DNA of 64,000 nucleotides. Source: Panorpa germanica. Taxonomy: Eukaryota > Arthropoda > Insecta > Mecoptera > Panorpidae. Made by a program: the position numbers and the translations under genes. Position 1 is the stretch's first letter. Every line of letters starts with the position of its first letter. The notes under the pieces are model-generated. The model was not told the DNA's origin, made no database searches, and saw only the letters and a program-made list of their open reading frames with translations. Positions 1-64,000 of the stretch are shown here, in pieces. The DNA is taken from positions 22,178,535 to 22,242,534 of the forward strand of contig OY783203.1 in NCBI GenBank assembly GCA_963678705.1, in the 5' to 3' direction.

Positions 1-214
1 AAGAACATCATTTAATAAGTGTTTTAATAAAAATTAAATTTTTGTGAGGTTAAGTGTCATTGTATGACAATAAATATGTTTAAAATGTAGAATTAAAAAA
101 ATGTTATTATTCAAAATATTAATTATTTAAAAAAATGTCCATGACTTTACAAAAGCTTATCTATCCAAAACGCGTACGAAACTAACATTCATTGCATTGC
201 GAAGAATTAGTTAC

Positions 215-775
215 TATTATTATATATTTCTTTTTAATGTTTTTGCCATTGGGCACTGCATTCTTCTGCCTTAACTCATTAATTTACATGTCATTGTGCG
301 TAATTCAATTTTGATCCTTATTATATCTAAACATTCTCACTCCTTCTAAAAGAAAAAAAAATATCCTTATAAAAATAAAAACAAGCTATTACTGCTTCGC
401 TCCTCTTGCTACTCTTCCTCCTGTTTCTACTCTGCCATTCATTCTTTTTCCTCATTCCTTTTCTGTATCTCTGCCATCCTCCTCTTTCCTTCACTACCTC
501 CCTTTAATAACTGCCCAATTTTCTTTTCGCTTATAACCTTTTTCTCACATGAAAATTGAATGTACTACAATGTTTCTATCTCCGTTCCGCACACCCTGCA
601 CATCCTTTCCTCGCTATTTGCCCAGTATCTGTTTCCTTTGTCCTCGTTTCCCAATCTAAATCTGGCAATCCTTCTCATGTTTTTTGTGTATTTTTCTCTT
701 AAATATTGTGGTATCTCTCTCTCCCAAATCCTTTTATATAAGTATTATTAATGTTACTAATGTTATAGTACTATT
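215..775 (-). mobile_element. 5'-truncated LINE 3' end (copy A)
   Basis: Read on the minus strand this encodes the extreme C-terminus of a non-LTR retrotransposon ORF2: a segment with RIARFRLGNE and GNRYW, then a Cys motif (CRVCG) followed by ETL, an in-frame stop, and IQFSCE, ending in IGQLLKGGSEGK. The same words occur in copy B (38.3-39.6 kb) and partly in copy C (55.0 kb). The 3' untranslated part near 244-275 reads, on the minus strand, a TTAAGGC..GAATG..GTGCC..AATGGCAAAAAC pattern shared with copy C, which defines the 3' end. The reverse transcriptase domain is absent, so the copy is dead. No certain target duplication was found. Confidence 0.8.
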
Positions 776-1891
776 TAATGTTAAAATAAAGTTTTGTAAT
801 TGGTATCTCTTACTGATTTAATTTCATAGTTCAGAGTTCAATGAACTATATCAAATTAGCGAGTCATTTTCAAAATTCAAAAAGATAAAATATTTAACAA
901 AATATTTATTTGTTATCTTTTGTATAAATATATTTTTAGTTTTATTCTAAGCGAGCTCTATTTGTATTAGTAGTGTATTTTCAAAGAGTCGTTGAAATAC
1001 TTCCCTATTAATTAGTGCATATATTTTAATAAACAAAATAAAAAAAATTCATAATCAAAGACACAAACTTAAGCTAACATTATTACGAAGTCGAAATCAA
1101 AATCAAACAAAACAACCGAAACACATTAAACAGCATTAAAAGCAAACAGAGAGATATACTGGCAGTGTAGTAATGGTGCTGGTGCTGGTGCTTGTACATG
1201 ACATATATACATACTACATATAATACATACAAACAAATAATATAACTTAAAATAACTAAATGTAAACAAACAAAAAAAAACATTCTCAATGAATGGTTTG
1301 AATTTAAATTTGAATCCATGTAAACCTCGGTGCACAGACCGTACACCGTGCGCCGTACGCCGTACGCTGTAGTCTCATTATGTACAAAGAGTGGCCATTT
1401 TATTCAAAATCAAAGCAACTCTACTTTGCTAATTTTGAGATTGATAAGGGGGTGCACAAAGTCCGTGGACAGAGGTATGAGATGCGGTGGGTCTGTAAAA
1501 CGGATGCGGAAACATTAAGAGTGAGGGTGGGATTCAGAACCTATCATAGAATTCGTGATGACTTGTTGAAAAAAACATCGAACCAGATTCCGTATCGTGG
1601 ATCGGATTGAACCCGTGAAATAAAAGTACCAATTTGATAGTTTTTAAAACTAAGTACCCTATTTTGTAACTTTATCAAACACACACCTGGATGTCATGGG
1701 AATTTTTCTACCAGAAGATTCCTAATTCTGTCGATCATTTGGACAAAGAAGTCCCGAAACTCAAGACGGAATTTTACCTAACATGTAAGATATAAAACAA
1801 CTTTATTTAAATTATTCAACTCAAAATGCACCGACGATTTAATTCTTAAAAGATTTAAAAAATTATTAATAATGATTGATAAGTGGAGTTG

Positions 1892-2830
1892 AATTGTTGA
1901 TTGAAATTGATGTTAATAAATGTGTATTGGCGTTTCTATTTTATTAATTTTTTTTTTTTTTTTTTTTTTATTTAACGTCGGCCTATTTCCGATGCTGAGT
2001 CCTATCACCGACGACCTCCTTCAATGTTGGCAGTATTTATGGTGTCGTGGCCTCATATATGTGGGCTACACCACTGCCTAATAACTGTATGATTATGTAT
2101 GACCATAATCAATATAAGTTCATAATAACCAAACCCAGAAAATATATATCTGGTCCGGGGATCGAACCCGAAGACACAGCAGTCGGCGTCAAGCATCAAT
2201 GCTCTCGCCCACTGTGTCGTCTCTATTTTATTAAATATCAAAATGTTGACGGAGATATAGCAATTAAAAAATTGAATTGTAGTTTTAGCGCTAGAAATGG
2301 TCGGCCATATTTGTGAATGCCGTGAAATGCATTTTAACGTCAGTTATTTGTTGAATATGTCAGTGCAGTGGTAAAGTTTTGTAGCTGTTGGTAGTCGAAA
2401 TAATCAAGTCAAGCCAAAGAATAATAAGTTTTTATTTTATATAACTCTGTTACGGCAGGCATAATATTGGAATTGTATTGTTCCTTGAAATAGCTGTAAA
2501 TAATATTTGATATTTTGATATATAAATACATATAGCAGAGATTTATGAGCTGTAAGGTTGGTAACCTGTAAACTTGTCAGAGTTCTGTCAAGAATATTTC
2601 TCTTTTACGCTATGTCGTATAAAAGAGATAGCAACTAGCGGTTGTGATGTCACATGCAATTCGAATTTGTACAACGTTGAATCCCTTTAATAATTAAATA
2701 GACAAAATGACTTTTTTGATTGTTAATATCTCCTGAAATATAAGGAGTTATTAAAAAATTATTGAACATTTACTTTATAAATATATAGTCTACTTTTATA
2801 GAAATTAAGACATAGGACACAAGCCCATTG
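1892..2830 (+). mobile_element. Non-autonomous DNA transposon with GGGCTTGTGTCCT-type ends, copy 1, split by a SINE
   Basis: The right end is an intact terminal repeat (aggacacaagcccattg). The body matches the copies at 30755-31429 (inverted) and 33829-34510. The left terminal repeat is missing: similarity begins at about 1892, inside the element. A SINE at 1948-2221 interrupts it, and the 33.9 kb copy preserves the uninterrupted site. No coding sequence was recognised. An internal inverted repeat (atctcttttA ... Taaaagagat) is shared by all three copies. The superfamily cannot be assigned because no clear target duplication is visible. Confidence 0.75.
1948..2221 (-). mobile_element. tRNA-derived SINE, full-length copy
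   Basis: On the minus strand it starts GACGACACAGTGGGCGAGAG (A-box-like), has a B box GGGTTCGATCCC about 45 bases later, and ends GACGTTAAATA followed by a poly-A run. It is flanked by a 13-bp direct repeat, tctattttattaa, at 1935-1947 and 2222-2234. The homologous element at 33.9 kb has this site once and without the SINE, which confirms the insertion. The 89-residue open frame over the region is a by-product of the SINE, since near-identical frames recur in the other SINE copies. Confidence 0.93.
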
Positions 2831-3953
2831 TGCTGCTTAATTTATGTTATGTCAAATGCAATCAATCATACATACAACTGCCATAATTTGTGCAAATTGT
2901 GAGGTATACAAGAGCGCATTGTCGTATACTTACTTACTGTTGCGCATTCTGTTGTAACAAAACCGAAAATTATAATCCTGGTTAAAAGGGCGCTATTTAT
3001 ACATAACCTATACATGTTCTTCGGCAACATAACAACTGCCAATGTACCAGCTGGTTGTCGGCGATGATATCTAGAATCCGAACTAAATAAATCCAATAAG
3101 TATTGTTTTCATTTTTGTCTCAAATTGAACTGCGAATACTTTTAGCCGCCTAATTGTGATTATCATTGTCGGTCGGTATGTTTAACCAGCAGTGTAGCAT
3201 TTCACCCAACGACTTTGAATTCAAGTACATAAAGATGTTGAAAATAGAGATGATACTTGCACAGAAGCACCCTATCCTGGTGAAGCTAAGAGGGGTTCGA
3301 GGAGTGGGGGAGGAGGCTTCTGAAAATGAGCAAGGAAATAGAAGTTCTTTGATAATCTGACCCACCATTGCGCATTATTTAAATTACGACTGTAAACGCG
3401 GGACATTTCTTCATAAATCACATATTCATGATTTCTTAATGTCTGATATGTTTCAATTTATGTCATTTAGATAAATCTTAATACACACAATCTGAGAGAT
3501 TCTCCTGTCAAATTCTTGGTGCGGTCCTTGAAAATATTTGTTATTTGGTCTTAACTTTGTTTATATTCCTTACCATGAAACAATTAAACGATAAATAAAC
3601 AAAAAATACTTTAACAAAAGTATTTGTTAAAATTGTCCAAATAGATATTTCATTCAACATAAAGTTGACAAACATATTTGCCATAAGCAGTCTCGAATTT
3701 AGATTTTCGAGATGGTCTACAAATATTATCAGACCGTTCTTGTGACTTCTTTTTCTCTTTTTCCAATTTTATCTAGCTACAAATTTTTTCTTGAGACTAA
3801 CAATAACTGAACTAGTTTGGACATATTATTTTGTGTTATTCAAATGCAAAAATATTTTAGGTTATTTTATTTCAAGTTTAGCAAAAATGAAGAGGTAGGT
3901 AGAATTTAGTTACATTTCCAAAATGTATATGTTTTTTTAATATTTATTTGAGT
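2831..3953. other. No gene seen
   Basis: A+T-rich sequence. Short open frames overlap on both strands at 3150-3368, without recognisable motifs, splice context or repetition elsewhere in the window. Confidence 0.5.
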
Positions 3954-4718
3954 TAAGGCTTCACACGAGACGACATAGGGCGAGAGTTTCGAAAATCGGT
4001 ATCGTTTTAGCCTCGTTTCCGTCTCGTAATCGTTTGCTCGTCTCGTCTCGTCACATCTCGTTATTATGAGAACTTTCTCCTAAGATAGTCCTAAACAAAG
4101 TAATTCATTATATTATTTCGGCTAATTATTTTTTTTATTCTAAATTTTTCACACACTAAGCATATCGCTTTTTCTCAACATTAATTGTATTAAATTTAAA
4201 AAACAATTTAAACTTTGAAGAATTTTTTTTTATACACAGTTGATCAACTGGTTCAACTTCACTTAATGCGTCATCACTTTCATCTAATCTCGGCCTTTTT
4301 ATCAGGTTGACACTACTAACACCTACACTCAACGACATTTTCCCGGCAAAATGTCTTCAAACAATCGCATTGTAAATAATTTATATTCACATTTATATTT
4401 CCTTAAAACATTCGTTTCCGTTCGGCTACAAAATATTGTAAGACACAAAATTATAAAATAAAATATTTAATAGATGTTTGTTTTCCAGATTCTATGTTTC
4501 GTAACTTTACGATGTAACCTTTTTTGTAATAAAAAAGGTTGAACATTTATGTTGCTATCACTTCATTTTTCTAGCATTTTTTTTTGAAATAACATCAACG
4601 AGACTCTCGGGTCTCGCCGTATATGGTCTCGGTACCGTCTCAATAGTTTTTAGAAATGTCTCATCTCGTATCGTCTTGCATTTACGAGACGAGAAGCGAG
4701 ACGAGACGGATCAAGCAT
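3954..4718. mobile_element. hAT-like element, TAGGGCTTCAC family, copy 1 (degenerate)
   Basis: The left end TAAGGCTTCACACGAGACGA matches the left end of the intact copy at 29424. The body is colinear with that copy, including the many CGAGAC/GTCTCG words in the subterminal regions and the short minus-strand reading frame at 4156-4338. The right end is eroded (gacggatcaagcatta) and no target duplication can be read. The hAT assignment is inherited from the 29.4 kb copy, where an 8-bp duplication is present. Confidence 0.75.
4156..4338 (-). pseudogene. Remnant of a hAT-element-borne reading frame (possible transposase N-terminus)
   Basis: Minus-strand frame beginning MSLSVGVSSVNL and continuing KRPRLDESDDALSE, 60 codons. 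The first 33 or so codons are preserved with few changes in the second element copy (29723-29824). A motif conserved between two copies of a transposon, containing a basic RPRL and an acidic stretch, suggests the start of the lost transposase or another element-encoded protein. No zinc finger or catalytic domain follows. The function is inferred only from position inside the element. Confidence 0.45.
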
Positions 4719-5469
4719 TATTATTAAATGATATCATAGATGAAGATTCATAGCAACCTAGTATGGTTTTTATGATTTAAATGATAATCGTTTATGGGAT
4801 ATGTCAGTCAGTCAATCAGTCATCAACCTAATACATTTTAAAAGTCCCTTGCAAACTCCGGAGTCTGAACATCTTCATATAATTACTGTCTACAAATCAG
4901 CGTACCCGTCCATGCTAGTGCCGACTCTTTCGACACGTGCTCCTCTTCCCTGACTCTCCCTCTCTCTCTGACTCTCTGTTACCGGGAAATACCGCGATAT
5001 ACAGGGTTGTTACAGCCCGCTCCACTCACACCACAACGCCACATCCCCTAACTTCTCTCTCTTGTAATCTCTTTAGGGTTAAAATGGACGATTCACGAAA
5101 ATTATCGTGGCATGATATGCAGTGCATATGGTACAGCATACGTGGTACGCGGTAAGGGGTACATGGTACATAGCGGCAATAACGAGATGAGTGCACCCTG
5201 CACCCTGCACCCTGCACCATGGTCCTCTGCCCCATGCTCTCGGAGAGTTAAATATACAAACTGGTATTATTTATTTGAATATCACAAATACAGATGCATG
5301 CCTATTAGTTTTGTCAACCGTGTTTTTTTTCAATTTTAGTAATTGGTTTTCTAATTTTATATAAATTGTACTTTTTAATGTTAGTGATTATAGTCATAAA
5401 TACATTTTACTTTACATTTTACATTATACTATTATGACTGTTATCACTAATGATATAGAAACAAACCAA
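4719..5469. other. No gene seen; short tandem motifs
   Basis: Apart from a short gcaccct tandem repeat at 5191-5219 and a pyrimidine-rich patch near 4940-4980, nothing recognisable. Short open frames at 4937-5339 overlap each other on both strands and have no support. Confidence 0.5.
5191..5219. repeat. Short (GCACCCT)n tandem repeat
   Basis: About four tandem copies of the heptamer gcaccct, read directly. Confidence 0.8.
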
Positions 5470-5720
5470 GTCTAGGACGAGGAGTGGCAAAAACTTTAAA
5501 TTGCTGCCCTTTTTAATAATTGCCGCCAATAATTCTAGTTATTTTATATGCATTGATATTTCTTTATTTATTATAGGAAATAATTTATTGAATTTGGCGC
5601 TCATAAAGATTCCGTTCGTGGTACGAACCCCGGCTTGCCATCTGATCTTCGGAGTATAACACTCGTGAAACGATGATATTAGATCAGTTGGCTTAACTGT
5701 GTGTATTTTAATAGAATAAT
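5470..5720 (-). repeat. Dispersed repeat with a tRNA-like B box (possible SINE relic)
   Basis: The part at about 5475-5590 (ggcaaaaactt, attgc, ccgccaataatt, tagttattttatatgcatt) recurs at about 47110-47220. On the minus strand the adjoining sequence contains gccggggttcgtaccacg, close to the pol III B box. No matching A box or poly-A tail could be fixed, so a SINE is only possible. Confidence 0.4.
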
Positions 5721-6840
5721 TTAATGGCAGAAAATACCATACATGGAGTGTACTGTACAAGTACGAGTACGAGTATAGTACGAGTAATATGGTATGTTTT
5801 AAAATCTCGGTTAAAACGTTTAATGAAAGCAACAAAATATTTTATATGAAACGGTTAAATATGAAACGCAACTTGTCAGTGTATATTTAATGACAGCGAA
5901 AGGTGGTAATCAGAAAGGAATCAACGAAACTGTAATTTTATGTAAAATAGACATTGCAGACTATTATAATCATATATTTTTAACCTTAAATATTACTGAT
6001 AAAAAATCATAGGCTTTGTTTCTCCCTTGTAAGAAGATATGGTTTCTAATCTCAAAACTGTCTTAATTTGAAAATTTCAATACGTTTCTAATGTTTACCT
6101 CTAATTTACAAATAAAATTAATTTCAATTAACACCGTTCTTTTAAGGATTTCACTGTCGCTGGTTCTTTGCGAAGAAAGACATCCCTCCACCATTAGTGA
6201 TAAAGGGTGGTTTGTACGTTCGGTACGTTTATGTAATACGTATGTCTGGCTAGTAAGAAGCGAATTATTATAACGAGCAAACTGTCAAACAAGTCAAGTG
6301 TACTGGAGCCGGACTGAAATGAGTTATTTCTCAGAGATTTATAACCGTAATATGCAAATTATATATTTATAAAAACATACGGATATGAATTATATTGGAC
6401 ATCACAGACTCTGGCCGGATTACTGGGTTCTGGTAGGAAGAAAAAATCATTTTGAAATGAATTACACGTAGATACGAAGAGTGCTGACTGTTGTTATCTA
6501 TAAGCTAGGTACAAGAACACATTATTGTTACGTTGAACATTGTTCCGCTTCCGAGCTACCTTGTGTAACAAGATAAAATTTATAAAGCAGGAAGAATGAT
6601 CTGGAATTTTTGTTCCATTGAGAGCATTGTGTATATGGCAGACATGACATAGTGTTAGACACATCACACAAAATAAATACGCGGCTGAAAAAAACATGAA
6701 CTGTTTCTTGTTGTTACACTAGATACAATTTATTCTATGATACATCTATACTAAATACTACATGATCAGAAGTTTATACCTGAACTAGCACAAGAAACGA
6801 TATTCCTCTTCCTCTCCTTCTCACACACTGAAAAGTAACC
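5721..6840. other. No gene seen
   Basis: A+T-rich sequence with a short tacgag-rich patch near 5760-5790. Frames at 6091-6273 and 6494-6697 have no motifs or context. Confidence 0.5.
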
Positions 6841-7592
6841 TAACGATGGTGATTCTTCTTAAAGAGATCGATTTTTTAATCGATTTGAATCGAAGTCTAA
6901 CGAATCGATTTTTCGATTCTTTTTGAGTTTTTATATAAGAAGACACTAACAAAAAAAAAAAAAGAAACGATCTTTTATCGATTTTACTTTTATTAAATTT
7001 GTAAAAATATACAAGCCTTTCTAATAACAAAAGTAAACAGTGATTTTTGATTAATCAATAAAGTCATGTATGTTTGTTAATTATTATAGAATCAAATAAT
7101 TAAAATTTCCAATATTTCATGTCTAAGCTTTTGAGAAATAAAAGTCAGTCCAATCTAGGATACATTCAACATAATGTAAATATAATTTTTTTTTTAATTT
7201 ATTTAACGTCGGCCTATTTCCGATGGTGAGTCCTATCTCCGACGACCTCCTTCAATGTTGGCAGTATTTGTGGTGTCGTGGCCTCATATATGTGGACCAC
7301 ACGGCTGCCTAATAAGTGTACAATTATGTATGATCATAATCAATATAAGTTAATAACAACCAAACCCAGAAAATATGTATCTAGTCCGGGGACATATCGA
7401 ACCCAAAGACACAGCAGTCAGCGTCAAGCGTCAATGCTCTCGCCCACTGTGTCGTCGTAAATATTTGTATACTTGCATTTTTACAAAAAAAAATTCGAAT
7501 ATCGATTATCAAGTGTTTGAGATCGATTCATGGGATCGATCCATTATTTAAAATCGATTTAAGAAATCTTCTTCAATTAATCGCTATCTCTA
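6841..7592. mobile_element. hAT-like MITE rich in ATCGAT, carrying a SINE
   Basis: The ends form imperfect inverted repeats. The left begins taacgatggtgattcttctt, and the right, reverse-complemented, begins tagagatagcgattaattga. Both continue with clustered ATCGATT words. The flanks show an 8-bp near-identical duplication, aagtaacc (6833-6840) and atgtaacc (7593-7600), 7 of 8 matching, as expected for hAT. A SINE occupies 7184-7456, so the original element was about 480 bp and non-coding. Confidence 0.8.
7184..7456 (-). mobile_element. tRNA-derived SINE, full-length copy
   Basis: Same family as 1948-2221, diverged (for example acatatcgaacccaaag replaces the B-box region, so this copy is probably promoter-damaged). 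Flanked by the 8-bp repeat gtaaatat at 7176-7183 and 7457-7464. It lies inside the ATCGAT-rich hAT element. Confidence 0.88.
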
Positions 7593-7843
7593 ATGTAACC
7601 ACACTTTTACATTATTCATACCGAGGGGCAACATTTCCTTAATGGGCTCCTAGCATGATATTAATTGTAAAGCTTTATATTAAACTTGTTTAATAACTCT
7701 GGTTTAGCCATAATTGATTTCAGAATACTGTGCTAACCAGTGCCGTGCAAATGTATACACAGGTAACACAATTAGTACAAAAAATGATAAAATTTATCAC
7801 CCCTACAAAACGGTAGCCTAGGCTACGGCTCGCGTGGCCTGAC

Positions 7844-8513
7844 TAGTGCTTCTGAACCCGTCCCGATCCGGACCCAAATCAATCGGGTATTGGCAATAAA
7901 CCCGAACCCGGGACCCGGGTAGAAAACCCGACGGATACGGGTTCAAATACCGGCTGGTGTAAATGCAAAATTAAATAAAATCCAATGCGCGCCGTTCGAA
8001 TTACGCAGCCCAAAAATTTGTTGTTTGTAGATAATGAAGAGATATTATCAATGGAAGAAGAATTAAATTTATTAGGCTGATGATTTTGGAAAATTGAAGC
8101 AGGAATTTACCCTTTTTAGGAATACAAAAAAAGAACGCTAAATCTAGAGAAGTTTTATGCCGCGCTATGCACGGTCAAACTAACTTTGATGGATAATGAA
8201 AGAACATTTCCGATGTCTGCCAATTTTTGCACCAAAGTTAGGGGAGAAGTCTCTAAATGCTTTGGTATTTCTTAAACATCATTATATTAGAGCTAGTAAA
8301 GTAAAATAAATTATATAATAAATAAATTGCTATTATTACTTGGAAATTTAGATGTTATTTTATATTTTTCTGATTTTGCACCCGACCAGTGTATTTCTGT
8401 GTATATAATTCGTAGGCCTTCGTTATTGTAGTTAGCTTTAGAAATGCTAGTTTGTTTGTCAATATCATGGCTCAGTATATGCCTGCCACAGATCCGACCC
8501 CGGCCCCTAGTCT
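7844..8513 (+). mobile_element. hAT-like element, TAGGNCTTCTG family, copy 1
   Basis: The left end tagtgcttctgaacccg and the following cgggtattg-caataaacccgaacc, gacccgggtagaaaacccga and gctggtgtaaatgcaaaatt stretches match the copy at 54578-55547. Near 8190-8310 the plus strand holds decayed coding sequence: ERTFPMSANFCTKVRG, then in a second frame SLNALVFLKHHY. These resemble the hAT C-terminal dimerisation region (ER-F, then L-LVFL). The right end is disrupted after 8395; the exact end is approximate. Confidence 0.65.
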
Positions 8514-9215
8514 AGGCTCCATCAACCGACATCCTAGACACAACTATATATTCAGTAACACTAGGATTCCTTTAAATATGTATATACGAATCAGGATAAC
8601 AAATAAGTCCATTAGTTGTATGTAATTATTTCACGACAATTACTTGCTGACAATGGGATCTATTAGACGATCAGTTTGTCTACTCGTCCTTCGTCCTTCG
8701 TCCTCCGTCCTTGTGTATTCATCTCAAAAGCTTTGAAAGTTATTCTCAATGAATAAGGGATGGATTTATGAACGGACAAGTAAGGGTGATTTCAGTAATT
8801 TTGTAAGGAGGGTGGGTGGCAGTTTGTTGAACAAGGATTGAGTGAAACAATGCTTGTCCGATGACCTCCCCTCTTATATCCTTCGTTTAAGATCTTTTGT
8901 ACTTTGATCATAGACTTGATGTGCCTCAATGTTAACAATCGTATTGTTCGGCTTGAATGAACGCAACTCACAAAGTAAAAACAAGTTTCCACTGGCACAT
9001 AAATATTGAAATTCTCATTTAAATCCTAAAGATATTTATTAAAATATTTGTATTGCAACATAATGCTAAAACACACATAGCTTTGACATATGTTTAGTCA
9101 TATATATTGCGTAATAGCGGAAACATATTGCTCTAATACTCATGGTCTTAGAAGGCACCGAAGTAATTTATTTCACCGATAGATAGTCAATTATAATTTA
9201 AAAAATACTGGACAC
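8514..9215. other. No gene seen
   Basis: A+T-rich sequence with a small cgtcctcc/cgtccttcg repeat near 8688-8712 and nothing else recognisable. Confidence 0.5.
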
Positions 9216-9657
9216 TGAGGTTCTCCGCACATGAGGCGGCTGATTGCAAACCTTAGCCCCGAATCTGCCCGAACCGAATGAGAATGGAACTGTATTGTTA
9301 GTGAGAGAACGCACGTGTATACGAGTGAGAGAAAACACACGGCACGAACGAAACTAAACTGATTTCAAACTGGTTTTGAGCGACTGTGTTTCTTGGTCGC
9401 AGGGCAATTACGTTGCATGTTATTGATGGTGATATCATGAGCAGAGATGTGCACAAATAGTATTCAAAAATATTTAAATAGATACATACATACATACAAA
9501 TACCTCATAATACGACACAAATAACATCCCCTATTATGCTATTGTTAAAAATTCTATAGAGTCACGAAACACGGCTCGACATGGCTCGTTTTTCGTTTTC
9601 GTTGGAAACTTCGTTGGGCGACTAAATTGCAATCAGTCGACCCGTGTGCAAACGGCC
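9216..9657 (-). mobile_element. PIF/Harbinger-like MITE, GGCCGTCCGCACA family, copy 1
   Basis: Shares with five other copies the terminal gtcgac/ccgcaca words, the internal cgtgtatacgagtgagaga and tgtttcttggtcgcagg motifs, and a right end cagtcgacccgtgtgc..acggcc. The left end is mutated (gaggttctccgcacatga), so the TAA duplication seen in the other copies is not readable here. Orientation is opposite to the 27.2 kb copy. Confidence 0.75.
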
Positions 9658-11334
9658 TTAACATGCATTAGAAAAGGATAGAATATCAGATTGCCAGGAT
9701 CTGAACATGTAGGCTAAAAGTCAGAGACGGATTAAAGGGTAGTCGCGCATTTGGAGTCCACGAAACCGAACCCCTCGAAGCCATCTTCATTGCATTAGTA
9801 TTACATATTATTATTAATTAGTTAACCTTAATAATTAATTTTTAACTTGATTTATATTAAAATATAATATGTATGCAAAAAAAATTATTCATAAGTGCGG
9901 GAGCAAATCTCTTGATTTATTAGAGCTCAACCCTTTATTCCAATTACGGATGAATTATGACATTATTACAGCCCCAAAATAAATACATACATATGATATG
10001 GTTCACTTAAATATGATATATACTACGAGACACCATCAAGTGATAATATGTACCGGAGCAGCGCTTTGTTTTCTGGATTTGTTGTTATTAAGTTTAATGG
10101 ATTACACAATCAGTTTAGTGTTTCACAACCATAAACTTATTAGGTAGCGGTGCTGTATCTTAAAATACACCGGAAATAGCATTTTCAAAAGCCAATTATA
10201 CATTTTCACCAACGTTTTCTTTAACAAACAAGTCAATATTTAAAAAATTAAAATAGTTATCAAAAAAAATATAAATCGGTTTGAAAACTAGAACGTATAT
10301 TTCTCTAAACAGTAAAGTAACAAGTATTGACGTTACGCAGACTGAAGATGAGAACGCCTCAAGCCTTAATTAAATGAAATAATAAATAAATTCGAAAGTG
10401 TCAATGAACACATACCGTGCAAATTGAAATTATTGTAAACCTATTGTTAAATCTCCATGACAGATCCGAGAGAAAAGTCGACGGTTATATTATCATAATA
10501 TTTCTAAGAACACTTTTAACTTTGTGATTTTCAATATTTAATAACAATAAAATAACACTTGAACATTTCAGTCAACCGTTAAACGTATTAGAAAAGCGCC
10601 ATACCACGCCGTATGTTTGTATCTAAAATCATAACTCATATTTTAGGGGATTCATTACAAAGGGGTTATTTTCGCAGTTCGCGCAATTGTTAAACGTTTA
10701 AGGGTGAGGCTTTGTTAAGGATTATAAATCAAATTTAAACTGTTGCTTCACATTCCGTGGTACTCGTTACGCGCTATGCGTCACTGACGCCTGACATTGA
10801 CACTGACACTGACACTGACACTGACATTCATTGAATTGAAGGTAGTTTGACATCTGACAAAAATTAATGTTGCGATTTAAAATAAATAATGATTATTGGA
10901 CCACAACACTAGACAACATTTTCGAATTAGCTCTTAATGTTTTGCATTGGACTACAACTAAGCGGCTGTACCGAGTACCCGCAAAACTTAATCTAAAAAC
11001 CTTTACTCCTTAAGAAGAACTTCTTAATACTTCATAATCCAAAAAAACGTATTCTTAAGAAAATGATTTTGCTTAATGAAAATGCTTTTAAATGATTTTT
11101 TACATAACTAAATATAAAAATATTTTTAATCAAACATTTCAAAAAATATATTTTCTTCTTTTAAATATTTGAAAAATAGACATAAATTTAAATATTTTAA
11201 TAACTAAGTTTTACATAGACCAATATAAAAATATAATAAAAATTTACAAGAAAATATACTTTCTTTGTTAAATTCGAAATTCGAAAAATATACATATAAA
11301 TTTAATATATTTTGAAATCTAATTTTTTTAAATT
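9658..11334. other. No gene seen; contains a CACTGA tandem repeat
   Basis: Very A+T-rich. A (cactga)n run lies at 10795-10826. On the minus strand this is the region downstream of the candidate gene at 11335-13328; an attaaa hexamer (minus strand, about 11300) could be its polyadenylation signal. Confidence 0.45.
10795..10826. repeat. (CACTGA)n minisatellite
   Basis: About five tandem copies of the hexamer cactga, read directly. Confidence 0.85.
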
Positions 11335-13328
11335 TTAGTCAGCATTTTCTGCACTATCTTCGCGACTTCTCTTCTTGCAAGGACTCAAACTTCGCGCGTT
11401 CTTGGTCTTTGAAGAAGATGGCTGAACGCTGTTACTTACTTCACTCTCTGCCACTATAATAATCTCGGAGTGGTCATCCTCCAAGATAGAGGGTGTCCTA
11501 TGAGGGTACCTCAAGCAATCATTGAGGTAGCGCTCTAGATTGGACTGGAACTTTAAGTTATAATTCACATCGAGCGCCGCCAAATAATAGTTAGAATTGA
11601 CACGCCTGTTGCGTCGGATCTTCTTCCTGGGAGGAGGGGACTCATCCTCTGCAACATTGAAAATGAATGAATTATTTGCTGATTTGTTGATTTGCTGCTG
11701 TAGGGTTATACATCTTGGCGACAGCGAAAGGAACTGGCAGGAATGATTCGAAGCCACAAGAACATTAACCATACCACTCAGTAAACAATTTGGTGAAGTG
11801 TCTCTTTTTGTGACGTTTCTATCATTATTGCACTTCAATTATAATTCGCATTAGTGTATTCGCGTAGTGGTTTCGCCATTTGTAACCGATAAAATAGACA
11901 TATCATATGAACGACTGTGACAAGTTGAACTGTAAATAATCTCTTTCATGAGAAAAACATCACTCGCATCTTCAATATGATAGCAAAGTCACTCCAAAAT
12001 GTTTACTGGGCAAGTTGACTATTAGTGCTATTACTTTGAAAAAATGACAAAAGTTAAAGCTATCTCAAAGTTTGAAAGATGAGTATGGTGTTCACCTTCA
12101 GTAGATATGTATCTCTGAATAACAACTGTCTAAAAACATATATCCTTTCGCATTATCGCCAAATATCAATATCAATTTTCAAAATATCGCAGAAAAATAT
12201 TTTAACCATTAATTTGAGATATTACCAGATGAATCAGAAGCTACAATAGCAACAGTAGCTTGCTGCTGTTGTTCCTGCTGTATCTGGTGCTGCTGTTGCT
12301 GCTTCCGCAGAAGCCTCTTTCCTCTAACCATCCAATTCCTAATTTTCTTATCCCTACGAGTACATTATTAAATCAAATATTTAAAATACATCACATCAAT
12401 AATTTCAAAAAATCTATCTCAATTTAATTAGTTAATTTAATTTAAAAATTTGAATATTAATATATAACTATAAAGTGTAATCAGATAAAAATTTAAATTC
12501 AAATTGATCTTCAATATGGCTGCAATCGTTTAAATGATTTGTTAGAGTCATGTGATCCAAAAAATTTAAACTTTGCCTAATTATTAAAATACGATTGATC
12601 ACCATATGGATATGTTTATTTATCACTCAAAACAATCATTTTATTGTTGAAGAAGATCAATTATTTCAAATAATATTAATCACTTACATTTTGCCCTCTT
12701 ACTAACTATGTAACAGATTAAAACCTTTAATTTATTAGCTTCATTTGTTTTCATATTTATTTATTCAGCCTACTTCAAATCGCAAAATGAAATTTAGAGT
12801 TAAAGCAAAAATGTGACGAAATTTTGAACTATAAGTGTAGAAATTTGTATTGAAATAATAATAAAAACCAATTCAATTAAATACTAAAAAATACAAAAGT
12901 AATATTTTCAACTTTTCACTGATATGTATATATGTTAGTGCACTTACATATTGTAATCTAGGTATTATCTTTAGCCTAAATGCAAACCAATGTTTACTGT
13001 AACAAAAAATAACATATTAGACAAAATATATTACTTAAATATTTCATATGGATTTTCAAGAAATATTCCTTACCATGAAAAATATTTTGTAGTCGTCTTT
13101 TGTTATACTTCAAATAGAATTAGATCAAATGTCATTTCAACAAATATGTTAAGTTCAAGTTAAGTTAATGTTCAAAGAATACTTTAAATGTATATAATTA
13201 ATAACTGAATAATTTATACTCTTTGTACTATAATATCATTATTTATATCTGCATTTTATAGTAGAAATTAATAAATACAGGACCTACCTTATAGATTTAA
13301 AGAGACGCCATTTCAGAAATACACTAGA
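11335..13328 (-). CDS. 3' part of an unrecognised spliced gene (three candidate exons)
   Basis: Three minus-strand exons join in phase. Exon 13288-13328 (41 bp) follows tcttag and ends at gtaggt; it gives SVFLKWRLFKSI. Exon 12226-12353 (128 bp) follows cgtag and ends at gtaata; it gives DKKIRNWMVRGKRLLRK, a Gln-rich run, then ATVAIVASDSS. Exon 11335-11648 (314 bp) follows tgttgcag and gives EDESPPPRKKIRRNRR, NSNYYLAALDVNY, YLNDCLRYPHR, an acidic ILEDDHSEIIIVAE, a Ser-rich part and CKKRSREDSAENAD-stop. The two internal joins restore codons R and E without stops. The basic clusters look like nuclear localisation signals, so a nuclear protein is inferred. I do not recognise the family. A 5' start was not found; a weak frame at 13575-13802 could hold a further exon. 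The last intron contains a MITE (11779-12008). Confidence 0.55.
11779..12008. mobile_element. Small MITE with CAGTAAACA ends, copy 1, inside the candidate intron
   Basis: The left end cagtaaacaatttgg and the right end ccaaaatgtttactg are inverted repeats. The interior (tattgcacttcaattata, gtttcgccatttgta, atgaacgactgtgac) is repeated in inverse orientation at 22076-23040. No coding capacity. It lies within the candidate intron 11649-12225 and explains the N-terminal half of the open frame that runs to 11838. Confidence 0.75.
12354..13287 (-). other. Candidate intron, no other feature
   Basis: Very A+T-rich sequence between the two upstream candidate exons, with no repeat family recognised. 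Confidence 0.4.
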
Positions 13329-14384
13329 CTAAGATATATTATATGTCCGTATGAAACAATTGAATATTATATTTTAGTTGAATATAAGGTCACCAGAGCG
13401 GCGCCACTTATTTATTATTTGAAATAAATGTAGTTTTTACGTCAACAGTTAATTCATGGAACCTACAGAGTTCTATTTGGTGGCATCTCGTAAAAAAATT
13501 ACGTTCACGGTAACAATAATGTTAACTACGCAAATATTTATTTTTATATCGGGATATACAATAATATTTACGGTTTAGAGCCACCTGTCTTTAGGTTTTC
13601 CTCTGCAATAACCTCGATAGACTCTTTTTGTACATGCACTTTTAACACGAAGCACCGAGATCTGTTGTACGGAGTAAGAACAATATTTCTCTGTGGAGTT
13701 CACATTTTTATTTACACATGTTATTCTGCTTTTATTGAAATCTGGCAGTTGCAGAAGATAATTCCTAGTTCTGCAACAATTAGAACATTTGAAACTTGTC
13801 AAATATTATTTTTCATAAAATAGAGTTGCTGTTAACATAAGAATTTTGACCCCGTAAGTAGCTACGAGATTATCAATAACAAAACAGTCTTTCCTGACTA
13901 CAGCTATAGCAACCAAAAAGAATAAGACAATAAACAAAACAGATTGACGTTTGATTATTCGGAAGGGAGAGGGCCTACGCAATGGTATCTAAAGACCTGG
14001 CGCTGGAAACTGTCGCCCCAAGTTGTAGGTCACATCATAAAACCAGAAGAAAGCAACAAAAAATGTATTTTGCGCAGTTATAATTTGCATAACAAACAAT
14101 ATTATGAAACTGGTTTTATAGAAATATTTGTATCTACTTTATTTCTTAAATGACTAGAAACAAATTAACATACTTTCAGTAATTAATGCAATCGATGAAT
14201 GCAACAATTATTGAAGCAAAATGCACTTGTCTTGTATTTGCTACTGCACATGGTTACTCAAAATACGTTGTAAGAAAATCAATTATTTCTAGTTATATTT
14301 TGTTTCCTGTATTTCTTAACAATTTCGACCGTCACCGAAACTACAATAATTTCTGATAAGACTGTGCTTTGTTACCAAATTTTT
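13329..14384. other. No firm gene; a weak frame could be a further exon
   Basis: The minus-strand frame 13575-13802 has a plausible acceptor (ctaattgttgcag) and a possible donor after ATAACATGT (gtaaat), giving NYLLQLPDFNKSRITC in the right phase to join the 13288 exon. This is suggestive only. A plus-strand frame at 13944-14153 has no motifs. Confidence 0.25.
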
Positions 14385-14815
14385 TTTTCATTTATTAAAT
14401 TTAATAGCACCTCCCAGGCTTCCGCCCATATGTGCTGCTTTGTCCACTTATTCTATTAATTCTATATATTCTTCTTAATTTTTTACATTTCAATTACATT
14501 CATATATAATTATATAAGAACAAATAAAAGATGTACAAAAGAACTTATTACAACTCAATTTATTTAATTTACTGTTCAATCTCTTCCGCTGTGAAATTAT
14601 CCCAAATCCCTTGCTCTAATTCTTCTCCTTCACTTCCTATTACTATCTCTGCATCCCTAATTCTTATTACTTCATCATTCTTCAATAGCATTTTTCTAAT
14701 TTCAAAAATCTCCTTCGCATACTCATTTTAATACCGAAACCTAATCTCTTCATTTACTAGATACTCTAGACTTCCAATTTCTCTGACTTTTATTCTATCT
14801 TTGTTACCAACAGAG
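14385..14815 (-). pseudogene. Decayed LINE-like coding fragment with 3' tail
   Basis: On the minus strand about 80 codons stay open in one frame except for one stop: VREIGSLEYLVNEEIRFRY, stop, NEYAKEIFEIRKMLLKNDEV, then IRIRDAEIV, ending WDNFTAEEIEQ-stop. A tail follows with tatgggcggaagcctggga and tgctattaaatttaataaatg and an A-rich end at about 14390. The frame, tail and 5' truncation suit a degraded non-LTR retrotransposon end, but no diagnostic reverse transcriptase motif is left. The family assignment is an inference. Confidence 0.45.
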
Positions 14816-15395
14816 AAAATTCATAATTTTACTTGACACGATTAAAATTATTCTTTAAATACATTTACTATTTACATTCTCGCCTGCATAAATTGCCGCT
14901 GCTAATGTTAGAGCACCTAGTGTACCATTGTACCATTGCACCATTGCACCATGTACCTGTTTTGTGCAGATGCACTACACTTCCCCCAATGCGATTCAAG
15001 TATTTCTGTTACCTATTCCACATTGCCTATTCCCCATTGCCTATTGACTATAGCCTATTGCTTGTTGCCGTATAATACTGTCTCTTATGCAGCGTGTTAG
15101 CTACATCGGTGCCAACATTGAATGAGATGAACAGACTTGTTTCAATTTGCTGTATGTAGTGTCACAGTGTATAAAATATCGGTGTTTCTGGATGCCTTTC
15201 TAATTTACCATTGTTAACAGGTAGAAATTACATTATTTATATGTTACGTATCGTAATAACATCTGCAATATAAGCCAACTATTGTCTTAGCAAAATCATT
15301 TTTAAAATTAATTAGATGAGGACTTTTGCTTAGGTGCCACACCTAAATTCCAAAATAATATCAAATTCATTACATCCTAATTTCTGATAAATTAA
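14816..15395. other. No gene; imperfect ccattg-type tandem repeats
   Basis: Around 14920-15065 short iterations (gtaccattg, gcaccattg, attgcctattcc) form an imperfect tandem array. Nothing else recognisable. Confidence 0.5.
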
Positions 15396-16415
15396 CCCTC
15401 TGTGTAAACATTATATTTTTCGAGTCATAGTGTGTACGCTGGGTCTTTGAGGGAACAGTTGAGTTTAGCGACTTTTCTAGGTTTTCAAGAAATCTGAAAA
15501 AATTCTGGATTACTTCTTAAAGTGTCTACTACATGGTCCAGAAGTTGCCAGAATCCAAAGTTTGTTAATAAAAATTGACAAATAGTAAAAAACGCGGAAA
15601 AAACGGAATATTGTTAAAAAATTCGTAACTTTATAACAAACAAATATTAAAAAAGACGGTTGTAGACTTTTTTACCTTAGATTATATGCTTTCGAAAAAA
15701 TTGGCGTGTCTTTGGCGTGGGCTCCAAAAAGTTGACTTATTTGTGCACCTGAAATTGGGAAATATTTTACGGATTCAGGCATGTCATAATAAACGGAACA
15801 GTGATTGTTCGGCACGAAATAAGTTTTTATTGTTAAAAATACAAAAGTTGTGAAATAATAATTATTAATAGTTAATAATAATTAGTGTCAAAAAGAGAAT
15901 TTACGGTGCGAAAATGGGACAAAAGTGGCTACAATGATTATCGTAAACCGGCGCCCCACACGACACACAAGAATACATTGTTCTTTGTATTTCTTCCAAG
16001 TGCAAAGAGAACATCATTTTCGCTTTCCTAGTTTACCCGTTGTGATGGTCACCCATTTTCAAAAACTTATTGTAGTAAAAAGAAGAACTAATAAAAAAAA
16101 ATCTATATATATAATCTAAGAAATAATATATTAAATTACATAAAACATTTACTTTAACCATGAGAAAACTGTATAACAACGAGAAAAGCAAAAAAAAGTG
16201 CATTTACTAACATTGGAAAATACTAACGTCGTTTGTACACTGACCCTTTTAGGCAAGATTCACTGGCTCGCTCTTTAAGTGCTGGAACCTTAAGTCCCTA
16301 CCACTACCTAGATTTTTTAGGGGGCATAGATAAAGCGCAATGTATACTCATAAGAGAGAAATAGGAGATTGAAATTTAAACTGTTCCTTAAAAGACACAG
16401 TGTACTCACGCAGGG
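15396..16415 (-). mobile_element. piggyBac-derived element, copy 1
   Basis: Flanked by TTAA on both sides (15392-15395, 16416-16419). Terminal repeats are CCCTCTGTGTAAAC and, reverse-complemented, CCCTGCGTGAGTACAC. Minus-strand sequence at about 15905-16050 corresponds to the cysteine-rich C-terminus kept in copies 3 and 4, but carries a stop and a frameshift (a readable stretch is YSCVSCGAPVYDNH). Length 1.02 kb, non-autonomous. Confidence 0.88.
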
Positions 16416-17365
16416 TTAAGACAGTACTTACTGTATACTGGCCTAGATTTAATGTAACAATTAAGTGATACACAGTATCAGTTCATCTACTACCAACATG
16501 ATTTGCACCGATGGCGGTTCCAGGCAGTATTACGATTACTGGTTTCAAATAGCTACCCAAAAGTTCAAGAATAATATGTTACTGTGTAGGAAACACAGCT
16601 TTTATATTTAAGACTAAATAATATTTTGAAAATCGTATCAGTTTCATACAATTGGTTACTAAACATTGGTTATACCCTACCTTACCTTACACCCTGTATT
16701 TTATATTATTCTAATAAAACATACCTGCTAGTTATGTTCTAACCTGGAGACTATAAATTTGAATCAGTGTTATTATATTTCTAACTCCTATATATAGAAA
16801 ATCTCGTAGCCAACCGAGTACCGACATCGTCAAGTGAATAAATATTAATCTCTTGGTGTAGTATGTAGATGTAGATGCAGATGTTAGGCATTGTGTGCGT
16901 GTGCGTGTGCGTGTGCAATGCATAGCCTGGAATCCTAGATGGACCGGCACATTGTACTTGGACCTGTTGTGTAAATTTTACAGTTTTCCTGATAGCCATT
17001 AATCTGAGTTTAATATGACAATCAGCAACGCGTGGTAAATGTGAATTGCAAACAAATTATGTTCACAGAAAATTGTAACAAGTTGTGAAGCCCGCAGGCT
17101 TGTACTCGCAGAACGCGTACGTCGAGAAGGTTGAAGTCATTTACCTGTAATTTAAGAGCCAAATGCATTTAACAATTAAGATAAGACTAATTCACATCGA
17201 ACAATTAAGAGATTTATTAGATATTTTGCAGCTTCATTAATAGTTATGACCTACAAGCAAAGACGTTCGCAGAAAGCGGAATTTTACAGAGGCGAGGAAA
17301 ATTTCAGACCTCATTTTCTATGTGTTGACACGGAACATTTACACTGTTGCCTAATATGTTTATGA
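16416..17365. other. No gene; GTGTGC microsatellite at 16891-16918
   Basis: A (gtgtgc)n run at 16891-16918 is the only structured element. Sequence near 16487 (ctactaccaacatgatttgc) weakly recurs near 51170, perhaps a relic repeat. Confidence 0.5.
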
Positions 17366-18319
17366 TTCGAGTCATGGTGTGTACACTAGGTCTTTGAGGG
17401 AACAGTTGAGTTTTTCGAATTTTCTAAGCTTTCAAAAAATCTGAAAGAATTCTGGATAAGTGTCTACTACATGGTTTAAACCGTTGTTGATAAAAATTGA
17501 CAAAATAGTAAAAAACGCGGAAAAAACGGAATATTGTTAAAAAAATTCGTTACTTTATAACAAGTAAATATTAAGAAAAACGGTTGTAGTCTTTTTTACG
17601 GTAGACTATAAGCTTTCGAAAGAATTTAGTGTTTTTGGTGTGGCTCCAAAAAGTTGAATTATTTGTGCACCTGAAAGTGGGGAAAGTTTTACGGATTCAG
17701 GCATGTCATAATAAACGGAACGGTGATTGTTCGGCACGAGATAAGTTTTAATTGTTAAAAATACAAAAGTTGTGAAATAATAATTATTAATAGTTAATAA
17801 TAATTAGTGTCAAAAAGAGAATTTACGGTGCGCAACTGTTACAAAAGCGGCTACAATGATTAGCGCAAAACGCACGATACACAAGAATACATTGTTTTTT
17901 GTTTTTCTTTCAAGTGCAAAGAAAACATCGTTTTTGTTTTTCTAGTTTACCCGTTGAATGTTTACCCATCTTCAAAAACTTATTGTAGTAAAAAAAAAGA
18001 ACTAATAAAAGAAAATCTATATATATAATCTAAGAAATAATATATTAAATTACATAAAACATTTATTTTAATTATGAAAAACGGTAAAACAACGAGAATA
18101 GCAAAAAAAAAGTGCAATTACTAACATTGGAAAATACTAACGTTGTTTGTACACTGATCCTTTTAGAGAACAGAGGCAAGTTTGACTGGCTCGCCTTTGC
18201 AAGTAAACTGCCAGATCCGAACGCTGAAGAACGGTGAAGTACGCTGTGTACTCATAAGAGAGAAATAGCAGTTTGAAAATTAAACTGTTCCTTAAAAGAG
18301 CCAGTGTACACACGCAGGA
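17366..18319 (-). mobile_element. piggyBac-derived element, copy 2 (one end lost)
   Basis: Colinear with copy 1 from cgagtcatggtgtgtac onward. The right end cacacgcagga is followed by TTAA at 18320-18323. About 25 bases of the left terminal repeat are missing. The cysteine-rich coding remnant (minus strand, about 17820-17975) is degraded. Confidence 0.85.
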
Positions 18320-18340
18320 TTAAGTATGTGCAACCGAGTG

Positions 18341-18432
18341 TAAGCCCAGAAAATGTAACTCTGGTCCGGGGATTGAACCTGAAGACACAGCTGTCAGCGT
18401 CAAGTATCAATGCTCTCGCTCACTGTGTCATC
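18341..18432 (-). mobile_element. tRNA-derived SINE, truncated head
   Basis: Matches the tRNA-like head of the SINE family (gacacagctgtcagcgtcaa, tgctctcgctcactgtgtca) up to cccagaaaatgtaactctgg; the tail half is absent. It starts about 20 bases after the end of piggyBac copy 2. Confidence 0.85.
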
Positions 18433-20434
18433 TGCTCCATGTATTCATAAGTTTCTTTTAAATGTAAATTATAACTAAATTGATATACAACTATAAACTG
18501 TATAAATTATTTAAATCATCAAAAAGAAAAACATAGTAATTAGAATGCTAAACCTGCCTAACTTTCTAACCCCTTACCCGTTACAGAACCCTTGTGGTTC
18601 CGCAACAAGACTATCTCATGTAAAACACTGTATTAAATCTATGTACATGCCCATAGTTCTGCTGTGCCTACATTGTCAAAACCTTCTCCTTTATTTGAAC
18701 TTCTGCAAGGACCGAATTGGAAATTGTTCATTCAAGCATAAATGAATCATAACCTCTTGTGTACTGCTTTTGTAATCATGGTTGAATTACTTTCTCTAGC
18801 TGGAACATTTACATTTATCTTTTACGTGCAACAACAGAAGGCACCGGCGAACCCGCAGAAGAATGCAAAAGGACCCATTCACGTCTGAGTACATCCCTTT
18901 TCACATTGTGTATGTTCACGTACATATCCCCGTATCATCCTCGTATTAAAAGATAGCTCGCCGGCGAATGGCAAATGGTGACTGCTACGCCAACTGTCGT
19001 GATTGTCGTGAACCTCTTTCGTGGGGATGTCAACTAAACGTAAATATCCATACGTCACATATGCGCGTCCAAACAAATCAGAAACTGAGTGTTTAGGGTT
19101 GCCGTTTCGCATTAACTCTCAAGAGAAAAAAATTGCATAATACAGCTTTGTACTTTTTGCTTCGAACCCGACGCTGACGACCCTGTAAAGTGGGTGGGAT
19201 GCATTAAGTTATTTAAGATGCTATATAAAAGAGATGGATAATAGTGATTAATTTTAACGTCTCTATCAATTGGGTTAAATTAAGGAAGGATTTTAATAAG
19301 GTGTTTGAAAAAATAATTATACGTTTGCTTGTGAATTTGAATATTTTTGTATAAATCAAGGGCAAGTTATTTATAAATCAATCAGGGTCGGATTTATATT
19401 TGAAGGGGCAAGTACATTTTATGTTCATACATACAAGGAAATAGCCTTTAGAGAACGAAGGCCCTCCCAAAAGTACCATTATACATATAAACGCGGCATT
19501 GAGTTCACAGTAAGGTTGAACAATTATACAAAAGTTATTTTTTTTAAATAAGTTGATAAAATAATTAATAATTCAGACAGTTGATAATTACGATAAGTCG
19601 TTTCTTAATATTTAATTGGAATTTCTCATAATTATCGAAAAAAAACTTATTTTTGAACGGCTTTTGCGTAAGCTATAAAATCTTTTAATTGAATGTTTAC
19701 TGACGAGCAGGCTTTGGAACAGTAGCTATAATTCGAGTATTGTTTATATAACTGCAAAGCAAACATGTTGGGGTTGGGATCCCTCACCCTTTTCCAAGGG
19801 CGTTTGTATTATACAAAACACAGGCTAATATCAGTGCAATTTAGACATTGTTAATTGAAATCAATACAAATATTTGTTCTGGGATGACATACTCGTAGTC
19901 AACAACCCAAAGACTCAAAGACCATATGAAATAATATTTAAATTCAAAAAAACAAACAAAATACACAAAGGGACAATATACACAAATCACTAATCGCAAA
20001 TCACAGCATTGCTTACTACAAAGAACATTAAAGGATAACATTTTATTTGTTTATATGGTATATGGTTAATAAATTGTCTGCAACGTGAGTATCGTTCTTT
20101 TTGAGAATTAGGGTCGTCGGTATCGAGTGATTCATGTTAATAATAGCTCGCATGTTAATTGAAAAAATTGAGAACTAGTCTAGAGTATTGCAGCTCTTGT
20201 TTTGTTTTTAATAATATGTACATGTATTTTTAATAATATGCCGCTCAGACAATTTTATTCAGTTTACCGAGTTGGACTGAGAGGGGTCCTCTTACAAATT
20301 TGGCATTGAATGATAGAAAATAGAATGGTATCTGAAATTTTCAGACAGTGAGACATTGTCTTGGAGCCAACTGACGTTTGTAAACTATTTGTTTTCGTAA
20401 AAGTATAACAGTATTGAGAAGGTCTTAAATTTAA
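18433..20434. other. No gene recognised
   Basis: The 18840-19190 stretch is less A+T-rich than its surroundings and holds a 77-codon minus-strand frame (18879-19112) without recognisable motifs. The rest is A+T-rich with nothing structured. Confidence 0.4.
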
Positions 20435-21338
20435 CCCTGCGTGTGTACAATAGGAACAGTTGAAATTTCAAACTCCTATTTCTCTCTCATGAGTACAGAG
20501 TGCGCTTCATCTATGCCCCCTAAAAAATCTAGGTAGTGGTAGAGACTTAAAGTTCCAGCAGTGTTCGGATCAGGCAGTTTACCGGCAAATGCGAGCCAGT
20601 GAAACTTGCCTCTGTTCTCAGTGTACAAACGACGTTTGTATTTTTCAATGTAAGTAAATGCACTTATTTTTGCTTTTCCGTTGATTTACAGTTTTTTCAT
20701 GGTTAAAATAAATGTTTTATGTAATTTAATACATTATATAAGTTTTGAAGCCAAAACCATGTTCTCTTTGTACTTGGAAAGAAAACAGAAAAACAATGTA
20801 TTATTGTGTATCGTGCGGGGCGCCGGTTTGCGATAATCATCGTAGTCACTTTTGTCCCAGTTGCGCGCCGTAAATTCTCTTTGTGACACTAATTATTATT
20901 GACTAATATTAATTATTATTTCATAACTTTTGTATTTTCAACAATAAAAACTTATTTAGTACCGAATAATTTAGTACCGTAAAACATTTTCATTTGCACA
21001 AATAATTCAACTTTTTGGAACTCACTTCAAAGACACTACATTCTTTCGAAAGCTTATAGTCTAAGATAAAAAAGTCTACAACCGTTTTTCTTAATATTTG
21101 TTTATTATAAAGTTACGAATTTTTTAACAATATTCCGTTTTTTACTATTTGTCAATTTTTCTTAACAACGGTTTTAAACTTTGGACTTTGGCAACTTCTG
21201 GACCTTGTAGTAGACACTTCAAGAAGTAATCTAGAATTTTTTCAGATTTTTTGTAAGCTTAGAAAACTCAAGAAACTCAACCGTTCCCTCAAAGACCTAC
21301 ACACCATTACTCGAAAAATATAGTGTTCATACGGAGGG
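20435..21338 (+). mobile_element. piggyBac-derived element, copy 3
   Basis: TTAA flanks at 20431-20434 and 21339-21342. The left end is CCCTGCGTGTGTACA and the right end, reverse-complemented, is CCCTCCGTATGAACACTA. Opposite orientation to copies 1 and 2. It carries the best preserved cysteine-rich C-terminal coding stretch (20748-20873). Confidence 0.92.
20748..20873 (+). pseudogene. piggyBac transposase C-terminal cysteine-rich domain (intact remnant)
   Basis: The plus-strand frame reads PKPCSLCTWKENRKT, then MYYCVSCGAPVCDNHRSHF, then CPSCAP-stop. The spacing C-x2-C, twelve residues, C-x2-C, C, H, C-x2-C is that of the RING/PHD-like cysteine-rich domain at the end of piggyBac transposases, which contributes to terminal-repeat binding in that family. 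The stop lies at 20871-20873. The catalytic DDD domain is absent, so this is a relic in a non-autonomous element. All key Cys/His residues survive here, unlike copies 1, 2 and 4. Confidence 0.85.
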
Positions 21339-21342
21339 TTAA

Positions 21343-22075
21343 TAATATATACAGCCAGGGCCGGTCAGACAATGCCCGGGACGACTAATATTTTTGATTC
21401 TCACTTCAAATTCAATTGTATTCAGTTTACTGAGTTGGACGACTCCTCTTACAAATTTGGCATTGAATGATAAAAAATAGAATGGTATCTGAAATGTTCA
21501 GAGAGAGAGAAAGGTATTTTTAAACTATTTTTTTTAGTAAAAGTATAAAAATTAGAATTGAGAAGGTCTTAAATTTAAATTTGCAATGAATCTAAAACAG
21601 TTAATAAATTGTATGTACTCTACAAATATAAACAAATACATTCTTCTCACCGCACCTTGTGCCTGAACTACAAACCACGAACCATGAAACATAATTTATG
21701 TGAGGAGCCATAACATAAATAACAAACAAACATAAAACAACTAAAACTGTATAAAAAAGAGACAATTGTCTTTTTACGAAAACCAAATTACATATGTGAC
21801 GTGCCTTGCGTTATTGACAACGGAACAAGTTGTTGAAATAAATTGGTTGATGTTGTCAATTAAAAAAAAACGATGTCAGGTGAACAACGCAACAAACAAA
21901 CAGCAAGACGCAAGACGCGAGACGCGAAGATGCAATAACGCGAGGACATAGCAAGTAGTTTGTTCGCTATAGTTGTAGAAACATCTTAAGACGTCTTCTG
22001 AAAATCTGAAAATCACACTTTGTACATGTTTAAATCTGAATTGAAAATTAAATGCCTCTTTTGTTTATAGATACT
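21343..22075. other. No gene; partial internal repeat of the region before copy 3
   Basis: At about 21415-21580, words such as cagtttactgagttgga, cttacaaatttggcattgaatga and gagaaggtcttaaattt repeat sequence at about 20255-20435 just before piggyBac copy 3. The two flanks of that element therefore share an older duplicated repeat. Confidence 0.55.
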
Positions 22076-22168
22076 CAGTAAACATTTTGGAGTCACTTTA
22101 TTTGGAGACATCATATTGAAGATGTGTATGATTTTTTTATCATGAAGGAGTTCATTTACAGTACAGTT

Positions 22169-22869
22169 CAGGGGCGTAGTTACCGCGGTATCTGCCGTAT
22201 CAATGATACGGGGCCCCCAGTCTACAGGACCTCAAACATATGTAACTAAAAATTCGTATTATTAGATATATTAATTTCTCAAACTAAACAAAGATTTTAG
22301 AGTCTCTGTGACTCAAATAATATGTTCGAAGTATTACAACCGGAGAAACTCTGCTAAATATAGTAAAGAAATATAAGAAAATTAATTTCATTAAGTAACT
22401 CATGGAATTATTGCTGATAAAATTCAATAGCTTTGCATCCAGTTTTCCGGAGCTAATAACAGCATGCTTTTTATTCTTTACCGTTCCTGCAACAGCTGAT
22501 GTACTGATGAAGTCTTTCGAAATTAAAACAGATAAAAAATTATCTAAAAACTTCTATGGGACAGGAAAGACTATCACTATTCTCTATAAAGGCAGAAAAT
22601 TTAAAAAAACTGAAATCGTCTTCCGCTATGAATAAATAAGTTCGCCTAACAAAAGTCAAGAAATGTGTGAAATGTGAATATTTGATTTAAATTGTTTGGC
22701 TACCTTAGTTTCTAGAAGTATTAATTGTAAATAATAACGTATAATAAATTTATAATTATTTTAATTTAATGCGAGCGTTTTTATTCCTTGTGTAAAAAAT
22801 CTTAACCCATCACTTGGGCCCCCCAACAAATTTTGATACAGAGCCCGTCTAAGGCACGCTACGTCACTG
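22169..22869 (+). mobile_element. hAT element relic with CAGGGGCGTAG ends
   Basis: The left end caggggcgtagttacc and the reverse-complemented right end cagtgacgtagcgtgcc are typical hAT-style termini. Flanks gtacagtt (22161-22168) and gttcagta (22870-22877) match at 6 of 8 positions, compatible with an aged 8-bp duplication. The homologous MITE at 11.8 kb lacks the insertion. It includes gggccccc motifs near both ends and a decayed transposase C-terminus. Confidence 0.82.
22402..22635 (+). pseudogene. hAT transposase C-terminal dimerisation domain remnant
   Basis: A 77-codon frame whose centre reads SSFPELITACFLFFTVPATA, then KSFEIKTDKKLSKNFYGTGK. This follows the hAT C-terminal pattern (F-P-L, a hydrophobic helix, T-VP-T-A, a degenerate ERSFSKLKLIKNYLR-type stretch, G-K). 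Catalytic regions are absent and the ERSF core is corrupted, so it is non-functional. Confidence 0.75.
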
Positions 22870-23040
22870 GTTCAGTAACTCACAGTCGTTCATATGAAAT
22901 GTCTATTTTATCGGCTACAAATGGCGAAACCACTCTACATGTCAGAATACAAATGAAGATAAAGTTGATGCGAACTATAATTGAAGTGCAATAGTGATAG
23001 AAATATCACAAAAAAAGACATTTCATCAAATTATTTGCTG

Positions 23041-23811
23041 AGTACGTACCTAGTAAACTCAGTTATGTAACATTTACATCTAAGTGAACCCTTTAGATAA
23101 TTGCTTCGTAAACTACTAGGATTATGGGTAACCTGGGTAAGATCATGAAGTTCGAACTATTTTAGCAAAATTCGCAGTTACTATTAAATTCCTCTTAGCA
23201 CCTTCCCTCCTCACACACTTGTGTGATTTGTTATTCGCGAGCTTAAAAATTGAATAGGACCCTTAATGATGACGTTTATGTAATTATTAGCTTTTTCTCT
23301 CACGTAAAGTTCAATTGTATCCAGTCACAATTAAGTGTGTTATCAACACGGCTTATCCATAAATACGCCTTTGGGTTTTCTTTTTGAATTCGACGTTGTT
23401 CGATTTCCGCATTGAGTAATGTGTTAAAAGATTCTTTGTCTTCAACACATTTTTATTGTTCGTGCTCAAACAAGACACTCATTGTAAACCATTTGTGCGT
23501 ACTGCGTACTGCGTACGGACTATCGATGAATGGAGCGTCGGATGATAAATGGTAATGTTTGAAATATTTATTAAAACTATTATTTACGCTAAACATTATT
23601 AATTTACACATGTACGAGTCCTATATTGTTTTAAATCTTTAGTAATTATCATAAAATGTTTTCTGAATTCTGAGAAAATTCTGCGTACAATGAGACAGTC
23701 ATTAAAAACATTTCCTTTAATATACGTAAACCAACCTAGATAGTTATCCGTCTCACATGTTTAGATAGTGGCATGACCTCGACTATGGGCAACACTTAGG
23801 ACCGAATTTAA
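23041..23811. other. No gene seen
   Basis: A+T-rich sequence with a short gcgtactgcgtactgcgtac iteration near 23500-23519. Confidence 0.5.
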
Positions 23812-24807
23812 CCCTGCGTATAACCCAGTGTATACTGGGTCTTTTAAAGAACAGTTGCAATTTCAAACTCCTATTTATCTCTTATGAGTACAGAGCGCGC
23901 TTCACCTATGCCCTCTAAAAAATCAAGGTAGTTGTAAGAATTAAGGTTCCAGCAGCGTCCGGCTCTGGCAGTTTACCGGCAAAGGCGAGATAGTGAAACT
24001 TGCCTCTGTTCCTTGAAAGGGTCACTGTACAAACGGCGTTATTAATGCACTTTTTTTGCTTTTCTCGTTGTTTTACAGTTTTTTCATGGTTAAAATAAAT
24101 ATTTTATGTAATTTAATATATTATTTCTTAGATTATATATACAGATTTTTGTTTTATTAGTTTTTTTTTTAACTACAATAACTTTTTGAAGATGGGTGAC
24201 CATTCAAGGGGTAAACTAGAAAAGCGAAAACTATGTTCTCTTTGCACTTGGAAGGAAAACAAAAAAACAATGTATTCTTGTGTATCGTGCGGGGCGCCAT
24301 CTTTGTCCAATTTGCGCACCGTAAATTCTCTTTTTGACACTAATTATTATTGACTAATATTAATTATTATTTCATAACTTTTATATTTTCAACAATAAAA
24401 GCTTATTTTGTACAGAATAATCACCGTTCCTTTTTGTATGACATGCCTGAATCCGTATAATACTCCACACTTTGAAGTGCACAAATAATTCAACTTTTTG
24501 GAGCCCACGCCAAAGACACTACATTCTTTCGAAAGTTTATAGTCTAAGGTAAAAAAGTCTACAACCGTTTTTCTTAATATTTGTTTGTTATAAAGTTACG
24601 AATTTTTTAACAATATTCCGTTTTTTCGGCGTTTGTTACTATTTGTCAATTTTGGCAATTGCTGGACCATGTAGTAAATACTTCAAGAAGTAATCCAGAT
24701 TTTTTTCAGATTTTTTGAATGCTTAGAAAACTCGAGAAACTCAACTGTTCCTTTAAAGACCCAGTGTACACACCATGACTCGAAAAATATAGTGTTCACA
24801 CGGAGAG
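23812..24807 (+). mobile_element. piggyBac-derived element, copy 4
   Basis: TTAA flanks at 23808-23811 and 24808-24811. Left end CCCTGCGTATAACCC; the right end reverse-complemented is CTCTCCGTGTGAACACTA. Same orientation as copy 3. It carries a longer but internally deleted cysteine-rich coding remnant. Confidence 0.92.
24192..24352 (+). pseudogene. piggyBac C-terminal cysteine-rich domain, deleted copy
   Basis: The frame reads MGDHSRGKLEKRKLCSLC, TWKENKKTMYSCVSCGAP, then SLSNLRTVNS where copy 3 has the last Cys/His cluster. A short deletion removed the final zinc ligands. Upstream, NYNNFLK is open for a few codons. Non-functional relic. Confidence 0.8.
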
Positions 24808-26215
24808 TTAAGTATGACGGGGCTATTTGTTTGATTTCTCCTCGAACGCCTGCATTATTTAAGACGCAGCTTCTAAACTTGCAGTGTTATTCTTCATAAA
24901 TGTTCAAGACACGTTATCTATCTTATTTTCAATTTTAAAAGTTACAAATTAGTTTAAATCCTTGTGTTTGGTTCTTGGTAATATTAATTTTTAGAGTAAC
25001 TTTCTATTTTTATGCAAATTATAAATCATTACAATGTTTTAAATGCGTAATAAACTTTAAGATGTATTGGTAATAATTTACAGGAAATTACAGCATCATC
25101 TATGTATGATCTGTGATGCAAAACACAAAACGTTGTCCTCTATCAACCTCTGCACTGTTAGGATTTTCACATAAAACCCGTCAATGTTTTCTGTTCTTCG
25201 TATACGTCAACTATATTTTAAACAATATTTAACGATTGGATTGATATGGACGTTCCTCACAACAATTTATGCTCGTAAAAGTGCAACGCCTGCCTTACGA
25301 CTTAGACTAATACGAGTATATCGTATATTTACCACAGATTTTCGGCTTTTAATGTTCAGTAGTAACCATGAAACGCGAGCGGTGGGTATGTGATCTATTA
25401 GATCTGTGGGCCTGCGGCTGATCACTCGTTAACGACAATTACCTTTGTACAACCACACCACGGCCGCTACACACGGTACACTCCATCAGAAAATCAAAAT
25501 CTATGATTTTGTTAAATGTTTTCATTTTGCAATCTTACTTCTTTATCCAATAAAGTATTGCATATACAGCCACATGACAATTTTCCTTATTCTTTTTATT
25601 TGTTAAATTATTTTATATTGAATCTTAATTTTATATTGTTATTATTTTCCATTATTGTTATTTTATTGTATTCTGCCCTATGCCAACGCTACTCAATTTG
25701 TCTTATTGACGTCAGTTAGCATAACGACGCTCTATTAAGTATTCTCTATTAAGCCAAGATCGGCGAAACTAGTGAGTAACTTGCATTCAACACATCAACA
25801 CAGTCTGAAATTTGCATTCGACGAGTTAGTAGCAAAAAAGAGTCATTAAGCTGATTCTGAACCATCAACATCCGAGTGAGTGCAGCGTTGGAATAATAGC
25901 AAATTAAAAAATATACATTAAAATAGTGAACCAATTAATTAAAAAGCTGTGTTTTATTCGTATCCGTCGAGAACTATATCCAATACGTAGTACCACATTC
26001 TGCGTAATTGATCTCTGGGTCCTCATCCGTTGATTGAAGAATCTTCCACAATCTTCGTACACATGTTCCATGGTCCTGTCTAGTCTGAATATCCAACGAC
26101 TTGCCGGAACCCACAACATCCAATCGTTTTCAAGTATACTTGTCACTCTAGACTCCAGATGAAGATTTTCATAAGTTAGTTGCAAAATATACTCGTCAAA
26201 GGTATTAGCTCATTT
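24808..26215. other. No gene recognised; two adjacent minus-strand frames
   Basis: Minus-strand frames 25904-26185 (93 codons, with LHLESRVTSILENDWMLWVP and EDCGRFFNQRMRTQRS) and 25749-25934 follow each other. They are not repeated elsewhere in the window and match nothing I know. A decayed gene is possible but unsupported. Confidence 0.3.
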
Positions 26216-26714
26216 TATAAAGGCTGAAAATTTTTCAGCGAAAGTACACTACAGTAGGTAACAACAAGGTACCACTTCAAAGTTTAATAAAATGTGTTAA
26301 GTTATGTTATAGTATTTAAGTATATTTAAAAAAAATTCCCAAATCGCCAAACAATTTCGATGTGCGTAACATTCTGCCAGACCTGGTTGAAGGTCAGCTG
26401 TATGTGCGAGCGATGAGGCAATATACATATACACGAGTGCAAGAAGGATAGTTATTTATGTTTAAGGTCTTTGCTAGGATTAGGATTTATAAGTAACCCG
26501 GATTAGTGAATAATTTTAACTTAAAGCATTTTCAGTAATATATGACACAGGCTAATGTCTAGGATTTATTTTCTTAATGACAATTGCTTATAGAAAATAC
26601 ATTTTATTAAACTTTGAAGTGGTATGGCGGGGTGTTTTCCCCCTCCTACTGGTCTGGCATTGATGTACGTCTAATAGTTCGCCATAGAAAATATAAAAAA
26701 AATCAGCCTTTATA
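26216..26714. mobile_element. Inverted-repeat (foldback-like) element
   Basis: Outer ends tataaaggctga (26216-26227) and tcagcctttata (26703-26714) are perfect inverted repeats. Inner arms at 26270-26295 and 26599-26624 (taccacttcaaagttt and its complement) are perfect over 26 bases. The arms are separated by about 300 bp of non-coding sequence. No target duplication was identified, so it may be a MITE or a foldback structure. Confidence 0.65.
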
Positions 26715-27242
26715 CTATTACGTAATTTTTCACCAATTCATGTACCTTTGCTACGTATTACCTAGCAAAGCAACTACGAGTCAAGATTCATAGTAGCCGA
26801 TTGTTATTACCTGCTTTTATAAAATGACGTAGGTCTGGCGGCTCTGGGCTCTTGAGCTATATTAGCAATTAGAAGAATATCACTCAGTCCATTTGGTAAA
26901 ATATCTTTTGCTGTTTGTCCCAATTCATCTTGTTCATTTTGAAGGAGACATTTTGTATGAACAAACCAAGTATGAATGAACACTTCTTCCCTGTACTCGT
27001 ACTTCTAATACATCTGAATAAATTAAAATTATTTCGAAGAGGTTGCTTTTCATTTTTGGGTAACGAATTCTTTGCGAGCCTACTAGTCTTAAGAATCAAC
27101 TCCACTAATACATCCTTCTTAACGCTACTTTTATATTTTACTAAGTTAAAATACGTTTCATATTTGAGCTGTTTCAAGTTTTATTTTCCAATACATTTGT
27201 TTAGTGTCTTGCAAATTCAAAATATCACTTAACTTGCTACAT
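26715..27242. other. No gene seen
   Basis: Overlapping frames on opposite strands (26884-27232) have no motifs; neither is supported. Confidence 0.45.
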
Positions 27243-27245
27243 TAA

Positions 27246-27602
27246 GGCCGTCTGCACACGGGTCGACTAATTGCAAACTAGTCGAGCCGTGTTTCGTGAC
27301 TCTATAGAATTTTTAATTATAGCATAATAGATGATTTTATTGTGTCGTATTTGTATGTATCTATGTATTTAAATACTTTTAAATAGTATTTGTGCACATC
27401 TCTACTTATGACGTCACCATCAAAAGCATGTAACCAATCATGTCCTGCGACCACAGGACGCTCAAATTCAGTTTAGTTTCGTTCGTGCCGTGTGTGTTCT
27501 CTCACTCGTATACACGTGCGTTCTCTCACTAACAACAGAGTTGCATTCTCATTCAGTTCGGACAGATTGGTTTGCAATCAGTCGACTCCTGTGCGGACGG
27601 CC
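27246..27602 (+). mobile_element. PIF/Harbinger-like MITE, copy 2
   Basis: Ends ggccgtctgcacacgggtcg and (reverse-complemented right end) ggccgtccgcacaggagtcg. TAA duplications at 27243-27245 and 27603-27605. Non-coding, 357 bp. The 3-bp TAA duplication and GG-starting ends point to PIF/Harbinger. Confidence 0.88.
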
Positions 27603-27605
27603 TAA

Positions 27606-29415
27606 GTCAGTAGAATCACTGGAACAAAACTTTCCAAACTTTCAAAACAAAACTGTGTTCTTTACTTAGTCTAAACCAAGTTGGTGTTGCCCGGTACTCA
27701 GTAACATGCAACAGAATCTTCAGAAGGACATAAGTTCTAATAATTACACAGATTAAATGCAAATAATAGACGGATGCAACCGTATGTTTGTGTTGAATAC
27801 ACTACACTGAGTACTTATATTTACAATACCACAAAGATCAGATGTTAGATGCTGGAGCTGGATACATCGAAACGGGAACTAAGAATCTGGGAATCTGGAC
27901 TGAGAAAACCAATACATAACACAATATTTTAGTGGCATATGTTTCTATTCCGTGTATGAGAATATTATTCTTTAATATCCATAGCACATTATATACGAGT
28001 ATATGCTGCAAAAATAAACATAGTCTATAGAAGTATAGTTAAAAACATTTAATAGTCACTTACATAAATTAGTCTACCTACTAACACCTCCAATTTTTAG
28101 TAAACAATATAGAATAATTTAGTATTTTATGGTAACTGAAAGATTTAAGTGGGGGGTAAGGTCAAAACGATAAAAATAGCATATTTTTGATAATGTGTTT
28201 TGACGACACAGTTAATATATAATTATTTCTATAATTACTACATGATAAAATGATATTTAAAGAATACTTTGTGAAAGCAGACCAGTGAGGTGAAGACTTA
28301 AAAATCTATATCTCCGACAGTTTTACTCTAATCGATTTCAAATTTTTACACAATAAACTTAATATGTTGTACAATAATATAAATAAATTTAAAAAAAAGT
28401 TGAAACCTTCACCTAACCCTCCCCCCTTAATTCACCATATCAAAGCTACAGAACAGTATAAGCAGGATTATCAACCACTATATCAAATATGGTATAGTAT
28501 AGTACACTATATAAAAATATATAATACGTAATCTGTAGGCATATGCAAATTCTAAAATTTTGTGTGAGAAGTTTTTCAATCAGCTATTTAATGAGCTAAT
28601 AAAATTGTTGACCTTTTTAGAGCCTAATAGCGTTTCATCATTTACGATTCACGAGTAAATCTTCAATGTGTCTCCACAAATGAGTATTGTTATTTATATT
28701 GTATTTAAAGTAAATTAAAAAAACCTGTTTGGCAATAAATTTATTCATAACAGTCCAACTGTCAACCATTGTGCGTGTCACGACGATGGACCGATGGACC
28801 GATGGACCGATGGACCGATATACCGATGGACCGATTGTTGATGTCACTTTAAGAGGTTATAGAATCTTTCGGCAGGTGTCAGGTTGATCGATGTAAATAA
28901 TGTCGGACAGGAGGATACACAGAAACATTAAATCAGTGAAACAATGACTGCGACTGCATGCTACACACGTGCGTTGACATATTGAAGTTGAGATAATTGA
29001 ACGACGGAAAGAATCTTTACTTACAACCAAGATTTTAATTTGATTAAAGAATTAATTGTTTATCTATGCCAGGCGGTCAGTATAAATCATGCTCATGTCC
29101 CGAAAATCGAGTTGTCATTTCAAAAACTTGTTACAGCGTATGCGTACGTATCTTCAGCGTATGGCTGATTCCTTGATTTACCGATTTATGTATAATTCCT
29201 ATATGGGTTATCCAGTTTATTAGTGAGATAACTCGAAATATTAAATATACGATAAATGTTTTAAAGTTATAAGAGATATTCATTCTGCTCATTCTCTAAC
29301 CTAAATTAAAGTCAATCAGATGCAGGGAGCAGGACGGAGAAACATTTTAATGTAGAATTTATATTATTATTTAGAATGTTAAAAGGAACAAAACACGAAA
29401 AAACCGTTTGTCTAA
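27606..29415. other. No gene; candidate MITE and a short tandem repeat
   Basis: Holds a weak inverted pair, ttaagtggggggtaagg near 28147 and aaccctccccccttaa near 28415-28430, enclosing about 250 bp (possible MITE), and the (ggaccgat)n array at 28786-28836. Otherwise nothing. Confidence 0.4.
28786..28836. repeat. (GGACCGAT)n tandem repeat
   Basis: Six to seven iterations of ggaccgat with one variant (ataccgat), read directly. On the minus strand it yields a short Ser/Pro-rich frame that is a by-product. Confidence 0.85.
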
Positions 29416-29423
29416 ATGACTAT

Positions 29424-30271
29424 TAGGGCTTCACACGAGACGAGATAAGGCGAGAGTTTCAAAAATCTCGCCTCGTTCTTGTTAGTTTAGAAAAAATAGG
29501 TCTCATTTTAGTCTCGGTCCCGTCTCGTCTCGATACATCTCGTTATTGTGAGAACTTACTCCTAAGATAGTCCTAAACAAAGTAATTCATTATATTATTA
29601 CGGTTAAAAATTTTTTTATTTCTAAATTTTTCACACACTAAGCATATCGCTTTTTTATACTAACTATTAACTATTAATTGTATCAAATTTAAAAGAAAAT
29701 TGAAACATTGAAGAATTTCTTTTTATACACCAACTGGTTCAATTTCACTTAACGCATCATCACTTTCATCTAATCTCGGCCTTTTTCTCAGGTTGACACT
29801 ACTAACACCAACTCTCAACGACATTTTTGCGGCAACTAAAGTCTAAAATGTGTTCAAATAATCGCATTGTAAATAATTTCAATTCACACTTATTGTCCCT
29901 TAAAGCATTCGTTTCCGTTCGGCTACAAAATGTTGTAAAAGACAAAATTAAAAAATAAAATATTTAACAGATTTTTATCAGATTTTCAAATTGTTTACCA
30001 GATTTTATATTTCGTAAATATACGACCTAACTTTTTTTGAAATAAAAAAGGTTGAACGTTTATGTTGCTGTTAGTTTATTTTTTTTTTATTATTCTTCAA
30101 TTTTTTTTTTTTTGGAATAATGCCTACGAGGCCAGAAACGAGACTCTCGGGTCTCGCCGTTTGTAAAGCGCTCTCGGTACCGTCTTAATAGTTTTCAGAA
30201 ATGTCTCGTCTCGTATCATCCCGCTTTTACAAGACCATACGAGAAAAGTCTCGTGCTCGAGTGAAGCCCTA
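29424..30271. mobile_element. hAT-like element, TAGGGCTTCAC family, copy 2 (intact ends)
   Basis: Left end tagggcttcacacgaga, right end gtgaagcccta. Perfect 8-bp duplication atgactat at 29416-29423 and 30272-30279, the hAT signature. Subterminal regions are dense in cgag/tctcg words. 848 bp, non-autonomous, with a short conserved reading-frame remnant at 29723-29824. Confidence 0.92.
29723..29824 (-). pseudogene. Remnant of the hAT-element reading frame, second copy
   Basis: Starts MSLRVGVSSVNLRKRPRLDE and continues SDDALSEIEPVGV-stop, matching the first part of 4156-4338. The frame closes early after a deletion. The conservation suggests an ancestral element-encoded N-terminus. Confidence 0.45.
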
Positions 30272-30279
30272 ATGACTAT

Positions 30280-30754
30280 AAGATCAAATTCCAATTGTAT
30301 TGTACTAGATGAAAAAACAATAACTGTACAAATTATAATAAGAATTGTATTTAAATCTTTCATTACTTTCAAGTTATCTGTTGTGAAATCTCTTGGATCC
30401 TTCTGGACGCTGACATTGCTGGCATTGCTGCCACCTGGGATGACTAGCACCAGCACAAAGCACAAACGAATAAAAGTGTTAAAACCTCAGTCTGTCCACA
30501 CCATTATTTTGATTATTTGTTGATGCTTTTTTATTTTTACTGACACCTGTACATTCTTTCTAACCGAACAATCAATCAATCAGCAACAACAAAGTTACTA
30601 ATAAAAAACAAACGAAGAAAAGTCAAAATAGTTTGATAGAAACTAACAATCAAATGGTATCAAATGGTCAAGAGACACACAACACAACACGTTAGCAACA
30701 AGTTAGCATTGTTTCGATTAGAAATGAAAGGATGTCGCTCATGATCATTTTCGT
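30280..30754. other. No gene seen
   Basis: Short overlapping frames only; an acaacacaac-type iteration near 30680. Confidence 0.45.
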
Positions 30755-31429
30755 GCAATGGGCTTGTGTCCTATGTCTTCATTTCTATAAAACTGTCCTA
30801 TATATTGATAAAATTGGTTACTAGAAGCGCAAATATTCAATTATTTTCTAATAACTCCTTATATTTCAGGAGATATTAACAATTAAAAAAGTCATTTTGT
30901 GTCTTTAATTATTAAAGGGATTCAACTTTGTAAAATATTCCAAATGCATGTGACCTCACAACCGCTAGTTGATATCTCTTTTATACAACAGAGCGTAAAA
31001 GAGATATATTCTTGACAGAACTCTGACAAGTTTACAGGTTACCAACCTTACAGCTCATAAATCTCTGCTATATGTATTTATATATCAAAATATCAAATAT
31101 TATTTACAGCTATTAACAGTGTGCCGTAATAAAATAAAAACTTAATATTCTTTGACATGACTTGATTATTTTGACTACTAACAGCTACAAAACATTATCG
31201 CAGTACTAACCTAATCAACAAATAACTGACGTATAAAATGTATTTCACGTCATACAAATGGCCGACCATCTCACAGCGCTAAAACTACAATTCAAATTTT
31301 TAATTGCTATATCTCCGTCAACATTTAGATATTTAATAAAATAGACACGCTTATACACATTTATTAACATCAATTTCAATCAACAATGGAAAAATCGACT
31401 ACTAAAAAATGAGGACACAAGCCCATTGC
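30755..31429 (-). mobile_element. Non-autonomous DNA transposon with GCAATGGGCTTGTGTCCT ends, copy 2 (intact)
   Basis: The perfect 18-bp terminal inverted repeats lie at 30755-30772 and 31412-31429. The interior matches the 1.9-2.8 kb and 33.8-34.5 kb copies in inverse orientation and has no long frame. No flanking duplication is evident, so the superfamily is undetermined. Confidence 0.88.
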
Positions 31430-33828
31430 TATGGTAATTAGGTTGTGTGAGGATGAAAATACAAATCATTCTTATCTCGTATTGCATATTGCATACCTCT
31501 TGAAAGTTTTACAGAAATCTTGTATAAATCATATCGCAACTCCATATCTAATAAGATAATTTTATAGCGTTAATAACTCTTAAACTAACAACGTCTTCTA
31601 ATTTCCTCTATCGCTATTCCATATTTAAGAACCGGTGCAGTAGTGAAGTGTATCTTATTATAAGTAACTTGACTCTTGTAGTATCTGAAAGTATAGCAGG
31701 TGTTCTAGAAACTAGTAACAAATTTTAGTTACTTTTTCATGTATCTGAGATACATGTATTTTAAATATTAAAGTGAATGTAAATGTAAATATATTTTATG
31801 AATTGTTAAGAATATTTCTGTAATTTTTATTTAAGCCACCAACAGCTCTAAATCAACAACGCTACTTTTATTTATGACTATCATTAGGATTATACAAGGA
31901 TAGAGCTGGAGATTTGAGAGCTGGTTAGTCGCTAGTCGATGGCCCCTTCTGCAAATCTTGTTGGCAGCATTTTTAGTCACTACTAGCTGGTCGCTGGTCG
32001 CCGGTCGCTAATGAGTTGCGACCGGTTCAATATTTTATGCCTACAAATCAAGTTCTACAAAATGGAATTGCTTTAGGAATGTCCTTATTATGATGAGGGC
32101 TGCAAGGACGGTAAAAAATATTCAATGCCAGTTTCGACTCCGACTCTGTCAAAAAAAAAATAAAAGTAATGATTCAAAATTTGAATTGAAAACAAAATTT
32201 AATTCAATTGAGGTAAATCTATATGCGTCTGTTCAATATAAATTTGTTAAAGATTGGCTTGTGGTCTCCTATTAAAAGGGCACAATTTCCCATGAGATAA
32301 CAAACTTTCATACATTAAGATTAAGGTATAAGATATTGTAATAAAAATGTACTAAAACAGATCTATTTCTTAGACCATAATCTTTAATGTTATAAGATTT
32401 AAATTATATTATTTATTATAGAAGCACTAGAAATACAACAAGAAGCACTACAATGTATCTAAGTATTAAGCATCATTGCGACTCACTGTTTTGATATTTA
32501 CTTTACTGTTTTTATTTAATACTGTAATCTAGATTTCAGGTTTTCGTTTAAGCATTCCTTGTCACATTCGTGTTTTAATTTAAGTTTAGTTAATTTAATT
32601 GGTGCGTATGCATCGTTAGTAATATAAATTTTAACAGTTCGACAAAATTGTATGTGAAATAATTAAAATTGCTATTTTTAATAACAATTAGTAATAGAAA
32701 TTGTTTTCACCTCTATATTTTTCAAAAATTGACATTAAACTTCTTTTAAAAGTAAATCCAACTGCATTTTGATAGATTGTCTTATTTTGGAGGTTATAAT
32801 ATAATATAGTTTTTCTTAATTTAATATTTTTAATTTAAGACCTTAGACCTTGTAAGGTTCTAAAATAATTTAGAAAACTTAAAAAATAAATTAAATTAAA
32901 AATGGTACTGTGAATGACTATGCGTACCATTTGCTAAACAATTTAAAGTGAATACAAAATACAAAACAAAATTAAAGCAGTGAGTGGGAAAGATACTTTA
33001 GATGCAATAATGTAGCAAATTTTTAATACTATACAAATCCAAATTTAAGACTAAAACTTTCTTTTATCATTAATTATACATCTGACTTTTTCTACTCTTT
33101 GAATGCCCAATTTATTATGCCCCTGTTTTACACCGCTTTACTAACCAAAAAATGGTTTTACACATGCTTATTTCAATTGTTTGCATGTTTTTGGTGCCCT
33201 AAGATACGACTAATACGAATGTTCACAATTGTATGACACTGTCTCATGTCACATTGTTGCAGAAAGTGAGCAATTTATTATAAAATGATGAAATGTTTAG
33301 AGCAGTCAATGATCAATAAACTATTATTTTTAGGAGAAGGAGAGAGATAGAAATAGAGAGAGAATCTTACCTGCAGTAACTGTTTCTCCACTGTTATATA
33401 AATCGAATAAGAAATTTCTGTCAGCATCCCGTCTCGCCTAATAGAGAAACGAGAAATACATCGATCTTTTATAAGGGAATTCCAGCTTGTATTGTGTTGT
33501 ACTGCGGATTGTTATAATATAAACACTAACGATTTTTTAACATTAAGAAGTGGAATAAAGTTATCGTTACAATTTATAGAAAGCTGCTATTAGACATAGT
33601 ACTGTTCCGAGACCGAGGAAAACTCTGTAGCATACGGATTGAATACAAAAGCAGGGACAATGAAGTTAGAAATAACCTAGGAACCTTTTTACTTATTTTT
33701 CCAGCCCTAATAATATTAAACTCTGATGATGTCACTTGACCACCAGACCAGAGTTGTTTTGATTTTAACGTACGTTTTAAATATGTCTTTAAATTAGATG
33801 TTATATATATATAACTTCATCTACAAAA
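31430..33828. other. No gene seen
   Basis: Very A+T-rich. A ggtcgc/agtcgc-rich patch at about 31925-32025 is an imperfect short-period repeat. No coding signal or known repeat was noted. Confidence 0.5.
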
Positions 33829-34510
33829 ATGGGTTTGTGTCCTCATTTTTTAGTGGTCGATTTTTCAATTGTTGATTGAAATTGATGTTAATAAATGGGT
33901 ATTGGCTCTGTCTATTTTATTGAATATCTAAATGTTGACAGAGATATAGCAATTAAAAATTTGAATCATAGTTTTAGCGCTAGAGATGGTCGGCCATTTG
34001 TATGACATGAAATGCATTTTATACGTCAGTTATTTGTTGATTAGGTCAGTGCTTTGTAGCTGTTGGCAGTCGAAATAATCAAGTCAAGTCAAAGAATAAT
34101 TAGTTTTTATTTTATTTAACCCTGTTACGACAGACATAATGTTGAAATTTTATTGTTCCTAGAAATAGCTGTACATAATATTTGATATTTTGATATATAA
34201 ATACATATAGCAGAGATTTATGAGCAGGTTGGTGACCTGTAAACTTGTCAGAGTTTTGTCAAGAATATATCTCTTTTACGCTCTGTTGTATAAAAGAGAT
34301 AGCAACTAGCCGTTGTGAGGTCACATGCAGTTGGAATGTTGTACGAATCCCTTTAATTATTAAAGAGACAAAATGACTTTTTTAATTGTTAATATATCCT
34401 AACATATAAGGAGTTTTTAAAAAATAATTGAACATTTGAGGTTCTAGTGACTCACTTTATCAATATATAGTACACTATTATAGAAATTAAGACATAGGAC
34501 ACAAGCCGAT
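33829..34510 (+). mobile_element. Non-autonomous DNA transposon with GGGCTTGTGTCCT-type ends, copy 3
   Basis: Ends gggtttgtgtcctcatttt and aggacacaagccgatt, with mutations relative to copy 2. The interior is colinear with copy 1 and preserves the SINE-free target (gtctattttattgaatatc) that is occupied at 1948-2221. Confidence 0.85.
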
Positions 34511-34630
34511 TCTGCAACTCCAGTCTGTTGTATCTTTTGGTTCGATTCCCGATTCGGTGCTATATTTTCATAATGTGGATATTGTCTAGTATATTTGATT
34601 ATATACCAAATGTAATCAAATAAATCCTGC
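34511..34630 (+). mobile_element. Possible tRNA-derived SINE fragment of a second family
   Basis: Contains gttgtatcttttggttcgat and tcccgattcggtgct, a good pol III B box (ggttcgattcc), immediately after the end of the transposon copy. No A box or poly-A tail could be placed, so this is a fragment at best. Confidence 0.4.
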
Positions 34631-35607
34631 TCCATTACCTTAAATACTGGTTATGTTTGCAGGAGGTCATTATGGATTGCACTACTACCTGAAACAGACC
34701 TACGATAAAATACGCGTGTTCAATTTCCCTTTTCTGATTTATATATAAAAGCGTTTAATAGTTCTACACTACTGACTATAAAACTTATGAGTCTTATCAG
34801 AAGTATACATAAGGGTGATTTTATGATTACTGGAGATTGCAATCAAAAACCGCTACTAAAAACAAAGTTACAGTAAAAACTACTACAAAGAAAAACAAAT
34901 TGTGAATAATCTTAAAATTCCCACCTTCCCCTTAAAATGCAAAGTCCGAGAAATCTTATACCATCAATCCTCTCTGGTTGCTGCACCTCTACTCGTAAAG
35001 ATAGAATTCTTGTTACAGTTTGGTTCAGTCCTTCATACGCCTGCAAACGCAACTACAATAACACTTATTTGAAAAGAGTGTCTATTACGTATGAGCAATT
35101 TACACTGAAATAGATTTATTTCCAAAACAAAAGGAATTCAGAACATATTTTATCAATACTCTATGATACGCTAAGTAGGTACATTTATATATAATTGTTG
35201 CTGAGATAATAAAAATCAATGACAACTTTTAAAAAGAAATCAAAGAAAAGGAAAGAATAAAATGCACACACACATACCAGTATTAGGTGAACCTGCATCT
35301 GCATCTGTGTAAAGACCTGTTCAGCGCTCTACAACCGCCAGTTAATAGAATGGGCATGCAAACTTGATGCAAACTTGATGCAAACTACTCTGCACTGCAC
35401 TTATTTCATTTCAACTTTATTATCTGTCCCCAAACAAGTTATTTCACTCAAACTAATTATCCACAGGTATTTGTGTTTTTATTATTATTTACATTGATAT
35501 TAATTAGAAATTGCTGAATTAATTACAAACGGTTTATTTTAAAGCAAATGTGGTTGAAAATGTTTCATATTTTTGCACACAGCTGCCAAGACTGTCTTTA
35601 TAGAATA
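34631..35607. other. No gene seen
   Basis: A+T-rich sequence with a short gatgcaaacttgatgcaaac iteration near 35358-35380 and nothing else. Confidence 0.5.
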
Positions 35608-36466
35608 CTAGCTTTTGCCCCCGTCGCAAGCGACGTTTGCCTTTTGTGTGTGGCTTGAACTTCATGTAAAAATTTAAATTCCAGGAACGTTTATCCCCGT
35701 CGCAAAGGGACGTCTTTTTGGCGTGTATGATTTGAAACCAATAAAATAATTCGTAATTATATTTCATATTTAACTCTATTTTTAAATTGAAATAATAAAC
35801 TCGCTCAATAATAAATTGACAAAAAAAATATTTTTTTTTTATCAAAATAAAAAGTATTTTTAATTTATGCGTTATTTGACCAACTTTTTTTCAAAATTTA
35901 GGATTTTTTTTTTCGATTCGTAAATAAGTTACCAAGGGTAGCCTATATACAAAATTTCAACTTTCTAGCACAATTTTTACTCTTGGCAAACACTGCCCCC
36001 GTGCCCCCAAATAAAATTTTGAAATTTTGAATTTTTTTTCATTAATAATATACTTAATTATTCTAGAATTCTGAATATGAACTTTCTCCAAAGTTTCCTA
36101 CTGGGCCCCCGAATTTCTTTAACCCCCCCTTTTTCAATTTTTGAATTTCTAATTTTTGAGAAATATTAGCCTTAAATAGCTTAATACACATGCAAAATTT
36201 CAACTTTCTATCGTTCACGACTTAAAAGTAATACAGCAAAAAAGGGATCACTTTTTTTCCAGTTTTTCCAAAATTACGGGTTTCCAGGAAATTCAGGGAA
36301 AAATCCGGGGACGCCAAAAGTCTTAGAATTTTTTTCTCTACGAAATAGGAAATTTTCAAAAAGATCGTGGGAGCCGTTTTCGCGCTGCCATACAAAATTC
36401 AGTACCAAACATATAAACATATAAGAATATAAGAATAGATTCAAACACCTGGGACATTATAATATA
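35608..36466 (+). repeat. Hairpin-bounded unit 1 (small type)
   Basis: Starts ctagcttttgcccc, then the hairpin cgtcgc-aa-gcgacg (35622-35635) and a second, imperfect hairpin about 75 bp later. The body has characteristic gcccccgtgcccccaaata and gtttttccaaaattacgggt stretches. Ends with an ataagaat run and cacctgggacattataat. Followed head-to-tail by unit 2. No coding capacity was recognised. Confidence 0.85.
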
Positions 36467-37393
36467 CTAGCTTTTACCCCCGTCGCAAGCGACGTCTGTC
36501 TTTTGTGTGTGGCTTGAACTTCATGTAAAAATTTTAATTCTATCAGAGTTTACTCCCGTCGTAAAGCGTCTTTTTGGCGTGTATCATTTGAATCCAATAA
36601 AATAATTCGTAATTACATTTCATATTTAATTCTATTTTTAAATTGAAATAATAAATAAACTCGCACATATACATTGACACATTTAAATTGACTAAAAAAA
36701 ATATATTTTTTTTATCAAAATAAAAAATATTTTCAATTTATGCGTTATTTGACCAACTTTTTTTCAAAATTTGGAATTTTTTTTTTCGATTTGTAAATAA
36801 GTTACCAAGGTTAGCTTATATACAAAATTTCAAATTTGTAGCAAAATTTTTACTCTCGGAAAATACTGCCCCCGTGCCCCCAAATAAAATTTTGAAATTT
36901 TGAATTTTTTTTTATTAATACTATACTTAATTATTCTAAAATCCAGAATATAAACTTTCTCCAAAGTTCCCTACCGGGCCCCCGAATTTCTTCAACCCCC
37001 CCTTTGTCAATTTTTGAATTTTTATTTTTGAGAAATGTCAGCTTTGAATACCTTAATACACATGCAAAATTTCAACTTTCTATCTTTTACGAATTAAAAG
37101 TGATACAGCAAAAAAGGGCTCAATTTTTTTCCAGTTTTTCCAAAATTACGGGTTTCCAGGAAATTCAGGGAAAAATCTGGGGACGCCAAAAGTCTTAGAA
37201 TTTTTTTCTCTACGAAATAGGAAATTTTCAAAAACATTGATGGAACCGTTTTCGCGCTGCCATACAAAATTCAGTACCAAACATGTAAACATATAAGAAT
37301 ATAAGAATAGATTCAAACAGTTGGAACATTATAATATAGGATAAGAATATAAGAATGTAAGAATAGATTCAAACAGTTGGAACATTATAATAT
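36467..37393 (+). repeat. Hairpin-bounded unit 2 (small type)
   Basis: A near copy of unit 1: same start (ctagcttttacccccgtcgc), same order of internal words, same tail. Its tail (ataagaat run, tcaaacagttggaacatt, ataatatagg) is present twice in tandem at about 37293-37340 and 37341-37393. Confidence 0.85.
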
Positions 37394-38208
37394 AGGATAT
37401 TTTTTAAACTATAGCCCTATCTCTATATATTTCATATTTCTGGTCTTTGGCCCCCAGCGCCCGCCGCCTCTGGAAAGTTGCAATTTTCTATAGTGTGTCT
37501 TTAATGACACTCTATATAGGGCCCACGTTCCAAATATCAACGTTCTAGCTCTGTTGCGACATTGCCCCCAAAAAATCACGCCGCTACTGAATTAAAATTT
37601 TGGTAATCCAATTATTGGCAAACATGCGCAATTAGTGTCTTAATACATACCCTAAGTTATAATACTACATTTTCAATATTTTTGGCTTTTACTGTCTCAA
37701 CTCCCGCCGCCACTGGAAATTTGGGGCTGTTTATTTTTTTTCATTAATTACTGTCTACAGCGAGCCTACATATTAAATTTGAACGTCCTAACTCTATTCT
37801 AACATTGCCCCCAAAAATTCGCGCCGCTACTGAACTTAAATTTCAAATTTCCAACTATTGGAAAATGTGCACAATTATAATCTCAATACACATACCAAAT
37901 TTCAGTTTTCTATCTTTTCTAGTTCGTCAGATATTTGCAAAAGTATTTTTTCGAATTTTCCAGTTTTTCCAAAATTACGGGTTTCCAGGATATTCAGGGA
38001 AAAATCCGGGGACGCCAAAAGTCTTAGAATTTTTTTCTCTACGAAATAGGAAATTTTTAAAAAGATCGCCGGAGCCGTTTTCGCGCTGCCATACAAAATT
38101 CAGTACCAAATATATAAGATCATAAGAATATAAGAATATAAGAATATAAGAATATAAGAATATAAGAATATAAGAATATAAACAAACACCTGGGACATTA
38201 TAATATAT
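37394..38208 (+). repeat. Hybrid unit: large-unit interior joined to small-unit tail
   Basis: The first part (actatagccctatctc, cccccagcgcccgccgcct) matches the interior of units 4 and 5. The last part (gtttttccaaaattacgggt, ggggacgccaaaagtctta) matches the tail of units 1 and 2, ending cacctgggacattataat. It lacks the starting hairpin. A (tataagaa)n microsatellite lies at 38111-38181. Confidence 0.75.
38111..38181. repeat. (TATAAGAA)n-type microsatellite
   Basis: About eight iterations of aagaatat, at the tail position where the other small units carry two or three. Confidence 0.9.
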
Positions 38209-38305
38209 GATGACTAGCGCTTCGCCCCGTCGCAAAGCGACGTGTATTTAATATTTGTGAATAAATAAAAGTTATTTGATAAATAGAAAATAATCCTGAA
38301 ATATT

Positions 38306-39595
38306 GTTTATTTTTCGCCTTTCGGCTTTACAATCTACATTCTTAATACATTTCATATACTTCAACTTTTAATTAAATTTACATTATTCTCCACCAACTT
38401 ATTTATTCTTCTGTTTTTCCTTTCCTTCTTACTATTTCCGCCATCCACCTCTTTCCTTCACTGCCTCCCTTTAATAGCTGGCCAATATTCCTTTCGCTAG
38501 CTACTTTTTCCTTACACTCAAACTTAATGTGCTCCAGTGTTTCGTCCTCCGCTCCGCACACTCTACACTTTCTTTCCTCACTCTTTTCCCAGTATCTGTT
38601 TCCTTTTTCCTCATTTCCCAATCTAAACCTTGCTATTCTTCTTATGTGTTTTATGTATTTTTCTATAAGGTAATGAGGCACAGTATTTTCTTATAACCTT
38701 TTATATCTTTTATTGTAGTTACTTTTTTCTATTTTTCCCATTCTCAACTGCTGTTGTATCTCCTTATCCCTTCTCCTTAGCTCCTCTTCCACCTCCTTCT
38801 CTTCTCCTCTCTGCCTCCTCGATCGTCATTCCATTTCTTTCAAAGTACTATTTTCTCTTTTTTGTACCTCCTCTTTTCCCCATTCTTTATGCTATCCTCT
38901 CTTATTTTCTTTAAAATTTTGCTTTTCGCTCTGTTAAATTTCTCCTCGTATTTTACTGCTCTTTCCCCTGTTTTAATTCGTATCTTATCCCTTTTTAGCT
39001 CCTCCATAGCCATGTATCCTGGCGTGCACCTGTCCAGCCATAGTAACCATTTAATATATCTCACCTGTATTCTTTTCAACTTTTCTTGCTCCTTCCACCC
39101 CCAAACCTCTGCTCCATCCAACATCATACTGGCTATCAGTCTATCAAACATCCATATTCTCTTTTGTATGTCCCCCCCAAATACCTTTTCCCTTAGTCAC
39201 CATACCCGTCGCATTGCTAGCTCCGCCTTCTTTGCTACCTCCCTTATCTGAGCCTCTTCTTCATTGTTCTTTTTAAAAGTGTAGCCCAGATATTTGAATT
39301 CTTCTACTTCCTCAATGTCCTCTGTCTTGTATTTCCACCTTTTACGTCTTCTTTTTCCACCCCCTTTTTTAAATACCATAATTTTTGTCTTTTCCACATT
39401 TAACTCTAGTCCTTTCCTGTCTATATATCTCCCTAGCCGGTGAGCCATCTCCTGCAGCTCTCCTTCCTTTTTTGCCAACAGGACTATATCGTCAGCGTAT
39501 GCTAAAGTCCATATCTTGTAGTGTCTTCCTATTAGCACCCCATCATCTTGTTCTCTTTCCATTACCCCCTCCAAGTCTGCTGTATATATCGCAAA
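38306..39595 (-). mobile_element. 5'-truncated LINE (copy B) inserted in unit 4
   Basis: Minus-strand LINE ending, on its 3' side, with gtaaagccgaaaggcgaaaa. The flanks carry an eroded direct repeat (aaaataatcctgaaatatt left, aaaatgcaaaatatt right) that matches uninterrupted unit 5 (gaaaataatgcaaaatatt near 42541). Insertion is thus later than formation of unit 4. Boundaries are good to within about 10 bases. Confidence 0.85.
38403..39590 (-). pseudogene. LINE ORF2 C-terminal half: reverse transcriptase fragment, thumb and zinc motif
   Basis: About 390 codons in three frames. First part: LFAIYTADLEGVM, then LAYADDIVLLAKKEGE (the YADD active site of reverse transcriptase), GLELNVEKTKIMVF and FKYLGYTF, up to RRVW-stop at 39197. 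Second part (38840-39151): MFDRLIASMMLDGAEVWGWK and CTPGYMAMEELKRDK. Third part (38403-38681): RRIARFRLGNEEKGNRYW, CRVCGAEDETLEHIKFEC and IGQLLKGGSEGKRWM. The last holds a C-x2-C-H-C zinc motif. Frameshifts and a stop separate the parts, so it is inactive. From memory the sequence style is that of LINEs abundant in Hymenoptera; the clade was not determined. Confidence 0.88.
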
Positions 39596-41123
39596 TAAAA
39601 TGCAAAATATTATTTTGTTATAATTCCTTTATTTACAGTAATAAAGCACTGTATTGACCAGTCTCCAGTGCCTCCGCCCATAAGCCCCAATCGTCACCTC
39701 TTGGCTCCATGCTCTTTTACGTTTCCGAACTTTTAATTTGATTCCTCTAAACTTCTGCCATAAAGCGCCTCCTACTTTTAGCACTCTGCATCGCTTCTTC
39801 CCTGAGCATCGTCGGTCCTTAGAGTACTTTCACAGCGCCCCCGCTGCGTAAAATTATCATTTAGCATAATGAAGCACAGTATTGATCAATGTCCACTGCC
39901 CCGCCCCTAACCATCAATCACCTCTTGGCTCCATGCTCTGTATTGTTCTCGCACTTTTAAATGTAATCATCTGCACCTTTGCCATAATGCGCCCACTTGC
40001 AACACTACAGCTTAACTGAATATCTTTGCTTATTAGGGCACTTTCCTATACCCCCCGTTGAGCGCAATCATTAAATAATCCTGCGCTTCCACCCCCTGCG
40101 TACTAATCTCTTAACAATTAGTTTTCCAAATTAATACTTTACTGGTAACCTGCATACTAAATTTCATCCTTAGAAGTACATTATTTTTTAATAATTATTC
40201 GATAAGATAAATCTTTGATAACATTTTCACTAATTTCAATGTAAACCTACTAATTACATCAATTCATTTATGTTTTTAAGAAAGTCTAGCAGTTCGCTCC
40301 TAATAATCTCATCTCTAGGCCTTTTCCTTACCGTTATTGCACTTTCGATTCAATCCCCATACCCCGCCACCCTCACTTTCAGCACCAAAGCACATATTCT
40401 GCAATACGGTTACCTCCCAGAGCCATTATAATCTATCGCCACTACTTGTAACACCACTGTTACTTAGAACTGAACCCCAGCGCCACACTTTTCTCCAATC
40501 AGACACTACCAATTCGCTATTACAGCAATTCATTTACATGATTAAAACTGTACTGTAATCTTACACTCTATATTTCGTATTTATATTTACGTTATAATAT
40601 TAGTCTCCCCATTAATCCCCGCTCCTGAAATAAAATTGTCAAATTTTAGGCATAGCAATCTATTTTGCTCGTAACAACTCTCACTACCTTTATCTACCCC
40701 TACTTTTATAAATGATCGAAATTTCAAAATTCAGTTCTTTGGCAAAGCTTTTTCCCGCCCCCACTTCCCCAATTTCACGCCGCTACTAAGGTTAAATTTA
40801 TTTTCGCAAATATGCACGTGCATAGTTTCTATTTTTTCACTTTTTCTATTTTTTGATATTTGGGGCTGTTAACTATTTCCCCCCTATACCTCTCACTCCT
40901 GTTCGATTTCACAGCACAACAAACGCACCAAAAATCAATCCAATTCTACTACTGAATGTAATTTGAATATCTGACTTATAGAGATCTATTTAGCTTTTAT
41001 TTAATATTCTACATGCAAAATATCATCGTTGTATCTCTACATTGTTCTTATATTCGGTTTATCACCCGCCACTCTAATGTTGCACTTAAGAAAATGTAGT
41101 TTTTTTTATATTTTCGTAATAAT

Positions 41124-41890
41124 AATGTCAATCTATATCTGCATACTAAATTTCAGTTTTGTATATATATTTTAGCATTAGTACCCCCCACATACCACCG
41201 CTACTGAACAAGTTTGTCAAATTTTAGCACGAGGATCTATTTTATTTGTATCTAAGAATATATATTCTAAACTATAGCCTTTCATCGCCATATATTTCAA
41301 ATATATGGTTTTTGGCCCCCAGCGCCCGCCGCCTCTGGAAAGATGCAAATTTCTATAGTGTGTCTTTAATGACACTCTATATATGGCCCCCGTTCCAAAT
41401 TTTAACGTTCTAGCTCTGTTGCGACATTGCCCCCAAAAAATCACGCCGCTACTGAATTAAAATTTTGGTAATCCAATTATTGGCAAACATGCACAATTAA
41501 TGTCTTAATGTCAATCTATATCTGCATACTAAATTTCAGCTTTGTATTTAAATTTTAGCATTAGTACCCCCCACATACCACCGCTACTGAACAAGTTTGT
41601 CAAATTTTAGCACGAGGATCTATTTTATTTGTATCTAAGAATATATATTCTAAACTGTAGCCTTTCATCGCCATATATTTCAAATATATGGTTTTTGGCC
41701 CCCAGCGCCCGCCGCCTCTGGAAAGTTGCAAATTTCTATAGTGTGTCTTTAATGACACTCTATATATGGCCCCCGTTCCAAATTTTAACGTTCTAGATCT
41801 GTTGCGACATTGCCCCCAAAAAATCACGCCGCTACTGAATTAAAATTTTGGTAATCCAATTATTGGCAAACATGCACAATTAATGTCTTA
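41124..41890 (+). repeat. 383-bp tandem duplication inside unit 4
   Basis: The stretch beginning atgtcaatctatatctgcat is present twice in direct order with an offset of 383-384 bp, nearly identical. The two 75-codon minus-strand frames at 41217-41444 and 41600-41827 are shadows of it. A single diverged copy occurs in unit 5 near 45815-46150. Confidence 0.9.
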
Positions 41891-44495
41891 ATACATATCC
41901 AAAGTTTTAATACTTCTTTTTCAATATTTCTGGCTTTTATTGTCTCAACTACCGCCGCCACTGGAAATTTGGGGCTGTTTATTTTTTTTCATTAATTACT
42001 GTCTACAGCGAGCCTACATATTAAATTTGAACGTCCTAACTCTATTCTAACATTGCCCCCAGAAATTCGCGCCGCTACTGAACTCAAATTTCAAATTTCC
42101 AACTATCGGAAAATGTGCACAATTATGATCTCAATACACATACCAAATTTCAGTTTTCTATCTTTTCTAGTTCGTCAGATATTAGCAAAATTATTTTTTC
42201 GAGTTTTTCAGTTTTTCCAGTATAAGTTTTTCCACGGAAATTCAGGGGAGAATTCAGGGACGTAGAAAGTCTTAGAAATTCGTCCTTTACATCATACCAA
42301 AATTTGAAGAACTTTGTAGGCGCCGTTTAGAAGATACCATATACGATTTTGTTACCGGATATATATATATAAATATATAAATATATAAATAACGCTCTAT
42401 ATAAATATCTATGAGTTCTTATGAGTTTTCCATGTTAAATTGGAACATTACGAACATTATAATAGGTAGACTAGCGCTTCGCCCCGTCGCAAAGCGACGT
42501 GTATTTAATATTTGTGAATAAAAAAAGTTATTTGATAAATTGAAAATAATGCAAAATATTATTTTTAAGTAATTTTCGCAAAAATATATCATTTTTTAAA
42601 TTTATATTTCCTTATTTTGTTATAATTCCTTTATTTACTGTTATAAAGCACTATATTGACCAGTCTCCAGTGCCTCCGCCCATAAGCCCCAATCGTCACC
42701 TCTTGGCTCCATGCTTTCTTACGTTTCCGAACTTTTAATTTGATTCCTCTAAACTTCCGCCATAGAGCGCCTTCTTCTTTTAGCACTCTGCATCGCTTTT
42801 TCCCTGAGCATCGTCGGTCCTTAAAATACTTCCACAGCGCCCCCGCTGCGTAAAATTATCATTAACCATAATGAAGCACAATATTGATTAATGTCCACTG
42901 CCCCGCCCCTAAACACCAATCACCTCTTGGCTCCATGCTCTGTATCGTTCTTGCACTTTTAATTGTATTCATCTGCATCTTTGCCACAATGCGCCCACTT
43001 GCAACACTACATGCTACCTGAGCATCATCGCTCATTAGGGTACTTTTCTATCCCCCCCGTTTAGCGCAATCATTAAATAATCCTGCGCTTCCACCCCTGC
43101 GTACTAATCTCTTAACAATTAGTTTTCAAAATTAATACTATACTGGCAACCTGCATACTAAATTTCATCCTTAGAAGTACATTATTTTTTAATAATTATT
43201 CGATAAGATAAATCTTTGATAAAATTTTCACTAATTTCAATGTAAACCTACTAATTACATCAATTCATTTATGTTTTTAAGAAAGCCTAGCAGTTCCCTC
43301 CCAATAATCTCATCTCTAGGCCTTTTCCTTCCCGTTATTGCACTTCCCCATACCCCGCCACCCACACTTTCAGCACCAAAGCACATATTCTACAACACGG
43401 TTACCTCCCAGAGCCATTATAATCTATCGCCACAACTTCTAACACCACCGTTACTTAGTACTGAACCCCAGCGCCACACTCTCTTCCAATCAGGCACTAT
43501 TAATTCGATATTATAGCAATTCATTTACATGAATAAAACTGTACTGTAATCTTACATTCTATATTTCGTATTTATATTTACGTTATAATATTAGTCACCC
43601 CATTATAGCGGGGGCTCCTGAAATAAAATTGTCAAATTTTAGGCATAGCAATCTATTTTGCTCGTAGCAACTCTCTCTACCTTTATCTACCCCTACTTTT
43701 ATAAATGATCGAAATTTCAAAATTGAGTTCTTTAGCAAAGCTTTTTCCCGCCCCCACTTCCCCAATTTCACGCCGCTACTAAGGTTAAATTTATTTTCGC
43801 AAATATGCACATGCATAGTTTCTATTTTTTCACTTCATCTATTTTTTGATATTTGGGGCTGTTAACTATTTCCCCCCTATACCTCTCACTCCTGCTCGAT
43901 TTCACAGCACAACAAACGCACCAAAAATTAATTCAACTCTACTATTGAATGTAATTTGAATATCTGACTTATAGAGAACTATTGTGCTTCTATTTAATAT
44001 TCTACATGCAAAATATCATCGTTGTACCTCTATATTGTTATTATACTCGGTTTAACACCCCCTGCTCTAATGGTACACATAAGAAAATATAGTTTGTTTA
44101 TATTTTCGTTATTAATGTGTCAATCTATATCTGCATACTAAATTTCAGCTTTGTATTTTTTTTTTAGCATTAGTACCCCCCACATACCTCCGCTACTGAA
44201 GAAGTTTGTCAAATTTTAGCACGGGGATCTATTTTATTTGTACCTAAGAGCATATATTCTAAACTATAGCCATTCATCTCTATATATTTCATATTTCTGT
44301 TTTTCGGCCCCCAGCGCCCGCCGCCTCTGGAAAGTTGCAGTTTTCTATAGTTTGTCTTTAATGACACTCTATATAGGGCCTACGTTCCAAATATCAACTT
44401 TTTACCTCTATTGCGACATTGCCCCCAAAAAATCACGCCGCTACTGAATTAAAATTTTGGTAATCCAATTATTTTCAAACATGCGCAATTAGTGT

Positions 44496-44560
44496 CTTTG
44501 TGAAAAATCTTTACCCATCATTAGGGCCCCCAAACAAATTTGGCACTGCCGGGAAATCCG
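44496..44560 (+). repeat. Fragment related to the CAGGGGCGTAG hAT element
   Basis: gtgaaaaatctttacccatc followed by attagggcccccaaacaaat closely resembles 22788-22830 near the right end of the 22.2 kb hAT element. A short hAT fragment inside unit 5 is likely, but its limits are unclear. Confidence 0.5.
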
Positions 44561-45023
44561 AAATAAATATTTCTTTACGGGTTATCACTTTTATTTTTTA
44601 AGTAGCTAACTTGTCTGCATGCAATGCTATTAAAGTTGTTGTGTAAGAAAACACGGTTTGACAGAACAATTTTGTAAATACCAATTTTGTAATATTATAT
44701 ATAAATATGTAAAATTAAATCCATGTTCCTGTGGGGTGCTTAATTAAAGGAGATGTAGTACAGAATTTTTTTTTTGTGTTAGTATATCTAATATTACCTT
44801 TTATCTTTGTATCCATATATTCGGTTTATTACTCTGCCCCACTACCCCGCTAAGAAAAATATTCTTTAATTTATTTTCGTTAGTAATATTTTAATGTAAA
44901 TCTGCAAACAAAATTTTAGCTTTGTATTTACATTTTAGCATTAGAGCCCCTCACATATCTCCGCTACTGAATTAAATTTGTCAAATTTTAGTTACGGGAA
45001 TCTATTTTGTTTGTACTCAAAAA

Positions 45024-45024
45024 C

Positions 45025-45056
<32 letters not shown>

Positions 45057-45088
45057 TATATTTAATATATATATATATATATATATAT
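45024..45088. repeat. Two (TA)n microsatellite runs
   Basis: TA runs at about 45024-45051 and 45065-45088 separated by taataatatattta. Confidence 0.9.
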
Positions 45089-46765
45089 TAAATTGTAGCC
45101 CTTCATCCCTATATATTTATTATTTCATGTTTTACGCCCGCCGCCACTGGAAATTTAAAATTTTGTCTAATTTTCCTTTAATTACCATCTATATAGGGCC
45201 CACGTTCCAAATTTCAACGTTCTAGGTCTGTTACGACATTGCAACCAAAAATTCACGCCACTACTGAATTCAAATTTTGATATTCCAATTATTAGCAAAC
45301 ATGCACAATTAGTGCCTTAATACATACCCCTAGTTTTAATATAATTTTTTCAATATTAAATTTTAATTTAAATTGAATTTTTTTTACTGTCTGAACTCCC
45401 GCCGCCACTGGAAATTTAGGGCTGTTTAGTTTTTTCATTAATTACTGTCCACAAGGAGCCTACATATTAAATTTGAACGTCCTTACTCTATTCCAACATT
45501 GCTTCCAGAAATTCGCGCCGCTACTGAACTTAAGTTTCTAGTCTCCAACTATTGGCAAATGTGCACATTTATGATCTCAATACACATACCAAATTTCAGT
45601 TTTCTATCTTTTCTAGTTCGTCAGATACTTACAAAAGTATTTCTTCGAATTTTCCAGTTTTGTTCATTTTAGCATTAGAGCCTCTCACATATCTCCACTA
45701 CTGAATTAAAGTCCAAATATGTACCTCTTTATCGTTCTTATCATCAGTTTATTACCTCTGCCCTAATGTTACACTAAAGAAAATGTAGTTTCTTTATATT
45801 TTTATTGTTATTGTCAAACTATATCTGCATACTAAATTTCAGCTTTGTATTTAAATTTTAGCATTAGTACCCCCCACATACCACCGCTACTGAACAAGTT
45901 TGTCAAATTTTAGCACGAGGATCTATTTTATTTGTATCTAAGAATATATATTCTAAACTATAGCCTTTCATCGCCATATATTTCAAATATATGGTTTTTG
46001 GCCCCCAGCGCCCGCCGCCTCTGGAAAGTTGCAAATTTCTATAGTGTGTCTTTAATGACACTCTATATATGGCCCCCGTTCCAAATTTTAACTTTCTAGC
46101 TCTGTTGCGACATTGCCCCCAAAAAATCACGCCGCTACTGAATAATCGAACTAATCTAATTATTGGCAAACATGCGCAATTAGTGTCTCCATACATACCC
46201 TAAGTTATAATACTACATTTTCAATATTTCTGGCTTTTACTGTCTCAACTCCCGCCGCCACTGGAAATTTGGGGCTGTTTTTTTTTTTCATTAATAACTG
46301 TTTACAGCGAGCCTACATATTAAATTTCAACGTCCTAACTGTATTCTAACATTGCCCCCGGAAATTCGCGCCGCTACTGAACTCAAATTTCAAATTTCCA
46401 ACTATTGGAAAATGTGCACAATTATAATCTCAATACACATACCAAATTTCAGTTTTCTATCTTTTCTAGTTCGTCAGATATTAGCAAAAGTATTTTTTCG
46501 AATTTTCCAGTTTTTCCAGTATAAGTTTTTCCACGGAAATTCAGGGGAAAATTCAGGGACGTAGAAAGTCTTAGAAATTCGTCCTTTACATCATACCAAA
46601 ATTTGAAGAACTTTGTAGGCGCCGTTTAGAAGATACCATATACGATTTTGTTACCGGATATATATATAAATAAATAAATATATAAATATATAACGCTCTA
46701 TATAAATATCTATGAGTTCTTATGAGTTTTCCATGTTAAATTGGAACATTACGAACATTATAATA

Positions 46766-47218
46766 AGTAGATATAAGACTATATTAACAATATACTCATA
46801 TAATGCTTTTTTTAATGGTTAATTAGCTCCAAATTGGTACTTTCTAATAACTTAAATAGCACCAGAAACTTATTGTATCATTTCAAGAGCGCAATTGGCA
46901 TAAAGCGACTGTTTAAATGACTATATTTAATAAAATTGTACTACTTCATTTTACCCTAGGACGTTAAACAAGTTGCTAAATAGGTTCGATACTTTAAGAC
47001 TAATTAGGTAACCTAATAATGTTAATAACAGTAATTTGAAAAATCTTCTATTTACACTTATCGAAACAAATGACATCTTCTTGACAGTAAAGTAGGTGAT
47101 CCGGATCTAGGATGTTCTCGAGACGGGGCAAAAACTTATAATTGCCGTCAATAATTTTAGTTATTTTACATGCATTAATATTACTTTCTTTATTATTTAC
47201 AATAGTTTCTTAATTAAT
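46766..47218. other. No gene; partial dispersed repeat
   Basis: The 47110-47218 part matches about 5475-5590. Nothing else is recognisable. Confidence 0.5.
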
Positions 47219-48280
47219 TCATATCCTATATTATAATGTTCCAAGTGTAAATTTATGATCTTATTTTCTTATATTCTTATGATCTTATATGATTGGTGAC
47301 GACACAGTGGGCGAGAGCATTGATGCTTGACGCCGACTGCTATGTCTTCGGGTTCGATCCCCGGACCAGATATATATTTTCTGGGTTTGGTTATTATGAA
47401 CTTATATTGATTATGGTCATACATAATCATACAGTTATTAGGCAGTGGTGTAGCCCACATATATGAGGCCACGACACCATAAATACTGCCAACATTGAAG
47501 GAGGTCGTCTGTGATAGGACTCAGCATCGGAAATAGGCCGACGTTAAATAAAAAAAAAAAAAAAAATATATGATTGGTAGTGAATTTTGTATGGTAACTC
47601 AAAATGTTTATGAAAATTGCCTATTTTGTAGAGAATTCTAATCCTTTTGGCGTCCCAGGATTTTTCCTTGAATTTCCTGGAAACCCGTAATATTGGAAAA
47701 ACTGAAAAAAAAAGTGAGCCCTTTTTGCTGTATAACTTTGTAATCGTTAAAGATAGACGGATGAAATTTTGTATGGGTATTATGCTTTTAAATGCTAACA
47801 TATTTCAACGTTTAAAAAATCTAAATTTGATAAAAGGGGCGCCGGGAAAATTAGGAGGCCCGGTAGAAAACTTTGAAGAAAGCTCAAATTTTGGATTGTG
47901 TAATAATTGAATAACATATTAAAAAAAAAAATTAAAAATTCAAATATTTTATTTGGGGCACGGGGGCGGTCTTTGCAGAAGGTACTGGAAAGTTAAAATT
48001 TTGTATATGGGCTAACTTTGGTACCTAATTTACGAATCGAAAATAAAAATCACAAATTTTGAAAAAAAGTTGGCCAAATAACGAATAAATTGAAAATATT
48101 TTTTATTTTGTCAAAAAAAAAAAAATTTTTTTAATCAGTTTATATGAAAAATGATTTGTTTTTATATGTAATATTAATATAGAACGAGTTAAATATTTCA
48201 ATTTAAAAATGGAACGAAAATTTTAAATGAAATTCAAGTCACACACAAAAGATAATCGTCGCTTGCGACATTTACAAAGA
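47219..48280 (-). repeat. Hairpin-bounded unit 6 (small type, inverted), interrupted by a SINE
   Basis: Reverse-complement copy of units 1/2. It runs from tcctatattataatgttcc (tail) through ggcgtcccaggatttttcct and gaaacccgtaat to cgtcgcttgcgaca (head hairpin, 48257-48269). The only copy in this orientation here. A SINE is inserted in its tail region. Confidence 0.85.
47298..47566 (+). mobile_element. tRNA-derived SINE, full-length copy, best preserved
   Basis: Starts gacgacacagtgggcgagag, B box gggttcgatcccc, ends gacgttaaata plus a poly-A run. It is bounded by the perfect 12-bp direct repeat tatatgattggt at 47286-47297 and 47567-47578. The 269-bp element lies inside unit 6. Both pol III boxes look intact, so this copy could be transcription-competent; that is an inference. 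Confidence 0.96.
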
Positions 48281-48980
48281 TGTTGCGTCTGTGTGGAGGT
48301 TCTTAAGGACGCTATAAATCACAGTTGCATTCCACCAAATCATACAAAATTAGTCATAACCATACAATAATTAGTTATTTAATAGTTTTGAGTAATTCGC
48401 AATATTAAATAGTTAAATTAGATAAATTAAAAAATTAGGTTAGGTCGAGGTCGTGATCGGGGTCGGGGACGGGGTGAATGTCTCCGATCGGAAATAGTTA
48501 TTTATATATGGCAATTTAAATTCCTGTGTATAATTACATTGTTATATGAAAGTACTGCAACTTGTATTTAAGACCGGTACACTCATAAACGTAATTACTA
48601 TGTTGATTATTAAGAAGTGTTGAACTGCCATTGACTCCCCCTCACCCTCGTGCCTACGTATGGATAGGAGGTATACAAGTCTGCAAAAGATGATTTCTAA
48701 CGTACAAGAAAACATTCATTGTCTTTGAATACGAGTTCCGCGTTTTTAACGGCTGTATCATTTTAAATGTAAATATAACAATAAATGTATGTGTGTGCGT
48801 ACGTATCTATAAATTGTCAAATATATAAATATAAAAAATATATATAAAAGTCAAAGTCATCAGAGGCGAATTAAAGTATAATCATAAACTTGCAGACAAT
48901 CAAGAAAACAAACAAAAAGTGTTGATTCCTAACCGAAGTTAACAGAGTGTGACTTAAGTGGTTGAAATCGCCTCAGACCC
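48281..48980. other. No gene seen
   Basis: Includes a ggtcg/ggggtc-rich patch at about 48425-48475 (ggtcgaggtcgtgatcgggg) and A+T-rich remainder. Confidence 0.45.
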
Positions 48981-48983
48981 TAA

Positions 48984-49383
48984 GGCCGTCTGCACACGGG
49001 TCGACTGATTGCAAACTCGAAGTCTCCAACGAAAACGAAAAACGAGCCATGTCGACCCGTCTTTCGTGACTTTATAGATTTTTTTTACAATAGCATAATG
49101 GGGGATTTTATTGTGTCGTATTCAGAGGTATTTGTATGTATGTACATCTCTGCTTATGATGATGTCACCATCAAAAGCGTGCAACGTAAGTGCCCTGCGA
49201 CCAAGAAACACAGTCGCTCAAAACTGTTCAAAACCAATCATCTCAGCAATCTATCAGTTTAGTTTCGTTCGTACCGTGTGTCTTCTCTCACTCGTATATA
49301 CGTGCGTTCTCTCACTAACAATACAGTTGCATTATCATTCGGTTCGGGCAGATTCGGGGCTCCCGTTTGCCTAACCCGCGGCC
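48984..49383 (+). mobile_element. PIF/Harbinger-like MITE, copy 3
   Basis: Left end ggccgtctgcacacgggtcg. The right end is eroded (gcctaacccgcggcc). TAA on both sides (48981-48983, 49384-49386). The interior matches the 27.2 kb copy in the same orientation. Abuts the next element directly. Confidence 0.85.
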
Positions 49384-49386
49384 TAA

Positions 49387-49655
49387 GACCTATCGCACAC
49401 TTAAACCGTATTTCCGCGAATTTAGACCAGACGTATACGCACTACAATGCTTTACCGATCCGAATACTGTAAATGTAATGAACCCTCGCACACTGTAAAC
49501 GACAAAGCCCTCCGAATAGGAGTTATTTGTACCTTGCACGTATTCCTGCGTTTTCGCTTTAACCTTCGCATCCTCTTTTTACGCCAGTTAGCTCTCATTC
49601 TGTCAACTTATGCATTACAAAATGTAAATTATGTATCTCTCATACTGTAACAGGG
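49387..49655 (+). mobile_element. Second Harbinger-like MITE family (GGCCTGTCTCA), copy 1
   Basis: The left end gacctatcgcacacttaaac with accgtatttccgcgaattt and agacgtatacgc aligns with the reverse complement of 58010-58195 (ggcctgtctcagtatggcac, gaatttcggccggacgtata). The right end, reverse-complemented, reads ccctgttacagtatgagaga, a diverged inverted copy of the left end. It starts immediately after the TAA of the preceding MITE. Confidence 0.55.
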
Positions 49656-50607
49656 GCAGGGTGTGAAGGGTGGCAGCAAGAAGGCACTCTGCGAAGAAGA
49701 CAGGTCATTAATATCAAGTGGGAGATTTTGCTGATGGGGTGGAATTGATTTAGATCTGTTGTATTACGATTTGACAAGTTCCTTTTATTGCAATGGTCCT
49801 TGTTTTTTATTTTATTTTTTGATTTGTTATTTGATTTTTTTGTATATTCGTCCCCATACATAGTGCCGTGTCAAAGAGCTTTATAATAATTCGAACGTGT
49901 CAGAACAGTCAGAAAACAAAATTATTCCTCACTTTATTTTATCACTCTATTCAGTTAAGAAACAAAGAGGTCTATATGTCCTTAAATGGATAAATAAACC
50001 ATTAAACAATTAAAATATTTGGGGAAGATGGTCACATCGAAATCTAAAACTTCCAAAAACATTTCTGTAACGCTACTAGTACCGCCGTTTAGTATACGCC
50101 TGATTAAACTTATTTACCAAAAACCGTCATTTTACATTGCGCGCAGTGAGTTGGACAGCTGTGTAAAAGTAAAGACGTTATAAAATAATTAAAAATTCGA
50201 TGAAGGTAAGCTTAAAGTGATTTATACCAATCAATATCTTTCTAAACATCAATTATTACCCACATATTAGTGTATCCTATGGGCTTGTTGGATTTCATGA
50301 AAGTTCTTCACGTTTTTAGTGATCAATCAAAAAACCATTATCGATTTTTGGGTAATGGCAGTCATTCTTAGCGGGTAATAGCGGTCACTGAATCTATGCG
50401 ATTATTGTGAGAGCAAAAGCAGAGTTCTTAAGCATCTTGATATGTAGGTAATTTTTATAGTCCCTATATTAAAAGAATAATAATATGTTTGGTTTATTAT
50501 AAAAAAAAGAATGATTTGGTTAAAATATAAAAAATAAAGAACATGTATGGAACAAAACAGTTATTTTATTTTATTAATTACTTTATTTTAGACGGTAATC
50601 GGTATTG
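49656..50607. other. No gene seen
   Basis: A 73-codon minus-strand frame at 49640-49861 is Asn/Lys-rich and unsupported. Confidence 0.45.
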
Positions 50608-50610
50608 TAA

Positions 50611-51035
50611 GGCAGTCCGCACATGGATCAACTGATTGCATACGCCCCGAATCTGCCCGAACCGAATGAGAATGCAACTGTGTTATTAATGAGAGAACGC
50701 ACGTGTATACGAGTGAGAGAATACACACGACACGAATGATACTAAAATTATTTGAAATTGATTTTGAACGACTGTGTTTCTTGGTCGCAGGGTAATTACG
50801 TTGCATTCTTTTAAAGGTGACATCATAAGCAGATATGTGCACAAATACTATTCAAAAGTATTTAAATACATTCATACAAATACCTCAGAATACGATACAA
50901 TAAAATCCCCATCTATGCTATTGTTAAAAATTCTATTGAGTCACGAAACACGGCTCGACATGGCTCGTTTTTCCTTTACGTTGGAAACTTCATTCCCGGC
51001 TAGTTTGCAATCAGTCGACCCACGTGTGGACGGCT
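50611..51035 (-). mobile_element. PIF/Harbinger-like MITE, copy 4
   Basis: Ends ggcagtccgcacatggatca and (reverse-complemented) agccgtccacacgtgggtcg. TAA duplications at 50608-50610 and 51036-51038. Same orientation as copy 1. Confidence 0.88.
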
Positions 51036-51384
51036 TAAGTATATAAACAGACATTTTTCATAAACGGTTATTGCGAATAACACTCTGCCGTGGACCAGAA
51101 ATGAAGGGATTAAGTATTCACTCTCTGTGCACAATAGTTCGTAGTACCTAACCTAAGGGCCATATTTTGCTACTACCACTAAGATTTGCACTGATGGCGC
51201 TCTCATGACCGGGCTTCCAGATTCCAAAGTTACCCCCCTACTCATTAAGGTAATAATAATCATATAATTATTACTAAATAACTAAATTTGATGGCTCGCT
51301 CGAGTAGCAATGGTACTCAATGGTTCTATGGCACCCAAGAAATTGAATAGTGTAACCTAGTATAATACAATCCAGACGTACTTT

Positions 51385-51960
51385 TCAAGTTCAAAGTATT
51401 TTTATTGATATATGAATTTTTAGTACATTTGTTATACATTTCTTACGTCTACTTTAAATAAACCTAGCTAGCGCTATCATTATTTTAATTTTGAAGTTTC
51501 CATTTATAAAGTGAAGTTGGGTAAGGTGTAATATTGATAGAATAATGATGGTCTTAAAACTAAGATATACAACTTTTAACTAACTTAAAGTTACTTATCT
51601 AATACAATGTAGTTTGGCTTTGGGTATTTACCATACTACATTATGTCTGGTGTGAATTTTCCGAAAGTATTAATGTTATTATTTTCATGCTTGTTAAGTC
51701 TACTGTAGAAGTTTTTTGTAAGCTTAATTACAAAATCTTTTATAATTTCTATATTAGTCTCCGTGTATAGATGCATTCGTTGCATATTCAAACTTTTCAT
51801 CTCGTTCTGCTCTAATCGCTAGTCTGATGCATTTATTTTGCATAATTTGCAGTTTGCTATAATTATTATTAGTTATTGTATTCGATACTGGTGCAGCACA
51901 TGTAGTAATGGATCTTATTAGTAATTCTCAATGTACTCAACAAACAACATATGACCCACA
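51385..51960 (-). pseudogene. Jockey-like LINE 3' end (decayed reverse transcriptase C-terminus)
   Basis: The minus-strand translation gives IRSITTCAAPVSN, then SKLQIMQNKCIRLAIRAERD and ASIHGD. After a one-base frameshift it continues NIEIIKDFVIKLTKNFYSRL, ending FTPDIM-stop at about 51648. The Q-N-K/R-x-I-R-L-A-x-R-A pattern followed by a late I-x-F-x-x-K-L-x-x-x-F-Y-x-R-L pattern is that of Jockey-group ORF2 C-termini. A 3' region of about 260 bp ends in aataaaaatactttgaactt. It is 5'-truncated and frameshifted, and differs from LINE copies A-C. Confidence 0.75.
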
Positions 51961-54569
51961 CGACCCACACAACCAAAGCAAAGTGTTTCGAATGGATCAG
52001 ATTTAGAATACCCATTATAGTGCATTTGTAATCGGAAAACACATTTTCAATACGTATACCTAAAGGACTAATAACCAATGATTTAACCCTTATTTTTGAT
52101 ATTTGTTGATAAAAAGAAAAATCATCGATTTTTACTCATTGTCAGTCTTAAACAATATTATATGTATGTAAAGAAATTATAATTCTTTAGTTAGTCTGTC
52201 GGTAAAACAGTGACCGTTCAGTGAAAACATATTCTCATGAAGGCAATAGATGTCACTGCAGAAAGAACGGCCAACACAGTTGATATCTGAAGTAGACAAA
52301 ACCCACGTTCTTTTATTTAGTGCATATATTGTGAGGTTATAATAAAATTATATTAAAAGAAACTGACAATTTATAGTAAATAAACTTTAAATGTCATTTC
52401 TTCAAATTTCACGTATGATTTAAGTTGAACAATGTAATTATTAAAATATGTATGTAAATTAACAAAATAAACTTCAAATTTAAGAAGCAGACATGAGTTA
52501 AAATTTGCAATTCCTAATAAAATTAAAGACATAATAGAACTGCAGTCTTATATGTATAAGAATACACTTACTTAAAATTAATTTATTTTATATAAAAGTT
52601 TTTTCGATAACAGACTGTGTTAAATAAAGAAAACTGCTAAACTTTTTCCCATGTTGTTAAATCATAGATCAGACGAAATTGCTTTCCCGACTCCGGAATC
52701 GACTGCTCGTAGTTCAATTGACTCCTAGTGTAGTAATATGGTATACTGACTCTAGGATTCCGGGAAAATACCGGGACAAGTGGAACTGGTGTAAACAGGA
52801 CCGGCTTGAATGCAAAGACAAATCAACGACCCCATGTAGAACGTAATTTTAGAAAGAAGAATACACGCAAAATCGGTCTTCTAAAAGCCGTTACCATATA
52901 TTCAAAATCTTATAATTTACTAATATATACGCATAAGACAGTTTTAAGGAGGTACAGGACGTACCTTCAATGCAAAAAGTTTATCTCTCGGTAATACGAA
53001 ATGCAAAATACGAAGTACATGAGGGACGAGCAAATATTGGGACGGTACCTTTGAAAATGAATTTTTCAATTCCCTATTAAACTGCTTTTTGCTTGTTAAA
53101 ATGATTTTTTTATGCATATAATAGTTTAATAAATTAAAAATTACCTATAATTAATATCAAATTTATATAAATTCAAGTTAAATACAAGTTAAGTATTTTA
53201 AAAAATTAATAAAAAAATTGGCAACGCTGTAAATTTACGTGTGTTGACGCATGCGTGATTTGGTGCTTTGAGCAATAAATTGTTATATTTTATATAACAT
53301 TTATTCCGATTTTGAATTTCCCGCTCAAATTGGCATTTGCAACGTTGCCGGCTTATAACCTACATTTACTGTTTCTTAAAGGTTTTATTTAAATATTTTC
53401 GTAAATAGGTATCCTTTTAATAATTTTCTTTTTGCAATAGTTACAGAAAAGATTATTTTATATACACCTAGTTTTTGAAAGCCGTGTCACCATTTTTTTA
53501 TAGTAGTTTTTATATTATGTGGTGAAATTGAGCTAAAAATTATGATTTGTATGGAAAATGACCATTTTTAATCATGTATAAAAAGAAAACTATGAACCCT
53601 AGGTCTCTAAAATTTTAAGACAGCATGTATTTTAACTATTTGTATCGACCCTCCAAATTTCACAACGTTTTCATCATATAAGATATTGAATATTACGTTA
53701 ACCTCCTGTACCTCCTTAATATACTAGTTGATTAAAAACTAATTCTTTTTAGAATAGTTATAAAGAATAACATTGTCTCAAATTTGTATTGGAACCGTGT
53801 GAAAATATCATAAATAAAAGTGAACTGTCACCGGGGCGGCCCGGTCACACTCGATAGCGGCCCTGGATGTATGTGAAGGTGGTAGGTAACTAACTGGTAA
53901 CTCGGGAGCAGTGAATTACAACGCTTTTGTGTTTATTTCCCACAATGCACAGTAAGGTGGTTTGTTCATTGAGTGCTCGAGTCAATGGGGCTGATGAAGG
54001 ATTGTTGCAAAAGCTGTGAAAGGTATTCAAGGCAGGGGGTGTGGAACGTTGGTAGTGGGAAGGGGTGGCTAGATTCTGGTTCCTGGATCGTGTAAGATGA
54101 AAACATGGTTTGTTGGAACGGGGTCAAAACAATCCTACACTTGTACTATGAAATAACATTATACGTGAATCTATGAGTCTAGGAACAATGGAATTAATTA
54201 TTACATATGTAATTAATTCGATTGTTTGTGGTGTGATTTCATTGTTAAGTTCAATCAACACTGAATATTGTGTTTAATACCGAACAAAGGAATTGAAATT
54301 TCAAATATGTGTCAAGAGGTATTATACAAATCAATGAAATAAGAAGATTACAATTGTTTTGCCTCTATAACTGAAACGTAAATACGGATTTATAATCAGT
54401 TCGGTATAGGGCCTTTGCAGAGCCGGTTCTAGTGTACAAGGCGTTCGAAACAACTTCCGTTTTCATTGCCATGAACTGTTTGGTTGCTCCTTCGTTTAAG
54501 TGTAACATGCTAAATCAATCATATATTTATTAGAACTAATTTGTAAGACCTTGACTATCTTCATAGCAG
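51961..54569. other. No gene seen
   Basis: 2.6 kb of A+T-rich sequence without recognisable repeats or coding signal; frame 52806-52994 is unsupported. Confidence 0.5.
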
Positions 54570-54577
54570 ATGACAGT

Positions 54578-55547
54578 TAGGACTTCTGGACCCGACCCGG
54601 ACTCGAATCCGTCGGGTATTGACAATAAACCCGAACCAGGGACCCGGGTAGAAAACCCGACGGATCCGGGTCCGAATGCTTTTGCTGGTGTAAATGCAAA
54701 ATTAACCAGACGCGATACCAATAAAAAGAAACAACTTACAGGATTAAAGTAATTTTGCTATTTTGAAATAATGAAAAGAATTTCTTAAGATGCAAGTAAG
54801 CACTTCACTGGGTTTTCCCAATGTTAAGTAAACATGTTAGTCCAATCATCCTATTCGATTGTAAGTATTGGTCTAATTAACAGTTCATCGAAATTCATAG
54901 ATTATTATTTTTTTTTAATTATTGTTTAGAAGATTCTTCAATCTTACATACGAGTATATAATTAGATTTCGAAAAATAATGAGCGAGAAGAATATTGTGC
55001 AGTTATTAAAGGGAGGCAGTGAAGGGAAGAGGTGGATGGTGGAAATAGAGAAAAAGAACGAGGAAAAGAAAAGTAACGCCAGAGCAGAAGTAATTTTCAT
55101 CTGAAGTGACAAAGAGACGAAGAGACAAAGAAGACAAGAGGTGAGGAAATGATGAGAATGAAAGAGGACTAGGGACTAGAAAATGAAGGCAGTGGGTCAA
55201 GAGAAGAAGAAGCAGGAAAGTACTTTTGGAAATAGAAAGTGACATTAGAGTAACCGCTTCTGGAGCAACTGCCCTTTTTGTTTGTATATTTCTTTTCTCT
55301 TTTGGAAGAAATGAGAATGCTATGTAATTAAGCACAATGATATGTAATTTATTGATTTAAGGCGCAAGAATGTAGTGCCTAATGGCAAAAACATTACAAT
55401 AAATAATAATAATAATATATAATTAGATTTCGATAACGCAAAAATAAATGAATTGCGATTGTTACTTGAAAATTAAGATGTTTTTTACATTTTCCTGATT
55501 TTGGACCCGACTCGGACCCGAACCCGGATCAGGTTTCAGAAGCCCTA
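54578..55547 (+). mobile_element. hAT-like element, TAGGNCTTCTG family, copy 2, carrying a LINE end
   Basis: Left end taggacttctggacccgacc, right end reverse-complemented tagggcttctgaaacctgat, both followed by ggacccga/cccggatc words. Flanks atgacagt (54570-54577) and aagacagt (55548-55555) match at 7 of 8 bases. The LINE at 54973-55415 interrupts it. The remaining roughly 510 bp is non-coding. Confidence 0.88.
54973..55415 (+). mobile_element. 5'-truncated LINE 3' end (copy C) with 18-bp target duplication
   Basis: Flanked by the perfect 18-bp repeat tatataattagatttcga at 54955-54972 and 55416-55433. The first codons give NIVQLLKGGSEGKRWMVEIE and stop at 55101. The 3' part ends ttaaggcgcaagaatgtagt, gcctaatggcaaaaacatta and an (aat)n tail. 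It belongs to the same family as copy A by 3' end and to that of copy B by protein. Confidence 0.95.
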
Positions 55548-56112
55548 AAGACAGTATACGAATATTTTATACTTAAAATAAAAATTAACAGTAACAACTG
55601 CAATAAATGACAAAATAGTTGTAAAAACTGTCTAGTTGGTGTAAACATTGATGCAACTTTTAATAAAAACCAGATTTTGTTGCAGTTTTAGGCAACTGTC
55701 TATCTGGTGTAAAACCGGCATAACTCGTCAATGTCAAATTTTGATGAAATCTCGAGACCTAAGAGTTTAATCGACTTCAAATTTTCAATATTGTATTTAT
55801 ACAAATATTCGCTTAACTTTAAATTAAATTATTTGTGTTATTTGTGTCATAAAAATGCTTTACAAATTAAATCAATAAAACAGACATACACAGTTTTGCG
55901 AACAGTAATTATTTTATATAATTCGAAATATTAATTTAATACATTAACGCATTTGCATAGTATAAAAAAAACTTAAAATACAAAATAAATAATGAAAAAA
56001 AAATATAAAATGAAATTCAAAAATTCAACGTTACAAGATTAAAAGATTTTTCTCGACTTTAAATGAATAAAAAAACATAACAAAAAATATTCTATTATAT
56101 ATTACATTATAT
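55548..56112. other. No gene seen
   Basis: A+T-rich; frame 55731-55934 is unsupported. Confidence 0.5.
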
Positions 56113-56124
56113 TTTATATATATA

Positions 56125-56288
<164 letters not shown>

Positions 56289-56579
56289 CAAGAAAATTGT
56301 CGCAAATACAAAATAAATATGACATTACATTTCTTTTCATGACAGAATTATTTAAAAATATATGGCAGGATGTAGAATGCGAGGAGGTGACATCTAGCGG
56401 AGCTGAGAGGGACTATCACCGAGGTTAGTAGGGCCAGGCGCAGTACTTAACGCTATTCATTTCGCGATTATTACAATATTTGACAGTCAATAGTTAAATA
56501 TTTATGAATTACCATATATAAAGTGAGGTCCAGCATAGTGACGTAATATTAACAAAGTTACTCAAGTACGGCCATCCGC

Positions 56580-56969
56580 ACATGGGTCGAGGGAACCGAA
56601 TGATAATGCAACTCTGTTGTTAGTGAGAGAACGCACGTGTATACGAGTGAGAGAACACACATGGCACGAATGAAGCTAAACTGATTTCAAATTGGTTTTG
56701 AACGACAGTGTTTCTTGGTCGCAGGACAATTACATTGCATGCTATTGATGGTTACATCATGAGCAGAGATTAGTACAAATACTATTCAAAAGTATTTAAA
56801 TACATACATACAAATACCTCATAATACGACACAATAAAATCCCCTATTATGCTATTGTTAAAAATTTTATAGAGCCACGAAACACGGCTCAACATGGCTC
56901 GTTTTTCGTTTTCGTTGGAAACTTCGTTCGCGACTAGTTTGCAATCAGTCGACCCGTGTGTAGACGGCC
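56580..56969 (-). mobile_element. PIF/Harbinger-like MITE, copy 5
   Basis: Left end ggccatccgcacatgggtcg, right end reverse-complemented ggccgtctacacacgggtcg. Flanked by TAC on both sides (56577-56579, 56970-56972), a 3-bp duplication that deviates from TAA. Confidence 0.85.
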
Positions 56970-56972
56970 TAC

Positions 56973-57999
56973 CACTTGTACTATCGATTTTGTGTAAAGC
57001 TGTTATTGTCTTCAACACGTGAGTTAAGCCTAGTTCATTTATATCCAGTCACTGGTCCTACATGGAAGTAAGTAGATGAGACACAAATGTGTCTCACCTA
57101 TTTAACGCTCTCTTACACTGTCGTACAATCCGAATACTTGCTACCGACTTTTTCAGTATGGTGTCTTCATGATAAATTTCTACTTTAATGTTTATCAATA
57201 AAATTGAAATTGAAAACTGAAGACAAATTACAACGTTATCGACGTTACCTAGGTCAATTTGCTATCTAAGTTCCGCTCGTGAGATTTCTTCTCATATTAT
57301 TATTTCAATGACTGAAAACGAATGTTTAAATCATTGGGATACAAAATAAGAGATTGGGTAGTATTTTGTACGGGGTGAAACTATGGAATGGGTTGGTTAG
57401 GGTGCGAGGCATGGAAAGGGAGACAAGGGAATGGTGGAAGAACGAGAGGGCTGCTACTGTTGTGACTTATAATCATCACTACAGTGTTTTGTATACACTG
57501 ATTGCCAGTATACTCTATACTCAGTCTACAACAAGTTGCTCGTACAATTTGTATTTGATTTTACTATATTTTGTGTTTCTTTTTCTTCTTTACGCCAATA
57601 TTCTTTGTTTATATCATTTAGAAATATTGTTTTTGTTTGACGTGGCATTGAATGCCGAGTAACAATTTTGTATTAGTAATTGGGTAGTTCCCCAAGTTGG
57701 CATTTTTCCACGCTTTAGTGATAACACTAAATAATACAAAAGCTAAATGGCACAGTGACCGATATCGTTTCCCATCCAGCGGTTCGGGTATAATTCGGTT
57801 ATGGTTATACGTAATATGTAATCAAAAATTCGCCGGACATGCCTACAACAGTATAAACCGAAGCATGTTGAACATACTCGTTCACAAAGCGATGTTGCCG
57901 ATAGATCCGAAATGAAGCGGATTGAAGCGATGTAACAAATGTGCGTCGGTATCCCCTCCAGTCTCAGACGGCTGTTGCATTTACAAAGGATCGAATAGG
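56973..57999. other. No gene seen; one short palindrome
   Basis: Contains the perfect palindromic gagacacaaatgtgtctc near 57078-57096. Frame 57354-57662 starts with a charged stretch and turns hydrophobic; it has no recognisable motif and no repetition. Confidence 0.4.
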
Positions 58000-58009
58000 T
58001 TTAGCGTGT

Positions 58010-58195
58010 GGTGGTGGTATCGCTGGAATAAAATTCACTGTTATTCGGTTCTAATGTGAGAGGTAGGTACCGCCCGTATTCGGACGGCTTTGTCGCTTGC
58101 AGTGTGAGAGCTCATTACAGTTAAAGCGTAATACCGCGTATACGTCCGGCCGAAATTCGTTAAATTACGGTGCCATACTGAGACAGGCCTAAGAC
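58010..58195 (-). mobile_element. Second Harbinger-like MITE family (GGCCTGTCTCA), copy 2
   Basis: The reverse complement starts ggcctgtctcagtatggcac directly after TTA and shares agacgtatacgc/ggacgtatacgcgg, tgtaatgagctctcacactg and cgacaaagccgtccgaatac with 49387-49655. The other end was not located; the start given is approximate. Confidence 0.5.
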
Positions 58196-58860
58196 TAAAG
58201 ACGATACTTGATCAAATCGTTAAAGAAGGACGTTATGGTAGTATATCTAGTGAATCGCCATATGTTTGTCTCCTTCTAGCATTATTGTCTGTACATAAGT
58301 TTGTCTACATGACTTTACATAAACTTAATATAATTTTGACGAACTGAATAACATAATAATTCACATAGGGAATAATCCTTAATAAATATATTTCACAATC
58401 ACCCCAACGTGAAGGGCAAAGGGTAAAGGGTATTTCTAGAGATAAACCGTAAATCGTAAAGGGTTAAAACAGGGAAACAAAATACGGAGAAACATGGAAA
58501 AAAAAGGAACTAATGATAAACCTGGTGAGGTGACTCAACTGTTGCCCTTCACCACTCACCCCTCACCACTCACTCCCCACCACTCGCCACGTTATTTGCA
58601 ACCGTTGTGGGTGGCTCATCAAAGATGAAATTAATTATAAGTAAACATAAAACTTAAAATTACAATTAAACTAACATTTAATATTTATTTCCATCATCCT
58701 TCAACGCATTTTCTCAACTGTGTATTTGCGTCAAGAAAATTATTTCCTTTGACAGCGTTTTGTAAAGAAAATCTTATTTGCAATTTTCCATTGCTGAAGT
58801 CATTCATTCTGCGATTTGTGAATCAGAGAAATGTCTTTGAACATTATATTATACATTTAT
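58196..58860. other. No gene; CACTCACC-type tandem motif at 58545-58592
   Basis: Imperfect iterations of caccactcacc at about 58545-58592 and of gtaaagggt at 58420-58465. Nothing else. Confidence 0.5.
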
Positions 58861-58973
<113 letters not shown>

Positions 58974-58975
58974 AT

Positions 58976-59405
58976 AGATATAGTCAAACTTTTATGTTCA
59001 CTGGCACACACGAGCAGTGGAACAGTTATGGTACTTTGTATGTTTTGTATTTAAGAAAACATGTAAGGTTTTGATTATCAGGAAAAGCTATTGATTTTTC
59101 CACCGGATGAGAAAATCATAAAGCCGAAACAGAGTTTACAACTGATATTGTGAGAAAACGGATTACAAAAATTATTTAATAGAAAATATAAATATTTTTA
59201 TTATTGTTACGGCTGTATTCAAGCGGGACATCTGTTAATCTGGTAACACAATTACAATTAAATCCCCCTAATATATTTAAGGACGGTGTCGTGCTAACAA
59301 AACATGAAAACTGTATGTGTGCAGGTATGTCAATCGTCCAGTTCATTAGTGAGACATTTCTCCAAAGTCAGGAGAAAAAGAGCCAAATATCCAAAGTCAG
59401 TTGGG
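58976..59405. other. No gene seen
   Basis: A+T-rich; the 82-codon frame 59204-59452 runs into the next MITE and is unsupported. Confidence 0.45.
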
Positions 59406-59407
59406 TA

Positions 59408-60085
59408 GGCCACCCAAATAACGCACATCTGACGCTAACTAGATACAGTTAAAAGCTAGAAACGGTGGATAGGAGAAGATTGGGTGTGTAGTCATTTGTT
59501 ACATTTGGTGCTGTTTCCGGCTAAGCGTTAGTTTAATCAGGTGCAATATAAGATTTGCGCGTTGCGATTTTATTATTAGGTAATAAGTTGAAGGGTAAGC
59601 TATTTGCAAAGTTGTGCACAAACTTTTTATTTTATAGCTTCAACATAAGTAAATGTGTTTATATTTCCTAATTTATTAAAAAAAATCCATTGTTTTTAGA
59701 GTAAATTATTTAGCATAAATGTGTGAACATATAGTGGAGTTGTGCCCAATAACGCCCATAGTATACGTGCAGTGGGCAGTTTAATAGTGAAACGAAATGG
59801 CTTTGCGAAAGTAGCTAAAGTTATTTTTGAAAAAGCATCCCGAAATATCCAGGCTCAAATGCTGGATCCGGCAAGAACCCAAAAATGATCAAGAACTGTG
59901 TGTGGGTATGGCTAAGGAAGTATTTTAATTATTCTAGAGGATGCAACTGATTATATTTAATGAAAATGTTTATTGCTTCGATTTGTTTTGGAAAATGGTT
60001 TCATTTCTTTGATTAGTTTTGGTAAATTTAGCAATTTTTTTAATCCAAACTCGATTCTGTAATAGAAAATATTTATTTTAGCGAT
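59408..60085 (+). mobile_element. TA-flanked MITE with GGTCACCCAAATAACGCCC ends, copy 1 (right end lost)
   Basis: Left end ggccacccaaataacgcaca preceded by TA. The interior (gcgttgcgattttattatta, gtaataagttgaagggtaag, ccaataacgcccatagtata, ggatccggcaagaacccaaa) matches 62530-63382. Similarity stops near 60085 before the right terminal repeat. Confidence 0.75.
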
Positions 60086-60960
60086 CAGGAAAAATCGCTA
60101 TGTGCCGCAAGAAATTTGTAGCTGCGACAAGGTCGCTCAGATTAAAAACCCGTGGTGTGTGCATGCTCATATGATTCCATGTGTTACAAATCTACGCGAT
60201 TTAAATCGTAGAGTGTTCAGGGTCTAATGGTATTGTGTCCGTTTTACACCTTGGTTACGTTTCTACAAGTGAGTGTCTACGTTGTAGTGGTTCTACGAGC
60301 TACGATGGTAATGTACTCGTAGCTCCATAGTGTCAGCAGTCGGCAACACACCACCGTACCAGTACTACCTTACCAGTGACCGAAGTCTTACAGATCTGGT
60401 GTGTACGGCGAAGGCGATGGCGTTAGCGTGGGTGAGGGAGAGAGGGTAGGGAGGATAATTAGGTTGTCGAAAACACTCTCGTCAACACTGTGAAGCAAAG
60501 TGCAATATGACTACGGAGGAATAGGAAACACAACAATGCATTATATTCTATTGACTAAATAAATATGTATGAGTATATTGTATATTTTATTAAGTAGGGC
60601 TGCGAGCAATAATTATCTTTATTAATGAAATATAGCATGAATGCATAAATAAAGTACATAAAATCTTAGCCTAGCCCTTATTTACCTTTCGTACTGCACC
60701 TAGTACGCATCCTTTCTTCTCAATTCATGAATTACTTCGCGAATAAATGGAATCCTGCAGATAGACGTTCGTCTTCTAAACTATTCTGTACAAGTACAAG
60801 TTGACGTATCTTCCAACTAGGCGTCTCCTTATTTTTGCTTTTTGTATTTTTTAATTGAGCGCTCCCCTCAGCTCCCCTATTTCATTGACATTATGCCGCT
60901 ACCAAACGATGCTACGAGCACCTGTCAACGTTGGACGCGTCGTGTGGTCGATGTTGGAAC
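60086..60960. other. No gene seen
   Basis: Includes a purine-rich patch (ggtgagggagagagggtagg) near 60429-60453; nothing else was identified. Confidence 0.5.
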
Positions 60961-60963
60961 TAA

Positions 60964-61359
60964 GGCCGTCCGCACATAGGTCGACTGGTTGCAAACCCGC
61001 AAATCTGCCCGAACCGAATGACAATGGAACTGCGTTGTGGGTGAGAGAAAGCACACGGCACACGAATGAAACTAAGCTGATTTGAAATTGGTTTTGAGCG
61101 ACTGTGTTTCCAGGTTGCAGGCAATTATGTTGCATGCTTTTGATAGTGAACATCATGAGCAGAGATACGCACAAATACTATTCAAAAGTATTTAAATACA
61201 TACATACATACATACGTACAAATACCTCGCAATACGACACAATAAAATTCCCTATTATGCTATTGTTAAAAAATCTATAGTCACGAAACACGGCTCGACA
61301 TCGTTGAAAACTTTGTTGCTCGGCTAGTTTGCAATCAGTCGACTCGTGTGCGGAGTGCC
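60964..61359 (-). mobile_element. PIF/Harbinger-like MITE, copy 6
   Basis: Left end ggccgtccgcacataggtcg, right end reverse-complemented ggcactccgcacacgagtcg. TAA duplications at 60961-60963 and 61360-61362. It contains a short catacatacatac run. Confidence 0.88.
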
Positions 61360-61362
61360 TAA

Positions 61363-62527
61363 CGTTCACGTTGGAAGAAGTTCAGGTTTTTGTCAAAAGG
61401 GATTTTCCTACCCCCACCACACACTTGATCCACATATCATGCACTACTGCACGAATCGTCCAACATAAAAGGATTTTATACTTACAGTTTTATTTATTTA
61501 CTTGAAAGTTTTTGTTAAACAGTGTCAGTGTCAATAATATCAACAAATTAATAAAATAAATATCGAAACATTCGTTCCACCGTGAAGTAGGAAACTTGCC
61601 ATGTCAATCTTCCAATATTTGACTCACACTTTTGACTCATTTGAATCAAACGTTCACCGCATTGTTTGGTGGGACTTTTATACACATTCGCTTGCAATTC
61701 ATTGAACGATCGCCGGTTGCTTCATAGTTTGTATACTAATATATCAATGTAGTCCCACACCCATATATAGCAAAAAAAAAGAAAAGTATTCAGGAAGTGC
61801 GATTTATTATATAATACTTCTTGCTCCTTTTTGCAGTTTTTGCGGACATTAAATCGACAAATAGAAGACGGTTAGGACTACTGTCCACGTAGCGTCACTT
61901 CATACGTACGCTTTCGTCATTTACCGCTTGTGGTACGCTTTCTTGCAGCTGGCACATTTAAACAAAGGAGGTTCTGTCCACGGAGCAATCAACCGTCACA
62001 CAGCTTGGGCTTCAACATGTCATAGCTTGTCATAGCTCTAGCGTACTGTACGACGCATAGACGTAATATTCTTTAAAAAATGAGAGGCTCGGCAGTCAAT
62101 TATGTTAATATTATTGAACAGTAGTCATTTGGTATACTGATTGAAATGCTGAATCACCCTCTAATATCTGCGGTTAATGTTCTACGTCTAATTCGTCGTT
62201 TTCCAATATGCTATAATCATATCTTCATCACTTGACAATTTCCAAATGAAAAAACGTGCTTTCTCAATACAAAACTTCAGATAAATGACCCTATTTGCAG
62301 CTTGCATTAAGCTTGTATGACGTTACGTGAACATAATTGAGATGCAGAATACGTCTGGCTTCATTTGCAGCTTGCATGCAACCTACTCTTAGTGGTACTT
62401 GTCGGACAAAAAGCACTAGAAGTAACATCACAGCAAAAAGAGTGCGCAAAAATCAAGATTACCGATAATAGTAAAAATAATATAAACAGTTAGGAATATT
62501 CTTAGTAGTTTGTAATTTCAAATAAGG
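61363..62527. other. No gene seen
   Basis: A ctgtccacg word recurs at 61880 and 61975 and gcagcttgcat at 62297 and 62364; otherwise unstructured A+T-rich sequence. Confidence 0.5.
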
Positions 62528-62529
62528 TA

Positions 62530-63382
62530 GGTCACCCAAATAACGCCCACCTGACGCTAACTAGATGCACATAAAAACTAGAAACCGCTAAACGCGGGGG
62601 ATAGTAGAAGACAGGGTGTGTAGTCATTGTTACATTTGCTGCTCTTTCCGGCTATGCGTTAGTTTAATGTGCAATATAAGAAGTGGGAGTGACGCGCGTT
62701 GCGATTTTATTATTAGGTAATAAGTTGAAGGGTAAGCTATTTGCAAAGTTGTGCACAAACTCTTTATTTAATAGCTTCAACATAAGTAAATGGGTTAATA
62801 TTTCATAATTTATTTAAAAGAAAAAGGTTTTTAGGGTAAATTATTTAGCATAAATGTGTGAACATATATTGGAGTTGTACCCAATAACGCCCATAGTATA
62901 CGTGCAGTGGGCAGTTTAATAGTGAGAAGGCTTGCCGAAAGTAGATAAAATTATTGTTGAAAAGGCATCTCAAAATATCCAGGGTCAAATGCTGAATCCG
63001 GCAAGAGCCCAAAAATGATCATGAACTGTATGTGGGTATGGCTAAGGAAGATATGTATTTCAATTGTCGTAGACGCTACAACTAATTATATTTAATGAAA
63101 ATATTTATTGCTTCGATTTGTTTTGGAAAATTCATTCATTTAATGTTATTTCTTTGATTTTAGCCCGGGCGTTATTTGGATCAATGGTGCCTCATAACGC
63201 CAATTGACATAGTTTCTTATTTTTATTATAAATTGGTAAATTTAGCAATTTTGTTAATCCAAACTCGATCCTTTAATAGAAATATATATGCTTTATTAAT
63301 ATTATATTTATATATATAGTTTTCATTCCACTTGTTGAAATATTAAATGAAAAACCCGTAGGGGGGCGTTATTTGGTTAACC
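62530..63382 (+). mobile_element. TA-flanked MITE with GGTCACCCAAATAACGCCC ends, copy 2 (intact ends)
   Basis: Left end ggtcacccaaataacgccca; right end reverse-complemented ggttaaccaaataacgcccc. TA on both sides (62528-62529, 63383-63384), as for Tc1/mariner. The ccaaataacgccc word also occurs internally in both orientations (near 62880 and 63165). 853 bp, no open frame of length, non-autonomous. Confidence 0.78.
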
Positions 63383-63384
63383 TA

Positions 63385-64000
63385 TCTTATAACAACAAAA
63401 CAGTCATAGCAAATTGTGCATAATCATCGATATATTTATTACATTTGCCCGTACTACGAGTACATAAAGTCTGATTTTAATTTGCATAAACGGTATATAA
63501 TATACATTCCTGCACCCTTTAAATGGTTCTCCCTGTACCGTTTTCCCCTTACCTAAAACAATATACCGTTTTGCTCCAGTACTCCTCCTGTTCTATCCCA
63601 GAGTATTTAACGAAAGCCCCGCGGCATCTCAGATGCTCCTCACTACAACAACCAGGATACACACATCATCAGAAGATAGTCTTCTTGGTAAGATGTTAAA
63701 ATAGTGAAATACAAGACTGAAGGCTATAAGGAGACAGAAACATGGGAATACAGGAACACAGGAATACAGAAAACGCAGGAGTACAGGAATTTATAATTCA
63801 TACAGAAACGATTACTGCTAGATAAATATTGATGTACCGTGTGCGGAGTGCGGTGTGCGGAGTGCGGTGTGCGGTGCGCGATGTGTGGCGTACATCTTCT
63901 AAACCAAATACAGAGCTTATCAAAGGATGCTGTCAACGTTTAAAAAGTTTACAACATTATTGATAAACTATACGTACGAGTACCATATTTGATTAAATGG
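63385..64000. other. No gene; GTGCGGA-type tandem repeat
   Basis: An imperfect (gtgcgga/gtgcggt)n array at 63839-63878 and acaggaata iterations at 63748-63790. The 70-codon minus-strand frame here is a by-product of the array. Confidence 0.5.

Follow-up and report, generated by a model that had tools for sequence, protein, structure and literature searches.

The array and its units

The window, a 64-kb stretch of Panorpa germanica DNA, contains a compound array of repeat units, and the short (U1, U2 and the inverted U6) and long (U4 and U5) units of the original prediction were confirmed at the positions in Table 1. U1 and U2 share 785 of 855 aligned positions (91.8% identity) and U4 and U5 2,804 of 2,986 (93.9%), and U6 matches U1 and U2 at 77-78% when its SINE is excluded. 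An interior stretch of about 1.3 kb of U5 (about 44498-45808) is missing from U4, the junction between these two units reads CTAG|TCTACC, and further copies of U1 were found in the genome. A match of 47138-47215 to 5516-5594 was rejected as an empty site for U6, its right side breaking off when inspected by eye.

A start-less hybrid had been described between U2 and U4. This segment (the U3 part) exists but is best interpreted as the leading portion of a composite, composite C, which ends with U2 and recurs elsewhere. An identity scan resolved the U3 part as a mosaic, with U4 homology running up to the U2 junction. The internal junction of composite C was found in three more copies, all in one array on another contig (C1:1111000-1130000), which are 89-96% identical to composite C over 1,598-1,672 bp of the query. 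When the missing 3' part of U3 was sought to the left of 35608, local alignment scores were within those of shuffles.

Table 1. Features of the array (positions within the 64-kb window).
Feature	Position	Strand	Description
U1	35608..36466	-	Short Helitron, portion after its TCA; 3' end CTAG|T at 35608
3' terminal hairpin of U1	35622..35635	-	CGTCGC-TT-GCGACG
Older-terminator-like sequence in U1, decayed	35698..35712	-	Some 75 bp short of the true end; from alignment of inner and true ends
Composite C	36467..38210	-	Composite Helitron, 1,744 bp; 5' end TCATATATT..., 3' end ...CTAG; U3 part plus U2
U2	36467..37397	-	Short Helitron, 931 bp; 5' end carries a 56-bp duplication
3' terminal hairpin of U2	36481..36494	-	
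U3 part	37398..38210	-	About 260 nt of U1-type 5' end plus U4/U5-type interior, to A|T at U2 start
TCA footprint	38211..38213	-	Taken to be bases 1-3 of U1
U4	38214..42470	-	Long non-autonomous Helitron, 4,257 bp counting the LINE insert
3' terminal hairpin of U4	38228..38242	-	CGTCGC-TTT-GCGACG
LINE fragment in U4	38294..39600	-	Reverse transcriptase with YADD motif; approximate boundaries; not in U5
Tandem duplication in U4	41123..41892	-	383 bp, 2.0 copies, 98% matches
U5	42471..46771	-	Long non-autonomous Helitron, 4,301 bp; both termini found (5' end A|TCTACTTATTATAATG at 46771, 3' end CTAG at 42471)
3' terminal hairpin of U5	42485..42499	-	
U6	47224..48270	+	Inverted short copy; 5' A|TCCTATATTATAATG; 3' end gone after the hairpin
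SINE in U6	47298..47566	+	Poly-A; 99.3% identical to 1953-2221

The units carry canonical Helitron termini

The array units are read on the minus strand, and the "start" assigned to them originally is the Helitron 3' end, the "end" being the 5' end. The shared sequences were as described, with the hairpin plus CTAG on one side and CATTATAAT on the other; only the polarity was reversed, and U6 is without CTAG, this end having been lost or mutated beyond the hairpin. Each of the array's four 3' ends takes the form of a 6-bp hairpin, 10 nt, CTAG and then T, with a loop of 2-3 nt and a palindrome of 14-15 nt. The CTAG at the junctions, viewed earlier as compatible with a rolling-circle element, is the Helitron 3' terminus. 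The 5' ends read A|TC or CTAG|TC, except that of U1, whose first bases are placed by our parse ahead of the composite. U4, U5 and composite C have both canonical ends (TC; hairpin plus CTAG) and U1 has the 3' end. A generic hairpin-plus-CTRR pattern matched five times in the window, four of the matches being array unit ends; eight Markov-1 simulations each gave 0 or 1 match.

Canonical Helitron palindromes are usually 16-20 nt long and sit about 10-12 nt before the 3' terminus; those of the array are slightly under the usual length. The decayed terminator-like sequence of U1 has a counterpart in U2, near 36555-36568.

Helentrons and HINEs are marked by insertion in TT and by subterminal inverted repeats of 12-15 bp. 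The array combines a 3' hairpin with a microsatellite close to the 5' end, as DINE-1-like elements do according to the part of PMC4067079 available to us, and a Helentron-like identity had been proposed as one form of the rolling-circle type. In contrast, the target is A|T and not T|T, the ends are TC and CTAG, and in U1, U2, U4 and U5 the longest inverted match between the ends was 5-6 nt, no better than shuffles (average about 7), in agreement with the reported lack of terminal inverted repeats. We therefore regard a Helentron or HINE identity as highly improbable; the rolling-circle assignment stands and can be narrowed to the canonical Helitron type.

No Rep/helicase domain was detected in the array, U5 included, by a six-frame Pfam search with X at stops, in line with the original remark that no replicase was seen. 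The sole match was RVT_1 (E 9.6e-12) in the LINE fragment of U4, and the statement that the units hold no recognisable protein does not survive. Comparison of the flanks of this fragment with U5 by eye showed no clean target duplication. The SINE of U6 is bordered on both sides by an 11-bp direct repeat, ATATGATTGGT. Units end in TC and CTAG with no LINE or SINE tail, as claimed; poly-A does occur within U6, in this insert. A LINE or SINE identity for the units was rejected on the same grounds, the LINE and SINE being inserts in U4 and U6. Rfam gave nothing at gathering scores and ARAGORN no tRNA. The lack of terminal inverted repeats in the four units tested and of Rep/helicase in the array identifies the units as non-autonomous canonical Helitrons rather than Helentrons.

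Such elements would presumably be moved in trans by a Rep/helicase encoded elsewhere. Helitron_like_N (PF14214) was found at 150 scored places of 893 candidates and in 0 of 14 control genomes. Long copies encoding an enzyme had been suggested as a place to look; no hairpin-plus-CTRR end, and hence no array-type end, was found on the 12 Rep-bearing stretches examined (four of 7-8 kb and eight of 3.5 kb, the short ones possibly not reaching the ends).

Family members genome-wide

A genome-wide search for unit ends, as originally advised, returned 4,235 exact 3' ends in the same genome (2125+2110 on the two strands) and 0 matches to the reversed pattern. CTAG was not followed by T at 245 of these, leaving by subtraction 3,990 (about 94%) that have it. 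Among 100 listed of the 245 non-T ends, 88 read CTCTAG, in keeping with the decayed inner terminator of U1, and 7 had the U1-type AAAAGCTAG. A second set, 40 of the 100 ends listed from the full 4,235, had T at +1 in 40/40. Isolated copies had the same boundaries as the array units: the nine picked, chosen for clarity of both ends, all read A|TC...CTAG|T in differing flanks. The array encodes no replicase and no partner was identified, as would suit some other non-autonomous element or a plain satellite that mimics a Helitron. Against this, ends are exactly spaced on both strands, T follows CTAG at nearly all of them, and single copies lie in differing flanks, so that we give such an origin almost no credence.

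Intact 5' ends A|TCATATATTATAATG were present at loci L020-L023 and L025, and L026 and L028 had the 3' end with the 5' pattern unmatched. L024 and L027 hold additional family 5' ends; the remaining loci examined were arrays or repeats of other loci. The final base was A in 26 of the 28 left flanks that passed the script's filter (the total before filtering not being stated). In a sequence sample, the joined flanks of the nine isolated copies were spanned only inside the query loci, giving no orthologous empty site; family members with intact TCATATATT can serve as empty versions of the TCA|TATATT site. The 3'-end patterns gave 0 matches in viral contigs and in prokaryote genome contigs, as expected for a eukaryotic element.

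The array as a probable nest of serial insertions

We parse the array as host A|U5|U4|TCA|composite C|rest of U1|T host. All joins in this parse are of the A|T type, with one insertion lying three bases into an earlier copy (TCA|TATATT). U1 would have entered the host first, followed by insertion of composite C into U1 at TCA|TATATT, which would have severed the TCA at 38211..38213 from the rest of U1. U4 may then have entered at the host A that preceded U1, and U5 ahead of U4 in turn. The pre-insertion site would read TCTTATA|TATTCTATAAAG, with no duplication. Composite C itself could have arisen if U2 entered a long unit and a subsequent round of transposition, starting at the 5' end of that unit, halted at the CTAG of U2. 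We estimate a probability of roughly 0.8 that the array consists of nested, non-autonomous canonical Helitrons, presumably mobilised in trans and grown by serial A|T insertion.

Two accounts of tandem Helitrons have been offered, rolling-circle over-replication and serial insertion, and telling them apart is difficult. In the first case the transposase would miss the 3' end and several unit lengths would be inserted together as a concatemer. The U5/U4 and U4/TCA boundaries, where the CTAG|TC join is perfect, are consistent with this, and circular forms of Helraiser with such joins are documented (PMC4778049, in the part available). Two unit types adjoin in the window, however, like units (U1/U2, U4/U5) diverge by 6-8%, and a TCA footprint with CTAG|TATATT is not predicted by a concatemer.

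Genome-wide, the junction GCTAG|TATATTATAATGT occurs 528 times, the reversed control and the opposite-orientation counterpart both giving 0, the latter with a stricter pattern (8 exact element bases and TCC/TCA types only, versus 5 for same orientation). These 528 junctions are not independent, as duplicated blocks make up some arrays. A sequence sample of 241,877 bases contained 18 same-orientation junctions and 0 opposite-orientation ones, and 8 exact TCA footprints against the 18 junctions. Footprint and CTAG|TATATT junction counts agreed in 4 of the 10 arrays having either (window 1/1, L010 1/1, L012 2/2, L044 1/1) and disagreed in six (L007 at most 1/2, L009 2/0, L011 0/2, L014 2/1, L043 3/2, C1:1111000-1130000 3/5), which indicates that duplication or composites contribute too. 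The six mismatched arrays also speak for concatemers, which we still consider very unlikely for this locus.

Neighbouring ends on contig 1 lie preferentially on the same strand. Among the first 100 listed of the 4,235 ends, all on contig 1, neighbours less than 5 kb apart were on the same strand in 51 cases and on opposite strands in 6, and 0 of 10,000 strand shuffles were as extreme. The first pair was on the same strand in 13 of 16 clusters (hand count, listed ends).

Head-to-tail copies would also result if a single inserted unit were multiplied by unequal crossing-over or segmental tandem duplication. Whole blocks are repeated in some other arrays: contig 1 shows recurrent spacings of 832, 2570 and 1877, and a block of about 3.3 kb is repeated in L009. 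The window units nevertheless differ in type and length and their joins are element termini; duplication can amplify arrays but cannot create such joins. It is thus an unlikely source of the array as a whole, and alongside serial insertion local block duplication probably adds to some arrays.

Target preference and a possible landing site

A word motif was derived from 20 flanks (22 with two restored). TATA, ATAA or TTAT at +6 to +12 was found in 19/22 right flanks and in 5/17 left flanks (17 picked by hand from the 28), versus 1,612/10,560 A|T sites outside the array. The fixed word test was then applied to 40 further ends, of which 8 nested ones were set aside; the word was present in 29/32, or 24/27 minus five flanks resembling family DNA. 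Likeness of the flanks to the element's own 5' end was modest, with scores of 6.1/12 for right flanks, 5.6 for left flanks read backwards and 4.7 for background. The P value for right flanks against AT-matched sites was only 0.018, and left flanks too were above background (P 0.009).

These counts suggest that insertion prefers A|T sites where a TATA-like, AT-rich tract follows 6 to 12 bases downstream. The family 5' end, TC(A/C)TATATTATAATG, would supply the preferred tract in one orientation, and arrays would grow head-to-tail because that end offers the preferred target in that orientation. It is an evenly balanced proposition that the 5' end serves as a strand-specific landing site for family members, with head-to-tail arrays and new composites as a by-product. 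If this is true, nested copies bring new terminators, a simple route to mobile composites without host gene capture. The one-way bias (528 versus 0, within pattern limits) makes a Helitron transposase target preference testable from sequence, and the three-base TCA left beyond a nested copy is a mark of serial insertion countable across the genome. The element is of a known kind, and the point of interest is the rule by which arrays grow; a literature search covering titles and abstract openings returned no title on Helitron 5'-end self-targeting.

Comparison with known Helitrons

With Helraiser/Helibat1, as far as the available text of PMC4778049 goes, the array family has in common the 5' TC, the 3' CTAG, a hairpin set back about 10-11 nt from the end, the A|T target, a preference for AT that is greatest on the 3' side, and capture of flanking DNA when the 3' end is bypassed. 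It differs in its shorter palindrome (14-15 nt versus 19 bp), in the lack of a coding region in the array units, in the TATA-like word 6-12 nt past the target and in its own terminal sequences. Adjacent head-to-tail Helitrons are described in maize in the part of PMC2267711 available, which also cites the bat cases of Pritham and Feschotte. Compared with that account, arrays here are common and longer, a composite element occurs, and there is a second nesting point three bases inside the 5' end (the 528 junctions). In plant centromeres, tandem insertions of truncated Helitrons have been linked to a circular intermediate (as cited in the accessible portion of PMC5148889); tandem arrays are common to both systems, but footprints in part of the arrays here favour serial nested insertion. 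The insect Hel1, compared by description only from part of PMC6544945, is likewise non-autonomous, with a 3' hairpin and stepwise acquisition of sequence.

Canonical Helitron ends of the array units

The array at 35608-48280 was borne out by repeat and alignment tools. Identity is 91.8% between its short units U1 and U2 (855 positions) and 93.9% between its long units U4 and U5 (2,986 positions); U6, to the right of the other units, is a short copy in inverted orientation. Read on the minus strand, the first four finish in CGTCGC-TT(T)-GCGACG, 10 bases and CTAG followed by T. These are canonical Helitron 3' ends, so that what the original prediction had called the unit start is the 3' end instead.

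Ends of the array units and dispersed repeats in the window (bars mark element/flank boundaries)
Feature	Position	Strand	Basis or remark
Helitron 3' ends	35608, 36467, 38214, 42471	-	hairpin, 10-base spacer, CTAG then T
Opposite (5') ends	A|TC at 46771, 37397; CTAG|TC at 42470, 38213	-	sequence
SINE family	1953-2221, 7186-7456, 18342-18432, 47298-47566		with poly-A
Fragments similar to the LINE interrupting U4	445-697, 54982-55067		81% and 85% identical

Searching the 64 kb for any combination of stem, spacer and CTRR gave five places, four of them these unit ends; each of eight Markov-1 simulations gave 0 or 1. Folding compared with own shuffles gave z = -3.3 for the U4/U5 end and weaker values for U1 (-0.9) and U2 (-1.5). 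Inverted matches between the two ends stayed at chance level in the four units tested, and the predicted lack of terminal inverted repeats holds for them. The absence of any recognisable protein stood except for one LINE reverse-transcriptase fragment inside U4, the only match in a six-frame Pfam search of the array. The family is a member of an already known kind of element, and we read its units as non-autonomous canonical Helitrons. The long units (38214-46771) hold degenerate internal repeats and are purine-rich on the Helitron strand, also with the LINE excluded (GC skew +0.28 to +0.30).

The family across the genome

Across the 464-Mb assembly (249 contigs), the 3'-end pattern matched 4,235 times (2,125 + 2,110) and its reversal 0 times. 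Nine isolated copies, selected for their clear ends, share the form A|TC...CTAG|T in differing flanks, and T followed 40 of 40 further ends taken from 100 listed contig 1 matches. T was absent after 245 of the 4,235 matches; among the 100 of these listed, 88 had CTCTAG and 7 the U1-type AAAAGCTAG end. Judging from U1, U2 and loci L041-L044, CTCTAG ends would represent an older terminator within the unit. Helitron_like_N hits number 150, as many of the 893 candidates as were scored; their open frames reach up to 1,489 aa, and the 14 control genomes gave no hit. The array family's ends were seen in 0 of the 12 Rep stretches examined, eight of which are short and may stop before the ends.

A composite element and putative terminator exchange

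U3 (37398-38210), predicted to be a start-less hybrid, is indeed a mosaic: it begins with sequence of the U1-type 5' end (205 of 215 positions matching), changes after about 260 nt to a U4/U5-type interior (~95% identical, summed by hand over alignment blocks), and stops at the start of U2's TC. It probably forms part of a larger element. The U3/U2 junction recurs three times in a contig 1 array of 19 kb, where the copies show 89-96% identity over 1.6-1.7 kb to composite C (the U3 part plus U2, 36467-38210). Given this recurrence, C is present at two places on different contigs, and we infer that it moved as one element; the three contig 1 copies could be local duplicates. Most simply, a long unit would have received an insertion of U2, after which transposition from the long unit's 5' end would have run on to U2's terminator. 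U1 and U2 also hold decayed terminator-like sequence some 75 bp short of their true ends, a putative second trace of terminator exchange that fits the 3'-bypass described for Helraiser (PMC4778049). Internal CTCAAG|TATATT junctions recur in L012, L014, L017, L043 and L044; there, CTCAAG between fused units resembles a mutated CTCTAG terminator, as if dimers had turned into single elements.

Proposed nesting within the array

Intact family 5' ends read A|TCATATATTATAATG (L020-L023, L025), and arrays elsewhere have copies within the first bases of another copy, arranged in L010 and L012 as A|TCA|TC...CTAG|TATATTATAATG. On this pattern the array in the window reads host A, U5, U4, TCA, composite C, the remainder of U1 and host T, all joins being of A|T type. 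The geometry suggests the insertion order U1, C, U4, U5: U1 would be the oldest, C would then have entered it at TCA|TATATT, U4 at the host A ahead of U1's TC, and U5 in front of U4.

Against this serial nesting counts a mismatch between footprints (TCA, the older copy's first three bases, cut off by the nested copy) and CTAG|TATATT junctions. Their counts are equal in 4 of the 10 arrays having either (window, L010, L012, L044) and unequal in six (L007, L009, L011, L014, L043, contig 1 array); L013 and L017 have neither, and a subset of 241,877 bases holds 8 exact footprints versus 18 junctions. Junctions are carried along by composites, and some arrays are duplicated blocks. A search of a sequence subset with joined flanks from the nine isolated copies turned up no orthologous empty site, its spanning hits all lying within the query loci. 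Multi-unit blocks in L009 and C1:4072525-4089961 are apparently tandemly duplicated (periods ~3.3 kb and ~5.3 kb), and block duplication would appear to be a second way of array growth.

Head-to-tail bias and a possible target preference

Among the first 100 listed 3' ends, neighbours within 5 kb formed 51 same-strand and 6 opposite-strand pairs, where uniform placement would give about 10 in all; the pairs are partly non-independent, and by hand count the first pair per cluster was same-strand in 13 of 16. Genome-wide, the same-orientation junction GCTAG|TATATTATAATGT occurs 528 times and the opposite-orientation junction at that site 0 times, the latter under a stricter pattern for TCC and TCA types only.

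TATA, ATAA or TTAT lies at +6 to +12 in 19 of 22 right flanks. Among left flanks, read backwards, 5 of 17 have such a word there, and among A|T sites outside the array the share is 15.3%. The same test, fixed beforehand, gave 29 of 32 new flanks, or 24 of 27 once five resembling family DNA are set aside. Such a word also lies at a fitting position in the family's own 5' end; a target preference fitting that end would drive the arrays, and the TATA-like preference in host flanks may offer a reason for head-to-tail growth. Against such self-targeting counts that, compared base by base, right flanks resemble the element 5' end modestly: they match at 6.1 of 12 positions (P = 0.018 versus AT-matched sites), with 5.6 in left flanks and 4.7 in background. 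Helraiser is reported to prefer AT-rich DNA, most of all on the 3' side (PMC4778049), an asymmetry that the family shares and that is thus already known. To the known kind the family adds a nesting point within the 5' end, marked by a TCA footprint, a one-way bias and a composite built only of family parts.

Other repeats in the window

The SINE inside U6 is probably young, being 99.3% identical to that at 1953-2221. A short repeat at 47138-47215, ending beside the U6 5' end, is 83.5% identical to 5516-5594. At 48981-51030, inverted arms of ~340 bp, 82-89% complementary in pieces, surround 1.3 kb, the layout of a putative DNA transposon with long terminal inverted repeats.
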